Source of the DNA: Verrucomicrobiia bacterium
GTDB lineage: Bacteria; Verrucomicrobiota; Verrucomicrobiia; Limisphaerales; JAEYXS01
Length of the DNA: 64,000 bases
Direction of reading: 5' to 3'
Assembly (NCBI GenBank): GCA_036405135.1
Contig: DASWYF010000003.1
Coordinates: 1-64,000, forward strand
Part shown: positions 1-64,000 of the stretch, piece after piece
How positions within the stretch are numbered: the first letter of the stretch is position 1
Layout: each line of letters begins with the position of its first letter
Made by a program: the position numbers and the translations under genes
Notes under the pieces: model-generated
Database searches by the model: none
The model's input: only the letters and a program-made list of their open reading frames with translations
What the model was told of the DNA's origin: nothing

Positions 1-222
1 ATTGCAAATCTGCCGCAGGACTTCCAGTTTCGAACGGTGCTGGTTTGAGTGCTTTTTTGTTTTCACCTGCTCCGTGTGGCGCAGTCAAAATCCTCAGACC
101 AGCATTTTCTGCTTCTACTCCTGTGGTTTGCTACTGATTCAGAATGGCAAGATGGAGTGTTGTCAGCAGGTGACTTCGTGTTTATCTTCGGGGTAATACC
201 AAAGAGCAAACACAACCATCCC
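1..222. other. leading non-coding stretch
   Basis: No convincing gene was seen in the first 222 bases. An open frame continues upstream of the FHA gene from base 49, but its translation is rich in Phe, Leu, Cys and Ser, resembles no protein family, and lacks the composition of the downstream domain. I therefore treat it as upstream untranslated or intergenic DNA. The end of a gene lying outside the window cannot be excluded. Confidence 0.5.
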
Positions 223-1173
223 ATGAGCACTGATGTCATCGAATTGAAGCCAGCCTTGTTGCGGGTGGAAGTCACTTATCGTGGCGAGACGCAGAAGTTT
301 GAGTTTGAGGGCAAGGAAGTGGTGATCGGGCGGCCGAACCCTTATCTGCCGCCGACGTTGGATCTTTCGGATGATATTCTTGTCTCCCGCACGCATGCGC
401 GCATCTGGGTGAATACGGACGGGTATTGGATCGAGGATCTGGTGAGCAAGCACGGGACGTTTGTGAATGGTGGACGGTTGACGCTGAAGCGGGAGTTGCA
501 TCCGGGTGACTTTGTTCAGATCGGGGAAACGACGTTGAAGATACTGGTGCCAGCGGCAGCCAAGACCAAACGGATTTCCATAGTGGAGCCTGCCAAAGCC
601 CCCGAAGAAGATGAGGTGAGCGTGGATAGCGCGATGGATGTAGAGGAGTTGCAACTAGGCAAAGTGCTGGCGGATTCTTCCGGCAAGACAGACCCGCAAT
701 TGGAGCAATTGCTGGAACTGCCCGTGAAACTGGCGAGCCAGCCCCATGCGGGAGGGCTCTCGAAATATCTGGTGGCTCATCTGCCGAAGGTGATTCCTGG
801 TGTCGAAAGGGCGGCGTTGTTATTGGTGCATAGCGGGACGGCGGAACTGGTCACCAGCGCCTGTTTTCCGGCGGATGATTCTCCGGTGAGCCGGACCTTG
901 GCGATGAGGGCGGTGAAGGAAGGGCGTGGATTGATCTGGCGCAAGGTGATGGACGGGGTCGAGACGCCGACGATCCGGATGTCCGAGATGAAGGTGGGAA
1001 TGTTTGCGCCGATGGTATGGGATCACAAGACGCTCGGTGTGATCAGTGTGGATAATCCGAAAAGGAACAACCGTTTCTCAGAGCGCGACCTGCGCGTGCT
1101 GATGCTGGTGGCGGCTTATGCGGCGATGGCGTTGGCGGTCGTCCGGGCTAAAGAGGTGAGTGCTGCAAGGTGA
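223..1173 (+). CDS. FHA-GAF domain signalling protein
   Basis: The 316-residue product begins with a forkhead-associated (FHA) domain at about residues 10-110. It carries the family's phosphothreonine-binding landmarks: VIGRPNP, then SRTHARI, then KHGTFVNG. After a charged linker a GAF-like sensory domain follows at about 165-310, ending in RDLRVLMLVAAYAAMAL. FHA domains bind phosphothreonine partners, so a cytoplasmic role downstream of Ser/Thr kinases is expected, with the GAF domain sensing a ligand or dimerising. The ATG at 223 was chosen because the FHA domain starts just after it; the longer open frame from base 49 adds non-conserved sequence. Its target is unknown, and the next gene faces it. 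Confidence 0.8.
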   Translation: MSTDVIELKPALLRVEVTYRGETQKFEFEGKEVVIGRPNPYLPPTLDLSDDILVSRTHARIWVNTDGYWIEDLVSKHGTFVNGGRLTLKRELHPGDFVQIGETTLKILVPAAAKTKRISIVEPAKAPEEDEVSVDSAMDVEELQLGKVLADSSGKTDPQLEQLLELPVKLASQPHAGGLSKYLVAHLPKVIPGVERAALLLVHSGTAELVTSACFPADDSPVSRTLAMRAVKEGRGLIWRKVMDGVETPTIRMSEMKVGMFAPMVWDHKTLGVISVDNPKRNNRFSERDLRVLMLVAAYAAMALAVVRAKEVSAAR

Positions 1174-1203
1174 ACGGTGCGAGAGCGAGGTATACGGCCA
1201 TCG

Positions 1204-1656
1204 CTATTTGCCGCCGGTTGAGGATTTGGCTTCAGGTTCCGGAGCGGGACCGGTCTTCTTTTTTTTGTTTTTATCGCTCTTGAACCAGGAGAATGAAAAG
1301 AGCTTGATGCCTTGGGCCTGGCCGGTGCGAGGATCGAAGACAGTGTTATCTTTGGCCTCGCCGTATTCTTTGGGAGCGGCGGGGTTCACGAGTTGAAGGG
1401 GATTGTCCATTTTGGCGGCTTGGGGCAGGACGCCGCTGTAAACACCTTTTTCGGTCTTGATCTCGTTGGGCGGTGGCGGAACGGGTTTGTTCTGCTCGAG
1501 GGATTGCATCGTTCGTATCGAGACGCTTCCTTCATTGACGGCTGGTGTGGAGATGGTCGTTGCGTTGGTGGTGGCGGTGACTGACGTGGGTGAATTGGTC
1601 TGTGCGGAGACGGTCACCGCGAACAGTCCGAGGAGTGTGATCAGAAATGATTTCAT
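1204..1656 (-). CDS. small secreted protein of unknown function
   Basis: The 150-residue protein opens with a clear signal peptide (MKSFLITLLGLFAVTVSAQ), so it is probably exported to the periplasm or outer envelope. The mature part is rich in Thr, Ser, Pro and Asn, with a low-complexity threonine stretch after cleavage, a PPPPNE segment and a lysine-rich C-terminal tail (KNKKKK). No catalytic motif or known domain is visible. It converges with the FHA gene across about 30 bp and lies divergently from the metal ATPase, so it is probably monocistronic. Confidence 0.65.
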   Translation of the reverse strand: MKSFLITLLGLFAVTVSAQTNSPTSVTATTNATTISTPAVNEGSVSIRTMQSLEQNKPVPPPPNEIKTEKGVYSGVLPQAAKMDNPLQLVNPAAPKEYGEAKDNTVFDPRTGQAQGIKLFSFSWFKSDKNKKKKTGPAPEPEAKSSTGGK

Positions 1657-1836
1657 AGGCGGACTCTGGGTGCAAAGCTCTGCCAGAAACCGGACGGTGT
1701 CAAAGTGGAAACGAAGCGGATGAACCGGCTGCCTGGGCGAGAACGAATCTCAATCTCGAAAAGCCCATTTTTCCTAAGATTTTGACAAGATTATCGTGGC
1801 GGTCAGCTGGTTCCCGTGGTTCATTGCGCTTACGAA

Positions 1837-4134
1837 ATGTCCGCTACTGCCTCCAAAGCCGGGGAGCGTTCCGCCTGCCTGATAAAGGCGGTGGCGGAAA
1901 CGATGAGGGCGGAGCCTTCGTTAGAAGCGGTGCAGGTCCGTAACGGTGAACCGGCCCTGTCTGTGGCGACGATCGGACGGCATGATTCGGCGGCATTGGA
2001 CGCTACACTGTCATCGAGGTTAAAAGAGTTGCGGGCAACTCCAGGAGAGGCTGGATGCGCGCTTCTGCAGGGCAATACCAGTTGTGCGGGTTGTCCTTCG
2101 GAAAAGACGGAAGGTTCGCAGCCCGGTGTCTTGGTGAAACATGAAGGGCCGATGACGACGATCGCGCGGGTCACCTGTCCGACAGCACCTTCATTCTGGC
2201 GCTGGCATGAACTTCATTTCCCCAAGATCGTTCCACGTGCCGTTGAACTGCCGCAGGATGAGCATGCTGAGGACGAGTGGAAGCCACAGTTGGTGGCGGC
2301 GGGGATATGTGGTGTGGCCGGGCTGGCCGGATATTTTTTACCAGCGATCGCGTTACCATGTTTTGTGGTCTCCTATGTCGCGGGTGGATGGTATGCCTTA
2401 CAAGAGGTGCTGGAGCATCTGCGTAAAGGGGTGCTGGATGTGCATTTCCTGATGTTGGCCGTGGCCGCAGGGAGCGCTGCGGTAGGGGAGTGGGAAGAGG
2501 GGGCTACATTGCTCTTCCTGTTTTCCCTCTCCGGTGCGTTGGAGCATTATGCATTGGGGAGAACCCAAAAGGAGATCCGGTCGCTTTTCAAGAATGCACC
2601 GAAAACAGCCACGATATTGCGCGAGAACGGCAAGGAAGAGATCATGGAGGTAGGAATGCTGCAACCGGGATGGCGGTTGTTAGTGAAACCGGGCGAGGCA
2701 TTTCCGGTGGATGGTGAGATAATCAAAGGGACCACTGCGAGTGATGAATCCAATCTCACAGGTGAAGCCATTCCGGTGGAGAAGCGCGCAGGGGATGCTG
2801 TGCTGGCGGGCACGTTGAATCTTTGGGGCGCAGTGGAGATCACGGTGACGAAGGCGGCAAGCCAGAGCGCCTTGGAGCGCATCATCCATCTCATCCGGGA
2901 GGCGCAGCAGCAGCGGGCGCCTTCACAGAATTTTACGGACCGTTTCGGAACTCCTTATACGTATACGGTGCTGGGGGCGACGTTGGTGATGTTCTTTGTC
3001 TGGTGGCTCGGGTTTCAATTGCCGGCGTTCACTTCCACGGTGGATGTGAAGAGCGCGTTTTACCGGGCGATGAGTCTGCTGGTGGTGGCCTCTCCGTGTG
3101 CGTTGGTGCTTTCCATCCCTTCGGCCATTCTGGCGGCGATCGCCTGGGCGGCGAAACGCGGCATCCTCTTTCGCGGAGGTGTGGCGGTGGAACGGCTGGC
3201 TGAAGTGAAGGTGGTGGCACTGGACAAGACGGGCACGCTGACCACGGGCGATCTGAAGGTGGATCGGGTGGAGTCATTTCCAGCAGGGCACGAAGGGGAG
3301 GTGGCATCGCTGGCCTGGCAATTGGAGCGTCTTTCCACACATCCTTTGGCACGGGCCATCACGCATCATGGAAAGCAGAATGCCTTCAAACAGCATGAGG
3401 TATCGGGTTTTGAGTCTGTTACGGGACAGGGACTGAAAGGCAAAGTCGAGGGAAGGGAAGTGATCGTCGGCAAGCGCGAGTGGGTATTGTCGAAAACTGC
3501 CAAATCCGAGGCATTGCCGGAGCACGAAGCGGGAACATCTGAAGTCTGGGTGTCCGCAGGAACTTTGCTGGGCAGGTTGGTGTTGCGCGATGATGTGAGA
3601 CCGCAATCGGCACAAGTCATCCAGCAGCTTCATTCGCTGGGATTGCAACCCGTGGTGCTGACGGGAGACAAACGTGCAGCGGCGGCAAATCTGGTGAAGT
3701 CATTAGGTGATCTGGAGGTGCGTGCGGAGTTGAATCCAGAACAGAAGGTGGAAGCGGTCACAAGTTTCAATCGTGAGGGACGATTGACGGCGATGGTAGG
3801 AGATGGCGTCAATGATGCGCCATGTCTGGCGGCAGCGCACGTAGGCATTGCGATGGGAGCCCGCGGGTCGGATGCAGCCTTGGAACAGGCGGACATCGTG
3901 CTGATGCATGACCGCCTGGAGAATGTGCTGGCTGCGTGCCGCCTGAGCAGGAGGGCGAAAGCGATCATCCGGCAGAATCTGGTGATTTCATTAGGAACGG
4001 TGGTTGTGCTGGTCGCGTTCGCCTTGGCCGGAGCAATCCCTTTGACACTGGCTGTGGTGGGACATGAAGGGAGCACGGTGATCGTGGTGCTGAACAGTCT
4101 GCGGTTATTACTCGGGACAAATGATGAGGGTTGA
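1837..4134 (+). CDS. P1B-4-like heavy-metal exporting P-type ATPase
   Basis: This 765-residue inner-membrane pump has all the P-type ATPase landmarks: the TGEAIPVEK actuator loop, the phosphorylated Asp463 in DKTGTLT, the STHPLA nucleotide-domain motif and GDGVNDAP. The ion-site signature is S419-P-C421 in a membrane helix plus H743-E-G-S-T in the last helix. That combination marks the P1B-4 group (CoaT/CtpD/ZosA), known to export Co, Fe, Ni or Zn, rather than the CPC-type Cu or Zn/Cd pumps. The ~110-residue N-terminus is unusual for the group and contains C83-A-G-C86, which could bind metal. The ATG at 1837 is preferred over an in-frame GTG at 1816. No metal regulator adjoins it, so the substrate is inferred only. 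Confidence 0.88.
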   Translation: MSATASKAGERSACLIKAVAETMRAEPSLEAVQVRNGEPALSVATIGRHDSAALDATLSSRLKELRATPGEAGCALLQGNTSCAGCPSEKTEGSQPGVLVKHEGPMTTIARVTCPTAPSFWRWHELHFPKIVPRAVELPQDEHAEDEWKPQLVAAGICGVAGLAGYFLPAIALPCFVVSYVAGGWYALQEVLEHLRKGVLDVHFLMLAVAAGSAAVGEWEEGATLLFLFSLSGALEHYALGRTQKEIRSLFKNAPKTATILRENGKEEIMEVGMLQPGWRLLVKPGEAFPVDGEIIKGTTASDESNLTGEAIPVEKRAGDAVLAGTLNLWGAVEITVTKAASQSALERIIHLIREAQQQRAPSQNFTDRFGTPYTYTVLGATLVMFFVWWLGFQLPAFTSTVDVKSAFYRAMSLLVVASPCALVLSIPSAILAAIAWAAKRGILFRGGVAVERLAEVKVVALDKTGTLTTGDLKVDRVESFPAGHEGEVASLAWQLERLSTHPLARAITHHGKQNAFKQHEVSGFESVTGQGLKGKVEGREVIVGKREWVLSKTAKSEALPEHEAGTSEVWVSAGTLLGRLVLRDDVRPQSAQVIQQLHSLGLQPVVLTGDKRAAAANLVKSLGDLEVRAELNPEQKVEAVTSFNREGRLTAMVGDGVNDAPCLAAAHVGIAMGARGSDAALEQADIVLMHDRLENVLAACRLSRRAKAIIRQNLVISLGTVVVLVAFALAGAIPLTLAVVGHEGSTVIVVLNSLRLLLGTNDEG

Positions 4135-4200
4135 GCTGCTCTGCTTGAAGCGATTTCTTTACAGGTTTCTTCCTGAGTAAAGTGCGACTATGCTATCGCG

Positions 4201-7197
4201 ATGAAACGTCACCGCCTTCCAATGCTGGTCCTTGCGGGCCTGTTGTCTGTGGGCGGAGTTTTATGGTGGCGTTCCGGTCCGGCTGACGGGCCAGTGCATA
4301 ACGGGCGGAATGTCAGTGCGTGGTTGCAAATCATCGCTGATCCGAAGGCGGATGTGCTGCTGCGGGATGAGGCAGAGAAAGCGTTCATCGAGTTAGGAAC
4401 CAATGCGCTGCCGGTGTTGACGAACCGTTTGTTCACGACGGAGACAAGATACTCACGCTGGCGGCAGGAGAGCGGGACGAATTGGGTGGAAACCATCCGC
4501 AAGCGACTGCCGGAAGAATTGCCTGCGGCTTTGTGGCGACGCGCGGCAGCGAAGCAGATCACGTTGTTGGGAAGTGATGCTGAGCAGGTGGCGCCTTTGC
4601 TGGCACATGCTTTGCCCGATCCGGATCGGGCGGTGCGCGGGTATAGTTATAATCTGCTGAACCGGTTGCGGGCCTCGCCGGAGATCATTGTGCCAGGATT
4701 GATCGAGTGCTTGCGGAGTCCTGATCCGGGGATACGGGTGTTTGGGGCTGGTGAGTTGGGGTTCATCGGGCCGGAGGCGAAGGCGGGTGTGCCTGCATTG
4801 ATACAAGCGCTGGGGGATGAGGACGATTCGGTGGTGTTGAATGCGATCGTGGCGTTGGGACGAATCGGGACAGCGGCGAAGGGGGCGGTTCCGCAGTTGA
4901 GGGAACTGCTGAAGAGTACGAAGCCGGAGATGCAATTGAACAGTGCGAGCACGTTGACGCGTTTGGATCTGAACGAGGCGGAGCGGGTGGTGCCGGTGTT
5001 GGCGGGATTGTTGAAGCATCAGGACAGTTCGATCGTGGAGACGGCGGTGAGGCAGCTCAGTGATCTGGGGACGCATGCGGCTCAGGCGAGTGCGCAGGTG
5101 GAAATGTTACTGGAGCATTCGGAGGGGCCGATCCAGCAACTGGCTGAGGAGGCGTTGGGGAGGATGACACGGGAGTTGCAGAATCCACCGGCGGATCTAT
5201 TGGTGGGGACTTCGGAGACATACTTTCTGGCAGTGGAGGGGGCATTGGAATGGGATGATTTTTCGAGTCGCAAGTCAGTGGGGAGGATGTTGACGTTGCC
5301 GTTTCAGGCGGAGGCGTCAACGAATGGGTATACGCTTTTTCTGAGGCAGCGCGGGGTGAAGGGGAATTGGCGAGTGTTGGTGAATAATCAAGCGGTGGGG
5401 AATTTGGTGGCGCAGGAAACGGAGTTGAACGCGTATTTCGAAGTGCCAGCCAGAGTAATCACGAATGGGATGAATCATCTTCTCATCGAGCCGCCAAAGA
5501 TGGTGGATGATATCGAGGTAGCGGATATCCGGTTGGTGCGTGGGCCAGCGGTGCCTTTGTTCAAAGAGTGTGCGTTGACCATCACGGCGGTGGAAGGGCC
5601 GGGGGGCACGCCTTTGCCATGTCGCATCACGATAGCGGATGGGAATGGGGCGTTGGCGGCATTGTTGCCGATGAGCGGTAGCGGGACGAATACGAATTCA
5701 TTGGCGATGAGTGTGAGACCGGGGGTGATCTATACGCGGGATGGTAAGGCGAGTGTGAATCTGTTGCCGGGGGATTACATGGTGTATGCATCGCGAGGGA
5801 TGGAGTATAGCGTGGCGACGCAGCAGGTGACGGTGGCGAAGGGGCAAACGCAGTCGGTGAATTTGAGCATCCGCAAAGAGGTGAACACGAAGGGTTGGGT
5901 GGCGGCGGACACGCATATCCATACACGCACGCACAGCGGGCATGGGGATGCGACGATCGATGAGCGGATGCTGACGATCGCGGGGGAAGGGATCGAACTG
6001 GCGATCGCGACGGATCACAATCATCATGCGGATTATTCGGAGGCGGCGGTGCGCACGAAGTTGAAGGAGCATTTCACGTCGGTGGTCGGTAATGAGGTGA
6101 CGACGAAGGTGGGGCATTTCAATGCGTTTCCGATCGCGAGTGGCAGCACGGTGGCGGATTTTAAGAGTGAGGATTGGGGGCACTTGATACGAGGGATGCG
6201 GGCGACACCGGGTGTGCAGGTGGTGACGTTGAATCATCCGCGGGATTTGCACAGCGGGTTCATTCCGTTGGGGGTGACGAATTTCAATCCGGTCACTGGG
6301 CAGCATGTGCGGCTGACGAATGAGGTGTTTGATGCGATGGAGGTGATCACGTCGGGGGCGATGCAATCGGATGTGTATCTGCTATATCGGGATTGGTTCG
6401 CGTTGCTGAATCGGGGGCATCGTGTGATGTCAGTCGGTTCCAGTGATACGCATGATGTGAGCCGGTTTATTCTCGGTCAGGGGCGGACGTATCTGGCGGC
6501 GGGGGATGAGCATCCGGAGAGGATAGATGTGAGTGAGGCGTGCAAGAGTTTGAAGGCGGGGAAGGCTTCGGTGAGTTTGGGATTGTTCGCGGACATGGAT
6601 GTGGCGCAGAAGTTTCATCTGGGCGATCTGGCGACGAATCTGACGGATGAGTTCATCGTGACGGTGCATGCGGATTCGCCTTCGTGGACGTGGGTGCAGA
6701 AGGTGGAGTTGTATGCGAACGGGGTGAAGATACGGGAGACGGATTATGTGCAGCCACGGGTGAGATTGCGGCGCAGTTCGGGTTTTGTGCTGAACCGCCC
6801 ATTTCATGATGTGTATCTGGTGGGGATCGCGACGGGGCCGGGTGTTACGGCGCCGTTCGCTGAGACGCCGAGGCCGTATCAGCCGACTTCAAAGACGTTC
6901 ACGCCGAAGGTGCTGGCTTCGACGAATCCGATCTGGATCGATGGGGATGGAGATGGGAAGTATACATCGCCGCGCGGGTATGCGGAGCAGTTGGTGAAGG
7001 ATTATGGGATGAATATGGAAAGGCTGCTGCCTGCGTTGGCACCGTATGATGAAGCGATTGTGGTGCAGACGTTGGATATTTGCCGGGAGCGCGGGGTGAA
7101 GTTTGAGGGAACGGAATTTCAGAAGGTGGTGGAGGGGGCTTCGACGGTGGTGAAGAAAGCTTTACGCTTGATGAAGGAAGGTGGGAATGGGAAGTGA
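4201..7197 (+). CDS. HEAT-repeat and PHP-type (CehA/McbA-like) metallohydrolase, exported
   Basis: The 998-residue protein starts with a signal peptide or membrane anchor (residues ~6-24). HEAT-like helical repeats follow at ~90-320, with recurring PALIQALGD and VVLNAIVALGRIG patterns. A beta-rich middle region precedes a PHP-type phosphoesterase domain at ~568-860, which has the metal-ligand motif DTHIHTRTHSGHGD, a second cluster ATDHNHH, then TLNHPR and GSSDTHD. PHP domains use several His and Asp to bind two or three metals for phosphoester or amide hydrolysis; CehA (a carbaryl hydrolase) belongs to the nearest described group. The substrate is unknown. The histidine clusters look intact, so an active enzyme in the periplasm is likely. 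Confidence 0.78.
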   Translation: MKRHRLPMLVLAGLLSVGGVLWWRSGPADGPVHNGRNVSAWLQIIADPKADVLLRDEAEKAFIELGTNALPVLTNRLFTTETRYSRWRQESGTNWVETIRKRLPEELPAALWRRAAAKQITLLGSDAEQVAPLLAHALPDPDRAVRGYSYNLLNRLRASPEIIVPGLIECLRSPDPGIRVFGAGELGFIGPEAKAGVPALIQALGDEDDSVVLNAIVALGRIGTAAKGAVPQLRELLKSTKPEMQLNSASTLTRLDLNEAERVVPVLAGLLKHQDSSIVETAVRQLSDLGTHAAQASAQVEMLLEHSEGPIQQLAEEALGRMTRELQNPPADLLVGTSETYFLAVEGALEWDDFSSRKSVGRMLTLPFQAEASTNGYTLFLRQRGVKGNWRVLVNNQAVGNLVAQETELNAYFEVPARVITNGMNHLLIEPPKMVDDIEVADIRLVRGPAVPLFKECALTITAVEGPGGTPLPCRITIADGNGALAALLPMSGSGTNTNSLAMSVRPGVIYTRDGKASVNLLPGDYMVYASRGMEYSVATQQVTVAKGQTQSVNLSIRKEVNTKGWVAADTHIHTRTHSGHGDATIDERMLTIAGEGIELAIATDHNHHADYSEAAVRTKLKEHFTSVVGNEVTTKVGHFNAFPIASGSTVADFKSEDWGHLIRGMRATPGVQVVTLNHPRDLHSGFIPLGVTNFNPVTGQHVRLTNEVFDAMEVITSGAMQSDVYLLYRDWFALLNRGHRVMSVGSSDTHDVSRFILGQGRTYLAAGDEHPERIDVSEACKSLKAGKASVSLGLFADMDVAQKFHLGDLATNLTDEFIVTVHADSPSWTWVQKVELYANGVKIRETDYVQPRVRLRRSSGFVLNRPFHDVYLVGIATGPGVTAPFAETPRPYQPTSKTFTPKVLASTNPIWIDGDGDGKYTSPRGYAEQLVKDYGMNMERLLPALAPYDEAIVVQTLDICRERGVKFEGTEFQKVVEGASTVVKKALRLMKEGGNGK

Positions 7198-7218
7198 TGT
7201 TACGCCTTTGTGCTACGA

Positions 7219-7314
7219 CTCACCCCTCACCCCGGCCCTCTCCCCGTTGAGGGGAGAGGGAGAATATATGACACGTCTCTTGCTTGTTCTCACCCTGAAG
7301 TTCATGACAGGCTC
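7219..7314. repeat. dispersed palindromic repeat, copy A
   Basis: This stretch begins with a pyrimidine-rich CACCCCTCACCCCGGCC tract leading into a hairpin (CCCTCTCCCC / GGGGAGAGGG), and ends with AAGTTCATGACAGGCT. The same start, hairpin and end recur at 58176-58260, so the unit is about 85-95 bp with conserved ends and a variable centre. A related but diverged hairpin lies inside the O-antigen ligase gene near 11665. It sits between the PHP gene and rluE and may act as a transcript-end structure, although no T-run follows. Confidence 0.7.
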
Positions 7315-7322
7315 TAGGTTAG

Positions 7323-7352
7323 TTGCTGCGGGTCGGAGACCCGCGCTCCAAT
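7323..7352. repeat. 30-bp hairpin repeat upstream of rluE
   Basis: This is a 30-bp unit with a 7-bp stem GCGGGTC, loop GGA, then GACCCGC, followed by GCTCCAAT. A second copy in the same orientation lies at 8021-8050, with identical flanks but a stem changed at two positions on both arms. The compensating changes imply that the hairpin itself is conserved. It ends 8 bp before the rluE start codon. Confidence 0.75.
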
Positions 7353-7360
7353 GAAACATT

Positions 7361-7924
7361 GTGCTGATCGCTTTTAATAAACCTTACGGGGTGCTTTCGC
7401 AGTTCACGCCGGATGGATCGCCGAATCGCCCGCTGGCGGAGTTCGGCTTTCCGAAGAATGTGTATCCCATCGGGCGGCTGGATGCGGATAGTGAGGGGCT
7501 GTTGCTGTTGAGCGATGAGGCGGGGTTGAATACGCGGCTCTTGCATCCGCGCAATGCGCATGAACGGGAGTATTGGGCGCAGGTGGAACGGATTCCGACG
7601 GCGGAGGCGTTGCAGCAGTTGTGCAAAGGCGTGGTGATCCAAGGGCACAAGTCATTGCCGGGAAAGGTGTGGATGCTGGAGCCGCAGCCTCAGGTGCCGC
7701 CGCGTGATCCGCCGATACGGGTGCGGAAATCGGTGGCGGATTGCTGGATCGGGCTGGAACTGGTGGAGGGGAAGAATCGGCAGGTGCGGCGCATGACGGC
7801 GGCAGTGGGGCATCCGACGTTGCGGTTGATGCGGGTGCGGATCGGACAGTTTGTGCTGGGAGATTTGGCGGCGGGGAAGTGGAAGGAGCTTTCGGTGGAG
7901 GAGAGGAAGTTGGTATTGGGGTAG
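7361..7924 (+). CDS. rluE: 23S rRNA pseudouridine synthase RluE
   Basis: This cytoplasmic enzyme converts a uridine of 23S rRNA (U2457 in Escherichia coli) to pseudouridine. The 187-residue product is a single catalytic domain without an S4 domain, as is normal for RluE. The catalytic motif GRLDADSEGLLLL places the nucleophile at Asp41. The C-terminal block NRQVRRMTAAVGHPTLRL and the PRDPPIRVRKS segment also match RluE closely. The start is GTG; an in-frame TGA nine bases upstream leaves only this or an ATT codon. Two copies of a hairpin repeat bracket the gene in the same orientation. Confidence 0.88.
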   Translation: MLIAFNKPYGVLSQFTPDGSPNRPLAEFGFPKNVYPIGRLDADSEGLLLLSDEAGLNTRLLHPRNAHEREYWAQVERIPTAEALQQLCKGVVIQGHKSLPGKVWMLEPQPQVPPRDPPIRVRKSVADCWIGLELVEGKNRQVRRMTAAVGHPTLRLMRVRIGQFVLGDLAAGKWKELSVEERKLVLG

Positions 7925-8020
7925 GTTTTTTTTGCCACGGATTTGCACGGATGGAACACGGATGGAGAGACTGTGATCCATACGTTTAAATCATATTGAT
8001 GCTGCCTTCATACTTGAACA

Positions 8021-8050
8021 TTGCTGCGACTCGGAGAGTCGCGCTCCAAT
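8021..8050. repeat. 30-bp hairpin repeat downstream of rluE
   Basis: This second copy of the repeat has stem GCGACTC, loop GGA, then GAGTCGC, and the same GCTCCAAT end. Compared with the copy at 7323-7352, two adjacent stem positions differ and the pairing partners differ to match. It touches the stop codon of the convergent cNMP-binding gene. Confidence 0.75.
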
Positions 8051-8490
8051 TAGTTGCGGGCGGCGAAGAGTTCGTCGAGGTGGCGGATGCGGCGGGAGAG
8101 GTCGCGGGCGAGGTTCAGGATGAGGATGCCGTATTCTGAGGGGAGAGCTTTGTAGAGGCTCAGGAAATCCATGGAGGAGAGGGCGATGACTTTCGCATCG
8201 GTCACGGTTTGCACGGAGGCGGAGCGGGGGAGTGTTTCCAGGATGCACATCTCGCCGAAGAAATCGTGGGCGATGAGGTGAGCAAGTTCCACTTCATGAG
8301 CGGTGCCAGCGTGTTTCACCACGCGTACCTCGCCTTCGCCGACGAGGTAGAAGCGGTTGCCGCTTTCGCCTTCACGCACGATGAAGTCACCCGCCTTCAC
8401 CTCGATCTCGCGGGCGTGTTTGACCAAGAGTTCGATGGCTTCTTCGCTCAAGCCCGCAAAGATGGGAACACCCTGAAGCTGTGCGTGCAT
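8050..8490 (-). CDS. cyclic-nucleotide-binding domain protein
   Basis: The 146-residue product is essentially a single cNMP-binding (CAP_ED) domain at about residues 8-120. It has the beta-roll pattern GDFIVREGESGNRFYLVGEGEVRV and the phosphate-binding cassette FFGEMCILETLPRSASV, which retains the glutamate and arginine that contact cAMP or cGMP. There is no DNA-binding helix-turn-helix, so it is probably a stand-alone sensor or regulatory subunit rather than a CRP-type transcription factor. The ATG giving MHAQLQG was preferred; six more residues are possible from an upstream ATG at 8508. It is divergent from the DUF2238 gene. Confidence 0.82.
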   Translation of the reverse strand: MHAQLQGVPIFAGLSEEAIELLVKHAREIEVKAGDFIVREGESGNRFYLVGEGEVRVVKHAGTAHEVELAHLIAHDFFGEMCILETLPRSASVQTVTDAKVIALSSMDFLSLYKALPSEYGILILNLARDLSRRIRHLDELFAARN

Positions 8491-8559
8491 GCAGGTAGTG
8501 TAGCCCAAAAGGGGGATTTTACGAGACGAATCGCCGTGGCAGAGTGATGGGAGATCGCC

Positions 8560-9240
8560 ATGGAAAAAACACCTGAATCAGCCAGTGCGCCTCTGGTAAA
8601 CAAAGTAGAAGGTCTGCCGGTGATCGCGCCAGGGTGGGCTTATGAATATAAGCTATTGCTGGTTTTGGGCATGGCCATGGTGGTGAGTTGTATCGGGGCG
8701 CCTTATCCACGGGAGATGTATCTGCAACATTCGCCCACTTTGTTTCTGTTGTTTTTTCTGCCGTGGATCAATCGGCGGTATCCGTTGAGCCGGGCGGGCT
8801 TCACTTGTCTTATAGTGTTCATGTTGTTTCACACGTTGGGGGCGCGTTACATCTATTCTTATGTGCCCTACGAGCAGTGGTGTGAGGGGTTGTTCGGGTT
8901 TCGGATGAAGGAGACCTTCGGGTGGCGGCGGAATCATTATGACCGGTTCGTGCATTTTCTTTTCGGGTTGTTGTGGACGTTGCCGGTGTGGGAGGTGTTG
9001 ACGCGGTATCTTCAGATGAGGCCGAAGTTCGCGCTGTATCTCGCAGTGGAGTTCGTGATGGCGGCGAGCATGTTGTATGAGGTGTTCGAGTGGGGGCTGA
9101 CGATGGTGCTCTCGCCCAAAGATGCCAATTCATACAATGGCCAGCAGGGAGACATGTGGGACGCGCAGAAGGATATGACGCTGGCGATGGTGGGCGCGAT
9201 GATGACGGCGGGGTGGTTGTGGTTGAAAAGGCGAAGTTAA
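8560..9240 (+). CDS. DUF2238 (YjdF-like) integral membrane protein
   Basis: The 226-residue protein has about six hydrophobic segments (for example residues 30-47, 62-76, 83-97, 127-145, 160-175 and 207-221). It shows conserved motifs of the DUF2238/YjdF family: NHYDRFVHF, LYEVFEWG and QGDMWDAQKDM. Members are inner-membrane proteins of unknown biochemical role, and the conserved acidic and histidine residues at helix ends could bind a metal or ligand. It is transcribed alone, divergent from the cNMP-binding gene, and ends 18 bp before the antitoxin gene. Confidence 0.85.
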   Translation: MEKTPESASAPLVNKVEGLPVIAPGWAYEYKLLLVLGMAMVVSCIGAPYPREMYLQHSPTLFLLFFLPWINRRYPLSRAGFTCLIVFMLFHTLGARYIYSYVPYEQWCEGLFGFRMKETFGWRRNHYDRFVHFLFGLLWTLPVWEVLTRYLQMRPKFALYLAVEFVMAASMLYEVFEWGLTMVLSPKDANSYNGQQGDMWDAQKDMTLAMVGAMMTAGWLWLKRRS

Positions 9241-9258
9241 CTGATACTATTAATTTGT

Positions 9259-9474
9259 ATGAGTTTTACACAGGTGCTCGAGGAGTTGCCTGCACTGACG
9301 GTGGAACAACGTCAGATGGTAATCCGTCGTGCCTTGGAGTTGGACGAGCCGGTGTTGTCACAGGCTGACGAAGCTTTGGTGGAGGCAAGGTTGGAGGCAC
9401 ATCGGCGCGATCCCAAGTCCTCGTTGTCATTGGAAGAGGCCAAGGCTCGTTTACGTAAGCCCTCACAGTCATGA
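9259..9474 (+). CDS. addiction-module antitoxin component
   Basis: The 71-residue acidic protein fits the short 'putative addiction module component' family (PF09720/TIGR02574), whose genes precede RelE/ParE toxins. Visible hallmarks are the LEELPALTVEQRQMVIRRALELDE start and a C-terminal LSLEEAKARLRK segment that would wrap the toxin. Its stop overlaps the toxin start in an ATGA arrangement, typical of a co-translated pair. Because the partner gene appears frameshifted, the module may no longer be functional. Confidence 0.78.
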   Translation: MSFTQVLEELPALTVEQRQMVIRRALELDEPVLSQADEALVEARLEAHRRDPKSSLSLEEAKARLRKPSQS

Positions 9475-9780
9475 ACTGGCAGGTGGCGGTGAGACCGGAG
9501 GCGGTGGCTGATGTGGAGGCTGCGGCGGAGTGGTATGAAGAGCATGAGGAGGGATTGGGTAAGCGGTTCAAAGATGAGATCATTACAGTCTTTGACGCGC
9601 TTGCGGAAAAATCCGTTGATCTATTGCCGACGTCATCCGAAGAAGAATGTCCGGTGGAGGTATCCTGAGAGTTTTCCGTATCGGGTGATTTATGAGGTGT
9701 TAGAGGCGGAGAGAACTGTGGTGGTGGCTGCGGTGTTGCATGCGGCGCAACATGATGCGCGGTGGAAGAAGAGGTTTTGA
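9471..9780 (+). pseudogene. RelE/ParE-family toxin, frameshifted
   Basis: The first ~47 residues (MNWQVAVRPEAVADVEAAAEWYEEHEEG... split over several motifs) match the N-terminus of RelE/ParE plasmid-stabilisation toxins. The matching C-terminal half, with RWRYPESFPYRVIYEV and VVVAAVLHAAQHD, continues in the next frame. The switch falls at a run of five A's (9607-9611). Removing one A gives an uninterrupted protein of about 102 residues, the usual family length. As written, the frame ends at 9668 with an unrelated tail. A real inactivating insertion, a sequencing error in the homopolymer, or slippage are all possible. Confidence 0.75.
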
Positions 9781-9800
9781 CATGATGGTGGAATCAGCAC

Positions 9801-10247
9801 ATGGGTGACAGGAAGCGAAATTATTCACAGGCTGAGCAGGATGAATTGAAGGCGCGCTTTCAGCCGGTAGCTGCGCGTTACAGATTATTGGGTTGGCTGG
9901 CGTTTGCGGCGGCAGCTCCGATATGTTTATGGCTCATCGCGGTGACGGTGTTTTCGGTGCGAGGTGGGGCATGGCTTTTGGTGGCGTGCGGAGTCAGTCT
10001 CATTGGTTTTACGGTGATCGCTTTGTTCACGCCCAAGTTGATTTGTCCCGGATGCGAGAAACAAACGGATCGAGGGCAGGGGAACTTTTGTCCCGAGTGC
10101 GGAGCGGAAACTTTAGGGCCGGGTGACTGGCTCAGGCATCCACATTGCCGGACGTGCGATAAGACGATGCGACGGGGGAAGAACCGACATTACACGATCC
10201 GGTATTGCACGCATTGTGGATTGTTGCTGGATGAAAAAGGGGTGTGA
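9801..10247 (+). CDS. membrane protein with two zinc-ribbon motifs
   Basis: The 148-residue product has two membrane helices (about residues 29-52 and 56-75). A cytoplasmic tail follows with CPGC...CPEC at ~82-100 and CRTC...CTHC at ~116-138, which probably form two zinc ribbons. I do not recognise the family. Similar layouts occur in small bacterial proteins of unknown role. Its stop overlaps the long open frame of the next gene, but the preferred start of that gene lies about 80 bp downstream. Confidence 0.65.
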   Translation: MGDRKRNYSQAEQDELKARFQPVAARYRLLGWLAFAAAAPICLWLIAVTVFSVRGGAWLLVACGVSLIGFTVIALFTPKLICPGCEKQTDRGQGNFCPECGAETLGPGDWLRHPHCRTCDKTMRRGKNRHYTIRYCTHCGLLLDEKGV

Positions 10248-10324
10248 AGAGGTGGCCTGCGAATGCGAGGTGGTTACGGTTTGGGGATTGGACCTGCGGT
10301 GGCTTAGCCGTTAACCTCTCGTCG

Positions 10325-12418
10325 ATGTCCAACCGGGAAAGTAAAGAGTCTGCACCAGCCGCCGCCTCAGCGGTGGTGGCATGGGTGTTTGCTGGGTTGG
10401 TAGTGTTGCTGTTGCTCGCACCGTTGGTTTTCTGGCGGGAGTTGTATGACAGTTTGAGTGTGCCGAAGCGGGCGTTGATCCAGGTGGTGGCGTTGGGGCT
10501 TTGTGCGTTGGTGTTTTTTCAAGGAAGGGTGAGGAGGTTGCCGCAGCCGATCGGTTTTTTCGTTTGTGCCTTTCTTTTGTGGGCGTTGGTGTCGTTGACG
10601 TGGGCGGTGAATCCTTGGCTGGGGTGGTGGACGTGGTGGCAGTGGGTGGCGTGTGCGTTGATCGCTTGGGTGGTGTGGCAGGTGGAGCTGACGCCAGTGC
10701 GGTTGCGTGCGTTGCTGTGGGCGATGGCGGGAAGCGGGGCGGTGGTGGCAGTGATCGGGCTGGCGCAGGTGTGGTTTCAGTGGAGTTGGGTGCCGCAGGC
10801 GATCGCGCCGGGGAGCACGCTGGCGAATCGGAACATGGCGGCGCAGGTGATGGTGCTGGTGATTCCGGTGGCGACGGTGTTGCTCTATATGGCGCGGTGT
10901 CGGAGGGAGTTTGGGTTGGCGCTGGGTGCGCTGACTTTGTGTGTCACGTTTCTCGGTCATACGTTCACTAAGGGGTGTTGGATAGCGTGTGTGGTGAGTG
11001 GGGCGGTGGCGTTGATGTTGGGATGGAAAGTGGGGTGGCGGCCGAGTTTTGGTTCTGCGCGATTCAAAGGATTGGTGTTCGCAGCGGTGGTGGCGGCGGT
11101 GTTGATCAATGTGACGGCGCAAGGGCCGCGGTGGCGGTGGCCGGAGATCGGGGCGTATCTGACAGGGCTGGCGGAGGAGCCGGAGGAGAAGGTGTCGGAG
11201 GCGGATCGTTTGCAGGCGAAGTCATCGAAGAGTGTGGCGGTGCGGACGGTGTATTGGCGGAATACGCTGGAGATGTTGCGGGAACATCCGGTGCAAGGCG
11301 TGGGGTTGAACAACTGGCGGGTGGTGTATCCGGCGGCGACGTTGAAGGGCGTAACAGATGTGACGATGGCGAGCAGTTCGCCGGAGCGGACGCATAATGA
11401 TCTGCTGCAGGTGTGGGCGGAGCTGGGGACGGTGGGATTGCTGCTGGGGTTGGCGGTGGTGGGTTTGTTTTTACGTGAGGTGTGGCGAGGGTTGCATCAT
11501 GTCAGAGAGAGGGAGGAGAGGATTGTTTTGATCGGGGCGGTGGCGGCGTTGGGGGCGATTGCGGTGGATTCGTTGTTCAGTTTTCCGCTGGATCGGGAGG
11601 TGCCGCCGTTGTTTGGAGCGGTGTTGTTGGGATTGATTCTACAGATAATAAAGGGAAATGGGGGCACCCCTCATCCACAATCCTTCTCCCCTCCGAGGGG
11701 AGAAGGAAGAATAACGGAAGCCTCCTCTCCCTTGCCCTCTCCTCCGACGCCGGAGGAGAGGGGATTCGCGACGGGCGGTTTGATTGATTCTAAATATTCG
11801 CGAGCGTTGGCTGTGGCTGTCTTTATTGGGGCGGTGTTTATGGGATTGTGGCATGTGCGGCAGTGGGGGGCGGATGGGTTTTTCAAGCAGCAGTTGGCGG
11901 CGATGCGGCGTGCGGATTGGACGGAGGTGGTGCGGTTGGGGAATCGCATCAAGGAGCTGGACCCGACGCGGGTGGATGCGTGGCGGTTCACGGGGCGGGC
12001 GCAGTATCAGCTCGGGCAGTTCGATGAGGCGTGGATGGATCTGAAGCTGGTGCAGCGGTATCTGCCGGATGATTCGCAGGTGCTTTATTATCTGGCGCAG
12101 TGTGCGCAGAAGCGTGGGCAGTTCACGCAGGCGGAGGAGTTGTTGCGACGGGTCGCAGCGATTTTACCGAAGGAGGCGTTGTATCCGCATCACTTGGGAT
12201 TGTTGTATCTGGCGCAGCAGGATGCAGTGGGGGCGCTCAGGGAATTACAACGGGCGCAGGAGTTGAATCCACAGGATGCGGCGGTGTATTTCAATCTGGG
12301 GTTGACATACGAACTGGCGGGGAAGAAGGCGGAGGCGGTGGTGAGTTTTCGGAAGGCGGGGGAGTTGCGGCCGAATTGGGAAGAGGCGATGGGGAAAGCA
12401 CGGAGTTTGAAGGAATAG
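10325..12418 (+). CDS. O-antigen ligase-like membrane protein with TPR domain
   Basis: The 697-residue protein has about ten to twelve membrane helices in residues ~15-440 containing a Wzy_C/O-antigen-ligase region. The periplasmic loop has LANRNMAAQV, later GVGLNNWRVVYP and SSPERTHNDLLQVWAELG, the pattern expected of WaaL/PglL-type glycan transferases. The C-terminal ~150 residues form TPR repeats (QYQLGQFDEAW, YYLAQCAQKRGQF, YFNLGLTYELAGK). The role would be transfer or polymerisation of lipid-linked glycans at the outer face of the inner membrane. Residues ~447-480 are encoded by an inserted palindromic repeat. The ATG at 10325 was chosen as it precedes the first helix. Confidence 0.8.
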   Translation: MSNRESKESAPAAASAVVAWVFAGLVVLLLLAPLVFWRELYDSLSVPKRALIQVVALGLCALVFFQGRVRRLPQPIGFFVCAFLLWALVSLTWAVNPWLGWWTWWQWVACALIAWVVWQVELTPVRLRALLWAMAGSGAVVAVIGLAQVWFQWSWVPQAIAPGSTLANRNMAAQVMVLVIPVATVLLYMARCRREFGLALGALTLCVTFLGHTFTKGCWIACVVSGAVALMLGWKVGWRPSFGSARFKGLVFAAVVAAVLINVTAQGPRWRWPEIGAYLTGLAEEPEEKVSEADRLQAKSSKSVAVRTVYWRNTLEMLREHPVQGVGLNNWRVVYPAATLKGVTDVTMASSSPERTHNDLLQVWAELGTVGLLLGLAVVGLFLREVWRGLHHVREREERIVLIGAVAALGAIAVDSLFSFPLDREVPPLFGAVLLGLILQIIKGNGGTPHPQSFSPPRGEGRITEASSPLPSPPTPEERGFATGGLIDSKYSRALAVAVFIGAVFMGLWHVRQWGADGFFKQQLAAMRRADWTEVVRLGNRIKELDPTRVDAWRFTGRAQYQLGQFDEAWMDLKLVQRYLPDDSQVLYYLAQCAQKRGQFTQAEELLRRVAAILPKEALYPHHLGLLYLAQQDAVGALRELQRAQELNPQDAAVYFNLGLTYELAGKKAEAVVSFRKAGELRPNWEEAMGKARSLKE
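11665..11763. repeat. palindromic repeat inserted in frame
   Basis: Two hairpins lie inside the ligase gene: an 11-bp stem at 11681-11691 pairing with 11697-11707, and a 12-bp stem CCCTCTCCTCCG (11735-11746) pairing with 11751-11762. The start CACCCCTCA and the CTCCCCTCCGAGGGG core match the dispersed repeats at 7219 and 58176. Translation gives a Pro/Ser/Gly/Arg-rich loop unlike the flanking membrane segments, and the reading frame is kept. Confidence 0.8.
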
Positions 12419-12540
12419 AAAAAGCATCGAACCAGGTTGCGCCGTCTGCCACTAACCCGGAATAGAGGAAGGTAACGAGTGGCTATGGTGATTTATCTGG
12501 CGAGCTGGATTAGGAAACCCGCGGTGAAGACCTTGGCATG

Positions 12541-12560
12541 GGCATCGCGGTAGCGATGCC
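12541..12560. repeat. small perfect hairpin in intergenic gap
   Basis: An 8-bp perfect stem GGCATCGC with loop GGTA pairs with GCGATGCC in the 207-bp gap before the PVC-type heme gene. No T-run follows, so it is not a typical terminator. Nothing else was recognised in the gap. Confidence 0.4.
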
Positions 12561-12625
12561 TCACCTTATTGGAGGGCATTTCGTCCCTTGATTTCGGTTT
12601 TTCAGTCCTTAGATTACCCGTCTCT

Positions 12626-15600
12626 ATGCACAAGTCCTTGAAGTTTGTTTTTTTGTCAGCTGGTTTGCTGGCGGCGGCCTGGCTGCCTCATTCCACGCAG
12701 GCGGCGGAGATATCTGCGGCTCCGAAGAAGGAGAATCGTCAGCCGTTTCCCGTTGTCGCTCCGGCGTCGGATGAGGGGCTGAACAATATCAAGAAGTTCA
12801 CGTACCCGAAGGAGTTCAAGATCGACATGGTGGCGGCGGAACCGATGCTGGCGAATCCGGTGGCGTTCACGATCGATGAACAGAATAATTTCTATATCTC
12901 GGAGACGTATCGCTATCGCAGTTCGGTTCTCGATATCCGGCATTACATGTTCATGCTGGAGGATGATCTGGCGGCGCGAACGGTGGAGGATCGCATCTCA
13001 TTTACACGGAAGCATTTCGGACCGGCGGCGGAGGATCTGGCGATCGAATCGGAAGTGGTGCGTTACATCCAGCGCGGACCGGATGGGATGGCGACCAAGT
13101 CCACGATCTATGCGGATCGTTTCAACACGATGCTGGATGGCATCGCGTCTGGCGTGCTGGCGCGGAAGGGCAAGGTGTATTTCACGAACATCCCGAATCT
13201 CTGGGAGCTGCAAGACACGAATGGCGATGGCGTGGCGGACAAACGCAACTCGATGAGCTACGGCTGGGGCGTGCGCTACAGTTACACGGGACATGATTTT
13301 CATGGGTTGGCGATCGGGCCGGATGGGAAGTTGTATTTCAGTATCGGTGATCGCGGTGCGAATCTGAAGACGAAGGAAGGCAAGACGCTCGCCTATCCTG
13401 ATGAGGGCGGTGTGTATCGCTGCAACCTGGATGGTTCTGATCTGGAGATCGTGCATCGTGGGTTGCGGAATCCGCAGGAGCTGGCGTTCGATGATTACGG
13501 CAATCTGTTCACGGGCGATAATGATTCTGACAACGGCGATCGTGAGCGCTGGGTGTATGTGGTAGAGGGCGGCGAGAGCGGTTGGCGCGTGGGGTATCAG
13601 CATGCGCCGCTGGGTCGCGCGGGTGCGTGGAACAGCGAGAAGCTGTGGCATCCGGCACCGGATAACACGGCGGCGTATGTATTACCGCCGATCGCGTGGT
13701 TGGAGAACGGGCCGTCCGGCCTGGCTTACAATCCGGGCACGGGTTTGCCGGATGAGTACAAGGGCAGTTTCTTCCTGTGCCATTTCAAGGGGCAGGCGTC
13801 TGTCTCGGGCATGCATCGTCATACGGTGAAGCAAAAGGGCGCGAGCTTTGAGCTGGTGGATCACGGCAAGTTCATCTGGAACACGTTGGTGACGGATGTG
13901 GAGTTCGGTTACGATGGCTCGATCTATTTCTCGGACTGGCATCATGACTGGCCGAAGTCCGCACGCGGTCGCATCTATCGCATGACGCATCCGGAAGCTA
14001 TCAAAGATCTGGCCGTGGCGCAGGTGAAGCAGCTTTTTGCGGAGGGATTCGATCAGCGTTCCGCGAAGGAACTCGCGAGCTTGCTCCCACACAAGGACAA
14101 GCGCGTGCGGCAGGAAGCTCAGTTCGCGTTGGTGGCGAAGGGGCAGAGCTCCATCCCGCTGCTGACGGAAGCGGCGCAAAAGTCCACGAATCAACTGGCG
14201 CGTTTGCACGGCATCTGGGGTTTGGGACAATTCACGAAGCAATCGCCCAAGGCACTGGAAGCGTTGCGTGGCTTGTTGGCTGACAAGGATGGGGAAGTGC
14301 GCGCGCAAGCGGCCAAGGTGATCGGTGATGCGAAGGATGCGAAGTCGCTGAACGATCTCGTGAAGTTGCTGAAGGATCCGAGCGATCGCGTGAAGTATTT
14401 CGCGGCGATGGGCGTGGGTAAGATCGGTCAGAAGAGCACCACGGGAGCGGTCATCGAGATGATCCGCGTGAATGCGGACAAAGACTTGTATCTGCGTCAT
14501 GCGGGTGTGATGGCGCTGACGTGGATCAATGACCTGAAGGCGCTGGAAACGGCGACGAAGGATGAATCGAAGTCGGTGCGCTTGGCGACGTTGCTGGCGA
14601 TGCGTCGGTTGGAGCTGCCGTCGGTGGCGAGCTTCTTGAATGACAGCGATGCACTCATCGCACTGGAAGCGGCACGGGCGATCAATGATGCGCCGATCAG
14701 TACGGCGATGCCGAAGCTGGCGTCGCTGGTGGTGAAGCCGATCGCGTCTGAGCCGGTGGCTCTGCGCGCGGTGAACGCGAATTTCCGCCTGGGTGCGGAT
14801 GCGAATGCCATCGTGCTGGCGCAAGCTGCGGCGAACAAGGATGCGTCCGTCATCACGCGTACGGAATCGCTGGGTGCGCTGGGCCGTTGGGCGAAGCCGC
14901 CACAGCGGGATCGTATCGTGGGTATTTATCGTCCGTTGCCGGAGCGCAGTGACAAGACGGCGACGGCGGCGTTGCAACCGGTGTTGAACGACATCCTCAA
15001 GACGGCGCCGAACGAAGTGCGCATCGCGGCGATCGAAGCGGCCGCGGACTTGAAGATCAAGAGCGCGAGCGTGGTGATCGCGGAGTTGGTGAAGGACGCA
15101 AAGCTCGATGCGAAGGTGCGCGTGGAGGCACTGAAGGCGTTGGAAACGCTCGGCTATGAGAAGCTGGCTGAAGCGGTGCAAATCGCGGTCGCGGACAAGG
15201 CGGAGATTTTGCGTAAAGAGGGCAATCGTATCCAAGCGAAGATTGGGCCGAAGGATGCGACGATCCAGCTCGCGAGCATCTTGGAGAAAGGTTCCAACGG
15301 CGAGAAGCAGGGCGCATTGGCAACACTCGCTGGCATCAAGGGCGAGAAGGCGGACCAGTTGATCGGTCAGTGGCTGGATAAATTGATCGCGGGCAAGGTG
15401 CCGAATGAGATTCGTTGGGACATCGTGGCGGCGGCGGAATCGCGCAGCGGCAGTGTCGAGGCTGGCAAGAAAGATGGAAGCCCGGCGAGCGCGAAAGCGG
15501 TGAGCGACAAGCTGGCGAAGTACATCGCGACGTTAAACTCGGGGACGTTGACGGCGAAGTATCGCGACCTGCAATGGGGCGGCAATGCGGAGAACGGAAA

Positions 15601-16006
15601 AAAGATCTTCTACGAGAAGATCGAGGCGTCGTGCTTGCGCTGCCATCAAATCAAGAAAGAGGGTGGCGATGTGGGGCCTTCGATGGATGGCGTGGCTACG
15701 CGCGTGAACCGCGAGTATCTGTTGGAGTCTATCGTGGACCCGAACGCGCGCATCGCGCAGGGCTTCGAGACGGTGCTCATCACGAAGAAGGATGACACGA
15801 CGGTAGGTGGCATCTTGAAGAGCGAAGCAGGGGATGAATTGAGCATCCTCTTCCAAGATGAGGACGGTTTCAAAACCGTGAAGGTGAAGAAGGCGGATGT
15901 GAAGAACCGCGAGAAGGGCCTGTCTGGCATGCCGCCGGGATTGGCGGACGTGCTGCCGAAGCAGGACATCCGCGACGTCATCGAGTACTTGATGACGTTG
16001 AAGTAA
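12626..16006 (+). CDS. PVC-type dehydrogenase/HEAT/heme-binding CxxCH protein
   Basis: The 1126-residue exported protein has a signal peptide (residues ~1-27) and an N-terminal beta-propeller related to sugar dehydrogenases (~35-430, with GLAIGPDGKLYFSIGDRG and GLRNPQELAFD). HEAT repeats follow (~450-900), then a C-terminal cytochrome-c-like domain with C1003-L-R-C1006-H for covalent heme. This order matches the PVC-specific membrane-bound dehydrogenase families (TIGR02604 plus TIGR02603). The likely role is periplasmic oxidation of a sugar or polyol with electron transfer to heme; the substrate is unknown. The start at 12626 puts the signal peptide first. A strong terminator lies 18 bp after the stop. 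Confidence 0.88.
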   Translation: MHKSLKFVFLSAGLLAAAWLPHSTQAAEISAAPKKENRQPFPVVAPASDEGLNNIKKFTYPKEFKIDMVAAEPMLANPVAFTIDEQNNFYISETYRYRSSVLDIRHYMFMLEDDLAARTVEDRISFTRKHFGPAAEDLAIESEVVRYIQRGPDGMATKSTIYADRFNTMLDGIASGVLARKGKVYFTNIPNLWELQDTNGDGVADKRNSMSYGWGVRYSYTGHDFHGLAIGPDGKLYFSIGDRGANLKTKEGKTLAYPDEGGVYRCNLDGSDLEIVHRGLRNPQELAFDDYGNLFTGDNDSDNGDRERWVYVVEGGESGWRVGYQHAPLGRAGAWNSEKLWHPAPDNTAAYVLPPIAWLENGPSGLAYNPGTGLPDEYKGSFFLCHFKGQASVSGMHRHTVKQKGASFELVDHGKFIWNTLVTDVEFGYDGSIYFSDWHHDWPKSARGRIYRMTHPEAIKDLAVAQVKQLFAEGFDQRSAKELASLLPHKDKRVRQEAQFALVAKGQSSIPLLTEAAQKSTNQLARLHGIWGLGQFTKQSPKALEALRGLLADKDGEVRAQAAKVIGDAKDAKSLNDLVKLLKDPSDRVKYFAAMGVGKIGQKSTTGAVIEMIRVNADKDLYLRHAGVMALTWINDLKALETATKDESKSVRLATLLAMRRLELPSVASFLNDSDALIALEAARAINDAPISTAMPKLASLVVKPIASEPVALRAVNANFRLGADANAIVLAQAAANKDASVITRTESLGALGRWAKPPQRDRIVGIYRPLPERSDKTATAALQPVLNDILKTAPNEVRIAAIEAAADLKIKSASVVIAELVKDAKLDAKVRVEALKALETLGYEKLAEAVQIAVADKAEILRKEGNRIQAKIGPKDATIQLASILEKGSNGEKQGALATLAGIKGEKADQLIGQWLDKLIAGKVPNEIRWDIVAAAESRSGSVEAGKKDGSPASAKAVSDKLAKYIATLNSGTLTAKYRDLQWGGNAENGKKIFYEKIEASCLRCHQIKKEGGDVGPSMDGVATRVNREYLLESIVDPNARIAQGFETVLITKKDDTTVGGILKSEAGDELSILFQDEDGFKTVKVKKADVKNREKGLSGMPPGLADVLPKQDIRDVIEYLMTLK

Positions 16007-16023
16007 TGGATTCTTAAAACAAT

Positions 16024-16059
16024 AAACCCGCTGAAGTCACCTTCAGCGGGTTTTGTTTT
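16024..16059 (+). terminator. rho-independent terminator of the PVC heme gene
   Basis: A 13-bp perfect stem (16024-16036 with 16041-16053, AAACCCGCTGAAG paired to CTTCAGCGGGTTT) with a 4-base loop is followed by TGTTTTT. It lies in the gap between two convergent genes and is A-rich on its left side, so it could serve both directions. Confidence 0.9.
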
Positions 16060-16075
16060 TAAAAGAGAACTGATC

Positions 16076-16495
16076 TTAGTGGCAGCCGCAGCCGCCACCG
16101 CTGTTGCAGCAACCGCCGTCATCCATGTCTTCGGGGGCCGGGAGGCGGCCGAGTTCGAAGGTCTTGGCGACGTGCTTCATCACGTAGTCCTGGATGCTGC
16201 TGACTTCGCGCTGGGCGTCGAGGAAGTTCTTGGCGACGGGGTTGTTCAAGAGGGCATCGCGATGCTCGTTGAATTCGGCGATCTCCTGCTCGCTGAGGTC
16301 CATGCCCATCTGCTGCTTCTGCTGGAGCATCTGGCCTTTGAGGCTCAGGGCGTCGTATTGGCCGCGGGCGGCGTCGTTGTCGAGGAAGGCGCTGATATGG
16401 CTGCGTTGGCGCTGAAATTCAGGGTCGGCGAGGATGGCTTCGCAGAGTTCAGTGGTCTTGGCGGCGATCGACGCGGTGGTTTCGGTGGCAGTCAT
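16076..16495 (-). CDS. YlbF/YmcA-family protein with cysteine-rich tail
   Basis: The 139-residue helical protein matches the YlbF/YmcA (Com_YlbF) family: a long alpha-helical region at ~5-110 with FQRQRSHISAFLDND, a polar coiled segment, and NPVAKNFLDAQREV. In Bacillus, YlbF, YmcA and YaaT form the Ric complex, which affects RNase Y and biofilm or competence development and binds Fe-S clusters. Here the C-terminus ends in GGCCNSGGGCGCH, with four cysteines and a terminal histidine that could bind metal or an iron-sulfur cluster. The ATG at 16495 was chosen over one at 16528. The Ric functional link is inference from the family. Confidence 0.72.
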   Translation of the reverse strand: MTATETTASIAAKTTELCEAILADPEFQRQRSHISAFLDNDAARGQYDALSLKGQMLQQKQQMGMDLSEQEIAEFNEHRDALLNNPVAKNFLDAQREVSSIQDYVMKHVAKTFELGRLPAPEDMDDGGCCNSGGGCGCH

Positions 16496-16609
16496 GCTGT
16501 TGCTTTTCGTTAAATGTTCCGCAGACACCGGCGAACCTCGCTACGTGCTGCAATGCCTAGCTAACCACATCTCGCCGCATTAAGCAACTGCGGGAAATGG
16601 GGCTTAAAG

Positions 16610-17968
16610 CTACGCTAAAATGCCCTTCACCACATTACCATGCACATCGGTGAGGCGGTAATCGCGCCCGCCGTGATGATACGTCAGCTTCTCGTGATTG
16701 AAGCCGAGGCAATGCATGATGGTCGCGTGGAAGTCATGCACATGCACGGGATTCTCCACTGGCTTACGGCTGATCTCGTCGCTGGCACCGTAAACGATAC
16801 CGGGTTTGATACCGCCACCGGCCAGCCATGAGGAATAGACGCTAGCCTGATGACTGCGACCATCTGGGCTGTCGGGAGTAGGCGTGCGACCAAATTCAGA
16901 TGTCCAGACAACGAGCGTGTCTTCCAGCAAGCCGCGTGATTTGAGGTCTTTCAAAAGCCCGGCGATAGGACGGTCTACGTTACGGGCGAGGGGTTCATGG
17001 CCTTTCAGATTGCCGTGAGCATCCCAGTTGCCGGAAGAACCGACATCGATCAATTCCACGAAACGCACGCCGCGCTCGATCATCCGGCGGGCCACAAGGC
17101 ATTGCCAAGCGAAGCCCTTCGTGCTGCCGCGCTCCAAGCCGTACAGCTTCAACGTGGCGTCCGTTTCCTTCGACATGTCCAGCACATCGGGCATGGCGGA
17201 TTGCATACCGAACGCGGTTTCAAATGATTTGATACGCGCAGCCAGCATCGGATCCGTGGCGCGAGTACCCTGATGCTTCTGGTTGATCTTCTCCAGCAGG
17301 CTCAGTTCCAGTTCCTGCACGCGCGCGGAAGGAGCACGACGATTCAAATCAGGGATCGGTTCGGCACCAGCCAAGACACGCGTGCCAGCATGAGCGCCGG
17401 GAAGGAAATCCGAACTCCACACCTGACTGCCGGCGTAAGGCAGCTTCGGCGCGAGTACTACGAACGAGGGGAGATTCTGGTTCAGCGTCCCCATGCCATA
17501 GCTCACCCATGAACCCATGCTGGGACGGGCGAAACTCACAGAGCCAGTATGGATGCCGAGTGTGGCTTGCGCGTGATCGTTATGATCGCCATAGAGCGAG
17601 CGGATGAGGCAGATGTCATCCATGTTCTCTCGCACGTAAGGGAAAAGGTCGCTGACTTCCGTGCCACACTTGCCGCCGCGTTTGAAATCCCACAAGGTCG
17701 GCAGATACTTTTTACCGTCAGGACTCAGTTCTTTGATCTTCGGCTTGGGATCGAATGTATCGATCTGCGAGACACCGCCGGTCATGAACAGAAAGATGAC
17801 GCGCTTGGCTTTGCCGGGGAAATGTGTGGTCTTAGGTGAGAGCGGGTTAGTCGTATCATCGCCTGATTGAGCCAGGAGGGATTGCACGATGCCCGGCATA
17901 AGCGCGGAACCGCAGATGAGCGAGCGGAGAGCCGCCCGGCGCGAGATGAATGGCTGCGTGGTTAACAT
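16610..17968 (-). CDS. DUF1501 protein with Tat-type signal
   Basis: The 452-residue product starts with a twin-arginine type signal (SRRAALRSLICG at residues 9-20) and is predicted to be folded before export. The remainder is the DUF1501 family, distantly related to sulfatases and alkaline phosphatases: FLFMTGGVSQIDTFDPKP near the start, VRFVELIDVGSSGNWDAHGN in the middle, and VWTSEFGRTPTPDSPDGRSHQ towards the end. It is abundant in Planctomycetes and Verrucomicrobia, usually next to a PSCyt/DUF1549/DUF1553 gene as here, 3 bp downstream of it. The substrate is unknown; a role in processing sulfated or complex polysaccharides is often proposed but not demonstrated by this sequence. Confidence 0.88.
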   Translation of the reverse strand: MLTTQPFISRRAALRSLICGSALMPGIVQSLLAQSGDDTTNPLSPKTTHFPGKAKRVIFLFMTGGVSQIDTFDPKPKIKELSPDGKKYLPTLWDFKRGGKCGTEVSDLFPYVRENMDDICLIRSLYGDHNDHAQATLGIHTGSVSFARPSMGSWVSYGMGTLNQNLPSFVVLAPKLPYAGSQVWSSDFLPGAHAGTRVLAGAEPIPDLNRRAPSARVQELELSLLEKINQKHQGTRATDPMLAARIKSFETAFGMQSAMPDVLDMSKETDATLKLYGLERGSTKGFAWQCLVARRMIERGVRFVELIDVGSSGNWDAHGNLKGHEPLARNVDRPIAGLLKDLKSRGLLEDTLVVWTSEFGRTPTPDSPDGRSHQASVYSSWLAGGGIKPGIVYGASDEISRKPVENPVHVHDFHATIMHCLGFNHEKLTYHHGGRDYRLTDVHGNVVKGILA

Positions 17969-17971
17969 GGC

Positions 17972-20374
17972 TTAATCGACAAAAATGAATTCGTTGCTGC
18001 TGAACAGGACGCGCACGTAGCTGGCCCAGGCCGCATCCAACATTTTTTCCACCGGCGTGCCGGATTCCTTTAAAGCCAGCGAAATGGCGCCGAGATACTC
18101 TTCACCCGTTTTGATTTCGTCCTTCGTGGCCGGACGTCCGTAAGCGAAGACAAACGCGTTCTGGATGCGGTCGGCATCTTTTTTCGCTGAATTCCAGACA
18201 CGTTGCGCGAATTTGTCCGCCTGTTCATGGATGAGCGGATCGTTCATCTGGAAGAGTGCCTGGATGGGCGTAATACTGAGTGGTCGCGCACCGGTGGAGG
18301 AGTTCGGATCGGCGCCATCCCACGTCTCGAAGAAGGGATGTTTGCGGATGCGTTGCTGCATCATGTAAACGCTGCGCTTCGTGGTGGGATAGGTATCTAC
18401 GAAAGGTGTGTGCTGGGTGTAGCTCCACTTGTTACGCGGCGGGAAAGGATGTTCTCCACCGGGCGTGAGATCCAGTGAATCGCCGAGCACGAGCAAGGTG
18501 TCGCGAATCTCTTCAGCGGAAAGACGGCGGCGATCGAAGCGCCAGAGGTAATCATTGGCAATGTCTTTCGCGGCATCTGCGGCATCGTCTTCACTGCCCA
18601 TCTGATACGTGCTGGAGAGCATGATGAGGCGGTGCATGGCTTTGAGACTCCAGCCGCTTTCGATGAAACGGGTGGTGAGATAATCCAGTAATTCTGGATG
18701 CGTGGGAGCTTTGCCGCGTTTGCCAAAGTCATTGGGTGTCTGCGCCAGGCCTTTGCCGAAATGCCAGTGCCAGATGCGATTCGCCATCACGCGATGGGTG
18801 AGGGGATTGGCCGGATCAATGATCCATTCGGCGAGTTCTTTGCGGCCGCTGCCTTTTTCTTCCTTGGGCAACTTCTGCCCGCCGAGTACTTGCAAGAAAC
18901 CGCGCGGCACCACTGCACCCAAGCGATGTGGCTCGCCCTTGATCATCAGCTTGGTATCGGCAGATTGGCCCTCTTGCACGCCGTAGGCGAGTTCCACCTT
19001 AGGTGGATTGGCTTTCAGATTATCCCGTTCTTTACGAATCTCGTTCATCTTGGTCCGGATGGCGGGCACGTCGTTCTTTTGTGCGTTCGCTCCACGCACC
19101 ATGGCATCCAAGCGGGTCAGTTCCACGTCCAACTCAGTGAGCTTGTTTTCGTAAGTCTTCCATTCGGCTTTTTGAGCGTCCGTACCGAGCGGGATGTAAT
19201 CGCGTGGATTGGGTATGACCTCCACTCCGGGGAAGGTGTAGGTGCTGCTCTTCAAGATGCCGTAGAGCGCGTAATAATCTTCTGCGGTGACGGCATCATA
19301 CTTGTGATCGTGGCAACGGGCGCAACTGAGCGTGAGTCCCATCAAGCCCTTGCCGAGATTGTCGATGCTGTCATCGAGCGTCAGGTAGAACTCATTTGTC
19401 TGCGAAGCGAAACGGCGCGACATGCCGAGATAACCGGTGGCGATGATATTACGCTCATGTTCCTGAGCTGATTTGGCGGGCAGCAGATCGCCCGCGATCT
19501 GTTCGCGCAGGAATTGTTGATACGGCTTGTCTGCGTTGACGGCGTCGATGACCCAGTTGCGATACTTGTAGGCAGGCGGCACCGGGAAATCGGAATTGCA
19601 CCCGGCAGTGTCAGCATAGCGGACTACATCCAGCCAATGACGGCCCCAGCGTTCGCCGTAAGCTGGAGAAGCGAGCAGGCGTTCGATGACGCGCTCGAAA
19701 GCTTTTGAGGATTTATCATTCAGGAAGGCGTCCACTTCTTCCGGCGTAGGAGGCAAACCGGTAAGGTCGAACGTGGCGCGGCGAATGAGTGTGCGTTTAT
19801 CTGCGGACTTCGCTGGGGTGAGACCTTTTTCTTCGAGCTTTGCCAGGATGAAATTATCGATCGGTGACTGCACCCAGCGCGAGTTCTTCACCTTGGGCGG
19901 CGCGGGATTTTTGACGGGTTGATAGGACCAGAACTCGCGTTCTTCCGTGAAATTGAACGGACCGATATGAGCAGCACCGGCGGTGGCAACGCGGGGATCG
20001 GGCGCACCGAGCTTCACCCATTGTTCGAATGCCTTGATCGTAGCATCGGACATCGGCCCCTTCTTCGGCGGCATCTGCGTGGATTCATCATGATAACGGA
20101 TGGCTTTGATGAGCGGGCTGGCATCCGGTTTGCCGGGCAGGATGGCGGGGCCGTTGTCACCGCCTTTAACCCAGCCGTCTTTGGAATCCAGCAACAGACC
20201 GCCCTTGGCTTTGCCGCCTTGGACACTGTGGCATTCGTAGCAATTATCCACCAAGGCCGGGCGGATGCTCTTTTCGAACAGCTCCAAACCATCGATAGGC
20301 GCGGCCGCTTGAGCAGAAACTGTCAATACAGCCCAAGTGCCGAGCATCACTGCATATTTATTTACGAATCGCAT
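17972..20374 (-). CDS. planctomycete cytochrome C / DUF1549 / DUF1553 protein
   Basis: The 800-residue exported protein has a signal peptide (~1-25) and an N-terminal planctomycete cytochrome-c (PSCyt1) domain with C45-Y-E-C48-H49. DUF1549 (PSCyt2) follows, with [23 protein letters not shown]-like residues (here [15 protein letters not shown]) and a second heme-type motif CARCH. A linker leads to C-terminal DUF1553 (PSD1), which contains [20 protein letters not shown]. This is the standard partner of DUF1501 in the PVC superphylum, and the two genes are 3 bp apart and surely co-transcribed. A periplasmic redox function coupled to the DUF1501 protein is likely; the reaction is unknown. Confidence 0.9.
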   Translation of the reverse strand: [800 protein letters not shown]

Positions 20375-20633
20375 GTTACGTCTCTAAAACCTGACGGCCC
20401 GCAAATGGTTGAGATTCAACTTTTTTACGGTGTAACAGGGCGATGATTTTAAGAGAGAGACTGGGCCGGAACGAAATGATTTGTGCGGCTGGCCAGATTT
20501 TTTCTGAATAGCGGCCAAAGCATCGCAGTCAGCAAACTCAGCATCCTTGACATGGAGCGGCAAAAAGCGCGAATGATTGAACAAATCCCGCAGGGCGCAG
20601 CTCCAAGAATTAAGGCATTGAACATTACGGCCT

Positions 20634-21077
20634 ATGAAAATCACTGAAGCACTCCTCGCCGAGCACGTGGTCTTCCACAGCGTATTTGATCACATCGAGC
20701 TGGTGGCACCATGTCTGGAGACACTGGCCGAAGTCAAAGTGCTCGGCGGCATGCTGGCCGCTTTGCTGGAGCATCATGGCGAGGCGGAGGATAAGTTGCT
20801 GATGGAGCCGCTTGAGCATCGCCTGGATCATCTGGGCCATCGAGACTCATTCCATCACGAGCATGAGCTGATCGATGGGTTTCTTATCCAATTGCAGAGC
20901 CAGACCGATGTGGTGGCTGCACGGACTATGCTGCTCAAGACAGTTCAGATTTCCCGGCATCATTTCGATAAGGAAGAACGCCTGGTCTTTCCGATGGCGG
21001 AGCAAAATCTCAGTGACAAAACGCTGAGAGAGCTGGGACAGCAGTGGGAGAGGCAACGGCAGGTGGCGACCGTCTAG
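20634..21077 (+). CDS. hemerythrin-like domain protein
   Basis: The 147-residue helical protein has the histidine and acidic pattern of hemerythrin HHE domains: LLAEHVVFHSVFDHIE, then LLEHHGEAED, then FHHEHELID, then SRHHFDKEERLVFPMAE. These would place a di-iron centre in a four-helix bundle for binding oxygen, nitric oxide or a peroxide. Extra histidines in the RLDHLGHRD loop are notable. It is divergent from the planctomycete-cytochrome gene and converges with the hybrid kinase gene, with 10 bp between stops and no obvious terminator. Confidence 0.85.
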   Translation: MKITEALLAEHVVFHSVFDHIELVAPCLETLAEVKVLGGMLAALLEHHGEAEDKLLMEPLEHRLDHLGHRDSFHHEHELIDGFLIQLQSQTDVVAARTMLLKTVQISRHHFDKEERLVFPMAEQNLSDKTLRELGQQWERQRQVATV

Positions 21078-21087
21078 GTCGTCACCA

Positions 21088-24000
21088 TTATGCCTTGCCT
21101 TCAAGGATTCCCCGCAGCTTCGCCTGCAACTCCTCCCTTTTGAACGGCTTTTGGATGAAGCCCGCGAGGCCTTTTCCGGTGAAGCGGTTGATGGTGTCCT
21201 GCTCGTTGAAGCCGCTCATCATCAGCACTTTTACTTCAGGGTTCAATTTGCGCAACTCGCGGAAGGCCTGCTCCCCATCCATGTTGGGCATGGTGAGATC
21301 CATCAGTACCAGTGTGATGATGCGGCCTTGCTGAATATATTTCTGGACGGCATCACGTCCATCACTGGCGGTGATGACGGAGAAGCCGAATGATTCCAGC
21401 AGACGGGCACTCACCATGCGGACGCTCTGCTCATCATCCACCACCAGGGCCGTGCCGTTGCCTGACCATTCCTCTTTCTGCGGGGCGGGAAATTCCAGCG
21501 GAGCTGCCGGGCCGCTGGCACTTGGCAGCAAAAGCCTGAACGTCGTGCCTCGACCCTCCTCGCTGTAAACCTTGAGCGCCCCTTTGTGCGCACGGACGAT
21601 ACCTTGCACGGCGGCCAATCCCAATCCGCGTCCGGTGAATTTTGTCGTGAAGAACGGGTCGAATATCCGCGTGAGCGTTTCCTTGCTCATGCCGCAACCC
21701 GTATCGCTGATCTCGATGTAAATGTAATTGCCTTCGGGCAAGTCAGGGGCCAGATGTGTGCCGCCGAGGTAGGCGCGATCAGCGCGCATCACCCCGGTGG
21801 CCACCGTGATGCTTCCGCTGTGCTCGCCGATCGCGTCGGAGGCGTTGATGACGAGGTTCATCAAGATCTGGCGCAATTGGGTGGCATCACCTGAGATGGG
21901 TGGCAGGTTGCGCGCGAGACGGAAGTTCAGCGTGACTTTCTTGCTGATGGAGAGTTGCAGCAGGCTGGTGATCTCTTCCACCAGCGCGGTCACATCCATG
22001 TTTTGGACGATGAACCGGCCTTTGCCGGCATAGGCCAGCATCTGGCGGCACAGTTCGGCGGCGCGTTGGGAGGATTTTTCCACCTGATCGAGATGTTCGA
22101 ACAGGATGGGATTTCCTGGAAACTCCAGTTTCGCCAGATTCGCATGCCCCAGGATGCCGGTGAGCAGATTGTTGAAATCGTGGGCGATGCCGCCTGCCAA
22201 TACGCCCAGGCTTTCCAGCTTTTGAGTTTCCTGCAGCTTCTGTTCGAACTTGGCCTGCTCCGCTTCCGCCGCTTTCTCCTTGGTGATATCACGGCTGATG
22301 CCCACAAGGCCGATGATCGCTCCAGCGGAATTCCGCAACGCCACCTTTGAAGTAAGGAAATATCCCTGTGTTCCGTCCGGCAGCTTGCACGGTTCTTCAC
22401 GGTTGATGATTGGGCTGCCGGAATTGATGACGGCCATGTCATCCTGAAAATATAGCTCGGCCACTTCCTGGGAGAAGTAATCAAAGACAGTTTTGCCAAC
22501 GATGTCCCCGGTGGACTGCAGGCGGAGGATTTTCCGGTTGGCTTCATTCGTGGCGAGGAAGCGCCCCGCCTTGTCCTTGACGAAGATCGGGTCGGGCAAG
22601 GTGTCGATCAGCGTGTGCAGCAACTGGCGTTCCTCGATAAAAGCCTGTTCAGCTTGACGCCGTTCGGTGATGTCTATACTCAGGCCGATGACGCCTGCAA
22701 GCTGCCCGGATTCTCCTTTCAGAGGAGCGCCAAAGACTTGCACGGGCAAGCGCGAGCCATCACGGCGCAAGTACTCGATCTCATAGGCTGAAGAGATGCC
22801 TTGCATCCGTTCCTCCAGATGCGCGGGCAGGTTCAGCTTGAATTCTGGAGCGATGAAATCGCGGATGTTCTTGCCTTCCACCGGTTCGTTGAGCGGAAGA
22901 CCGAGCATCTGACGCAGCACGGGATTCAGGTAACGGATCTGCTGACCGTCCGGTTCAAGCTGCCAGACACCCACCGGGGCGTGTTCGACCAGGGAGCGGA
23001 ATCGGGATTCGCTTTCGCGTAGCGCCATCTCGGCGAGCTTGCGCTCACGGTTTTCATGAGAGAGCTGCTCATTGGTCGTCTTCAGCTCGGCTGTCCGTTC
23101 GGACACCTGCTCCTCCACCACTGCGGCGCGACGACTGATGGTCAGGACGAGAAAGGCGACCAGTGCGGTGATGATGGTTCCTCCCATGGTGACGGCCGGT
23201 ACGCGTGAGGGGTCCATGGAAGCGAGCCATTCGGGTGCCGGGCGGAAATAATAGACCAGATCCCTTTCTCCCATCCGGATGGTCTGCATGCTGCTTAATC
23301 CCGCCCGCATCTCCTCTCCATTAACTGGAGGCGCAGGTGTGCCGCGAAGGCGGGAAGAGTGAAAGTAAAGCTGTCGTTGTTCCGGCGGTGCATCCATGTC
23401 TTCGATGAGGATGTCTACTCCGCCTGGCGAAACTTGCCCCAGGATGCCTTCCACCAGATCGCCCAGCCGGAAGACGATTTGCACGTAACCCGCCAAAAGC
23501 CGACGCCGTTCTTCCACGGTTTTCGGGATGATTTGTCCTTGATAAACTGGCGAGATGGAGATGAGGCCCTCCTGGTTGCCCATCTCCTGCACCAGCCGGA
23601 ATTTGCCGGTCAAAACGGTGTCTGCTTCATCCCGTCCTTTTGCCAATGTCGCACGCGAGGGGCCGAAGGCGAGATCGAAACCCAAGGCCGGTTCATTCCC
23701 TTTATACGGAGCAACGTATAGGATGGGGAAGTGGTCATTGGTGGCTGGTGCGGGGATTAGACGCCCTTGATCATCGCGAACCGAGAACATGAAATTGGTA
23801 TGGCCGGCTTCCCGCATCTTCTGCTCGACTGTGGCCCGGTCGTGCTCGGAAACGCGGGGCACCCATTCCAATGCCTGGATGGGGGGATGACGTTTGATGG
23901 CGTTTAGCGCGATCTCGGTGAACTCCGTCTCCTTGAGGTCAGGCTTGAAGACCATAAGGTTACGAAGCGAAAACAGCAGTTCTTCGTAATTCTGCCCGGC

Positions 24001-24195
24001 GGACTCGAACAGGCGGATGCGGCTCTCGACCAGCCTTTGAAAACGCACTTTCCGCTGCTCCTTCTCCGAGCGTTCGATAAAGAAACAGATGGTATAAGTG
24101 ACGAAAGCACCCAGCAGCAAAATGAAGAGCGTGAGGAAAATCTCCCTTTTGGACAGCGTTGGCCTGAGGGCCGGTTTGGCGTTCAGGTGTCTCAC
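21088..24195 (-). CDS. CHASE-PAS-PAS hybrid sensor histidine kinase
   Basis: The 1035-residue membrane kinase has a first helix at ~18-42, a periplasmic CHASE domain (~75-310, with RHPPIQALEWVPRV) and a second helix at ~338-358. A coiled region precedes two PAS domains (~400-515 and ~530-645). A HisKA region with His672 in GIAHDFNNLL, a HATPase domain (DTGCGMSKETLTRIF and TKFTGRGLGLAAVQGI) and a C-terminal receiver with Asp966 in MDLTMPNMDG follow. It should sense an extracellular small ligand, autophosphorylate and pass phosphate to its own receiver. No partner response regulator with an output domain is adjacent. Confidence 0.92.
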   Translation of the reverse strand: MRHLNAKPALRPTLSKREIFLTLFILLLGAFVTYTICFFIERSEKEQRKVRFQRLVESRIRLFESAGQNYEELLFSLRNLMVFKPDLKETEFTEIALNAIKRHPPIQALEWVPRVSEHDRATVEQKMREAGHTNFMFSVRDDQGRLIPAPATNDHFPILYVAPYKGNEPALGFDLAFGPSRATLAKGRDEADTVLTGKFRLVQEMGNQEGLISISPVYQGQIIPKTVEERRRLLAGYVQIVFRLGDLVEGILGQVSPGGVDILIEDMDAPPEQRQLYFHSSRLRGTPAPPVNGEEMRAGLSSMQTIRMGERDLVYYFRPAPEWLASMDPSRVPAVTMGGTIITALVAFLVLTISRRAAVVEEQVSERTAELKTTNEQLSHENRERKLAEMALRESESRFRSLVEHAPVGVWQLEPDGQQIRYLNPVLRQMLGLPLNEPVEGKNIRDFIAPEFKLNLPAHLEERMQGISSAYEIEYLRRDGSRLPVQVFGAPLKGESGQLAGVIGLSIDITERRQAEQAFIEERQLLHTLIDTLPDPIFVKDKAGRFLATNEANRKILRLQSTGDIVGKTVFDYFSQEVAELYFQDDMAVINSGSPIINREEPCKLPDGTQGYFLTSKVALRNSAGAIIGLVGISRDITKEKAAEAEQAKFEQKLQETQKLESLGVLAGGIAHDFNNLLTGILGHANLAKLEFPGNPILFEHLDQVEKSSQRAAELCRQMLAYAGKGRFIVQNMDVTALVEEITSLLQLSISKKVTLNFRLARNLPPISGDATQLRQILMNLVINASDAIGEHSGSITVATGVMRADRAYLGGTHLAPDLPEGNYIYIEISDTGCGMSKETLTRIFDPFFTTKFTGRGLGLAAVQGIVRAHKGALKVYSEEGRGTTFRLLLPSASGPAAPLEFPAPQKEEWSGNGTALVVDDEQSVRMVSARLLESFGFSVITASDGRDAVQKYIQQGRIITLVLMDLTMPNMDGEQAFRELRKLNPEVKVLMMSGFNEQDTINRFTGKGLAGFIQKPFKREELQAKLRGILEGKA

Positions 24196-24353
24196 GCAAT
24201 GGATAGGGTAGGATAAAAAGACAAGCCGGTAAACCCCGCATTAGCACCATTTTTTGTCATAGCAAGGAATCTATTCCGCTTCATCGGCATAGTCAGTAAA
24301 ATGGGGTTTTTCCCGGCTTGTTACCGGGCCGGGCGTTTTGTAGTCTACTGCTC

Positions 24354-24758
24354 ATGCCAGATGTTTTGAAATTTGTCCATAACGGGGCCGCCAAGATCAC
24401 ACCTCAGATATTGGCGGGTGTACATCACAAGTTGCCATTGTTGAAAGTGGAGTTTGCCCAGATCAATGCACCCAAGTTCCCGCATCTGGTGGATCAGCTT
24501 GAGTTTCTGGCGGATGTGGTGGAAGATTATGCCGAGAATGCGGATAAGGAACTGCCCTACTTTGCCATCGCCAGCGCGGTTTTCGCCCTCGTATATGCCC
24601 ACCGCCAGTTTGATCTGATCCCGGATGATGTGCCGGAGTTTGGTCATGCGGATGATTCCAGCGTGGTTCGGGCCGTGTTGATGGAGTACGAACGCCCGTT
24701 TGCCGCCTATGCCGCACGGCACGGGATGAAATGGTCCAAAATCACGGTGAATCCCTGA
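24354..24758 (+). CDS. DUF1232 (YkvA-like) protein
   Basis: The 134-residue protein ends in a DUF1232 region (~58-110) with the signature HRQFDLIPDDVPEFGHADDSSVV, in which the DLIPD and DD elements are typical. The family is usually membrane-associated and of unknown function; here the hydrophobic stretch is YFAIASAVFALVYA. The ATG at 24354 was preferred over an in-frame start 36 bases earlier. It is followed within 20 bp by a strong terminator. Confidence 0.75.
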   Translation: MPDVLKFVHNGAAKITPQILAGVHHKLPLLKVEFAQINAPKFPHLVDQLEFLADVVEDYAENADKELPYFAIASAVFALVYAHRQFDLIPDDVPEFGHADDSSVVRAVLMEYERPFAAYAARHGMKWSKITVNP

Positions 24759-24777
24759 GGTGAACATTCTTCCAAGC

Positions 24778-24820
24778 AAAACCCGCAAGGCGCGGAACGC
24801 CTTGCGGGTTTTACATTTTT
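24778..24820. terminator. bidirectional rho-independent terminator
   Basis: A 15-bp perfect stem (24778-24792 with 24798-24812, core CCCGCAAGGCG/CGCCTTGCGGG) has a 5-base loop, with A's before and TTTT plus ATTTTT after. It lies between the ends of the DUF1232 gene and the convergent DUF7352 gene and should serve both. Confidence 0.92.
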
Positions 24821-24836
24821 ATTTGCGTGGGACGGT

Positions 24837-25115
24837 TCAGTTGCCGGTGTATTCGAAGACGTGCAGGACAAGTTCGCCACCGCCGAATTGCACGCTGTTG
24901 ATGTAGAGGAGTGCATCACTGTTCAAGGTGATCTCCTGGCCGGTCTTGAGCACGGCGATGCGGCGCATCTCCTTTTCCTGCACTTCGGTGTCCACGATGG
25001 CCCAGATCCACACATTCACATCGATGGGCTGGGCCGTCAGTATCTGCGCGCCCACAGGCATTTCGACTTCCTGCGTTTCCTGGCGTTTCACCTTGTACTT
25101 GTAGATCGTTTTCAT
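24837..25115 (-). CDS. small DUF7352-like protein
   Basis: The 92-residue product begins MKTIYKYKVKRQETQEVEMP and continues GAQILTAQPIDVNVWIWAIVD, ending in GGELVLHVFEYTG. That pattern matches a small beta-rich family (DUF7352) seen in many bacteria and some phages, with no known function. No signal peptide or catalytic motif is visible. It is transcribed alone towards the shared terminator. Confidence 0.65.
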   Translation of the reverse strand: MKTIYKYKVKRQETQEVEMPVGAQILTAQPIDVNVWIWAIVDTEVQEKEMRRIAVLKTGQEITLNSDALLYINSVQFGGGELVLHVFEYTGN

Positions 25116-25455
25116 GCTTCAAAAAAGCTCCGGGAAATCCTGATGATACAGGATGATCAACGGGTATTCACCGCAAAACGACCGGGGAAAACTCTTTGAC
25201 TGTCAGTATACTTACCAGTCTTCTGCGCCATGTAAAGCCGCCAACCGGACCTGACCCGCCATGGACATTTGGTCTGGTCCGCCGCGTTGAGCGGGGAAGG
25301 GGGAGCGGAAGCGAGGCAAAATTGAGCGGGAAAAATACTTGTTCGTATCGGCGGTGCTACCTAGGCTTCGCGCAGATGGCCCGAGCGACCGGTTCGCCCA
25401 GAAGTGTCAACCACCGGTGGGCGGGCTGTGCCTTGCCAGGCCCAAGACATAAAGA
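25116..25455. other. 340-bp intergenic region, no gene recognised
   Basis: This stretch separates two divergent genes. A frame open across part of it gives an Arg/Gly/Pro-rich product without family resemblance, so I do not call it. It should contain promoters for both neighbours. I compared it by eye with common riboswitch cores (cobalamin, TPP, glycine, c-di-GMP) and saw none. Confidence 0.5.
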
Positions 25456-26262
25456 ATGCAGGAACAGGCGGTCAATGTAGGTGCAAGTGAAACGGCACCC
25501 ATATCCCCGCTGGTGCGTCCTTATCTGGCGCCCGGCGAGATGTGGCGGCGTCCGCTACCTTATTTGGCCAAGGACCACCTCACCCGTTTCCTGACCCGGC
25601 TGGCCTTGCAGCTTTATCGCAGGCATTTTCTGGAGGTGCGTGGTGCGGAGCGTCTTAAAGCGGGCAACGATCCTTACATCGTGGTGCTGAATCACAGCCA
25701 GCGTTCTGAGGCCATCCTGATACCGGGTCTTCTGTTCTTTTTGCGCGACGGCAAGCGCGTCCATTTCATGGCTGATTGGAATTTTTGCCTTTTTCCGCCA
25801 GTGGCCATATTATATCGCTGTGCACAGGTGATCACGCTGGTGCGGAAACCGGCCAAGCCCAAGTTCCTGAATATTTTCAAGCCGCTGTTCGTAGATAAAT
25901 TGCCCGCCTTCGAGCGGGCCAGGCAACGGCTTGCTGAAGGTGCCCCGGTAGGCATTTTCCCTGAGGGCACGGTGAACCGGAATCCCAAGGAACTGTTGAA
26001 GGGATTTTACGGGGCGGCGCAACTCTCCTTGGAGACGGGTGTGCCGTTGCTGCCGGTGGGTGTGCGGTTTCCAACGAATCCGGAAGGGCAGCCCATCCAG
26101 GAATCGTCACCGCAAGTGATTGAGATCGGGGAACCGCTGGTGCCGGAAAAGAAGATCGCCGAGCCGACCCCGGAAGAGGTCAGGGCATGGCACGCGCGCA
26201 TGATGGAAGAAATCTCCCGGCTGTCCGGGAAAACATGGAAGTCGAATAGCAAACGCAAATGA
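25456..26262 (+). CDS. PlsC-family lysophospholipid acyltransferase
   Basis: The 268-residue protein is a PlsC-type (1-acyl-glycerol-3-phosphate O-acyltransferase) enzyme. Motif I is NH80SQRSE85, in which the usual HX4D aspartate is replaced by glutamate. Motif III, FPEGT (168-172), is intact, as is the later PLLPVGVRFP. It should transfer an acyl chain to a lyso-lipid hydroxyl at the inner membrane. Its stop overlaps the next gene in an ATGA junction, implying coupled translation with a GNAT acyltransferase. That arrangement resembles OlsA-OlsB pairs, which make ornithine lipids; the link is inference. Confidence 0.85.
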   Translation: MQEQAVNVGASETAPISPLVRPYLAPGEMWRRPLPYLAKDHLTRFLTRLALQLYRRHFLEVRGAERLKAGNDPYIVVLNHSQRSEAILIPGLLFFLRDGKRVHFMADWNFCLFPPVAILYRCAQVITLVRKPAKPKFLNIFKPLFVDKLPAFERARQRLAEGAPVGIFPEGTVNRNPKELLKGFYGAAQLSLETGVPLLPVGVRFPTNPEGQPIQESSPQVIEIGEPLVPEKKIAEPTPEEVRAWHARMMEEISRLSGKTWKSNSKRK

Positions 26263-26990
26263 CACTCTCTCTGAAAAAACGCACACGGGTGACGCGGGTG
26301 AATACAGAAGCAGACCGTCTGCACGCCATCACGGTGTTAAAAGCCACCTACCATGAAGAAAAGAACTGGGTGGCCAATGAACAGAAGATGTTCATCAGCG
26401 AAGATCTCACCGACCCGAAAGTTTCCTGGTTCGTCGTCTTCGTGGAAGAGAAACCCGTGGGTGTCTTGCGTGTCTTGTATGAGCTGCCCTTGGATGTTTA
26501 CAAGGAATACGGTTTCAAACAGCTCGGTAACGGTGTGGATATCGAGGGCTTCGTGAAGGCAAACAAGATCGCCGAGATCGGCCGCTTCGCCGTGCTGCCA
26601 GATTACCGCAAATATATCGTGGTGGTGGGAGCGCTCATGCGTGAAGCCAGCAAAGAAACCGTGCAACGCGGATTCACGCATTACATCACGGATATCTTCG
26701 AAGGTGAGAAGCACAGCCCGTATCTCTTCCACACGCGCGTGATGGGATTCATCCCGGTTGCCACACATGATGTGGGTGAGTTGAATTGTCCGCTCCGCCG
26801 CATCACCATGGTCTTGGACATCAAGGCGGCCTACAACCGCCTGCGAGATTCCAATGGTTTCGTGTTCCGTTTCCTCACGGAAGATTGGGATGCATCACTC
26901 CATGAGAAACTGCGGGAAAGCGACCCGAAGAAAAATACGGAAGGGATGCTGATGGCGATGGCGAGGGCTTATGGGCTGGTGGGGAATTGA
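26259..26990 (+). CDS. GNAT-fold N-acyltransferase (FeeM/OlsB-like)
   Basis: The 243-residue protein has a GNAT fold at ~10-200 with the acyl-donor binding block EIGRFAVLPDYRKYIVVVG. The central HYITDIFEG and FHTRVMGFIPV segments recall N-acyl amino acid synthases (FeeM) and ornithine-lipid N-acyltransferases, which use acyl-ACP. A ~45-residue C-terminal extension is not explained. Translation should be coupled to the PlsC gene through the ATGA overlap. The most economical idea is that the GNAT makes an N-acyl amino acid or amine, which PlsC then O-acylates. Confidence 0.75.
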   Translation: MTLSLKKRTRVTRVNTEADRLHAITVLKATYHEEKNWVANEQKMFISEDLTDPKVSWFVVFVEEKPVGVLRVLYELPLDVYKEYGFKQLGNGVDIEGFVKANKIAEIGRFAVLPDYRKYIVVVGALMREASKETVQRGFTHYITDIFEGEKHSPYLFHTRVMGFIPVATHDVGELNCPLRRITMVLDIKAAYNRLRDSNGFVFRFLTEDWDASLHEKLRESDPKKNTEGMLMAMARAYGLVGN

Positions 26991-27020
26991 GCGCCAATCC
27001 TTGAATGCCTGTTTTGCAGA

Positions 27021-27066
27021 AAAAATGCGGGCCGGTCTTGAGGACCGGCCCGCCTGCGTTTTTTAA
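27021..27066. terminator. bidirectional rho-independent terminator
   Basis: An 11-bp perfect GC-rich stem (GCGGGCCGGTC at 27027-27037 with 27043-27053) with loop TTGAG is preceded by an A-run and followed by TTTTTT. It lies 30 bp after the GNAT stop and just before the end of the convergent peroxiredoxin gene. Confidence 0.92.
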
Positions 27067-27074
27067 ATGATCGT

Positions 27075-27554
27075 TCAGGCCAGCTTGGCGAGGACGTCCT
27101 TCACTGCGGCGAAGTTCGGCAATTCCTTCGGGGTCGGAGTCTGTTCGCTGTATTGGATGACGCCGTTCTTGTCCACCACGAACGCGGCACGGGCGCTGAC
27201 GGAGCCGAGACCGATCAGATCACCAAGCAGCACGCCGTAATCTGCAGCCGTCTTCTTGTTCAGATCGCTGGCGATGGTGATGCCGATCTTGTTCTGGTTC
27301 GCCCAAGCTTCCTGGGCAAACGGGCTGTCCACGCTGATGGCGATGACTTCCGCGTTCAGGCCCTTGTAGGCGCTGAGCCCGGCGGTGATATCGCACATCT
27401 CCTGTGTGCAGACGCCCGTGAAAGCGAGCGGGAAGAAGAGGATGACGGTGTTCGTCTTGCCGAAGTTTTCGCTGAGTTTCACATCCTTCAAGCCTTCAGC
27501 GGTCTTGGATTTCAAAGAAAAGTCAGGAGCCTTGGAGCCGACAGAGATAGCCAT
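27075..27554 (-). CDS. AhpC/TSA-family peroxiredoxin
   Basis: The 159-residue cytoplasmic peroxiredoxin has the thioredoxin fold with the peroxidatic cysteine in FFPLAFTGVCTQEMC, preceded by the Pro-Thr/Val context of the family, and the later conserved Arg in SVSARAAFVVDK. A second cysteine four residues on (CTQEMC) could act as resolving residue, as in atypical 2-Cys members. It reduces peroxides with thiol reductants. A second peroxiredoxin gene follows upstream in the same direction, but a 188-bp gap suggests separate promoters. Confidence 0.9.
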   Translation of the reverse strand: MAISVGSKAPDFSLKSKTAEGLKDVKLSENFGKTNTVILFFPLAFTGVCTQEMCDITAGLSAYKGLNAEVIAISVDSPFAQEAWANQNKIGITIASDLNKKTAADYGVLLGDLIGLGSVSARAAFVVDKNGVIQYSEQTPTPKELPNFAAVKDVLAKLA

Positions 27555-27742
27555 AGTTTGAGCAATTGATGGTTAGCTGTTAATTCGCCCGGTATTTATA
27601 AGTGACTGAGCCAGCGGGTGTCAAAGGGCAATCGATTAGTTTTTGGGCGCCCCTTCCATTTGTTTGAAGAGTATCACCATGGTATTCCTTGATCTTTGAA
27701 AGCCCTTCAGGATGTTGAGGGTTGTGAAGAGTGCTTCATGGC

Positions 27743-28222
27743 TCATTCATCCAAAGCTGCGAGCACTTCGGCTGCGTGTGTTCCGGTTTTGACCTTGGTC
27801 CACGTCTTTTTGATGATTCCGTCCGGGCCGATCAGGAAGGTCATCCGGTGGATGCCGTCGAAGGTCATGCCCATAAACTTCTTCTCGCCCCAGACGCCAA
27901 AAGCCTTGGCGATGGCCAGGTCGGTATCTGCGAGCAACGGGAAGGGCAGGGAGTATTTGGTGGCAAACTTGAGGTGGGATTTGACCGAATCACCGCTGAC
28001 CCCAAAAAGAATGGCCCCCTTCGCTTTGATCTGGTTGTAACTGTCCCGGAAGCCGCAGGACTCCGTAGTGCATCCCGGTGTGTTGTCTTTGGGGTAAAAA
28101 TAGAGAATCACCATTTTGCCCCGATAGTCTTTAAGGGAAATGACTTGTCCGTCTTGAGTCGGGGCCGAGACGTCAGGCGCGGGATTTCCCGGTAAAAGGG
28201 GGCTGGGTTCCGGAGTTTGCAT
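27743..28222 (-). CDS. bcp: thioredoxin-dependent thiol peroxidase Bcp
   Basis: The 159-residue Bcp/PrxQ-type peroxiredoxin has the motif FYPKDNTPGCTTESCGFRD, in which the two cysteines are five residues apart, the PrxQ arrangement for an intramolecular disulfide. The following VSGDSVKSHLKFATKY and PFPLLADTD segments fit the family. It protects the cytoplasm against hydrogen and lipid peroxides using thioredoxin. It is divergent from the exopolysaccharide locus across a 303-bp gap. Confidence 0.92.
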   Translation of the reverse strand: MQTPEPSPLLPGNPAPDVSAPTQDGQVISLKDYRGKMVILYFYPKDNTPGCTTESCGFRDSYNQIKAKGAILFGVSGDSVKSHLKFATKYSLPFPLLADTDLAIAKAFGVWGEKKFMGMTFDGIHRMTFLIGPDGIIKKTWTKVKTGTHAAEVLAALDE

Positions 28223-28525
28223 AAGTAGTAGTTTGAAAAAGGCTTACGGCGGTTGTGGATATTAGGCGGTGTTTAAGAAAAAGCAAATTAGGGTTGCCGA
28301 TATTGATGGTAAGGGAAAACCCTAGGGAAAACGAGCGGGCCTACGGATGGTCAAAATTGACCTTCAATGCTTCAATTTGAGCAAGATAGAGCCATATGCT
28401 TGCTTGGACTTAGCAATGAGAAACTGAGCAAGGAAAGTGGAGCAGTGGGTAGAGACATTTGGCTATGCTTGATTAAATTGCCTACTCAAGATTAATTTGA
28501 GTTTTGGAATGGGCAGTGTGACCAC
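28223..28525. promoter_or_regulatory. divergent intergenic region upstream of the EPS locus
   Basis: This 303-bp, AT-richer gap separates bcp from the exopolysaccharide locus and must hold both promoters. Two copies of AGGGAAAAC sit 12 bp apart (28312-28320 and 28324-28332). An imperfect inverted pair, TCAAAATTGA (28351) and TTCAATTTGA (28371), lies downstream. Either could be an operator, but no transcription-factor family could be assigned. No small gene was recognised. Confidence 0.4.
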
Positions 28526-30280
28526 ATGAAGACGATACTGACAATCCTGTTGGCCCTAGCCGGTCTAAGTGCCTTGGCGCAAACGGCTCCGGCACGTGTG
28601 GCTGCGCCGCGTACGCAAATTTCACTGGCCCCGGCACCTGACAGGGGCATGACTGTCTCAGTGGCGGGCACCAAGTATGTTTTGCCGCAGGAAATGTCGT
28701 CGTTGGATAAGGCAGCAAAAGCCGCTGGATTTACCGTGAGTATAGTTACGGCAAAACCTCCTTATGAATTGCGTATCAACAGCCTCACTCACGAAGTGGT
28801 GATTGATGCGGCGGGTTTTGAGGGGTGGGGCAGCAAGGTGGATTTGGGTGCTGCCTGCCAGATCATTCCTGATTTCTCCCGCCAGATCATTGACCTTGCC
28901 ACGCCTGCTGCGAATACCAATGCGGTTGTCCTGCGTTTTCATGATGGCGGCAAAGCCAGCATGAGCGGCGGCTCCACCCTGCGTTATGATGAGTTTAAAG
29001 ACCGTTCCTACTACGTCTCTGGTAACGGCAAAGTGGATGCCGAGAATGCGGATGGCCAGACGATGCAGCTTTTCTCTTTCGTTCCCCCCATGACTGGAGG
29101 ACCCCTGGTGGAGGAAACAGGTGCTGATGGGGGCAAACGCACAAAACGGCTCAGCCCGCTCATCATGGCCCGTGGTGCGGGTGAATTGCTGGAGAAGGTG
29201 CAGATCGGCATGGCGCAATTCCAATGGGAGTTCGAAAAGGAAGGACAGAAAACTGTGTCCCTGACGAACGGCACCACCGCCGTCATCTACATGAGTCCGG
29301 ACCGGACCGCTCTCCGCTGGCGCGTGACGAAAGGTTACATCCGCTTCGGCATGGAGCAGATCCGCTGCTGGCAGGCCCAAATCCTGACGGACCAAAAAGC
29401 TGACTTTCAGTGGGACTCTACCAACCTCATGGTGGATACCCATAACAACTCGGACTCTGACATCTTCCCGGCCAACCGAGATATTCTCTGCACGCTCTCC
29501 CGTTCCATCACCTCCAGCACCGGTCCTGGTGGCACCTTCCAGTATGCTTTGCTTGATGATTGCGACAAGTTTGTAGGCAGCGGCTATGGCAACGACGTGC
29601 ACATTTACAACATGCGCACGGGCAAAGGCTTTGAATTGGCCAATGGGAACGTGCAGTTTCGCAACGGTTCGCCGGTGACCAGCTCTTCCGGCGGTCAAAA
29701 ACCCGAGGTCAAGCTCGCCTGGAATGATGGTTCGGCGCTGCAAGTGGGCAGCGCAGCCGGTTCCGTCGCCGTGGAGCCGGGTGGCAAGCAGACACTTACC
29801 TTGGACGGCCATGGTGAACTGAACATCAACTACAGCGGATCAGGAGTCGTCGGGGTCGATTCTGTATCCGGCGAGTATACGTTGCTCCCCAAAATTTTAC
29901 AGGACTGGAAATTTGAGATCGGGGCAGATGATTCAGTGGTATTCACCTTAGATACCCAGAAGGGGGTTTTCACGGTTCACTCCAAGATCGGCAACAATAA
30001 TCCGGTCAATGTGGGCTCGCCGGATGGGTTCAATCCTGTGTTGTATCCAGATTCCACGTTGACTTTCGTGCTGGCTCCTACCGGCCTGACTTTGGGCCGC
30101 ACCGATGGAACGATCATCTTTTATGAGGCAGCCGGTACTGGAACCATCAGCGGACAGGGTCCCACACCGCCGACTGCATCCCCAGGCGGCACATTGCCAC
30201 CATCGTTCGGTTCAACGATCGGCGGCATTGATCCTACCTTGTTAAGGGTGGAGCAGGCTCCGGTCAGCAATTTTAATTGA
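28526..30280 (+). CDS. secreted protein at head of EPS locus
   Basis: The 584-residue protein has a signal peptide (residues 1-19, ending SALAQ). The long mature region is beta-rich, with many Gly-, Ser- and Asp-containing turns such as LRFHDGGKASMSGGSTLRYDEF and VHIYNMRTGKGFELANGN, and a Pro/Gly/Thr-rich C-terminus (PTPPTASPGGTLPPSFG). It may contain a FecR-like or other sandwich domain, but I cannot assign a family. It lies 19 bp upstream of the outer-membrane barrel gene and in the same direction as four polysaccharide genes, so it is likely an envelope component of that export system. Confidence 0.62.
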   Translation: MKTILTILLALAGLSALAQTAPARVAAPRTQISLAPAPDRGMTVSVAGTKYVLPQEMSSLDKAAKAAGFTVSIVTAKPPYELRINSLTHEVVIDAAGFEGWGSKVDLGAACQIIPDFSRQIIDLATPAANTNAVVLRFHDGGKASMSGGSTLRYDEFKDRSYYVSGNGKVDAENADGQTMQLFSFVPPMTGGPLVEETGADGGKRTKRLSPLIMARGAGELLEKVQIGMAQFQWEFEKEGQKTVSLTNGTTAVIYMSPDRTALRWRVTKGYIRFGMEQIRCWQAQILTDQKADFQWDSTNLMVDTHNNSDSDIFPANRDILCTLSRSITSSTGPGGTFQYALLDDCDKFVGSGYGNDVHIYNMRTGKGFELANGNVQFRNGSPVTSSSGGQKPEVKLAWNDGSALQVGSAAGSVAVEPGGKQTLTLDGHGELNINYSGSGVVGVDSVSGEYTLLPKILQDWKFEIGADDSVVFTLDTQKGVFTVHSKIGNNNPVNVGSPDGFNPVLYPDSTLTFVLAPTGLTLGRTDGTIIFYEAAGTGTISGQGPTPPTASPGGTLPPSFGSTIGGIDPTLLRVEQAPVSNFN

Positions 30281-30299
30281 GGCGCACAAAAAGGGACTG

Positions 30300-31610
30300 A
30301 TGAATCTAACAAGCGCCTGGGAAAAGCGGCTGGAAAACAGTTGTGGGAAACTAGACAGAGCCATCCGGCTTTGGGTCCTTGGCATTGGCATCATGATGAC
30401 GATGGCGACAACGGCAGACGCGCAAGTGGGTGAGGATTTCCTCAGCCGCACCGGTCCGACGCCGCCATACCGTTCGCCCCAGCCGAACCGCTATAATCTG
30501 AAATGGGGTGAACTGACTGGCCGGTTGACGGGCACTGTTGTCGCCGAGTTCAACGATAACATCAACCTGTCGGAGAACAACAAGGTGGCGGATATCTCCA
30601 TCGGACCTGAGATCGGTTTTGGTTTCCTGTATCCGATCTCTGACCGGAATGTGCTTCAACTGGATATCGGAGTGGGTTACCGGTGGTACCTGAACAGCCC
30701 CGATGTCAGCACCATCACGGTATCGCCGCGGTCCAGTTCACGGCTAGATTACTACCTCTATTTCGAAGAGGGCAGGGTAAACCTGCATGACATCTTTTAT
30801 GTGCAGATCAGCCCGGTGGATATTGCGGCGGCGAACAACGCTGCCGGGGGCGGGGTCAACCTGTCCCGCTTCCAGCGCTTTGTGAACACGGTGGGCATTT
30901 CCTCCGACTGGCGTCCCGCCAAGCAATGGGTGTTCTACGCCGGTTACGACTACACGATCGACCGTTCGTTGAATTCCGATTTCACCAGTCTGGACCGGGA
31001 TGATCACACCTTCACCTCGGGGGTGAATTATGTGGCCAATTCACGCCTCACGGTGGGAGCCTACAGTGCCTTTACTTTCTCCATGTATCGTCAGGCAGTG
31101 CAGAATGACGGCTGGAATTTCAGCATCGGCCCGCGTTTATCCTATCAATTGACCAAGTTCATTTCGCTGGAGGCTTCTGCCGGCTGGACCACGTCGGATT
31201 ACTTCGATACTGGCTCCATCGCCGACCAGTCGAACTTCAGCAGTTTCACCTATCAGGCAGGTGTGCGGCACACGATAAACAAGCGGACCAATCATGGCTT
31301 GCGCGGTGGTCGCAGCCTAGGTTTGGGTTACGGCAGCAATTTCACGGACACCTACAACGTCCAATACAGCATCAACTGGCTTGCCTCCCAAGGGGTCTCG
31401 ATTTACAGCACCCTTGCTTACGAGCATATCGGGGTTTCCAATTTCGGCGAGTCGGCCAACCGTTACCTTTTCAACATCGGCAGCGGCTTCAAGTTAAGCC
31501 GCCAGTGGACTATGGGTGTGAGTTATACACTGGGACTGAAAGAATCCGATACGGCTGGCAACGATTACATCCAGAACCGCATCACGATCGACCTGACACG
31601 CCAGTTTTAA
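30300..31610 (+). CDS. outer-membrane beta-barrel protein of EPS locus
   Basis: The 436-residue protein has an N-terminal signal region ending TTADAQ near residue 41. Alternating aromatic/polar strands typical of a beta-barrel follow, for example TGTVVAEFNDNINLSENN, VLQLDIGVGYRWYLNSPDV and RYLFNIGSGFKLSRQWTMGVSYTLG, ending in an aromatic residue (RQF) as many barrels do. It resembles the putative BBP2 barrels often encoded next to EPS export genes in Verrucomicrobia. A role in passage or anchoring of polysaccharide is inferred from context only. Confidence 0.75.
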   Translation: MNLTSAWEKRLENSCGKLDRAIRLWVLGIGIMMTMATTADAQVGEDFLSRTGPTPPYRSPQPNRYNLKWGELTGRLTGTVVAEFNDNINLSENNKVADISIGPEIGFGFLYPISDRNVLQLDIGVGYRWYLNSPDVSTITVSPRSSSRLDYYLYFEEGRVNLHDIFYVQISPVDIAAANNAAGGGVNLSRFQRFVNTVGISSDWRPAKQWVFYAGYDYTIDRSLNSDFTSLDRDDHTFTSGVNYVANSRLTVGAYSAFTFSMYRQAVQNDGWNFSIGPRLSYQLTKFISLEASAGWTTSDYFDTGSIADQSNFSSFTYQAGVRHTINKRTNHGLRGGRSLGLGYGSNFTDTYNVQYSINWLASQGVSIYSTLAYEHIGVSNFGESANRYLFNIGSGFKLSRQWTMGVSYTLGLKESDTAGNDYIQNRITIDLTRQF

Positions 31611-31617
31611 TTTGATT

Positions 31618-32253
31618 ATGAAAATGCGTCTTTTTCTTTTCGCGTTGCTGATGTTTGCCGTTACCGGCATGCAAGCACAGGAACAGCCGCAGTCCGTTAC
31701 CAATGCACCCGCAAAGCTGGATGTGATGGACAAGGTGCGCTTCCGCGTGGAAGAGGACCCCTCTACCGGCAGCAAAGTGGAAGCGGTCGGGCCGCTGGGC
31801 CGGCTGACGGTCCCTGTCAGCATCGGGTTTGATGACCCCGTGGTCTCGGTGGATGCCAAAGGTTTGACGATCGATGAGGTGAGTGAGGCTTTGCGCAAAC
31901 AGTTGGAAGGCAAATATTACAAGAAGGCCACCATCAAACTTTCCATCGTGGATAAAAGCCAGAAGGTCGGACAGGCATTGTTCATCGGCGAATGCCGGGG
32001 GGTGATGCCGCTGCCTCCAGGAGAAGAAGTGCTGCTTTCCACCGCATTGATCAAACTGGGCTACAGCGAGTTTGCCAATCTGCGGAAGGTTGAGGTGTTT
32101 CGGGAGGACAAGATCTCCGGAAACAAACAGGACGCCCTGGTCTTTGATATGGAATCGGTGATCAAAAAAGGCGATCGCAGCAAGAGCAAAGACCTTGTGC
32201 TGCAGGATGGAGACCGCATCAATGTCCGCGAGAAAACTTTCCTTTTCAAATAA
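31618..32253 (+). CDS. Wza-like polysaccharide export protein (SLBB)
   Basis: The 211-residue product has a signal peptide (KMRLFLFALLMFAVTGMQAQ). A polysaccharide export (Poly_export) region follows at ~38-112, with MDKVRFRVEEDP and VSVDAKGLTIDEVSEALRKQL, then a single SLBB domain with GQALFIGECRGVMPLPPGEE and LQDGDRINVREK at the end. It is shorter than Wza but has the core of an outer-membrane translocon ring subunit. Only 7 bp separate it from the barrel gene, and its last base overlaps the next start (TAATG). The ATG at 31618 was chosen. Confidence 0.85.
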   Translation: MKMRLFLFALLMFAVTGMQAQEQPQSVTNAPAKLDVMDKVRFRVEEDPSTGSKVEAVGPLGRLTVPVSIGFDDPVVSVDAKGLTIDEVSEALRKQLEGKYYKKATIKLSIVDKSQKVGQALFIGECRGVMPLPPGEEVLLSTALIKLGYSEFANLRKVEVFREDKISGNKQDALVFDMESVIKKGDRSKSKDLVLQDGDRINVREKTFLFK

Positions 32254-34661
32254 TGAGCAAAGGCGCCCCCAATCCTTTATACGGCCCGGCGGCTGGCGGT
32301 ACGTCGCTGGTGGATCGCATGAACCTGTCGATCCATCTGCGGAAGTACCTCAAACTTTTTGGACGCCGCCTGTGGATCATTCTGGTGTGTGTTCTGGCCG
32401 GTGGTGGAATCGCGTTCTACCAGGCCAAAAATTCGCCGAATATCTACCAGGCCACTTCCACCTTGGGCATCAAGCCACGTCTGCGGACCGGCGTTGAAGA
32501 CAGCAAGGTCGTCGTGCAAGAGGTGGCTTTTCAAGAATCGCAATTGCAATATCTCAGCAGCATCAAGAGCCGTGTGGCGGAGAAGTTTACCGATTATAAA
32601 TCACCTTCCGGACTGGCCAATCCCGCCGTCACTTCCATGAGTACCTCGGTAGGTGCGGGTTCCACGTTCATTCTGACGGTGCAGGGCAATGAGTTCGACA
32701 TCGTCCAGCAGCATGCCCGCACTTGGGCCCGTGAGTTCGTGAAATTCAAGATCGAGCAGAGGGAAGACCTGCTCGGCATCAGCGGTATCGAGACACGCAA
32801 TGACATCCAGCGGAACGAAAAACAACTGGAACAGATCCGTCGCGATATGGACGCCTTCCGCAAGAAATACAACATCGGCAGTGTCATCGAGACGGGGAAG
32901 GCCGCCCAGCAGCGTCTGGACAGCCGTTTGGAGGAATTGAACAACTTGGTTTTCCAGCGTCAGGTGCTGGAAAGCACGACGGCCGAGGAGCTCGCTGAAG
33001 GATTGTACAAGCAACGTGAAAGTGGCGCTGAGGACGGCAAGAGATTGCCTTTGGACAAGGCAGATCTGATAAATGTCGACACCTCGATGGAAGAGGGGCA
33101 GATCGCGCAGACCAAGTTCGCCCTTCTGAAACGTCAGGCGGAAAAAACGGAAAATGTCAACTTGCTCCCTGAGCATCCTTATCTGCAAAAAATCCAGCGC
33201 GACATCGACTCCTTGGAGCGTGATCTGAAACTGCAGGAGAAAGTGCTGGCTGAGAAACGGGCCGAACTTGTCAAGACCGCGCGGCAGATGCAAGAGGCCA
33301 AGATCGCCTCCCTCAAACGGACCGAGGCGGCAGTGAACGATTTCATCGCCAACCTCAGGACCGAGGTGCAGAAATCCTACAGCCTGCAGAACGAGTATAT
33401 GAAACTCGAAGAGGATGAGGCGCGAGCCAAGGCAAATCTGCTGACTCTGCGCGAACGCGAGATGAGGATCGACCAGAGCAATGCTGCCGATGAGATCATC
33501 TCTGTGATGGAGGAAGGCGCTGGCTCGCCCGAACCTATCGGCCCAAACCGCCCCAAGATGATCACCAACGGTGTGTTGGCAGGCTTTGGCCTGGGGCTGG
33601 TGTTTGTGTTCCTCTTGCATCGTCTGGACGACCGTCTGGAGCTGGCTGAAGACATCGAGGAGGAATTGGAAGAACCTGTGCTGGGGCAGGTCCCGCAAGA
33701 GGATAACAAGTCCCTCCGCGACGGGCGTCTGCTGGTCACAAACCTGGATGAGCACAGCATGTTCGCGGAATCCATCCGTGGCGTCCGTTCAGCCATCATC
33801 TTCGGCAATCCTGACCAGCCGAAGAAGACGATCATCACCACGAGCGCCGTGCCCGGTGACGGCAAGACGACCTTTACCGTAAACTTCGCCGCCACCTTGG
33901 CTGCTGCAGGCAACCGCGTGCTGCTGGTGGATTGCGACCTGCGGCGTGGCAATATCCATGGTTATTTCCAGACATCTCGAGAACCCGGCCTCACAGAAGT
34001 TCTCGCCGGTCAGATCCATTGGGCGGATGTGGTCCATGACACCCCGGTTCCCAATCTGAAAATCATCTCCACGGGCAAGTTGCCCGGCAATCCGGGCGAA
34101 CTGCTCATCAGCCCCGCCATGGAAGAGTTCGTGAAGGAAGCACGTGAAGAGTATGACCATATCCTCTTCGATTGCCCGCCATTGACGGCCATCGACGACA
34201 CCTTCTGTCTGCTCAACTTGGCGGATGGCATGCTCTTCGTCGTGAAGGCAGGCCAGACTTCGATGCGCTTCGCCAAGAACGCCCTCTCCCTCGTGCGTCA
34301 ACGTGGCGCGCACATCTTCGGCATAGTTCTGAACGGCATCACCACGGATCACCCGAGTTATTATTACAATTATTACTACCATGCCTACTACCGTACGGCG
34401 AAGGATGCGCCGTTGACAGAGGGCAATGTCTCACCTGCCAAGAAGATGGCTTCCCGCAGTGGTGGGCGCCGCCGTATCCATTCCATGGAGGTGGAAGCGC
34501 ATGCCCGTTCTGGCAATCCGGTTTCACCTGAGGAGATCGCCACGCAGGAGCAGAAAAAAGCAGAAGATTTCAAGGCGCGTCGTGCCCAGAAGCTGTCACA
34601 ACAGCAACCCTCTTCTCCCTCTGAGAACCCGGCTCAGTCAAGCACTGACAACAAGGCCTGA
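32253..34661 (+). CDS. Wzc-like tyrosine autokinase and chain-length protein
   Basis: The 802-residue protein has TM1 at ~40-56, a Wzz-type periplasmic domain with a long coiled coil (~60-430), TM2 at ~438-457, then a BY-kinase domain. Walker A is SAVPGDGKTT with Lys538, Walker A' is VLLVDCDLRR with Asp560 and Asp562, and Walker B lies in HILFDCPP. Eight tyrosines between residues 703 and 713 (YYYNYYYHAYY) form the autophosphorylated cluster. It controls chain length and export in Wzx/Wzy polysaccharide assembly. A ~90-residue basic, then Gln/Ser-rich tail after the tyrosine cluster is not normal for Wzc. Translation is coupled to the export gene. Confidence 0.92.
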   Translation: MSKGAPNPLYGPAAGGTSLVDRMNLSIHLRKYLKLFGRRLWIILVCVLAGGGIAFYQAKNSPNIYQATSTLGIKPRLRTGVEDSKVVVQEVAFQESQLQYLSSIKSRVAEKFTDYKSPSGLANPAVTSMSTSVGAGSTFILTVQGNEFDIVQQHARTWAREFVKFKIEQREDLLGISGIETRNDIQRNEKQLEQIRRDMDAFRKKYNIGSVIETGKAAQQRLDSRLEELNNLVFQRQVLESTTAEELAEGLYKQRESGAEDGKRLPLDKADLINVDTSMEEGQIAQTKFALLKRQAEKTENVNLLPEHPYLQKIQRDIDSLERDLKLQEKVLAEKRAELVKTARQMQEAKIASLKRTEAAVNDFIANLRTEVQKSYSLQNEYMKLEEDEARAKANLLTLREREMRIDQSNAADEIISVMEEGAGSPEPIGPNRPKMITNGVLAGFGLGLVFVFLLHRLDDRLELAEDIEEELEEPVLGQVPQEDNKSLRDGRLLVTNLDEHSMFAESIRGVRSAIIFGNPDQPKKTIITTSAVPGDGKTTFTVNFAATLAAAGNRVLLVDCDLRRGNIHGYFQTSREPGLTEVLAGQIHWADVVHDTPVPNLKIISTGKLPGNPGELLISPAMEEFVKEAREEYDHILFDCPPLTAIDDTFCLLNLADGMLFVVKAGQTSMRFAKNALSLVRQRGAHIFGIVLNGITTDHPSYYYNYYYHAYYRTAKDAPLTEGNVSPAKKMASRSGGRRRIHSMEVEAHARSGNPVSPEEIATQEQKKAEDFKARRAQKLSQQQPSSPSENPAQSSTDNKA

Positions 34662-34722
34662 ACAGATGATGGCGCAAGGCGAATTGGGTTGAGGAACCTC
34701 AAAAACCCGACAACCTAAGACC

Positions 34723-37269
34723 GTGCGCTCCCATCAGGCAAAAGCGGCAAATGCGAGCAGCTCGTTCAGTTCACTGGCGGGCATGCTTTTCCTGCTGCTG
34801 ACCGTGGCGCTCGCGCCATTGCTGTTCGGCAGTGTCACCACCGAGGCCCAAGGTGTCTTGGGCATTTTGCTCGGCGTTTCCCTTTGGTTTGCCACTCGTG
34901 AGTGGCGCGAATCCGTGCCCCTGCTGCCGCGATGGCTCCTCGCCGTATTCGTTGCAGGCTTGGTCATCAGTCTTCTGCCGCTGCCTCTGGCGTTGGTGAA
35001 AGTCCTTTCTCCGGCTCGCGCCGATCTGGCTGCGCGTTTTCCTCTCCAGCCGGAAGCGGCAGGCTGGACCACGTTGACACTCTCCCCGGCACTGACGCTG
35101 CGATGGCTGTGGCAGTTCTTCCTGTTGGCCATCCTGTTTTCTCTTGTACGGCAACTCGTGCGCCTTCCCGGAGCCGTGCTCTGGCTGGCAGCTGCATTGG
35201 GAGCTGGCATTGTCGGGCAGATCGCTGCCGAAACTTATTACGCCGGAGCCTCTGAACGCATGGTGCTTGGACTCTGGCCGGTACGTTGGGGAAACAGCGG
35301 AGGAACTTTCGCCAACCGCAATCATTTCGCCGGCTGGCTCATGGTGGCGGCTTTGATGCTATGTGCCGTTTCAATCCGTTTTTTTAATCCTCTGCGCTCC
35401 AGACGTGCTGAAGAATCCGCAGCACCGGCACGTCAACCTTGGATTGCCTGGCTGCTACTGGGGTTGGCTGGCGGCGCCATGACTTTCGCCTTGATGAGCG
35501 GTTCCCGTAGCGGGCTGTTGGCCCTCCTCACGGGCGGTTTGATGCTTGTGCTGGGCCTGAAAAAGCATTCTTCCAGCCGCAGGCGCGGATTTGCTTTGTT
35601 GGCACTGGCATTGGTACTGATGCTCGCGGCTTTGCCTTTTGCCGGGCTGACGCTGGACCGACTCACCAAAACTCAGGATGAGACTTCTGCCAGTTACACT
35701 AAATGGCGGTTATGGAGTGACGCCGTCACGGTGTTCGACAAATTCCCGCTCATGGGCTCGGGCTTGGGAACGTACGTTCGCAGCAATATTCTTTTCAAAT
35801 CCGCCGGTGGCGACAGCACGGCCTGGCACGCGGAGAACGATCTGTTGCAATGGATTTCGGAGGCGGGCTTGTGGGGCGTGCTGGTGTTGGGCGGTTTTGC
35901 GATCTGTTTTTGGCGTAAAGTAGTGCGCTGGTTCTGGTCCTCGCGTTGGAAGACCCAAGAGCCGGAGCTGGCCTTGGGCGCATTTGCCGGGCTGGTAGCC
36001 ATCATGACTCACTCGATCTTCGACTTCCCCTGGCAGGTGGTGGCGAACGCCTCTTTGGGCGCGGTGATGCTAGGCATCGTCGTCGGACTGCGAGACGCGA
36101 GCGAGCCGGAGGCCGCGTTCAAGCTCGCCTCACGGCAACGTGGGATAGCTCTCGCCTTGAGCGGTTTGTTGCTCGTGGTCTTGAGTGTATTACCCATGCT
36201 AAGTTTCCGGGAGTATCGTCTGGCGCAACAAAAAGCTGTGGCAACGGACAAGGCGTTAAAACATTCGTTCGCCGCTGTGTTGCTGTGGCCGTTGAATACT
36301 GAGCGTGCCAATCTTTGGCTGCGGCTGCAGGTCGCGAGCTGGCGGGACGATGTAAACGCCTTACCCAATGCGGAAGATACGCGCGTTTTGTTCACGAAGT
36401 ACCTGCGGCTTGATCCGCTCAACTGGGAGTTGCGATTGGAGCGTGCCTGGTTGGACATCGCCTTCATCAAGGACCGGCAAGCTGCTGTAAAGGAAGCGAC
36501 CTTGGCCACGGGACTTAATCCCAAACAGGCTTTGATACCGCTTAAGTTCGCCGCCGCGCTGGCTGATCGCGATCCGGAAAAAGCGTGGGAATTTCTCCTG
36601 CTGGCGGATGTGACACAGCCGCGTTTGTTCAAGGAGCGTCTGGAGATCGCCTGGCAGATCCGGCAGAACGCCACGGAGCTGTGGTCTTTGATCCCGGCAA
36701 CAGATGATGGCTACAAGGCCTTGGCCGAATTTGCCTTGAGCAAGAAACTTCCCACGCTGGCGGTGAAGGCATACGACAAGATGCTCCTGCCGCCTGCCGG
36801 TGCCCAACGGGCGGAGAAATTTATGAACGCCGGGCGCCTGGATCTCGCCTTGCAAGCTCTGCCGGAAAAGCCCGCGACTCCACAGGAACGCCTGGCACTG
36901 GCCAAGATCTATCATCAGGCTGGCGATGCGCCACGCAGCTTGAGTTTGTTGGAGCCCTTGCTGCAAGGCACAGGGGCAAACGGCTTATGGTTGGATAGAG
37001 TCCCGCTCACTGCTGCGCCTGATGTGGTGCTGCGGCTCTGGAAAAGCGGCGATCGCAATGTGTCGCTGGCTTTGCAGGTCGGTGAAGTGGTGATGTCGGA
37101 GACGCCGGACAGGCGTGATGTGGGACTGTTGCTGCAAGCTTCCGCTACCTATCCCGAGGAGAAGAGGCTGCTCTGGCTGCACTACCGCACCCGTCTGGAG
37201 CGCCACGAATTTCGCGCGGCTGCTGAAGTCGGCATTGCGCTGGCGGAAAAGATCGTGAGCCGAAAATAG
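34723..37269 (+). CDS. O-antigen ligase/polymerase family protein with TPR-like tail
   Basis: The 848-residue protein has about twelve membrane helices up to residue ~495. The Wzy_C region has GGTFANRNHFAGWLMVA and FDKFPLMGSGLGTY, with AWHAENDLLQWISEAG nearby, like the PEP-CTERM/EPS-type ligases. The remaining ~350 residues are helical, with repeated AL-rich patterns typical of TPR units. It would polymerise or transfer the lipid-linked polysaccharide built by this locus. The start is GTG at 34723, since no ATG precedes the first helix in frame. It shares its overall plan with the protein at 10325-12418 but the two are diverged. Confidence 0.82.
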   Translation: MRSHQAKAANASSSFSSLAGMLFLLLTVALAPLLFGSVTTEAQGVLGILLGVSLWFATREWRESVPLLPRWLLAVFVAGLVISLLPLPLALVKVLSPARADLAARFPLQPEAAGWTTLTLSPALTLRWLWQFFLLAILFSLVRQLVRLPGAVLWLAAALGAGIVGQIAAETYYAGASERMVLGLWPVRWGNSGGTFANRNHFAGWLMVAALMLCAVSIRFFNPLRSRRAEESAAPARQPWIAWLLLGLAGGAMTFALMSGSRSGLLALLTGGLMLVLGLKKHSSSRRRGFALLALALVLMLAALPFAGLTLDRLTKTQDETSASYTKWRLWSDAVTVFDKFPLMGSGLGTYVRSNILFKSAGGDSTAWHAENDLLQWISEAGLWGVLVLGGFAICFWRKVVRWFWSSRWKTQEPELALGAFAGLVAIMTHSIFDFPWQVVANASLGAVMLGIVVGLRDASEPEAAFKLASRQRGIALALSGLLLVVLSVLPMLSFREYRLAQQKAVATDKALKHSFAAVLLWPLNTERANLWLRLQVASWRDDVNALPNAEDTRVLFTKYLRLDPLNWELRLERAWLDIAFIKDRQAAVKEATLATGLNPKQALIPLKFAAALADRDPEKAWEFLLLADVTQPRLFKERLEIAWQIRQNATELWSLIPATDDGYKALAEFALSKKLPTLAVKAYDKMLLPPAGAQRAEKFMNAGRLDLALQALPEKPATPQERLALAKIYHQAGDAPRSLSLLEPLLQGTGANGLWLDRVPLTAAPDVVLRLWKSGDRNVSLALQVGEVVMSETPDRRDVGLLLQASATYPEEKRLLWLHYRTRLERHEFRAAAEVGIALAEKIVSRK

Positions 37270-37358
37270 TTGGCTTCCGTTCCTGATAACAGATCGGCAT
37301 AACGGAGATAGAATAGAATTATTTCAGTTAGCACGATTTCAGCTCTAGCTTCAAGAGG

Positions 37359-38786
37359 ATGAAGCGCACTGCATTGCTTTACCTGTTGATGTTCGTGGTG
37401 GCGATACCCGCCATCATGTGGGTATTGCATCAGGGGGCTTCTTTGCCAGCTCCTTCAGGCACTTCTGCTGTTGTTGTGCAAACGGCTTCCGAGGGTGGCT
37501 CTGCTGTTCAGGCGATGTTTTCCGAGATGGCTGCGCATTCGGCTGCCCCTTTGGGACGTCTCTTCATGCAGTTGCTGGTCATCATCGCGGCTTCACGGGT
37601 GGCAGGCATGATCGCTACACGACTGGGACAGCCGGCGGTTATCGGGGAGATGACGGCGGGCATATTGTTGGGTCCATCTCTCTTTGGTGCGATCGCGCCG
37701 GAGACTTTCGCCTATGTCTTTAAGACTGATTCGCTGGGCGTGCTCAAGCTTTTCAGCCAGATCGGCGTATGCCTGTTCATGTTCGTGGTGGGCATGGAAC
37801 TGAATGTGCAGCATGTGAAGCAGAAAGCTCATGCAGCGGTTTTGGTGAGTCATACCAGCATCGTGTTCCCGTTCTTCCTCGGTGTCGTGCTGGCGTGGTT
37901 TCTCTATACCAACCTCGCAGCGGCAAACGCATCCTTTCTCGCATTCGCTTTGTTCATGGGCATCTCGATGAGCATCACGGCCTTTCCCGTGCTCGCCCGC
38001 ATTTTGCAAGAGCGTGGACTAACACAGACAAGCTTGGGCAGCACCGCCATTACGTGTGCCGCCGTGGATGATGTGACGGCTTGGAGCATTTTGGCATTCG
38101 TAGTGGCTATTGCCCGGGCCACGAGCTTGAACGGTGTGGCGCTGAACCTCGTGGCTGTGCTTGCTTTTATCGCTGTGATGATCTGGGTGGTGAGGCCGTT
38201 GTTGAACCGTTCTTTGAAGGCGGATGCGGAAGTGCCTTCGAAGAATACTTTGGCCGGGGTCATCATGGTGGTGATGGCTTCCTCCTTCTGCACGGAGGTC
38301 ATCGGTATTCACGCGCTGTTCGGCGCGTTTTTGGCAGGTGCAATCATGCCGAATACCGAAGGATTCCGTGAGAAACTGGCAGTGCGTGTGGAGAATTTCA
38401 GTTCCGTCCTGCTCCTGCCGCTGTTCTTCGCTTACACGGGCTTGCGCACGCAAGTCGGGTTGTTGAATGACATTTCAGGCTGGATGATGTGTTTGGTAAT
38501 CATCGCGGTGGCGACGTTGGGCAAGCTGGGAGGGAGTGCCATATCCGCACGGTTCACCGGCATGAGCTGGAGTGAATCCCTACAGTTGGGCGCATTGATG
38601 AATACGCGCGGTCTGATGGAATTGATCGCGCTGAACATCGGTTACGACATGGGCATCCTCTCACCACGCATTTTCGCGATGCTGGTGATCATGGCGCTTG
38701 TGACCACGATGATGACCGGGCCGTTGCTCACACTGTTCAGCCGCAAGCAAGTGACTGAAACAGCGACGGTGCCTCTAAGGACGTGA
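37359..38786 (+). CDS. CPA2-family cation:proton antiporter
   Basis: The 475-residue inner-membrane protein has about thirteen helices. An N-terminal extra helix (residues 5-24) and a short linker precede the CPA2 core, with RLGQPAVIGEMTAGILLGPS, FMFVVGMELN and TCAAVDDVTAWSIL, the last containing the paired aspartates of the ion-binding site. It should exchange Na+ or K+ for protons. No TrkA or regulatory domain is attached. It ends 24 bp before a terminator and is apart from the polysaccharide genes by 89 bp, so it likely has its own promoter. Confidence 0.9.
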   Translation: MKRTALLYLLMFVVAIPAIMWVLHQGASLPAPSGTSAVVVQTASEGGSAVQAMFSEMAAHSAAPLGRLFMQLLVIIAASRVAGMIATRLGQPAVIGEMTAGILLGPSLFGAIAPETFAYVFKTDSLGVLKLFSQIGVCLFMFVVGMELNVQHVKQKAHAAVLVSHTSIVFPFFLGVVLAWFLYTNLAAANASFLAFALFMGISMSITAFPVLARILQERGLTQTSLGSTAITCAAVDDVTAWSILAFVVAIARATSLNGVALNLVAVLAFIAVMIWVVRPLLNRSLKADAEVPSKNTLAGVIMVVMASSFCTEVIGIHALFGAFLAGAIMPNTEGFREKLAVRVENFSSVLLLPLFFAYTGLRTQVGLLNDISGWMMCLVIIAVATLGKLGGSAISARFTGMSWSESLQLGALMNTRGLMELIALNIGYDMGILSPRIFAMLVIMALVTTMMTGPLLTLFSRKQVTETATVPLRT

Positions 38787-38809
38787 AGGCGGCGAATCGT
38801 TAAAAAGTT

Positions 38810-38845
38810 AAATCGTGAACCGGAGAAGTCCGATTCACGATTTTA
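38810..38845 (+). terminator. rho-independent terminator after the antiporter gene
   Basis: A 14-bp stem with one mismatch (38810-38823, starting AAATCGTGAACCGG, pairs with 38830-38843) has a 6-base loop and ends in TTTT. It lies in the gap between the antiporter and convergent gltX and could function for both. Confidence 0.8.
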
Positions 38846-38884
38846 CAAGCTAGTCAGTTCCGCCTCCTGACCTCGGCGGCTACG

Positions 38885-40237
38885 CTATGCAGCAAATCGC
38901 GGCAACGCCTTCTCGATCCGTGCCAGCACACGATCTTTGCCGAGAACTTCCATCAAGTGATAGAGGCTCGGGCCGACCCCACTGCCGGTGACGGCGACGC
39001 GAACGGGGCCGACAAGTGCGCCAACTTTCACGCCTGTTTCTGTGGCGGTCGCTTTGAAGACGGTCTGAATGCCGTCTGAATTGAAAGCAGGCAGGGCATT
39101 CAACGCATCTCGCAGTTTTTCTACACGCGGTTTGTTCTCGGGCACGAGCTGTTTCTTGGCGGCTTCTTCGTCCGTGACGTAGTCGTCACTGAAATAGAAC
39201 TTCGCGGTGAGCGGTGTATCAATGAGCTGCTGTTGCTTCTCGCGATAGGTGGCGAGTGCTCCGGTGATGTATTGCTCGGAAAACGCGCTGGTATCGATGC
39301 CCGCCTTGTGCAGTTCACGCAGGCAGAGGGCGTTCCATTGCGGGATGGGCGCGGTCTTCAGATACTCGGCGTTCATCCACTGCATCTTCACCATGTCGAA
39401 GCGGGCATTGCTACGCAGGATGCCGGGCAGATCGAAACGTTCGATGATCTGCTGGATGGGCATGACCTGACTGCCGTCCTTAGGCGACCAACCGAGGAGG
39501 CAAAGATAATTCACCACGGCTTCCGGCAGGAAGAAGCCATCCATGTAAGTCTGCATGGAAGCGCCCGTGTCGCGTTTGCTCATCTTGGAGCCATCGTTGT
39601 TCAGGATGAGCGGGATGTGCGCGTATTTCGGGGCTTCAGCACCGAAGGCGCGGAAGAGGGCGATGTGTTTGGCGGTGTTGCTCAAGTGATCTTCACCACG
39701 GATGACGTGCGTGATGTTCATCAGCAAGTCATCGATGACATTCACGAGATGGAACACAGGTTGGCCATCGGAACGGACAAGGACGAAATCGGGTTCCACT
39801 TCTTCACGATCCGTCAAAGCGCGGGAGACATCGCCGACGACGAGGTCGGGAATAAGGATGGGATCGCGCGTCATGCGGAAACGGATGGCGCCATCCTTCT
39901 CATACGCCATGTCCTTCTTCAGCAGGATCTCGACGTGTTGACGATAGATATCCGAGCGCTGGGACTGGAAGTAAGGGCCTTTATCACCCTTGGACGCTTT
40001 GAAATCCGTGCTGGAGACCGGACCTTCATCCCAATCGAGCCCGAGCCATTTCAGACCATTGAAGATGACTTCGATGGCGGCCTGACTGTTGCGCGCCGTG
40101 TCCGTGTCCTCAATGCGCAGCACGAAGGTGCCGCCCGTGTGACGGGCATAGAGCCAGTTAAATAAAGCAGTGCGGGCTCCACCGATGTGGAGATAACCCG
40201 TGGGACTCGGCGCAAAGCGGACGCGGACGTTGCTCAT
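38885..40237 (-). CDS. gltX: glutamate--tRNA ligase
   Basis: The 450-residue enzyme charges tRNA-Glu (and tRNA-Gln in organisms that amidate it later). The class-I signatures are present: RFAPSPTGYLHIGGARTALFNW with the HIGH-like H17-I-G-G and KMSKR near residue 218. Other conserved blocks include RIEDTDTARN and HVIRGEDHLSNT. The length is slightly below the usual 460-500 residues but no domain is missing; the C-terminal anticodon-binding helices end with EKALPRFA. It is the only translation enzyme here and appears monocistronic. Confidence 0.95.
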   Translation of the reverse strand: MSNVRVRFAPSPTGYLHIGGARTALFNWLYARHTGGTFVLRIEDTDTARNSQAAIEVIFNGLKWLGLDWDEGPVSSTDFKASKGDKGPYFQSQRSDIYRQHVEILLKKDMAYEKDGAIRFRMTRDPILIPDLVVGDVSRALTDREEVEPDFVLVRSDGQPVFHLVNVIDDLLMNITHVIRGEDHLSNTAKHIALFRAFGAEAPKYAHIPLILNNDGSKMSKRDTGASMQTYMDGFFLPEAVVNYLCLLGWSPKDGSQVMPIQQIIERFDLPGILRSNARFDMVKMQWMNAEYLKTAPIPQWNALCLRELHKAGIDTSAFSEQYITGALATYREKQQQLIDTPLTAKFYFSDDYVTDEEAAKKQLVPENKPRVEKLRDALNALPAFNSDGIQTVFKATATETGVKVGALVGPVRVAVTGSGVGPSLYHLMEVLGKDRVLARIEKALPRFAA

Positions 40238-40571
40238 GATCTTCTTCTTAAAATTGATCCGCCTCCAACCCGTTGCCGGGCCAAAAGCAGGTCACACAGC
40301 AAACCGGATGGGGGCCAGAGCGTCAAGCCAAGGGGAAGGATGGAAAGGGGGTGATTTCAAACGGGTGATGTTCGGGACGGTTCGCCGTAGCATTAACCAC
40401 CGTGCTGCCGGATTCCAGCCGGCCGTATGTGCGCTTACGTCGGATCAAATCACCATATGGGTGCCTGGCGGATTTCGCTGCACTCGCTTCTTCTTGAGCC
40501 TCTTTTGATCTATCGCTAGTTCCCCGACTGCCGGCTGGAATCCGGCAGCACATTGCGTTGCGTTTCTTCAA
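40238..40571. other. 334-bp intergenic region with long inverted repeat
   Basis: No gene was recognised between gltX and the thioesterase gene. The region contains a perfect 22-bp inverted repeat described separately. The frames open through it translate to Arg/Ser/Pro-rich sequence with no family resemblance. Confidence 0.6.
40402..40551. repeat. element bounded by perfect 22-bp inverted repeats
   Basis: The arm 40402-40423 (GTGCTGCCGGATTCCAGCCG and two more bases) is the exact reverse complement of 40530-40551, with a 106-bp centre. The arms form a GC-rich stem, and no open frame of note lies between. It may be a MITE-like or REP-type element; no target duplication is obvious. Confidence 0.75.
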
Positions 40572-40931
40572 TCACAGTTTCGGCAGAGGCTGCTTTTGCC
40601 CTGCGCTGTCTATATGCACAAAGGTCGCGGTAGTGGAGAAGATGATGGCGTCAGACGCATTCGGCCCGCCGGACTTCTTCACATTCACCGAATAATCCAC
40701 AGACGTCGTTCCTACGCGTGTGCGGAGGACTTCAAAGAGCAGGATGCTGCCAAGTTCCACACGCTGCTTGAACTGCACCTGATTCATGGCCACGGTAACG
40801 AACTCGCACGGCGGATAGTCCAATCGCGCCGCCATGTAAGCAGCCTCATCCACCCACTTCAGCAAATTGCCGCCGAAGAGAAAGCCCGCGTGGTTCAGGT
40901 GTTCAGGGAGGACGAGTTTGAAGGTTTGCAT
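40572..40931 (-). CDS. acyl-CoA thioesterase, hotdog fold (YciA/BFIT-like)
   Basis: The 119-residue single hotdog domain has the motif LNHAGFLFGGNLLKWVDEAAYMAA, in which Asn, Gly and the catalytic Asp match YciA/BACH-type acyl-CoA thioesterases, followed by RVELGSILLFEVLRTRVGTTSVDY. It should hydrolyse acyl-CoAs in the cytoplasm; chain-length preference is not readable. It is slightly shorter than YciA (about 130) but appears complete. Upstream lies the HNH endonuclease gene in the same orientation, 22 bp away. Confidence 0.88.
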   Translation of the reverse strand: MQTFKLVLPEHLNHAGFLFGGNLLKWVDEAAYMAARLDYPPCEFVTVAMNQVQFKQRVELGSILLFEVLRTRVGTTSVDYSVNVKKSGGPNASDAIIFSTTATFVHIDSAGQKQPLPKL

Positions 40932-40953
40932 GGGTTTTGCTGAAAAATCAGGA

Positions 40954-41733
40954 TTATGGAGACTTTGCTTGAAGGTAATGCTTCTGGAGTAAGTCGGGAG
41001 ACGGGTGGTCGTCTTTTTTCTTGGGTAGAATCATTTTCTTACCATGAAGGGATTGATAGTCTTTGGATTTCAACAGCTCTTTACTGCAGAAAACGGTATG
41101 ATTCTCGGGGTTGATTGAAATCAATTTTAAATCGAAAAGAGTGTGGATATCAGCGCGAAGTAGTAGGCCGTTTTGAGTTACAGTTTTACCGCCGATAGCA
41201 TATGGTTCAATGTGCGCAGCTTCTAAGATATCCGTAACGGAAGTGGAGGTTATACAGCATGATGAACCGTAAGCTAACATTAACCTGCGTCTGAATTCCC
41301 GTTGTCCTCTGCGTAGAGCAATTGCGCGCAATACTTTCTGTGAGCCATTGAAATCACCATTTTGTTCGAGTTGAAGTGAGATATCTGAGAAGGTCTTTTC
41401 ACGAAGCTCCTTTGGTTTAAAAAGCTCAGGGTGCGTGTATTTTAGGTAATACCGAATAATGCAGCGTAAATCTTTTCTATACTCCTTCGGGAATTCATTT
41501 CCAATGAGACTTTCGGCAATACGTTTGACATCGTCTTCGGAGCTGACTGCCTCCGATGATATAGGGGTGCGCAATTCTCGATCGATGCGGAAAACTAAAT
41601 TTGAATAAGTATTTAATGTGGAATCCTGAATGCTCAATCCTTCCAGATAATGGCGGAATCCTTTTATTTCTTGAATCATGTTCATTGGTTCGATTTGGAA
41701 GGAGTTTTTTTTGAGGCGGTTGGATAAGCTCAT
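40954..41733 (-). CDS. HNH endonuclease-domain protein
   Basis: The 259-residue protein has an N-terminal helical part (~20-115, FRHYLEGLSIQDSTLNTYS) of unknown function. A C-terminal HNH domain (~145-215, HNH_2-like) follows, with RREFRRRLMLAYG-like residues (here QREFRRRLMLAYGSSC), ILEAAHIEPYAIGG, then NGLLLRADIHTLFDLKLI. The His-Asn-His pattern and basic N-terminal arm fit a metal-dependent DNA nuclease like those of restriction systems. No methyltransferase is adjacent, so a stand-alone defence or other nuclease role is inferred only. The sequence is less GC-rich than its neighbours, hinting at transfer. Confidence 0.78.
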   Translation of the reverse strand: MSLSNRLKKNSFQIEPMNMIQEIKGFRHYLEGLSIQDSTLNTYSNLVFRIDRELRTPISSEAVSSEDDVKRIAESLIGNEFPKEYRKDLRCIIRYYLKYTHPELFKPKELREKTFSDISLQLEQNGDFNGSQKVLRAIALRRGQREFRRRLMLAYGSSCCITSTSVTDILEAAHIEPYAIGGKTVTQNGLLLRADIHTLFDLKLISINPENHTVFCSKELLKSKDYQSLHGKKMILPKKKDDHPSPDLLQKHYLQAKSP

Positions 41734-41915
41734 CTAGTTGAGAGATAAATTGACCGACACGCGGTGCATATAAAAGAGGAAATGAAGCCATTTGGTGGTT
41801 TGCTGCGCTATTGGCAAGGCAACTTTTTCATGATCTAGACTTCAATTCAGATGATATTTTGATCATTTTTGTCGGATTCGGAGACGGGCGGCTTCCTAGG
41901 GATAAGAAGACGACC

Positions 41916-44900
41916 ATGAATGACGCCAATCAATTGCTGCGGGAGTATGCTGCGAACGGCTCGGAAGTTGCGTTCCGGGAACTCGTCACGCGCTATGTGG
42001 ACCTCGTGTATTCGGCGGCGCTCCGCCGGATGCGTGGGGATGCGCATCGCGCGGAAGAGGTGACGCAGACGGTGTTCACCGATCTGGCGCGCAAGGCGGA
42101 ATCGCTATCGGAGCGCGTGATGCTCGGCGGCTGGTTGCACCGGCACACGGGGTTTGTGGCCAGCAATCTCATTCGCGGAGAGATACGTCGTCAGGCGCGG
42201 GAAAAGGAGGCGGCGACCATGATGCTCCATGAATCTGATGAATCCACCTGGCAGGAGATTGCTCCGTATCTGGATGAAGCCATTGATCAACTCGAGGCTG
42301 CTGATCGCGAGGCGATCTTGCTGCGCTATTTTGAGAAGCGCGATTTGCGCAGCTTGGGGGCGATGTTTGGTGTGAGTGAAGATGCAGCGCAAAAGCGCGT
42401 GAGCCGGGCGGTGGATAAGTTGCGGGAGATGCTTTTGGCGCGAGGAGTGGCACTGACGACGGCATTACTGGGGACGTTGTTGACGGAGCGGGCGGTAATG
42501 GCGGGGCCGGTGGGCTTGGCGGCGGGGGTGGGCAGCAAGGCGTTGCAAAGTTTGGCTCCAGCGGGAGCGATGAGTGGAGGTCTAACTTTGCTCTCATGGG
42601 GATTGTTCAAAGGGGCATTCGCGGTGTTGGCGATCATCGCTGCAGTCGCAGTGGTGGGCTGGCCGGAAAGACTGCATATGCCTTTTACTGCTTCTGAGGG
42701 AGATCACCCGGTGGCTGAGGTGAAGCGAGCGCCTCGGTCAGTTCCATCGACATCACCATCAAAGGCCCCGGTGACGGTTGCAGCAGTGGAACCTGTGGCG
42801 ATTGACGCAACGCGAACGAATCTCATACGGCTCAAGTTGGTAGCAGATGTCGGTGGTCAGCCGGTGACGGCAGCAATTGTGAAGGTGCGGCAGTGGGAGG
42901 ATAAGAAAGTGACGGAAGCGGATTTCAAGGTCAATGAGGTGGGCGAGGCGGAGGTGCTGGTGGCGCGGGGAACCGTCACCAAGCTGGAGCTGAGGACACA
43001 AGGCGACGGCTATGCGGACAAGCGTCTGCTCTGGTCGCCGGCAGATGGGAAAACCCTGCCGGAATCCTATGTCGTGCGACTGGAGCAGGCGGTGACGATC
43101 AGCGGGAGGGTGCTGGATGCGGATGGTCTCCCAGCGGCGGGAGCGACTGTGGCATTATACCACGATATTAATCCCCAATGGGACGAGGTGTTCGAATCGC
43201 ATGAATTTGGGTCCATTGAAACATTGACGGATGGGAAAGGCCATTGGCGTCTCAGTCGCATTGCGAATGGGATGATTTCGAGAGTTGTGGGCAAGGCAAA
43301 GCATGACCTGTGGATCGAATCTCCGGTGCAATTTGTGACCCAAACACCTGAGATGGAAGGACAATTACGGCAGGGGACACATGTGTTAAGATTGGCTCGA
43401 CCAGTGACGGTGCGAGGTGTGGTGGTTGATCCTGAAGGAATGCCCGTGCAGACGGATATGATCTCCATTCGGAGTTTGAATGCACGTTCGGGAAAAACCA
43501 ATGACAAGGGTGAGTTTGAGATCACTCATTGTAAACCCGGCACTAACTCGCTGAACGTCTATGTGAAAGGCTTTGTGCCTTTTACCCAAGAGGTGGTGCT
43601 GGTGGAAGGGATGGAGCCTTTTCGGATAATGCTCCAGCGGGGAAATACTTTGCGGTTACGGGTGGTCAACACTGTGGGAGAGCCGATACCAGGTGCCCTC
43701 ATCTTTATGTCCAGTTATGATAATGGGGCAACTAAGGATAAAAAATCACCTGTGCCTGACTTGAACATGGAGTGTGGTCCAGATGGCCGGACCTTTTTAC
43801 CAAACGCGCCAGACCGGGAACTTATTTTGCGTGTTCGTGCTCCCGGTTACATGTCATCCAGTCATGTCAAGGTGCCTGCAGCAAATGATATGGAGCAGCA
43901 GATCGTTCTGCAACCGGCCTTGGTGATCGAGGGAACGGTAAAAGATGCGGAAACCGGACAGCCATTGCCGAAGTTCCGCATCCTTACCGGTTATCCAAGG
44001 AAGGAATTGGGTGAGGAAGGGTATCGTCCGGAATGGAGCACGATAGAGCGCTTTCGGCTAAGATTCACGGGAGGTACGTTTCGCCATTCTTTGGAAACAC
44101 CCGTGTTGGAGGCCAAAACAAATCCGGGATATATCTTCAAATTTGAAGCAGAAGGATACTCTTCCTACATAACCGAGCTTGTGCCCGCTAATGCAGGGAC
44201 GGTTCGGTTTGATTTGTCGCTGCGGCCCCGGCGTAACCATGGCGTGATGGTTAAACTCCCTGATGGACGTCCGGCATCTGATGTTCTAGTAGGAATAGTT
44301 TTTCCGGAAACTAGGTTCAGATTGAGTCATAGAGGTTTCGGTGACGATCCCGACTATTCAGTGCTGAGGAGAACTGATCGATCTGGGATATTGAACCTCA
44401 TAGAAGATGGCACGGTGCAACGCGTAGTTATCCCGCACGCTAGCGGTTATGGAGAGGAGACGATGGCGGCACTGTTGGATAATCCAACCTTGCAAATCAA
44501 ACCATGGGGCAGGGTGGAGGGAGTGTATATTACGGACGGTAAATCGATGGCAGGGATCGATGTCATTCTAAATTTTAAAGAGGGAAATAAAAAGGGTGTG
44601 AACTTGGATCGGGAAGCATTCAAGGCGACGACCGACAAACAGGGGAAATTCTATTTTAAGCAGGTGCCGTTCGGCCAATTGACGGCGCAGGTGTCGCTAC
44701 CCAGTGTCACTCAATATGGTATGCAGGTAAGGCCATTTGGTCAGATGTGTGAACTGGAGGTGCGTCCTGGTGAGACGACGCATCTGAAACTGGGTGGTGA
44801 AACGTATTCTTTCCGGGGCAATATCGAGTGGCCGCGGGAGGTGGTGGGAAGCAAGGCCAGTGGGGTGCAACTGTTTCTGCTGGCTCAAGGGGTGTCTTGG

Positions 44901-45158
44901 GAGGCGGCCTTTAAACCCGTGTCGACGCCGGGGATGACCTTGCTTGCCAAAGGCCAGAATGAAGAATGGTCAGCGAAGGATCTGACGCCCGGGAATTATA
45001 CTGTGTTAGCGAAGTCGTTCGCCACGGTGGGAACCCGCGAGCAACCGCGGGTTACCTATTATCGCGGCACGGTTGAGGTTGTCTTGAAAGAACAAGAGAG
45101 TGATACGGTGGTAGATTTTGGCCGTATTGAACTGCAGAAGATAGATCTTAAAAAGTGA
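41916..45158 (+). CDS. ECF-like sigma-70 factor fused to membrane and carboxypeptidase-regulatory-like domains
   Basis: The 1080-residue protein begins with a complete ECF-type sigma factor: sigma region 2 at ~14-82 and region 4 at ~120-172, with DLRSLGAMFGVSEDAAQKRVSRAVDKLR as the DNA-recognition helix-turn-helix. A hydrophobic segment (~178-250, strongest at 232-249) could cross the membrane. The remaining ~830 residues are beta-rich repeats like carboxypeptidase-regulatory domains (ISGRVLDADGLPAAGATVAL, VRGVVVDPEGMPV, IEGTVKDAETGQPLP). This layout would tether the sigma factor to the inner membrane and replace a separate anti-sigma. The ATG at 41916 was preferred over an upstream start. 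Confidence 0.85.
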   Translation: MNDANQLLREYAANGSEVAFRELVTRYVDLVYSAALRRMRGDAHRAEEVTQTVFTDLARKAESLSERVMLGGWLHRHTGFVASNLIRGEIRRQAREKEAATMMLHESDESTWQEIAPYLDEAIDQLEAADREAILLRYFEKRDLRSLGAMFGVSEDAAQKRVSRAVDKLREMLLARGVALTTALLGTLLTERAVMAGPVGLAAGVGSKALQSLAPAGAMSGGLTLLSWGLFKGAFAVLAIIAAVAVVGWPERLHMPFTASEGDHPVAEVKRAPRSVPSTSPSKAPVTVAAVEPVAIDATRTNLIRLKLVADVGGQPVTAAIVKVRQWEDKKVTEADFKVNEVGEAEVLVARGTVTKLELRTQGDGYADKRLLWSPADGKTLPESYVVRLEQAVTISGRVLDADGLPAAGATVALYHDINPQWDEVFESHEFGSIETLTDGKGHWRLSRIANGMISRVVGKAKHDLWIESPVQFVTQTPEMEGQLRQGTHVLRLARPVTVRGVVVDPEGMPVQTDMISIRSLNARSGKTNDKGEFEITHCKPGTNSLNVYVKGFVPFTQEVVLVEGMEPFRIMLQRGNTLRLRVVNTVGEPIPGALIFMSSYDNGATKDKKSPVPDLNMECGPDGRTFLPNAPDRELILRVRAPGYMSSSHVKVPAANDMEQQIVLQPALVIEGTVKDAETGQPLPKFRILTGYPRKELGEEGYRPEWSTIERFRLRFTGGTFRHSLETPVLEAKTNPGYIFKFEAEGYSSYITELVPANAGTVRFDLSLRPRRNHGVMVKLPDGRPASDVLVGIVFPETRFRLSHRGFGDDPDYSVLRRTDRSGILNLIEDGTVQRVVIPHASGYGEETMAALLDNPTLQIKPWGRVEGVYITDGKSMAGIDVILNFKEGNKKGVNLDREAFKATTDKQGKFYFKQVPFGQLTAQVSLPSVTQYGMQVRPFGQMCELEVRPGETTHLKLGGETYSFRGNIEWPREVVGSKASGVQLFLLAQGVSWEAAFKPVSTPGMTLLAKGQNEEWSAKDLTPGNYTVLAKSFATVGTREQPRVTYYRGTVEVVLKEQESDTVVDFGRIELQKIDLKK

Positions 45159-45389
45159 GTGCTTGGATAGGGGCGGTGAATGATCTGATCCAGCATCGGA
45201 AAGATTTTTCAAAATATTTCACCCCTGTGTCTATGGATGTCACACCCCTCCCATTATGGTAAGGGCATGATTTATGCGACATGGGCGGGTGAGAAAATGA
45301 AAACATCACCCAGAACAGAGGGCAGAGGCAGCAAGGCAGGACTTGAGAGTTTGCTTTGTGAAGTGGTCGTGGCAGAGTGGCGGCACGTT

Positions 45390-47267
45390 ATGACTCACCT
45401 TGTTGTCCGGCGGCTGGTCTGTTGCGTTCTGCTTCTGTGCGGTTTGGTTTCGGCTGCACGCGCGCAGGAGGTGCGGATGGATGTGGCGGTTTACGGGGCC
45501 ACGCCCGCGGGCATCGCGGCCTCGATCGCGGCGGCGAAGAACGGGCATTCAGTCATTCTGGTGGAATCTTCAGACCGGATCGGCGGTATGGTGACGAGCG
45601 GGCTTTCGTGGACGGATGCGCGCACGCTGGAATCCCTCTCAGGGGCCTATCAGGAGCTTTGCATGCGGGTGGAGCGGTATTACATCTCGCAGCATGGCAT
45701 CGGTTCTCCGGAGCATGAAGCGTCTTTCCGTGGCTTGCATGGTGAGCCGATGGTGAATCTCAAGGCTTTCTCCCAGATGTTGAATGAGGTGCCGCCGGTG
45801 CGTCTGCTGCGGAAGTATCGTCTCGGTGAAGTGGAGGTGGGCGGAACAGCGGAGCGGCCGATGATTCGCACAGCACAGTTCATCGGTGCGAATGGCAATG
45901 TAATGATCGTGCGGGCGAAGATGTTCATCGATGCCACGTATGAGGGCGACCTGATGGCGAAAGCGGGGGTGGCTTACACCGTAGGTCGCGAAGGTCCGGA
46001 TGCGTATGGCGAGAGTCTCGCCGCCGATGTGCCGAAAGGCGGCGATCGTCAGGTGCAGGGATACAACTTCCGTCTGATGATGACGGATCATCCAGATAAC
46101 CGCGTATTGCCGCAGGCGCCGCAGGGTTACAAGCGTGAGGATTTCGTGGGCGTGCTGGATCTGTTCGCCTCGGGCAAGTTGAAGAAGGTTTTCTCGGGCG
46201 ATCATGATGGCATCTATCGCACGCACTTGCCGTTGCTGCCGAATCGCAAGGCGGATGTGAATGACACACCTCACGCGCCGGTGCGTCTGAGCATGCCGGA
46301 TATCAATGCGGGTTATCCCGATGGCGTGCCAGTGGTGCGCAAACGCATCTGGGACCAGCATTATTACTACAACATCGGTCTGCTGTATTTCCTGCAGAAC
46401 GATTCCGCAGTGCCTAAGAATATCCAAGGGCCAGCACGCGAATGGGGGCTGTGCCGAGATGAGTTCGTGGACAGCGGTTATGTGCCGCCGATGCTTTATG
46501 TGCGCGAGGCGCGTCGCATGGTCGGCCAGTATGTTTACACGGAGAACGATACGGCGAAGGCCACGAATGATGTGCGATCCAAGCTCTTCACGGATTCCAT
46601 CACGATGGGGGATTACTCGCTGAACTGCCATGGAACGGGCCGCACGGGCATGCGCTTTGATGGCAAGCATACGGGTGAATTCTACAAGAGCATCCCGCCG
46701 TTTCAGGTGCCTTACGGTGTGATCGTGCCGAAGGATGTGGGCAATCTGCTGGTGCCGGTGGCGGTATCAGCGAGTCATGTAGGTTTCTCATGCCTGCGCA
46801 TGGAGCCGACGTGGACTTCGCTGGGACAGGCGGCGGGTCATGCAGCGGCTTTGGCGATCCTTCAAGACAAGCCGGTGCAGGACATCTCCGTGCCGTTGCT
46901 GCAAGACCAGTTGCACAAGTATAAGCTGGCGACGATCTATCTCACGGATGTGCGGCCGGGGTCGTCTTTGTTCCGCGCAGCGCAATGGTTCGGCACGCGT
47001 GGTGCGTTCCATGGTTTGGTGGATCCGTCCGTCACGCAATTGGTGAAGCAGGAAAAGATTTTCGGCCAATATTCCGAAGCAGCTCCGGGGCATGAGGTGA
47101 ATCCTGCAGCGAAGATCGATGAGACAACGCTCAACCGGTGGATCGCCATCGCGCAAGCAGAGGGCATCGATATCAAGAAGGCGGGCAGCCTGAAGGGCAA
47201 AATGCGCGGCGAGGTGCTGGAGAAGCTGTATCTGGTGAAGTATCCGGAACCGAAGAAAAAGAAGTAG
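45390..47267 (+). CDS. FAD-dependent oxidoreductase, exported
   Basis: The 625-residue protein has a signal peptide (~1-26, ending SAARAQ) followed by a Rossmann FAD-binding motif (VAVYGATPAGIAASIAAAKNG with a Gly-rich turn) and the IGGMVTSGLSWTDA segment of the FAD_oxidored (PF12831) family. The C-terminal region carries VPVAVSASHVGFSCLRMEPTW and GQAAGHAAALA. It is probably a periplasmic flavoenzyme oxidising a sugar or alcohol; the substrate is unknown. The ATG at 45390 was chosen because it puts the signal peptide first; a long in-frame extension upstream is unsupported. An MFS gene follows 113 bp later. Confidence 0.86.
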   Translation: MTHLVVRRLVCCVLLLCGLVSAARAQEVRMDVAVYGATPAGIAASIAAAKNGHSVILVESSDRIGGMVTSGLSWTDARTLESLSGAYQELCMRVERYYISQHGIGSPEHEASFRGLHGEPMVNLKAFSQMLNEVPPVRLLRKYRLGEVEVGGTAERPMIRTAQFIGANGNVMIVRAKMFIDATYEGDLMAKAGVAYTVGREGPDAYGESLAADVPKGGDRQVQGYNFRLMMTDHPDNRVLPQAPQGYKREDFVGVLDLFASGKLKKVFSGDHDGIYRTHLPLLPNRKADVNDTPHAPVRLSMPDINAGYPDGVPVVRKRIWDQHYYYNIGLLYFLQNDSAVPKNIQGPAREWGLCRDEFVDSGYVPPMLYVREARRMVGQYVYTENDTAKATNDVRSKLFTDSITMGDYSLNCHGTGRTGMRFDGKHTGEFYKSIPPFQVPYGVIVPKDVGNLLVPVAVSASHVGFSCLRMEPTWTSLGQAAGHAAALAILQDKPVQDISVPLLQDQLHKYKLATIYLTDVRPGSSLFRAAQWFGTRGAFHGLVDPSVTQLVKQEKIFGQYSEAAPGHEVNPAAKIDETTLNRWIAIAQAEGIDIKKAGSLKGKMRGEVLEKLYLVKYPEPKKKK

Positions 47268-47379
47268 GGGGTCGATCCGAGGCCGACGACCGAGAGCGAA
47301 GATGATTGAAGGGAAAATGATACGTGTTCGTATTATTTTCGCTTGCGTGGCAAAGGCGGCTTCGTTTTGATACACGCTC

Positions 47380-48921
47380 ATGAGCTCCTCGGAACCCGGA
47401 TTGAAATTGACCACGACCCAGTGGCTGGTGTGCGTCATTGCTGCCATCGGTTTTGCATTCGATATCTATGAACTCCTGATGCTGCCGCTCATCATCAAGC
47501 CCGCGATGGCGGCCTTGAGCGCGCCGATTGTGGAGCAGTTGGTGGCAAACGGCATGGCGCGGCCGGAAGCGATGGCGCTGTGGGTGCCGGGCGGCGAGAT
47601 GTATGTGAAGTGGGCGCGCACGCTGTTCTTTGTGCCAGCCATCGCGGGTGGCGTATTCGGTCTTCTCGGCGGTTACCTTACCGATGTGTTCGGACGTCGT
47701 CGGGTGCTGACGTTCAGCATCTTGCTTTATGCGTTCTCGGCGTTTGCGGCGGGTTTTGCGACGACGCTGGAGCAATTGCTCATCTGCCGGTGTCTCGTCT
47801 TCATCGGTGTGTGTGTGGAATTCGTGGCGGCGGTGGCGTGGCTGGCGGAGTTGTTCCCGAATCCCGTCCAGCGCGAGAAGGTGCTGGGTTACACGCAGGC
47901 ATTTTCTTCTGCGGGCGGTTTGCTGGTGGCAGGAGCTAATATCCTTTCGGCCAAGATCGCGGTGGATCTTCCTGCAATCCATGGTGTGCATGAGGCTTGG
48001 CGTTATACTTTGATCTCAGGTGTCATCCCGGCATTGCCGCTCATCCTGATCCGTCCATTCCTGCCGGAATCGCCAGCTTGGGCAGCGAAGAAGGCGCAAG
48101 GAACGCTCAAACGTCCGAGCATTGCCGAACTGTTCAGTCCGCAACTGCGCCAGACGACGATTGTTACAACATTGGTTTTCGCTGCCAGCTATGGCATCGC
48201 TTTCGGTGCCATCCAGCAGTTGCCGCAGATCCTCGGTGCTCCGGGCAAGGGCCATGTGGAAGTGATGGCGGTGGCCAAGGCTGCCCGTGAAGCGGCGGCA
48301 GAAGAGGGCAAGGCGGCGGGCAAGCCTGTGCCGGAACCAAAGCTCAAGCAGGCGGCGGGCAATGCCACGGACAAGATGGTGGCGGGTGTGACACTCTGGC
48401 AGGAGATCGGCGGATTGGTGGGGCGGTTCCTCCTCGCGATTCTGGTGCTTAAGATCGCCAGCAAACGCAATCTGTTCCGTGTCTTCCAGATCCCGGCATT
48501 GATCTTTGTGCCGCTCCTGTTCTGGTGGGTGGCGGGTAATCTGAATACGGAAGGTTCGTTGATCTATATCAAGATCGGCATCTTTATCGCGGGTCTGTTG
48601 ACGGTGGCGCAGTTCAGTTTCTGGGGTAATTACATCCCGTTGGTGTTCCCGGTGCATCTGCGTGGCACGGGTGAAAGTTTTGCGGCGAACATCGGTGGTC
48701 GTGTGATCGGCACGGCGGCGGCTTGGTTCACGCTAAGTCTTTCAGCGGCCAAACCAGCGGCGGATGCCGCAGCGGCAGCTGCCAATGCAGCCGCACCGGC
48801 CATGTCTGGTCCGACGAAGATGGCGATCGTGGGTGCCTTGGTGGCGGGTGGCTATGCACTCATGGGAGCAATCCTGACGAAGTGGCTGCCGGAGCCGAAG
48901 GAAGAGGATATGAAACACTAG
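47380..48921 (+). CDS. MFS transporter
   Basis: The 513-residue protein has twelve predicted helices in two bundles. Motif A lies in GGYLTDVFGRRRVLTFS, with the conserved acidic and basic residues. A ~55-residue Ala/Lys/Glu-rich insert (AREAAAEEGKAAGKPVPEPK) lies in a loop between helices, unusual for the family. A second Ala-rich loop (AKPAADAAAAAANAAAPA) occurs near the C-terminus. It may take up the product or substrate of the upstream FAD enzyme; the sequence does not identify the ligand. It ends about 65 bp before a terminator. Confidence 0.85.
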   Translation: MSSSEPGLKLTTTQWLVCVIAAIGFAFDIYELLMLPLIIKPAMAALSAPIVEQLVANGMARPEAMALWVPGGEMYVKWARTLFFVPAIAGGVFGLLGGYLTDVFGRRRVLTFSILLYAFSAFAAGFATTLEQLLICRCLVFIGVCVEFVAAVAWLAELFPNPVQREKVLGYTQAFSSAGGLLVAGANILSAKIAVDLPAIHGVHEAWRYTLISGVIPALPLILIRPFLPESPAWAAKKAQGTLKRPSIAELFSPQLRQTTIVTTLVFAASYGIAFGAIQQLPQILGAPGKGHVEVMAVAKAAREAAAEEGKAAGKPVPEPKLKQAAGNATDKMVAGVTLWQEIGGLVGRFLLAILVLKIASKRNLFRVFQIPALIFVPLLFWWVAGNLNTEGSLIYIKIGIFIAGLLTVAQFSFWGNYIPLVFPVHLRGTGESFAANIGGRVIGTAAAWFTLSLSAAKPAADAAAAAANAAAPAMSGPTKMAIVGALVAGGYALMGAILTKWLPEPKEEDMKH

Positions 48922-48986
48922 GTAAATGACCCATGACGAAGCTCGAATGACCAAGAAAGAGCACGGTCAGCAAAATTTGAAATAAT

Positions 48987-49020
48987 AAAACCGGCCGTGT
49001 ATTCGGCCGGTTTTGTTTTG
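48987..49020 (+). terminator. rho-independent terminator after the MFS gene
   Basis: An 11-bp perfect stem (AAAACCGGCCG at 48987-48997 with 49004-49014) has loop TGTATT and ends in TTTTGTTTT. It separates the MFS gene from the following secreted-protein gene. Confidence 0.92.
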
Positions 49021-49060
49021 TGAGGCTGACATTGAGGAGGCGTTCTGGCACATAGAAGGA

Positions 49061-49954
49061 ATGAAGCCTCGTTTCTTTGCCTTGCTGGCGCTTGCTTGTG
49101 GTCTGGTGTCTTTTAATGTTAATGCGGTAACGCATTCGTTTCTCGCGTTGGGGGCGGAGACTTACATCCTGTCAGGTGAGGGGAAGGTGACATGGACTTA
49201 TCCGGCGAATACGCGGGACGGTTGGGTATTGCCGGGCGGAAATGTGCTGCTGGCGCTATCGAAGTCCAAGGATTACCCAGGCGGCGCAGTCGTGGAAGTG
49301 AAGCGGGATGGGACGAAGGTGTTCGAGTTCAAGGGAACTCAAGCGGAGGTGAACACGGCACAGATGGTGGACGGCGGAAACATCATGCTGACGGAGGCGG
49401 GGTCTAAGCCGCGTTTGCTGGAGGTGAATCGCGAAGGGAAGATTCTAGTGGAGTTTCCGATCCAGTGCCAGTTGACCAATTTTCACATGCAGAGCCGGAT
49501 GGCGCGCAAGTTGCCGAATGGCAATTATCTTATCCCGCAACTGCACGACAAAGTCGTGCGGGAGTATGACAAAACCGGCAAGATCGTGTGGGAGGTGCAG
49601 ACGCCGAACTGGCCCTTCACGGCGATCCGGTTGGCAAACGGGAATACGCTGATCAACTGCACCTATGGCCACACGAGCATTGAGGTGGATTTAAAAGGCA
49701 AAACTGTGTGGCAATTGAGCAATACGGACCTGCCCAAGCCGCTCATCAAAGACGCGTGCGGAGCGCAGCGCCTGCCGAATGGAAATACGGTCATCACGAG
49801 CTATGGGAACAGCGGTCCGGGAGTGAAACTCATCGAGGTGGATCGCGATAAGAAGATCGTTTGGACACATGAGAATGAGAAGAAGCATGGGATACATCAT
49901 TTTCAGATATTGGATACGGATGGGAGGAGTTTGGAGGGGGAGGCGATGAGATAG
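49061..49954 (+). CDS. secreted beta-propeller (arylsulfotransferase-like) protein
   Basis: The 297-residue protein has a signal peptide (~1-21, ending FNVNA). A repeated motif of the LPNGN / VxExDxxGKxVW type follows (LPNGNYLIPQLHDKVVREYDK; NGNTLINCTYGHTSIEV; LPNGNTVITSYGNSG), forming blades of a PQQ-like or arylsulfotransferase-like propeller. The full enzyme's catalytic His could not be identified, so it may bind rather than catalyse. The ATG at 49061 places the signal peptide first; the longer upstream frame overlaps the terminator. Confidence 0.72.
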   Translation: MKPRFFALLALACGLVSFNVNAVTHSFLALGAETYILSGEGKVTWTYPANTRDGWVLPGGNVLLALSKSKDYPGGAVVEVKRDGTKVFEFKGTQAEVNTAQMVDGGNIMLTEAGSKPRLLEVNREGKILVEFPIQCQLTNFHMQSRMARKLPNGNYLIPQLHDKVVREYDKTGKIVWEVQTPNWPFTAIRLANGNTLINCTYGHTSIEVDLKGKTVWQLSNTDLPKPLIKDACGAQRLPNGNTVITSYGNSGPGVKLIEVDRDKKIVWTHENEKKHGIHHFQILDTDGRSLEGEAMR

Positions 49955-49991
49955 TGGTCATTTTGGGGCTTTTTGGACCTTTTGGCAAAGA

Positions 49992-50035
49992 AAGGCTTCC
50001 ATTGGCAGCGGAGCCTTACTATTTTTGCGGCTCGT
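49992..50035 (+). terminator. possible weak terminator
   Basis: AAGGCTTCC (49992-50000) pairs imperfectly with GGAGCCTT (50010-50017), followed by ACTATTTTT. The stem is short and bulged, so this is a weak candidate for transcript ending after the propeller gene. Confidence 0.35.
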
Positions 50036-50073
50036 ACCACTAAGGTTTTAGGCAATCACGTCATTTCAACGAT

Positions 50074-51126
50074 ATGAGCACAGCAGCAGTCATCGCGAAT
50101 AATTTTCCCAAGCTTCACAACGCCATGTGGCCCGGCCTCGTCGGCAAGGGCAGTCCCGGCGCGGAACCGTTCATCGATCTGGATACGATGCTGGACTTTA
50201 CGGCCAAGGCCGATGTGGGCGGTATCAAGTTCGATGGCGTGGACCTCTTCCTCTACAACCCGCATACGGACATCGACATCGACGACAGTGGCATCAAGAA
50301 GCTCGCAGACAAAATCAAGTCCAAGGGCCTCGTGGTCGGTTCCGTGGTGGCGCCGGTTTGGTTCGATGCCTCTGCTGGTGGTGATGAGAAAGCGCGTGCG
50401 AATTTCGTGACGCACGTGAAGAAGGCTGTACGCATCGCCAGCAAGCTTCGCGACCTCGGTGTGCGTCCTTACGGCGTGGTGCGTATCGACAGCGCCACGG
50501 GCGTGACGGCTTGGGATAAAGATCCGAAAGGCACGACGAAGCTCATCGCGCAGACGTTCCGTGAAGCGGGCAAGATCGCGAAGGGCGAAGGCGAACGCCT
50601 CGCCGCCGAAGGCGAAATCTGTTGGGGCGGTATGCATTCGTGGAAGCACATGGTGAATTTGCTGGAGATGGTGGATATGCCGAAGGTGGTCGGCTTCCAG
50701 GCGGACATGTCCCACACGCATCTCTACACGCTCGGTTACAATGCTGAGGCGCATCGTATCGTGCCGAAGAAGTACAATTACGAGCCTGCTGAATTTCACA
50801 AAGCGATGACGAAGTTGACGGATGCGCTCCGTCCGTGGACGATCGATTTCCATGTGGCGCAGAACGACGGTTCCGTGTTCGGCTCCGGTGATCACGAGAA
50901 GACGGGTCGCCACTGCCTCGCCACGGATCCCAAGGGCAAGCTGAACATTACGCGTGATTCCGGATATTGGCTGCGCGACAAGGCCGGCAAGGTCACCAAG
51001 AAGATGAAGCACATCTGCTGGGACGGTTGCATGTTCCCGAACGAAGTGCTGAACAAGCAGCAGACCTGGAATGACATCCTCGCGGCGATGATTGAAGTGA
51101 GGAACAACCACGGCTGGAAAGCTTGA
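50074..51126 (+). CDS. TIM-barrel (sugar isomerase/epimerase-like) protein
   Basis: The 350-residue cytoplasmic protein appears to be an alpha/beta barrel of the xylose-isomerase-like superfamily. Strand ends with possible metal ligands occur at [44 protein letters not shown] and [19 protein letters not shown], the last two with His, Asp and Glu. Such enzymes isomerise or epimerise sugars or inositol derivatives. A Gfo/Idh oxidoreductase gene follows in the same direction after an inserted GxxExxY gene, so the two probably act together on a polyol. The exact substrate is unknown. Confidence 0.72.
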
Positions 51127-51136
51127 TGAGGCGGGA

Positions 51137-51168
51137 ATAGCCGCAAAAAGGCGCAAAAGGCGCAAAAA
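51137..51168. repeat. left 32-bp inverted repeat of the GxxExxY cassette
   Basis: This arm consists of ATAG plus three CGCAAAA-type units and ends in an A-run that merges with the ATG of the GxxExxY gene. Its reverse complement matches 51570-51601 at 31 of 32 positions (a single G/A difference). The tandem short units inside each arm suggest a binding site or nuclease target rather than an ordinary IS terminal repeat. Confidence 0.9.
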
Positions 51169-51564
51169 ATGAAAGACCGTGTATTTGAGCTTTGCGATAT
51201 GGTACGTCAGACGGGCTATGCAGTTCATAGTTATCACCGTCACGGACATGTTGAAAAGATCTACGAAAATGCATTGGTCAATCGTTTGCGCAGACAAGGT
51301 TTGCAAGTTGAACAACAGCATCCTTTGCCGGTGTTTGATGAGGATGGGACCTTGTTAGGTGATTTTTACGCTGATTTGCTTGTGGAAAGAATACTTGTTG
51401 TTGAAATCAAAGCGGTCCGGGCGTTTGTAGACGAGCATACTGCTCAAGTGCTTGGTTATCTGCGTTCGGCCCGTTTGGAACATGGTTTATTGGTGAATTT
51501 TGGGGCGCCAAAATTCGCCATCAAGAAGTACGCACTCTCAAATCCTGAACTACAAAACTTTTAG
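51169..51564 (+). CDS. GxxExxY-family protein, PD-(D/E)XK-like
   Basis: The 131-residue protein carries the family signature G26HVEKIY32. It also has a PD-(D/E)XK-like nuclease core: D69 (GDFYADLLVERI), E79-I-K81, and Q93 in the helix TAQVLGYLRSA. This fits PF13366 (PDDEXK_3); biochemical function is not established. The gene is bounded by nearly perfect 32-bp inverted repeats, one arm touching its ATG and the other beginning 6 bp after its stop. It splits the TIM-barrel and Gfo/Idh genes, which are otherwise collinear. It is probably a transmissible or self-protecting nuclease cassette; mobility is inference. Confidence 0.88.
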   Translation: MKDRVFELCDMVRQTGYAVHSYHRHGHVEKIYENALVNRLRRQGLQVEQQHPLPVFDEDGTLLGDFYADLLVERILVVEIKAVRAFVDEHTAQVLGYLRSARLEHGLLVNFGAPKFAIKKYALSNPELQNF

Positions 51565-51569
51565 CCCTG

Positions 51570-51601
51570 TTTTTGCGCCTTTTGCGCTTTTTTGCGGCTA
51601 T
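51570..51601. repeat. right 32-bp inverted repeat of the GxxExxY cassette
   Basis: This arm is the reverse complement of 51137-51168 with one mismatch. It starts 6 bp after the GxxExxY stop and ends 9 bp before the ATG of the Gfo/Idh gene. No target-site duplication was seen in the bases flanking the two arms (ending GCGGGA on the left, starting CATTAA on the right). Confidence 0.9.
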
Positions 51602-51610
51602 CATTAAATT

Positions 51611-52759
51611 ATGGCTAAGAAACAACTTCGTATCGGTTTGATCGGTTACAGCTTCATGGGGCGCGCCCACAGCAATGCGTTCCATCAGGTGAATCATTTC
51701 TTCCCCTCCAGCTACGAGCTCGTGCCGCAGGCGGTGTGCGGTCGCGATGCGGCGAAGGTGCAGGAGTTTGCCGACAAGTGGGGCTATAAGAGCATTGAGA
51801 CGGATTGGAAGAAGATGATCGAGCGCGATGATATCGACGTGATCGACATCGCCACGCCGAACAACATGCACGCCGAACAGGCCATCGCCGCTGCCAAGGC
51901 GGGCAAGATGATCCTGTGCGAGAAGCCGCTGGGCCTGAACTCCAAGGAAGCGGAGAAGATGCTCAAGGCCATCGAGAAGGCGGGCGTCGCGAACATGGTG
52001 TGGTATAACTACCGCCGCTGCCCGGCGGTCGTGCTCGCGAAAAACATCATCGATTCCGGCAAGCTCGGTCGCATTTTCCATTACCGCGCGAACTTCCTTC
52101 AGGACTGGACGATCAATGCGGATCTACCACAAGGCGGCACGGGTCTCTGGCGCTTGGATGCCAAGGTCGCCGGTTCCGGCGTGACGGGTGACTTGCTCGC
52201 GCACTGCATCGACACGGCGCTCTGGCTCAATGGCGGTATCAAAGACGTGAGCGCCTTGACCGAGACGTTCGTGAAAGAGCGCAAGCACAACCTCACGGGC
52301 AAAGTCGAGAAGGTAAGCATCGATGACGCTTGCCTGTTCCATTGCCATTTCAACAACGGTTCACTCGGTTTGTTCGAGTCCACCCGTTACGCACGCGGTC
52401 ACAAGGCACTCTACACCTTCGAGATCAATGGCGAGAACATGTCCCTGAAGTGGGACTTGCATGATTTGCACCGCCTGCAGATTTTTGATTACACGGACGA
52501 GAGCCAGGAACGCGGCTGGAAGTCCGTTCACGTCTCCGATGGTGATCATCCGTACTGCGGCAACTGGTGGGTGCCGGGTCTGCAACTCGGCTACGAACAC
52601 AGCTTCATCCATGCGATGGTGGAGTTCGTCAAAGGTCTGGAAAGCGGCAAGGGCTGCAAGCCGGACTTCAAGGATGGTCTCGCGGCAGACTATGTCGTGG
52701 ACGCCGTGCTTGCTTCCGCCAAGTCGAAGAAGTGGGTGAAGGTGAAGCAGGCGAAGTGA
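51611..52759 (+). CDS. Gfo/Idh/MocA family oxidoreductase
   Basis: The 382-residue protein has an N-terminal Rossmann fold with [17 protein letters not shown] (~7-23) and the conserved CEKPLGL lysine-proline motif near residue 106, the site of proton transfer in the family. A C-terminal alpha/beta domain contains [28 protein letters not shown]. It probably oxidises a sugar or inositol using NAD(P). It follows the TIM-barrel gene and the inserted GxxExxY gene, which suggests one transcription unit, and is followed by a terminator. Confidence 0.9.
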
Positions 52760-52799
52760 TTCGCTGCTGAGTTCAAAGTTTAAGGTTTAAAGTTCAAAG

Positions 52800-52837
52800 A
52801 GCCCGCATCTGGAAACGGATGCGGGCTTTTTCTTTTT
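52800..52837 (+). terminator. rho-independent terminator after the Gfo/Idh gene
   Basis: A 10-bp perfect stem (AGCCCGCATC at 52800-52809 with 52818-52827) is followed by TTTTCTTTTT. The T-run overlaps the left arm of the nested palindrome that follows. Confidence 0.9.
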
Positions 52838-52945
52838 GGAGTGCTGCGACTTGGCGCAGCTTTCACACCGAGGCGGCTTGACGTCTCGATTCGACGCGTC
52901 AAGCCGCGTCGGCGGAAAGCGGAGTCAAGCCTCCGCACTCCAAAA
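52834..52945. repeat. nested palindromic element
   Basis: An outer 11-bp pair (52834-52844 with 52935-52945, TTTTGGAGTGC and its complement) encloses an inner perfect pair (GCGGCTTGACG at 52873-52883 with 52897-52907). The middle carries further imperfect pairings. The outer ends resemble the GCTGCGACT theme of the hairpins beside rluE. No protein is encoded. Confidence 0.7.
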
Positions 52946-52986
52946 GGGAATTGCACAATCGGGCGTCCTCGGTTACCCGTGGCGCG

Positions 52987-53832
52987 ATGCCGGAAGATTT
53001 TTCAGATGCCACATTGGTGCTGGTGGGACATGGTTCGACACTAAATGCCGAATCTGCTGCCCCGACGCATCAGCATGCGGATGAGTTGCGTCGGCGCGGT
53101 ATCTTTGGACAAGTGCTCGTGTGTTTCTGGAAAGAAGAGCCAGCGATTTGTGCGGTATTGCGCGGGGCTTATCTGCCGCGTGTGTTCATCGTGCCGCTCT
53201 TCATCAGTGAGGGCTATTTCACGGAGCAGGTGATTCCGCGTGAGTTGGGCTTTTGCCAGAATGGAGAGACGAATTTCAACCGGGTTCAGAAGCGTGGTGA
53301 GCAGACGTTGCATTACTGCGGGCCAGTCGGTACGCATGACAGCATGACGGCGGTGTTGCTCGCGCGGGCACGTGAGGTGGTGCAGAAGAATCCGGTGGTG
53401 GATTTGCCAGAACCGAAACAGATCACGCTTTTCATCGCAGGCCATGGCACGGGGAATAATGAGAACTCGCGCAAGGCGATCGAGCATCAGGTGGCGTTGA
53501 TCAAGGCGATGAACCTGTATGCGGATGTGCATTCCATCTTCATGGAAGAGGAGCCGCGTATCGCAGATTGCTATAAGCTGGCACAGACGCGGGATATCGT
53601 GATGGTGCCATTCTTCATCAGTGATGGGCTGCACTCGTATGAGGATATCCCGATGATGCTGGGTGAGCCGGAGGATGTGGTGCGGGCGCGATTGGCCTCT
53701 GGTCAGCCGACGTGGCCGAATCCGACCGAGAAGAACGGCAAACGAGTGTGGTATTCTGCGAGCATCGGGAACGAGCCACACATGCCGGAAGTGATTCTGG
53801 AGCGGGTGAGGGAGATGGTGAGCGATAAGTAA
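52987..53832 (+). CDS. CbiX/SirB-like chelatase domain protein
   Basis: The 281-residue protein has two tandem CbiX-type domains: LVLVGHGSTLNAESA near the start and ITLFIAGHGTGNNENSRK in the middle, each with the histidine of the metal-inserting site. The later MVPFFISDGLHSYEDIP resembles the second active-site region. Sirohydrochlorin cobalto- or ferrochelatases insert Co or Fe into tetrapyrroles; here no other cobalamin or siroheme gene is adjacent, so the physiological metal is unclear. The ATG at 52987 was chosen over an earlier TTG. Confidence 0.8.
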   Translation: MPEDFSDATLVLVGHGSTLNAESAAPTHQHADELRRRGIFGQVLVCFWKEEPAICAVLRGAYLPRVFIVPLFISEGYFTEQVIPRELGFCQNGETNFNRVQKRGEQTLHYCGPVGTHDSMTAVLLARAREVVQKNPVVDLPEPKQITLFIAGHGTGNNENSRKAIEHQVALIKAMNLYADVHSIFMEEEPRIADCYKLAQTRDIVMVPFFISDGLHSYEDIPMMLGEPEDVVRARLASGQPTWPNPTEKNGKRVWYSASIGNEPHMPEVILERVREMVSDK

Positions 53833-53840
53833 TTCTTTTT

Positions 53841-53887
53841 GGTTAGTTCCGCCTCGTTATCCCGCATGCGGGACAGCTACGAGTGAG
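53841..53887. repeat. small palindrome between chelatase and tyrA genes
   Basis: CCCGCATGCGGG (53861-53872) is a perfect 12-base palindrome inside a larger imperfect hairpin (CTCGT...ACGAG). The flank AGTTCCGCCTC also occurs at 38855, just before gltX, with a similar downstream CTACG, so it may be a short dispersed repeat. Support is weak. Confidence 0.4.
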
Positions 53888-53929
53888 AAATGCGCTTTCC
53901 ACTGTGGCTCATTCCTTTATCTTCGCGGC

Positions 53930-54814
53930 GTGCACTGGCAGAAAATAGCCCTGGTGGGCGTTGGTTTGCTGGGCGGCTCCGTTGGGTTGGCCGTCCGGCA
54001 GCGTCGTCTTGCGGCGCAGGTGGTCGGATACGTTCGACGGCAGGCGTCCATTGATGAGTGCATGAAGGTGGGGGCAGTGGATTCTGCTACGCTTGATCTC
54101 GCCCAGACGGTTAAGGACGCCGATCTGGTCATCCTGTGCACGCCCATCGGGCAGATGCTAGAGCTCACCAAGCAGATGCTGCCGTCGCTGAAGCGCGGTG
54201 CGGTGGTGACGGATGTGGGCAGTGTGAAGGGGCAACCGGCGCAGGAGTTGACTACACTCATCGCGAATGGCGGGGGTTGCTTCATCGGCAGTCATCCAAT
54301 GGCGGGGGCGGAGAAGATGGGGGTGAGTGCGGCGCGGGCAGATCTATTTCAGAACGCGGTGTGTGTGGTTTCGCCTACACCAAAGTCTCCAGTGGCTGAG
54401 GTGAAGAAGCTGGAAGAATTTTGGAAGGCGCTCGGCGGCAAGCCGCTGCGTCTCAAACCGGATTTGCATGATGAGTTGGTGAGCCGTTCCAGTCACTTAC
54501 CGCACGTCATCGCGGCGGAGTTGGCGAGTTACGTGCTGAGCCCGGCGTTGCCGAAGCATCAGGCGCAGCTTTGCGCGACGGGTTTTCGTGACATGACGCG
54601 CATAGCTTCTGGTTCGCCGGAGATGTGGCGGGACATCTCAGTGGCGAACAGCAAGCATCTCTCCCAAGTGCTTGGCGTGTTCATTGAGGACCTGCAAGAG
54701 TTTCAGCTCGCGCTGAATAACGGTGATGTGAATGCGATCGAGGAGTTTTTCGTGAAAGCGAAACAACGTCGCGATGAATGGTGTGCGCAGATGGCTTCTC
54801 CTTCGCCCGAGTAA
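53930..54814 (+). CDS. tyrA: prephenate/arogenate dehydrogenase TyrA
   Basis: The 294-residue enzyme oxidatively decarboxylates prephenate (or arogenate) towards tyrosine in the cytoplasm. The Rossmann motif is LVGVGLLGGSVGLAVRQ (9-25), with CTPIG and the conserved catalytic region FIGSHPMAGAEKMG. No chorismate-mutase or ACT domain is fused. The start is GTG at 53930. aroA follows 21 bp later in the same direction, so the two aromatic amino-acid genes form an operon. Confidence 0.93.
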   Translation: MHWQKIALVGVGLLGGSVGLAVRQRRLAAQVVGYVRRQASIDECMKVGAVDSATLDLAQTVKDADLVILCTPIGQMLELTKQMLPSLKRGAVVTDVGSVKGQPAQELTTLIANGGGCFIGSHPMAGAEKMGVSAARADLFQNAVCVVSPTPKSPVAEVKKLEEFWKALGGKPLRLKPDLHDELVSRSSHLPHVIAAELASYVLSPALPKHQAQLCATGFRDMTRIASGSPEMWRDISVANSKHLSQVLGVFIEDLQEFQLALNNGDVNAIEEFFVKAKQRRDEWCAQMASPSPE

Positions 54815-54835
54815 TCTTCTTTTGAAAGTGTATTT

Positions 54836-56068
54836 GTGAGTCTTCCAGATCTGATTGAAATCGTTCCTTTGGATAAACCGGTTAAAGCCGAAGTGACGGT
54901 GCCGGGGTCTAAGAGCATTACCAATCGCGCATTGGTATTGGCGGCGCTGGCGAATGGGACGGTGACGTTGGAGGGCGCGTTGTGGAGCGAGGACACGCAG
55001 GTGATGGTGGAGTGTTTGCACACACTGGGTTTCAAGGTGAATGTGGAGGCTGACCTGAATGAGTTTTGCAATCGCACGATCACGGTGGAAGGGCGGGGCG
55101 GGGTGATTCCGAAGGCCGGGACGGTTGAGAAGCCTTTGGAATTGTTTGTGGGAAATGCCGGAACGGCGGCGCGGTTTTTGGCGGCGATGGTTTGTTTGGG
55201 CAAAGGCGTGTATCGCCTGAGCGGTGTGCCGCGCATGCACGAGCGCCCGCAGGCTTCTTTGTTTCAGGCGCTACGCCAGCTTGGCTATCAGATCGATTCG
55301 GCGAACAACAAGTTGCCAGCGGTCATTCATGGGGTGGGTGCGAAGGCGGGCAAGTGTCAGGTGAGCGTGGATGAGAGTTCGCAGTTCGCCTCGGCGTTGA
55401 TCTTGAGCGGGACGATCGGGCAATGGCAGGTGGGTATCCAGGGGGCGAATACGGATGAGTTGCCTTATGTGGAGATGACACGGGAGCTGGTGAAAGCGTT
55501 TCCGAAGAGTGGCGGCAATTTTTACATCGAGCCGGATGCATCGAGCGGGAGTTATTTTTGGGCGGCCAACTCGGTGGTCTCGCACTGGCCGAAATCGAAG
55601 TGGCAGATCGATGGCGAGTTCCCGAATTATCTGCCGTTGCCAGCGGAAATTTCTCGTGAGTCGGATTTGGGCGATAGCATCATGACGGCGATCGTGCTGG
55701 CACCGTTTTTATCGGCACCGGTGAAGTTCACGGAGTTGGGTCGCTTGCGGGTGCAGGAGTGTGAACGCGTGGTGGCCTTGCGCACGGAGTTGACGAAGTG
55801 TGGCGCGAAGGTGATCGAAGAGGGTGATACGCTGACGGTCTATCCTTCACAGCTTCACGGGGCGGAGATCGAGACTTACAATGATCATCGCATGGCCATG
55901 TGCTTTGCGGTGGTGGGGTTGCGTGTGCCGGGAATCAAACTACGGAATCCTTCGTGCGTGAAGAAGACATTTCCCAATTTCTTCCAGAAGCTAGCGAAGG
56001 ATTTGGGAGTGACTATCCTCGATGCCCAAGGGAAGAAGCTGGGGCATGAGGATTTGTTCGCGGGGTGA
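54836..56068 (+). CDS. aroA: 3-phosphoshikimate 1-carboxyvinyltransferase (EPSP synthase)
   Basis: The 410-residue enzyme joins phosphoenolpyruvate to shikimate-3-phosphate in the shikimate pathway. Visible blocks are PGSKSITNRALVLAAL (substrate-binding Lys and Ser), GNAGTAARFLAAM, EISRESDLGDSIMTAIV with the catalytic Asp, LRVQECERVVAL and YNDHRMAMCF. The GTG start at 54836 directly follows tyrA. The length is a little short of the usual 427 but all motifs are present. Confidence 0.93.
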   Translation: MSLPDLIEIVPLDKPVKAEVTVPGSKSITNRALVLAALANGTVTLEGALWSEDTQVMVECLHTLGFKVNVEADLNEFCNRTITVEGRGGVIPKAGTVEKPLELFVGNAGTAARFLAAMVCLGKGVYRLSGVPRMHERPQASLFQALRQLGYQIDSANNKLPAVIHGVGAKAGKCQVSVDESSQFASALILSGTIGQWQVGIQGANTDELPYVEMTRELVKAFPKSGGNFYIEPDASSGSYFWAANSVVSHWPKSKWQIDGEFPNYLPLPAEISRESDLGDSIMTAIVLAPFLSAPVKFTELGRLRVQECERVVALRTELTKCGAKVIEEGDTLTVYPSQLHGAEIETYNDHRMAMCFAVVGLRVPGIKLRNPSCVKKTFPNFFQKLAKDLGVTILDAQGKKLGHEDLFAG

Positions 56069-56169
56069 GGTGAACCGCGGAATACAGAAAAGTTTTTCGA
56101 TTTGACGCGTAGGTTCTGATGTTGCGCGTTGGAAAGAAAAGATTAGGTTTGGCGGTGATGTAGGAAGGT

Positions 56170-57501
56170 ATGTTCAGCGCCGCCAAACACATGTTGGTTT
56201 TTCTACTGCTGTTCACGCTCAGTCCTTTGAATGGACAGGCGATGATTGTGCAGTTGGAGGGATATGTTAATGCCGACTTGTTGCTGGCTGGGGAGCGGCA
56301 AATTCTTTGGAGTCTTTCTTATTCGGGAGTGAGTTCTTATGAGTTGATTTCTTTAGACGCACAGAACGGGAAGGAACAGTGGCGGGTTAAGATGGAGGAC
56401 AGACCGCACAATGTGGTGGTCGGCGGACAAGATGTCTTTTACTTCATTAGTGGTGATTTTTTGACCGCAGCCCGTCTATCATCAAGCCAAGTTTTATGGA
56501 GGACCAATCTTTCTGCTGTTCCACAACAGGTTAAAGCTTTGCCGCCTAAGCCGAGTAGCAGGAAGGGCGATAGTTTGGTTGAGCCGATATCAGTGCTTAA
56601 CTTCGGCTATTCTTTGGTGCCGAATAGATTCAATTATTCCGAGATTCAGATAAATGGTCCCCTTATCGTGATTGATCGCAAGGGGTTGAATGGCTCTGGC
56701 TGTGTTTGGGATGTTTGTTTTCAAGACTGGTTGGTGATCGATCGGAGAGTAGGGAAAATCGTAGATGGAGGACCGGGGGAGATTTTAGCTCACGGCAAAA
56801 ATCTGGTGGTGGGTAATCAGGAGGCTGCGTTTCAGTTCAAGGATGGCGTAAAGGTGCCAATGCCTAAACTGGCGGAGATGCACAAGTCGATGAACCCTTT
56901 TTCTCGACAGGGAAAACGTAATGATGTGAATGATTGGGTGCTTGTTTCGAGAACTCACACGACTACTGGCCCTGTGGCCGCCTTTAATGTCAAAAGCCAG
57001 ACCACGGTTGATCTTAAACTTGGCCATCGTGATCCGTGTCAGCAGGGATGGATTGTTCTGAAGGATGGTTTCTTGAGATATTCTGAATATCACTCGTCAG
57101 GTTTCCCCGATGCTAAAACTACGACTGAAAAATTCTGGATCGAGTTGTATAACTTTGAAGGAAACTTGCGGGCAGAGCGGACCACCGAAGCTTTCAAGGA
57201 TTTTTGGACATCATCACTCGGTGTTAATTCCCGTGGGACTGTGTTGCTTGATGTGAAAGACTCACTGGTGACGGTGGAAATTCCATCGCTTGAAATGAAA
57301 CGGTGGCAAACCAAGCCAGGAGCCAGTTTTCACATGACTGAAAGTGGTGATCGGATGGTTTGTGTCCGAGGTGATTGGTCTGCTCAGACAATGGCTAAGG
57401 CTTCGGAACGGAGAGAGGTGATCATCACTGGGGTAGATGCCATCACCTTTGCGCCGATTTGGGAGCATCGGGAAAAGGTGACCGCGAAAAAATTACGATA
57501 G
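56170..57501 (+). CDS. secreted PQQ-like beta-propeller protein
   Basis: The 443-residue protein has a signal peptide (~7-25, LVFLLLFTLSPLNGQA). A PQQ-like propeller fold follows, with repeats of the QxLWRT or GKEQW type (SLDAQNGKEQWRVKME, LSSSQVLWRTNLS, LIVIDRKGLNG). No catalytic residues of quinoprotein dehydrogenases were identified, so it may be a binding or scaffold protein. The coding sequence is less GC-rich than its neighbours, suggesting transfer or different selection. It converges with the UPF0114 gene across 16 bp. Confidence 0.68.
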   Translation: MFSAAKHMLVFLLLFTLSPLNGQAMIVQLEGYVNADLLLAGERQILWSLSYSGVSSYELISLDAQNGKEQWRVKMEDRPHNVVVGGQDVFYFISGDFLTAARLSSSQVLWRTNLSAVPQQVKALPPKPSSRKGDSLVEPISVLNFGYSLVPNRFNYSEIQINGPLIVIDRKGLNGSGCVWDVCFQDWLVIDRRVGKIVDGGPGEILAHGKNLVVGNQEAAFQFKDGVKVPMPKLAEMHKSMNPFSRQGKRNDVNDWVLVSRTHTTTGPVAAFNVKSQTTVDLKLGHRDPCQQGWIVLKDGFLRYSEYHSSGFPDAKTTTEKFWIELYNFEGNLRAERTTEAFKDFWTSSLGVNSRGTVLLDVKDSLVTVEIPSLEMKRWQTKPGASFHMTESGDRMVCVRGDWSAQTMAKASERREVIITGVDAITFAPIWEHREKVTAKKLR

Positions 57502-57517
57502 AGCGAATGAACTGATT

Positions 57518-58057
57518 TCAGTGCTCCTCACCATGCTTGGCCGTTGAAGAGGTGATCTTCTCGATCCATGCCAAGATCAGGGCGGAGATGATAAAGATGG
57601 TGTGGATGACGACCTGCCAGAAGATGACCTTGTGGGAGTGTTTTTCCACGTCGATGAAAGTCTTCAGCAAATGCACGGAGGAGATGCCGATGAGGGCGGT
57701 GGCGAGCTTGACTTTCAGCACACCGGCGTTCACGTGGGAGAGCCATTCCGGTTGGTCCGGGTGACCTTCCAGATTCAGACGGGAGACGAAAGTTTCGTAA
57801 CCGCCGATGATCACCATGATGAGGAGGTTTGCGATCATCACCACGTCGATCAAGCCTAGGACGAGGAGCATGACCTCGCTTTCTTTCATTTCTTGGACAC
57901 CGCTCATCAGGTGCCACAGCTCCAGCATGAAACGATAGACGTAGATGCCTTGGGCAATGATCAGGCCGAGGTAAAGTGGGGCCTGCAACCAGCGGCTCAG
58001 GAAAATCATGCTGCCGAGGGTGTTCTGGAACGGGGAAGACTTTTGTGGATTGCTCAT
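57518..58057 (-). CDS. UPF0114 (YqhA/TIGR00645) membrane protein
   Basis: The 179-residue inner-membrane protein has four helices (about 27-44, 63-87, 113-131 and 144-165) and the UPF0114 landmarks FLSRWLQAPLYLGLI, VMIANLLIMVIIGGYETFVS, KVKLATALIGISSVHLLKTFI and HTIFIISALILAWIEK. The family is widespread and of unknown function. It is the only gene in its unit. Confidence 0.9.
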   Translation of the reverse strand: MSNPQKSSPFQNTLGSMIFLSRWLQAPLYLGLIIAQGIYVYRFMLELWHLMSGVQEMKESEVMLLVLGLIDVVMIANLLIMVIIGGYETFVSRLNLEGHPDQPEWLSHVNAGVLKVKLATALIGISSVHLLKTFIDVEKHSHKVIFWQVVIHTIFIISALILAWIEKITSSTAKHGEEH

Positions 58058-58175
58058 GCGTACACTATTTGCGCTCTGGACTGACGCCCAGAGCGCGGGT
58101 TGTGTTCAAAACTAAAGGAGGATTGAGGATAATGGGTGCCTATCTCTAAAAGTTGATGTTTTATAAGATTCCCGG

Positions 58176-58260
58176 CACCCCTCACCCCGGCCCTCTCCCC
58201 TCCGAGGGGCGAGGGTGTTCGCGTCTGTCCTTATTAAACGCTTAAAGTTTATGACAGGCT
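58176..58260. repeat. dispersed palindromic repeat, copy B
   Basis: This copy starts CACCCCTCACCCCGGCCCT, has the hairpin CCCTCTCCCC/GGGGCGAGGG, and ends AAGTTTATGACAGGCT. The ends are nearly identical to those of 7219-7314, whereas the middle differs, so conserved termini surround a variable core. It sits beside the stop of the DUF5069 gene. Confidence 0.75.
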
Positions 58261-58261
58261 T

Positions 58262-58705
58262 TTAGACCCTGCCGCCGTAGCTGCCGAAGTCGTCGACATC
58301 CAGCAGGTCGAACCAACTGTTGATATCCTCACGTTTCGGCGCGGCCTTGGCGTGGAGGTCATTGAAATACTGGCGGCTGTCCACGTCCGAGGGCGGGCGT
58401 TGTTCTTGCCAAGACGACCACGCGATGATGTCGGGTGTGGAGGGCTTGGTAGTGCTGTTCGCGGTGATCCATTCGAGGATATCACCATCACCTTTGCCCT
58501 TGGCCAGTTCCGCTTTCAAGGCTTCGTGGTCGATGCCGGCGAACTCGAAGAAGCGTTGGTCCAAGGGGCAGTTGTAATGATACTCGCCTTGCTTGCCATC
58601 CAAGGTGGCGCGGCCTTTATCGATCAGGCGCGGGAGGATGACAAAGCCCCCGAGGCGCACACGGGCGCTGCGGGGGGGACGTTGAGTAAGGTCGGTAGAG
58701 CTCAT
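58262..58705 (-). CDS. DUF5069 protein
   Basis: The 147-residue protein matches DUF5069: a basic start (DLTQRPPRSARVRLGGFVILPRLIDKGRA), NCPLDQRFFEFAGID and DILEWITANS. No catalytic motif is visible and no signal peptide is present. It is found mainly in Verrucomicrobia and relatives. It lies 16 bp downstream of the RGG-protein gene in the same direction and may be co-transcribed. Confidence 0.82.
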   Translation of the reverse strand: MSSTDLTQRPPRSARVRLGGFVILPRLIDKGRATLDGKQGEYHYNCPLDQRFFEFAGIDHEALKAELAKGKGDGDILEWITANSTTKPSTPDIIAWSSWQEQRPPSDVDSRQYFNDLHAKAAPKREDINSWFDLLDVDDFGSYGGRV

Positions 58706-58721
58706 GGGGCGCTACTATAAC

Positions 58722-60329
58722 TCAGATCACGATCGGCGCTACCGACATGAAGACCGGCAGGTAGTCATGCTTGCGGCCCTTGGTGCTCAGAGGTTTCTCT
58801 TTCGCGGCCTTGGGTTGCTGGGCCTGCTGTTGTGCCGCCTGCTTCTCGGGCTTCGGTCCGGGTTTCTTGGCCGTCTCGATGATGCCGTTGGCGAATTCGA
58901 TGACGTGACCTTGATGGATGAGCCAGTGCAGGTCTTGCGTGATGAGCTTTTGCTCCGGCGTCAACTCTGCTTGCGCAGGAGCGGCAGGGGCAGCGGGCTT
59001 GGCTTCACCTTCAGCCGGGGCGGCAGCGGCTGCTTCAGGAGCAGGTGCGGCGGGAGCGGCAGGCGTGGGAGCCAAGGCGTCGTAGATCTTACGGCGCGTG
59101 CATTTCTCGGTCTTGTTGATGAACTCGATGATGCCCTTGATGCTGTCTGACACTGGCGTGACCGCGAGGTCCAGATAGTGCGGACGGGCGACGGCCACGT
59201 GGGTGACGGTTTTGTCCACCTTGAAGAACTGCAGGCCGAGTCCGGCGAACTGCTGGCTCAGCACGGTGACGAGCTTGAGCGGGAACTTCAGTTGTTCGTC
59301 GAGGTTACGACGGAACAGCGCGCGAAGCGGGCCGATCGGAATGTTCTGCGTGGCGGTGCCGATGATGGTGTGGCTCTCCACCGGTTGCACGATGTTCGCC
59401 AGATGCGTCTCGCGGAAATGTTTTTCCACGGCTTCGCGATTCGCGAGCTTCACGGGCTCGGGGACGTTGAGCGGGATGAACTCGGTCTTCCAGCTCTGGT
59501 CTTCCAGCCACTTCTTCACGACTTCCTCGTCCTTCACGATGCGGACGCGGGCTTTGAAAGCCTCGAACGGCATGCGGGCGAAGCGTTCCTGATGCAGGTG
59601 ACGCAGCTTGTTCTGGTAATCGTGATAGTTCGGCGGGCCGAGGATCTCGCCGCTCATGCCGCACTGGGCCACGAAGGTGTAGACACCCTTGGGCTTGTCG
59701 GTGGCGGTCTTCTCGGTCTGGTAGAACGTATCGAAATGTTTCGTGAGGACGTGGCTCACGGCATCTTGCTCATTGAGCCAGATGGTGTCATCCAGGCGGC
59801 AGATGAAGAGCGGCTGCACGGGTGTGCCGTCCGAGTTTTTCTGCGTCTCGAAGCGCACGACGTAGCGTTCCGGGCGCTTGATGATGAGGAAGCCGATGTC
59901 GAACAGCGGATAAGCGCGGCCAGTCAGTTTGATCTGGCGGGCGAGTGCGTCCACGCCCTTGTCTTCCGGCAGAATGGAGACATTCAGCGAGGGCAGGGGA
60001 GGCAGGGGTTCGCGACGCGGCTCTTCACGGCGATCGCCAAAACGGCCACCGCGATCATCCCGGCGAGGACCGCCACGGCGATCTCCGCGATCACCACCAC
60101 GGTCACTGCGAGGTCCGCCGAAGCCACCACCGCCATCGCGGCGAGGACCGCCCGGTCCACGGCCACCGCCACCGGGGCCATCACGACGGGGACGACGACC
60201 GCCGCCGAACTCTTCATCGCCACGAACATTGGCATAGCGGTTCGTAGAGGAGGTCTCTTTGGCCCACGCGGGCAAAAGTTGCTGCTCGAGATTTTCGAGA
60301 TTGAACTCGGATTCCAACGGATTACTCAT
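58722..60329 (-). CDS. RGG-rich, probably RNA-binding protein
   Basis: The 535-residue protein has a short N-terminus, then an RGG/RG-rich region (~36-112) of alternating arginines, glycines and aspartates, a flexible RNA-binding feature. A folded region (~115-420) follows with two apparently repeated units, and an Ala/Pro-rich linker leads to a helical segment (LTPEQKLITQDLHWLIHQGHVIEFANG) like a winged helix. I do not recognise a characterised family; Verrucomicrobia carry similar proteins. A role in RNA or ribosome binding is inferred from the RGG region. Confidence 0.72.
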   Translation of the reverse strand: MSNPLESEFNLENLEQQLLPAWAKETSSTNRYANVRGDEEFGGGRRPRRDGPGGGGRGPGGPRRDGGGGFGGPRSDRGGDRGDRRGGPRRDDRGGRFGDRREEPRREPLPPLPSLNVSILPEDKGVDALARQIKLTGRAYPLFDIGFLIIKRPERYVVRFETQKNSDGTPVQPLFICRLDDTIWLNEQDAVSHVLTKHFDTFYQTEKTATDKPKGVYTFVAQCGMSGEILGPPNYHDYQNKLRHLHQERFARMPFEAFKARVRIVKDEEVVKKWLEDQSWKTEFIPLNVPEPVKLANREAVEKHFRETHLANIVQPVESHTIIGTATQNIPIGPLRALFRRNLDEQLKFPLKLVTVLSQQFAGLGLQFFKVDKTVTHVAVARPHYLDLAVTPVSDSIKGIIEFINKTEKCTRRKIYDALAPTPAAPAAPAPEAAAAAPAEGEAKPAAPAAPAQAELTPEQKLITQDLHWLIHQGHVIEFANGIIETAKKPGPKPEKQAAQQQAQQPKAAKEKPLSTKGRKHDYLPVFMSVAPIVI

Positions 60330-60487
60330 GTTAAAACGTGACGCCTAAGGCGGAGTGTGCCGCGCACAGGCGAAAAAACAGAGTGAGCATGGGCTTTCAG
60401 GAAAAGGAAAGCAAGAGCGGGTTGGAGGCTTGCATAAAATAGCCAAACCGCGATTTTCACCGTCCAATTCTCTTTCCGTTTGGGAAA

Positions 60488-61597
60488 TCAACGGGCCGGG
60501 CTCTTTGCCTTCACCAGTTTCTTTTTACCTGTTTTCCGACGCTCAATGACTTGGAGGCGGTCGGGGCGTTTTTTTGCCGTCGAGGTCTTAAGCCGGATGG
60601 GTTTATTGCGGTCGGCTGATCTCAGTATGGCTTCGATGATGCGCACGTCGCGTAAGCCTTCTTCGCCGGACGGTTCTGGCTCCCGATGATTTAAGACGCA
60701 ATCGGAAAAATAGACGAGTTCGGCAGCGAACTGATCGCGCTTCGGAAACGTCTTGCGCATGGAGCGCTTTGGGGTGGTGACTTCCAAGGAGATCGGCTCC
60801 GCGTATTCGTACGCTTTGGAAACTTTCAGGGTTCCTTCTGTTCCCACCACGGTGTAAACGTCAGTATCTGTCGCCCCGAAGCTGCATGTAAAACTAGCCA
60901 GGCAGTCATCGGGGAAACGCATCATCACGCTGCTCATCTCGTCCACTTCGGTGAACCGCTTGTCATCGTTACTGGCGCTGAAGGCGAAAACTTCGAGGGG
61001 TTCAGCGCGAAAGATATAACGGGCGGCGTTGATGCAATAGATACCGATGTCATAGAGCGGGCCGCCACCGAGATCGCGTTTCAGGCGGATATTGCCAGGC
61101 TCAGTTTGCATGCTGAAGAGAGATTGGAAGAAGCGGGGCTCGCCGAGTTTGCCGGATTGCACAATCTCGACGGCTTCCATATTGGCGCGTTCAAAATGCA
61201 AGCGGTAGGCGGTCATCAGACGGACATTAGCCTTGGCGCAGGCATCGATCATCTTGCGACATTCGGCTTCGGAAGTGCCGAGCGGTTTTTCGCAAAGGAC
61301 GTGGATTTTAGCTTTGGCGGCGCGGAGGACATAGTCGCGATGCAGAGAATTGGGCAGCGCGATGTAAACGGCATCAATTTGGCCGCTGGCGAGGAGATTG
61401 TCGTAACCTTCGTAATCGCAGACATTCGTGACACCAAGGTGGCGACCGAGTTTGCGAAGCTTTTCCGGATCATCGGAAACAAGTGCGGTCACTTCAGAGT
61501 TTTCTTTGGCGGCGGCGAAGGCAGGCAAGACGGCTTCTTGCGCGATGTGGCCGAGGCCGACGACGGCGTAACGGACGCGTGAATGGTTGTTTTTCAT
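60488..61597 (-). CDS. Gfo/Idh/MocA family oxidoreductase (second)
   Basis: The 369-residue enzyme has a Rossmann nucleotide-binding start (YAVVGLGHIAQEAVLPAF) and CEKPLGTSEAECR with the conserved lysine and proline, followed by the C-terminal substrate domain with GGGPLYDIGIYCINAARYIF. It likely oxidises a sugar or sugar acid with NAD(P). A basic C-terminal tail (KTGKKKLVKAKSPAR) is unusual. It resembles glucose-fructose oxidoreductases. Confidence 0.9.
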   Translation of the reverse strand: MKNNHSRVRYAVVGLGHIAQEAVLPAFAAAKENSEVTALVSDDPEKLRKLGRHLGVTNVCDYEGYDNLLASGQIDAVYIALPNSLHRDYVLRAAKAKIHVLCEKPLGTSEAECRKMIDACAKANVRLMTAYRLHFERANMEAVEIVQSGKLGEPRFFQSLFSMQTEPGNIRLKRDLGGGPLYDIGIYCINAARYIFRAEPLEVFAFSASNDDKRFTEVDEMSSVMMRFPDDCLASFTCSFGATDTDVYTVVGTEGTLKVSKAYEYAEPISLEVTTPKRSMRKTFPKRDQFAAELVYFSDCVLNHREPEPSGEEGLRDVRIIEAILRSADRNKPIRLKTSTAKKRPDRLQVIERRKTGKKKLVKAKSPAR

Positions 61598-61681
61598 AAC
61601 GATGCAAGTTCAGTTGAAAGCATCCTTATGGGCAAAAGGTGTGCCAAGAGAGATGGGCTGGTTTTGTGCCGTCCAGTTGTC

Positions 61682-64000
61682 CTACGGGGAAGGGATGAGA
61701 AAACCTTCGGTCCATTCGGGGCGGGCGGGGGCTTCGCCGTTGGCGAGGGATTCTTTCCATTCGTTGTCGGTGAGGCGTTGGGGGAAGGGGGTCTCGAATT
61801 CGTAGTGGCTGAGGACGGGACCGGCGACCATGAATTTCTTGGAGCCGCGTTCGACGACCATGAAGAGCATGTTCACCTTGCCGACGCCTTGATGGAGGAT
61901 GCTGCCGGGGTCACCTTCTTGCGGAGAGGGTGGATCGGTATGCACATCGGCGACGAGGGCGTCGTATTTTTGCGCGCCGAAATCGATGGGGAAAGTGTCC
62001 GTGTAACTGGCGCTGCCGAGCATGTGACGGTAGAAGAGGCTGGGATACCAGCCATCGTAACGGCGCACGGGTCCGTAATTCGTCACGCCGGTCTGCATGA
62101 GTTGATGCATGAAGTTGGTTTGCGTGACGCTGAGAGGTTCTTGGCGCGTTTGTTGATCGGCGATCGCGCGGAGTTGGGAAACCTTGTCGATGAAATTGGT
62201 GAGGAAGGAGATGTGTTTCGCTTTCACATTCGCCATGTCCACGTTGCCATGCTCGATGTCGCTGACGGTACCTTCATAAGGCGAGGCTTGGAGGAGAGCG
62301 GCGGTGCGCGAGATCATTTGCTCGAGGCGGAGCCAGAATTCCACATTGGGCTCCACATAGGCATCTGGGTAACTGCACAGGCCCACATCGCTGTAGCTTT
62401 GCTTGGCGTAGAGGATGGTGTCGTGGCGGAGTTCGGTCCAGGAAGCAAGCTGGGTATTGAGAAGGCGGAGCGCCCATTCGCGGGTGCGGACGGCTTGGGG
62501 ATAGTGAGTGTCCGTGGTGGGAGCGGACAAGGCGCGCAGGGAAGAGAGCCAGCTCAGGTAGATATTGCTCTCCCACGCTTCGGGCGTCTGGCTATCGAGG
62601 ACGTTGCGCGCGGCGGCGAGGTTGTGTTGATAGGGGCGGTTATCGCGCCAGAAAATCATGTGATCCGGGCTGGAACTGGCGGTGGAATTGGTGAGGCGGG
62701 CGAGGAGTTCGGGGACGATCTGGTCATTGGCCAGCGTGGAGAAGGCGACATCCAAGGCGCTGGGAACGCGGCGTTGGATCTTGTTGGTCACACCGTTTTC
62801 CACCCAGAGAATGCTATCCGAAGTGACCTTCGAGAGGGCCCAGCTATCGGGGACAAACTTCTGGCCGAAGATGGTGAAGGAGCGGGGCAGGCGGAGTTGC
62901 TGCGGGCCGACTGGGGAGACGAAGGCATCGCCACGGATATTCTGCACGCCGAGCGAGCCTTGGCCTATCTGCGTTTGCAGGTCGGTGAGTTGTTGTGTGG
63001 TCGTGATGGCGGCAAGCGACGTGATGCCTGCGGAGGCGGTGAGATCGGCGAGATGGGCGAAGGTCATGGAGTCTGTCCAGCCGACGAAGGTCTCCGTGAC
63101 CTTCTCGAAATTTTGCCATGCCGGGTATTTGCCGGAGAGGACGAGCAATCGGCCGAGTGTGATGGCGGTGCCTAGCTGGCGTGTGGAGGGCGGGAGAGGA
63201 TTGCCGTCGCAATCTTGATCGCCGCCAGCGATGCGGAAATCAATGCGACCGAGCCACATCGTCGCGCGGAAATAACGGCGAAGGCGTTCGGATTGTTCGT
63301 AGTGGCCGCGAGGTTTGAATTGGGAGAAATCGGTGTTCCTCGGATAATCGAAAAAGGTGAAGCAGGTGAAGGATTCGGAGCTGATGGCGTCGAGCGTTGC
63401 TTGCACACGGGCGGCTTGGCCGAGGGCGGAGGCAACCTTGTTGCCTTTGAGCAGGGAACGCGCGACGGTCAGGTAGTAATCGGCATCCAATACACTGGTT
63501 GAGAGAGGGCCGCTGCCAGCTTCTTGCTGCGTGACGGCGATTTGCGCGGCCATGGCGTCGAGGATTTCTTCGAGCGTTTTCGAGAGCCAGAGGTGTTCGA
63601 GTTCCACGAGCATGTTGTCGTAGGAGCGATGCCAGGCGTGGAGGATGGCATCGGCAGAGACGAAGACGGGCAGGTCATCATTCCACAAGCTGTAAAAGGC
63701 TTGGGCGAAGTTCGTGGTGGCGAGGCGTTCGCTGACGACGAAACCGTTTTGCTGAAGGACGGCTTGTTCGGTAGCGTTGAGGCGGAAATCGTAGAAGCGG
63801 TAGCCGTGGTTTGTGGGCTGCATGCCGACGTTGTTCGTGGCGGGGTCGGTGGCAAAGAGGTTCCAGTATTGCGCGGTGGTGATGTTCCAATCGATGCCGG
63901 GGAGGTAAACATTCGTGAGGCTGTAACGCGCGGCGAATTGGGCGGGCGTGATCTGGCCGAGAGCGGCGAGTTCCTGCGCGAAGGCGGCGTTGTAACCGAA
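61682..64000 (-). CDS. DUF3160 protein, partial at window edge
   Basis: The open frame runs past the window end, so the true start is outside. 772 residues are visible; the first methionine here is at 63823 but an in-frame stretch of 59 codons precedes it. The DUF3160 region includes DDLPVFVSADAILHAWHRSYDNML, the helical VARSLLKGNKVASALGQAA and, near the end, MFMVVERGSKKFMVAGPVLSHYEFE. The family is secreted in several phyla and its function is unknown. The N-terminal part, FAQELAALGQITPAQFAARY, lacks a visible signal peptide, which should lie beyond the edge. Confidence 0.85.
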   Translation of the reverse strand, partial: FGYNAAFAQELAALGQITPAQFAARYSLTNVYLPGIDWNITTAQYWNLFATDPATNNVGMQPTNHGYRFYDFRLNATEQAVLQQNGFVVSERLATTNFAQAFYSLWNDDLPVFVSADAILHAWHRSYDNMLVELEHLWLSKTLEEILDAMAAQIAVTQQEAGSGPLSTSVLDADYYLTVARSLLKGNKVASALGQAARVQATLDAISSESFTCFTFFDYPRNTDFSQFKPRGHYEQSERLRRYFRATMWLGRIDFRIAGGDQDCDGNPLPPSTRQLGTAITLGRLLVLSGKYPAWQNFEKVTETFVGWTDSMTFAHLADLTASAGITSLAAITTTQQLTDLQTQIGQGSLGVQNIRGDAFVSPVGPQQLRLPRSFTIFGQKFVPDSWALSKVTSDSILWVENGVTNKIQRRVPSALDVAFSTLANDQIVPELLARLTNSTASSSPDHMIFWRDNRPYQHNLAAARNVLDSQTPEAWESNIYLSWLSSLRALSAPTTDTHYPQAVRTREWALRLLNTQLASWTELRHDTILYAKQSYSDVGLCSYPDAYVEPNVEFWLRLEQMISRTAALLQASPYEGTVSDIEHGNVDMANVKAKHISFLTNFIDKVSQLRAIADQQTRQEPLSVTQTNFMHQLMQTGVTNYGPVRRYDGWYPSLFYRHMLGSASYTDTFPIDFGAQKYDALVADVHTDPPSPQEGDPGSILHQGVGKVNMLFMVVERGSKKFMVAGPVLSHYEFETPFPQRLTDNEWKESLANGEAPARPEWTEGFLIPSP

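Follow-up and report, generated by a model that had tools for sequence, protein, structure and literature searches.

What kind of unit is a gene for a small nuclease-like protein that is enclosed, with almost nothing to spare, by two inverted copies of one short repeat? The question is raised by a locus in the window, the whole stretch of 64,000 nucleotides of a Verrucomicrobiia contig that was analyzed here, and an earlier note, made by reading the letters, had described this locus as a minimal cassette in which a single nuclease gene is combined with sites of its own. The sequence and an inverted-repeat comparison define the left arm, ATAGCCGCAAAAAGGCGCAAAAGGCGCAAAAA (51137–51168, plus strand), which consists of three CGCAAAA heptamers and abuts the ATG, and the right arm (51570–51601, minus strand), which is an inverted copy of the left. 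Each arm is 32 nt long, the two are 97% complementary (31/32) and 401 nt separate them. The match at 31 of 32 positions and the left arm running into the ATG had been claimed in the earlier note and proved correct, the open reading frame starting at 51169, but the right arm begins 5 bases past the stop codon and not 6. The CGCAAAA-type units were also described correctly and can be sharpened to three copies per arm at steps of 10 and 9 nt, with 2–3 nt between copies. An AAAAGG stretch of the left arm lies before the ATG, and the ribosome-binding site may thus be placed inside the arm. Within the window, the 26-nt core of the arm occurs only at the two cassette arms, and it occurred in none of 100 dinucleotide shuffles (0 in 100).

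Host genes border the insertion site on both sides, a xylose-isomerase-like TIM barrel (PF01261) upstream on the left (50074–51126, plus strand) and a Gfo/Idh/MocA oxidoreductase downstream on the right (51611–52759, plus strand). The window gave no Rfam match, and the cassette lies between two protein genes, not in an rRNA helix. The enclosed gene (51169–51564, plus strand) was characterized by its open reading frame, profiles, alignment and a structural model, and it encodes a GxxExxY, or PDDEXK_3, protein of 131 amino acids with D69, E79-x-K81 and Q93-x3-Y97. The protein matched TIGR04256 (E 1.9e-32, 112.1 bits, cut-off 35) and PF13366 (E 3.8e-29, 101.8 bits, cut-off 22). In the profile search, no known transposase was found in the element, PF13366 being the sole family matched.

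Residues D69, K81 and Q93 were invariant among 36 homologues, E79 was conserved in at least 90% of them and Y97 was nearly invariant; this conservation bears out the earlier assignment of D69, E79-x-K81 and Q93 to the PD-(D/E)XK type. The spacing Q-x3-Y is a RecB/Cas4 motif. The model of the protein (pLDDT 92.3, pTM 0.85) has a PD-(D/E)XK core, its top structural match was the Cas4-like SSO0001 (Z 9.5), and AdnA and lambda exonuclease were among its top Foldseek matches. A search by sequence found no homologue in the PDB. On the strength of the model, we predict with confidence that the window protein is a RecB/Cas4-like PD-(D/E)XK nuclease. Because the set of catalytic residues is conserved, the alignment implies selection for this predicted activity.

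Enclosed genes and the grammar of their arms

The source genome contains six PF13366 genes. In five of them, inverted repeats flank the gene closely, and the unit differs from gene to gene (CACGGAG, CACAGAT, AACAGAG, the CGCAAAA of the window, and CACRGAT); the sixth encodes a longer protein and has no enclosing repeats. The family was present in 69 of 145 genomes of the phylum. We compared 98 PF13366 genes, most of them from this phylum sample, using a flank inverted-repeat score with thresholds of at least 16 and at least 20. The median score was 22 for the 98 genes and 10 for pairs of flanks taken from different genes. At the lower threshold, 73 of the 98 genes were enclosed, as against 6.8% of the cross-pairs, 9 of 97 shifted controls and 14 of 646 ordinary genes of the source genome. 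At the higher threshold, the counts were 57 of 98 and 3 of 646, and two of these three ordinary genes represent other dispersed repeats. A chance inverted repeat at the window cassette was ruled out by the shuffles, the cross-paired flanks and the ordinary-gene controls. The search of the phylum for repeat-flanked PF13366 genes, which the earlier note had proposed, thus found inverted repeats around 73 of 98, and together with an arm type that follows the clade and a background of 14/646, this result strongly supports the reading of one nuclease gene with its own sites. On the other hand, 25 of the 98 genes had no arms at the threshold used, which counts against the explanation that we favor below. 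Long dispersed repeats of the GAGGCGGCTTGACGCCTCGA and CGTGCCGTTAGGCACGAAAGATTCATAGCGGCGGCTTT types also flank genes in inverted orientation (C20:85998-86558 and C20:262306-262806), and such repeats were noticed by eye at about 52865–52945 of the window.

Genes of the IVP family (PF05635) were enclosed by inverted repeats too, 22 of 34 with a score of at least 16, and their arms are built from units such as GTTGAAA, TTAGGC and AATGATG. The arms of GxxExxY genes are heptamer triplets, with spacers of 1–3 nt in 116 of 128; the median number of mismatches among the three heptamers of an arm was 1, compared with 5 in shuffled arms. The heptamer unit varies among cassettes and matches between both arms of one cassette. 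Tandem CRCNNA or CAGGA units were present in 44 of 57 GxxExxY arms, versus about 1.2 of 57 in shuffles, and in 1 of 22 IVP arms (Fisher p 2e-9 against the GxxExxY arms). GxxExxY and IVP cassettes have a common layout and a distinct arm code. In the source genome, the PF05635 genes L121-L126 are intergenic and enclosed by inverted short tandem units, with a unit that differs per cassette. A solo IVP-type repeat, GTTCAAAGTTTAAGGTTTAAAGTTCAAAG, lies in the window at 52771–52799, 3′ of the MocA gene and right before a terminator-like hairpin.

Protein identity correlated with arm similarity (Mantel r 0.43, 0/2000 permutations), and simple co-inheritance of gene and arms may explain part of this correlation. 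Among cross-phylum relatives, which were searched with a single protein as query, those at 58–69% identity (in Verrucomicrobiota, Planctomycetota and Hydrogenedentes) had mostly GCC(A/G)CRAAA-type arms, two having the GCCGAAAA arm variant and two no detectable arms, and a clade at 35–46% identity, from Chloroflexi and others, had mostly ACAGGAT arms. Genome G173 carries, at the same site, a cassette with 58% protein identity in which CGC is replaced by CAC in both arms; it may represent either the inherited insertion or a second one. Judged from these sequences, arm type tracks protein phylogeny across phyla. A protein-to-heptamer code of DNA recognition is predicted, for which dozens of protein-heptamer pairs are at hand.

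Insertion sites, gene-less forms and strand orientation

Mobility had been one of the suggestions of the earlier note. Within the same genus, the orthologous site of the window cassette was empty in G002, that of the sufB-sufC cassette was empty in both G001 and G002, and that of the L001 cassette was empty in G001. These empty sites, the spread across phyla and the scattered gene-less copies described below support mobility indirectly. The empty and filled intergenic sites are too diverged to be aligned for a target-site duplication, and in these highly diverged spacers no such duplication was seen. Nor was a transposition intermediate seen. The GxxExxY copy at sufB-sufC (L005:1501-1791) differs by a one-base frameshift from its intact relative L266 (G172) and is probably a pseudogene. 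No recent within-genome copy of the gene was seen: same-genome GxxExxY pairs had a median identity of 39% and a maximum of 83%. The lack of recent copies and of an intermediate weighs against the explanation favored below. Recent amplification of the gene within a genome was rejected, such pairs being as divergent as any, and phage cargo was rejected as well, with no phage match and six weak plasmid matches.

The arm is also found without the gene. The source genome holds about 19 further copies of the arm of the window cassette, with the consensus ATGGCCGCAAAAAGGCGCAAAAGGCGCAAAA, just beyond which the information drops to background, and only 1–2 of these copies have a possible inverted partner. 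In the window, GCCACGGATTTGCACGGATGGAACACGGAT (7934–7964, plus strand) is a solo arm that belongs to a different unit family; it abuts a stop codon on its 3′ side and has no nearby inverted partner. Genome G124 contains about 10 short hairpins in which the CACGAAA arms of its cassette enclose unrelated loops, and G093 has several. At the thrS site, the source genome has a cassette, and gene-less doublets built from three different units are found there in three other genera. Overall, gene-less forms outnumber cassettes. The occurrence of the repeats without a gene, which the earlier note had set against its own reading, is common in the literal sense. The notion that the sites are exclusive to the gene does not survive, and the idea of an element that exists both autonomously and in gene-less form is not refuted by it. 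The solo families ACAGGAT and CACGAAT have no matching cassette in the source genome today, which also counts against our favored explanation.

An origin of the gene-less hairpins by internal deletion was rejected, as the loops are, by eye, unlike the gene. A nested gene-less element (C22:141825-141971) consists of a CACGAAT hairpin within a CACAGAT doublet. Upstream of thrS (L002, L269, L272, L274), a short leader ORF rich in Thr codons (ACC ACG ACA ACG ACG) is followed by a terminator-like hairpin. The two likely form a thrS attenuator that is common across genera, and the elements are inserted directly after it.

The solo arms are oriented along replication, for which GC skew serves as a proxy of the leading strand. 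In 1.6 Mb of the source genome, 51 of the 54 solo arms with a clear GC skew follow the skew (p = 3e-12), which differs from the 58% of genes that do so (p = 5e-9). The strand of the neighboring gene was rejected as the source of this orientation, the association being weak (65/107). In the complete 6.1-Mb chromosome of G093, the strand switches in blocks: every one of the nine solos located at 0.63–3.79 Mb lies on the minus strand and every one of the nine at 4.26–6.10 Mb on the plus strand, 16 of the 18 agreeing with the sampled GC skew. By eye, the CACGAAA solos of G101 point both ways around 3.1 Mb and 4.76 Mb, in contrast to the clear-cut blocks of G093.

A favored explanation and its rivals

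We consider it reasonably probable that the cassette belongs to a selfish, RAYT/REPIN-like system of dispersed repeats, of which it is the form with a gene, and that this system is built on an unrelated nuclease of a type not known from such elements. The small RecB/Cas4-like PD-(D/E)XK nuclease would recognize the three-heptamer arm, and two inverted arms would be the ends of the element, placed around either the nuclease gene, as in the cassette, or a short arbitrary loop, as in the gene-less hairpin, with single arms left, or inserted, at additional sites. The enzyme would act on arms that are present as hairpins or at forks and would spread gene-less forms in trans, each insertion being tied to one strand of the fork. 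Horizontal transfer would account for most of the spread of the cassette itself, with one distinct copy per arm type. Of this picture, the layout, the coupling of arm type to protein, the empty sites, the gene-less forms, the strand orientation and the conservation of the catalytic residues were observed, and the fold was predicted with confidence; that the GxxExxY nuclease recognizes and cleaves the arms and moves them is what we infer.

The arms could instead work in RNA, and the earlier note had mentioned a stem that loops the gene out of a transcript. The arms would pair in the operon transcript and RNase III would cut the stem, so that the gene is removed and an insertion between co-transcribed genes is harmless. 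The sense RNA does fold into a long stem formed by the two arms (z -6.25), which makes such a structure possible, and the IVP genes, known from rRNA intervening sequences that are cut by RNase III, share the layout (PMC4990558). However, arm mismatches that keep a G-U pair are not in excess (78 vs 95, p = 0.22), solo arms are conserved without a pairing partner, and a stem needs neither three equal heptamers nor alignment with replication. Because there is no G-U preference and the solos persist partnerless, we favor recognition at the level of DNA and regard the RNA stem as unlikely. Recognition of DNA could also belong to a third party, for example a Y1 or other recombinase acting in trans that owns the arms, with the GxxExxY and IVP proteins as captured passengers or regulators. 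Such an owner would fit the single layout of two unrelated protein families, the excess of gene-less forms over cassettes and the strand bias, which is typical of single-strand transposition (PMC6006769). Passengers would not, however, enforce what is seen, namely that either protein family has an arm grammar nearly all its own and that, from phylum to phylum, the arms change with the GxxExxY clade; this ownership seems improbable to us.

It is also conceivable that the system is domesticated: the arms would be signals with a set orientation on the chromosome, Chi-like marks for processing, replication or repair that the RecB-like nuclease reads, and a host use would keep the gene. The strong alignment with replication, the conserved solo arms, the RecB-type Q-x3-Y and the nearest folds (Cas4, AdnA and lambda exonuclease) are in line with such a use. 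We nevertheless find it very unlikely, given the patchy presence, the empty sites within the same genus, the spread across phyla, the frameshifted copy (L005 vs L266) and the many arm families within one genome.

Comparison with known systems

Turning back to the selfish dispersed-repeat system, we found no published description of GxxExxY arms in the open-access literature. Apart from PF13366, a family of proteins rather than a system, every known family that we compared has one or more defining features that the cassette lacks. With the RecB/Cas4-like nucleases SSO0001, AdnA and lambda exonuclease, the window protein shares the fold of its model, the D, the E-x-K and the Q-x3-Y, but it is a minimal, stand-alone protein of 131 amino acids without a helicase or CRISPR partner. 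The STRR of heterocystous cyanobacteria are likewise intergenic short tandem repeats that can form hairpins. Their repeat unit is also a heptamer, but the STRR heptamers are contiguous, whereas the arm units are spaced by 1–3 nt, number three per arm, are tied to a nuclease gene and occur outside cyanobacteria.

Within 23S rRNA, the four-helix IVP/S23 genes are known from intervening sequences that RNase III cuts (PMC4990558). These sequences resemble the cassette in having one small ORF between inverted repeats, within about 430–470 bp, and in being patchy and horizontally acquired (PMC4990558); the IVP genes of the source genome share this layout and are intergenic. The cassette differs from the 23S rRNA sequences in its intergenic position, its protein fold, its arm grammar and its dispersed gene-less copies.

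In RAYT/REPIN systems, the nuclease genes occur as single copies that diverge from one another, and every gene has its own repeat family of doublets and singlets (PMC3116915). The likeness extends to divergent single-copy nuclease genes beside their own repeats, inverted doublets with variable loops, singlets, intergenic location and a link to the replication fork (PMC3116915, PMC6006769). The dispersed gene-less inverted doublets, represented here by the hairpins of G124 and G093, correspond in how they work and no further. The RAYT enzyme is HUH-Y1, whereas the window protein is, by its model, PD-(D/E)XK, with PF13366 as its only match; a REP is a GTAG-tagged palindrome, whereas the window arms are heptamer direct repeats without GTAG. 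Moreover, the arms enclose the nuclease gene tightly, and singlets predominate in the source genome. Because divergent single-copy nuclease genes with their own doublets and singlets mirror RAYT/REPIN, and the enzyme and repeats are unrelated to it, we propose an independent system of this kind. The chances are about even that it constitutes a new class of mobile or dispersed element, in which a stand-alone RecB/Cas4-like nuclease mobilizes heptamer-triplet hairpins at forks through a readable recognition code and the IVP genes form a parallel class with another code. The proposal would link a common protein family of unknown role to an intergenic repeat class for which we found no description, would suggest what GxxExxY and intergenic IVP proteins do, and would give a replication-oriented repeat family a candidate enzyme. 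Should the proposal hold, the system would work in a known way, that of RAYT/REPIN, with an enzyme, sites and an arm grammar that are not of a known kind.
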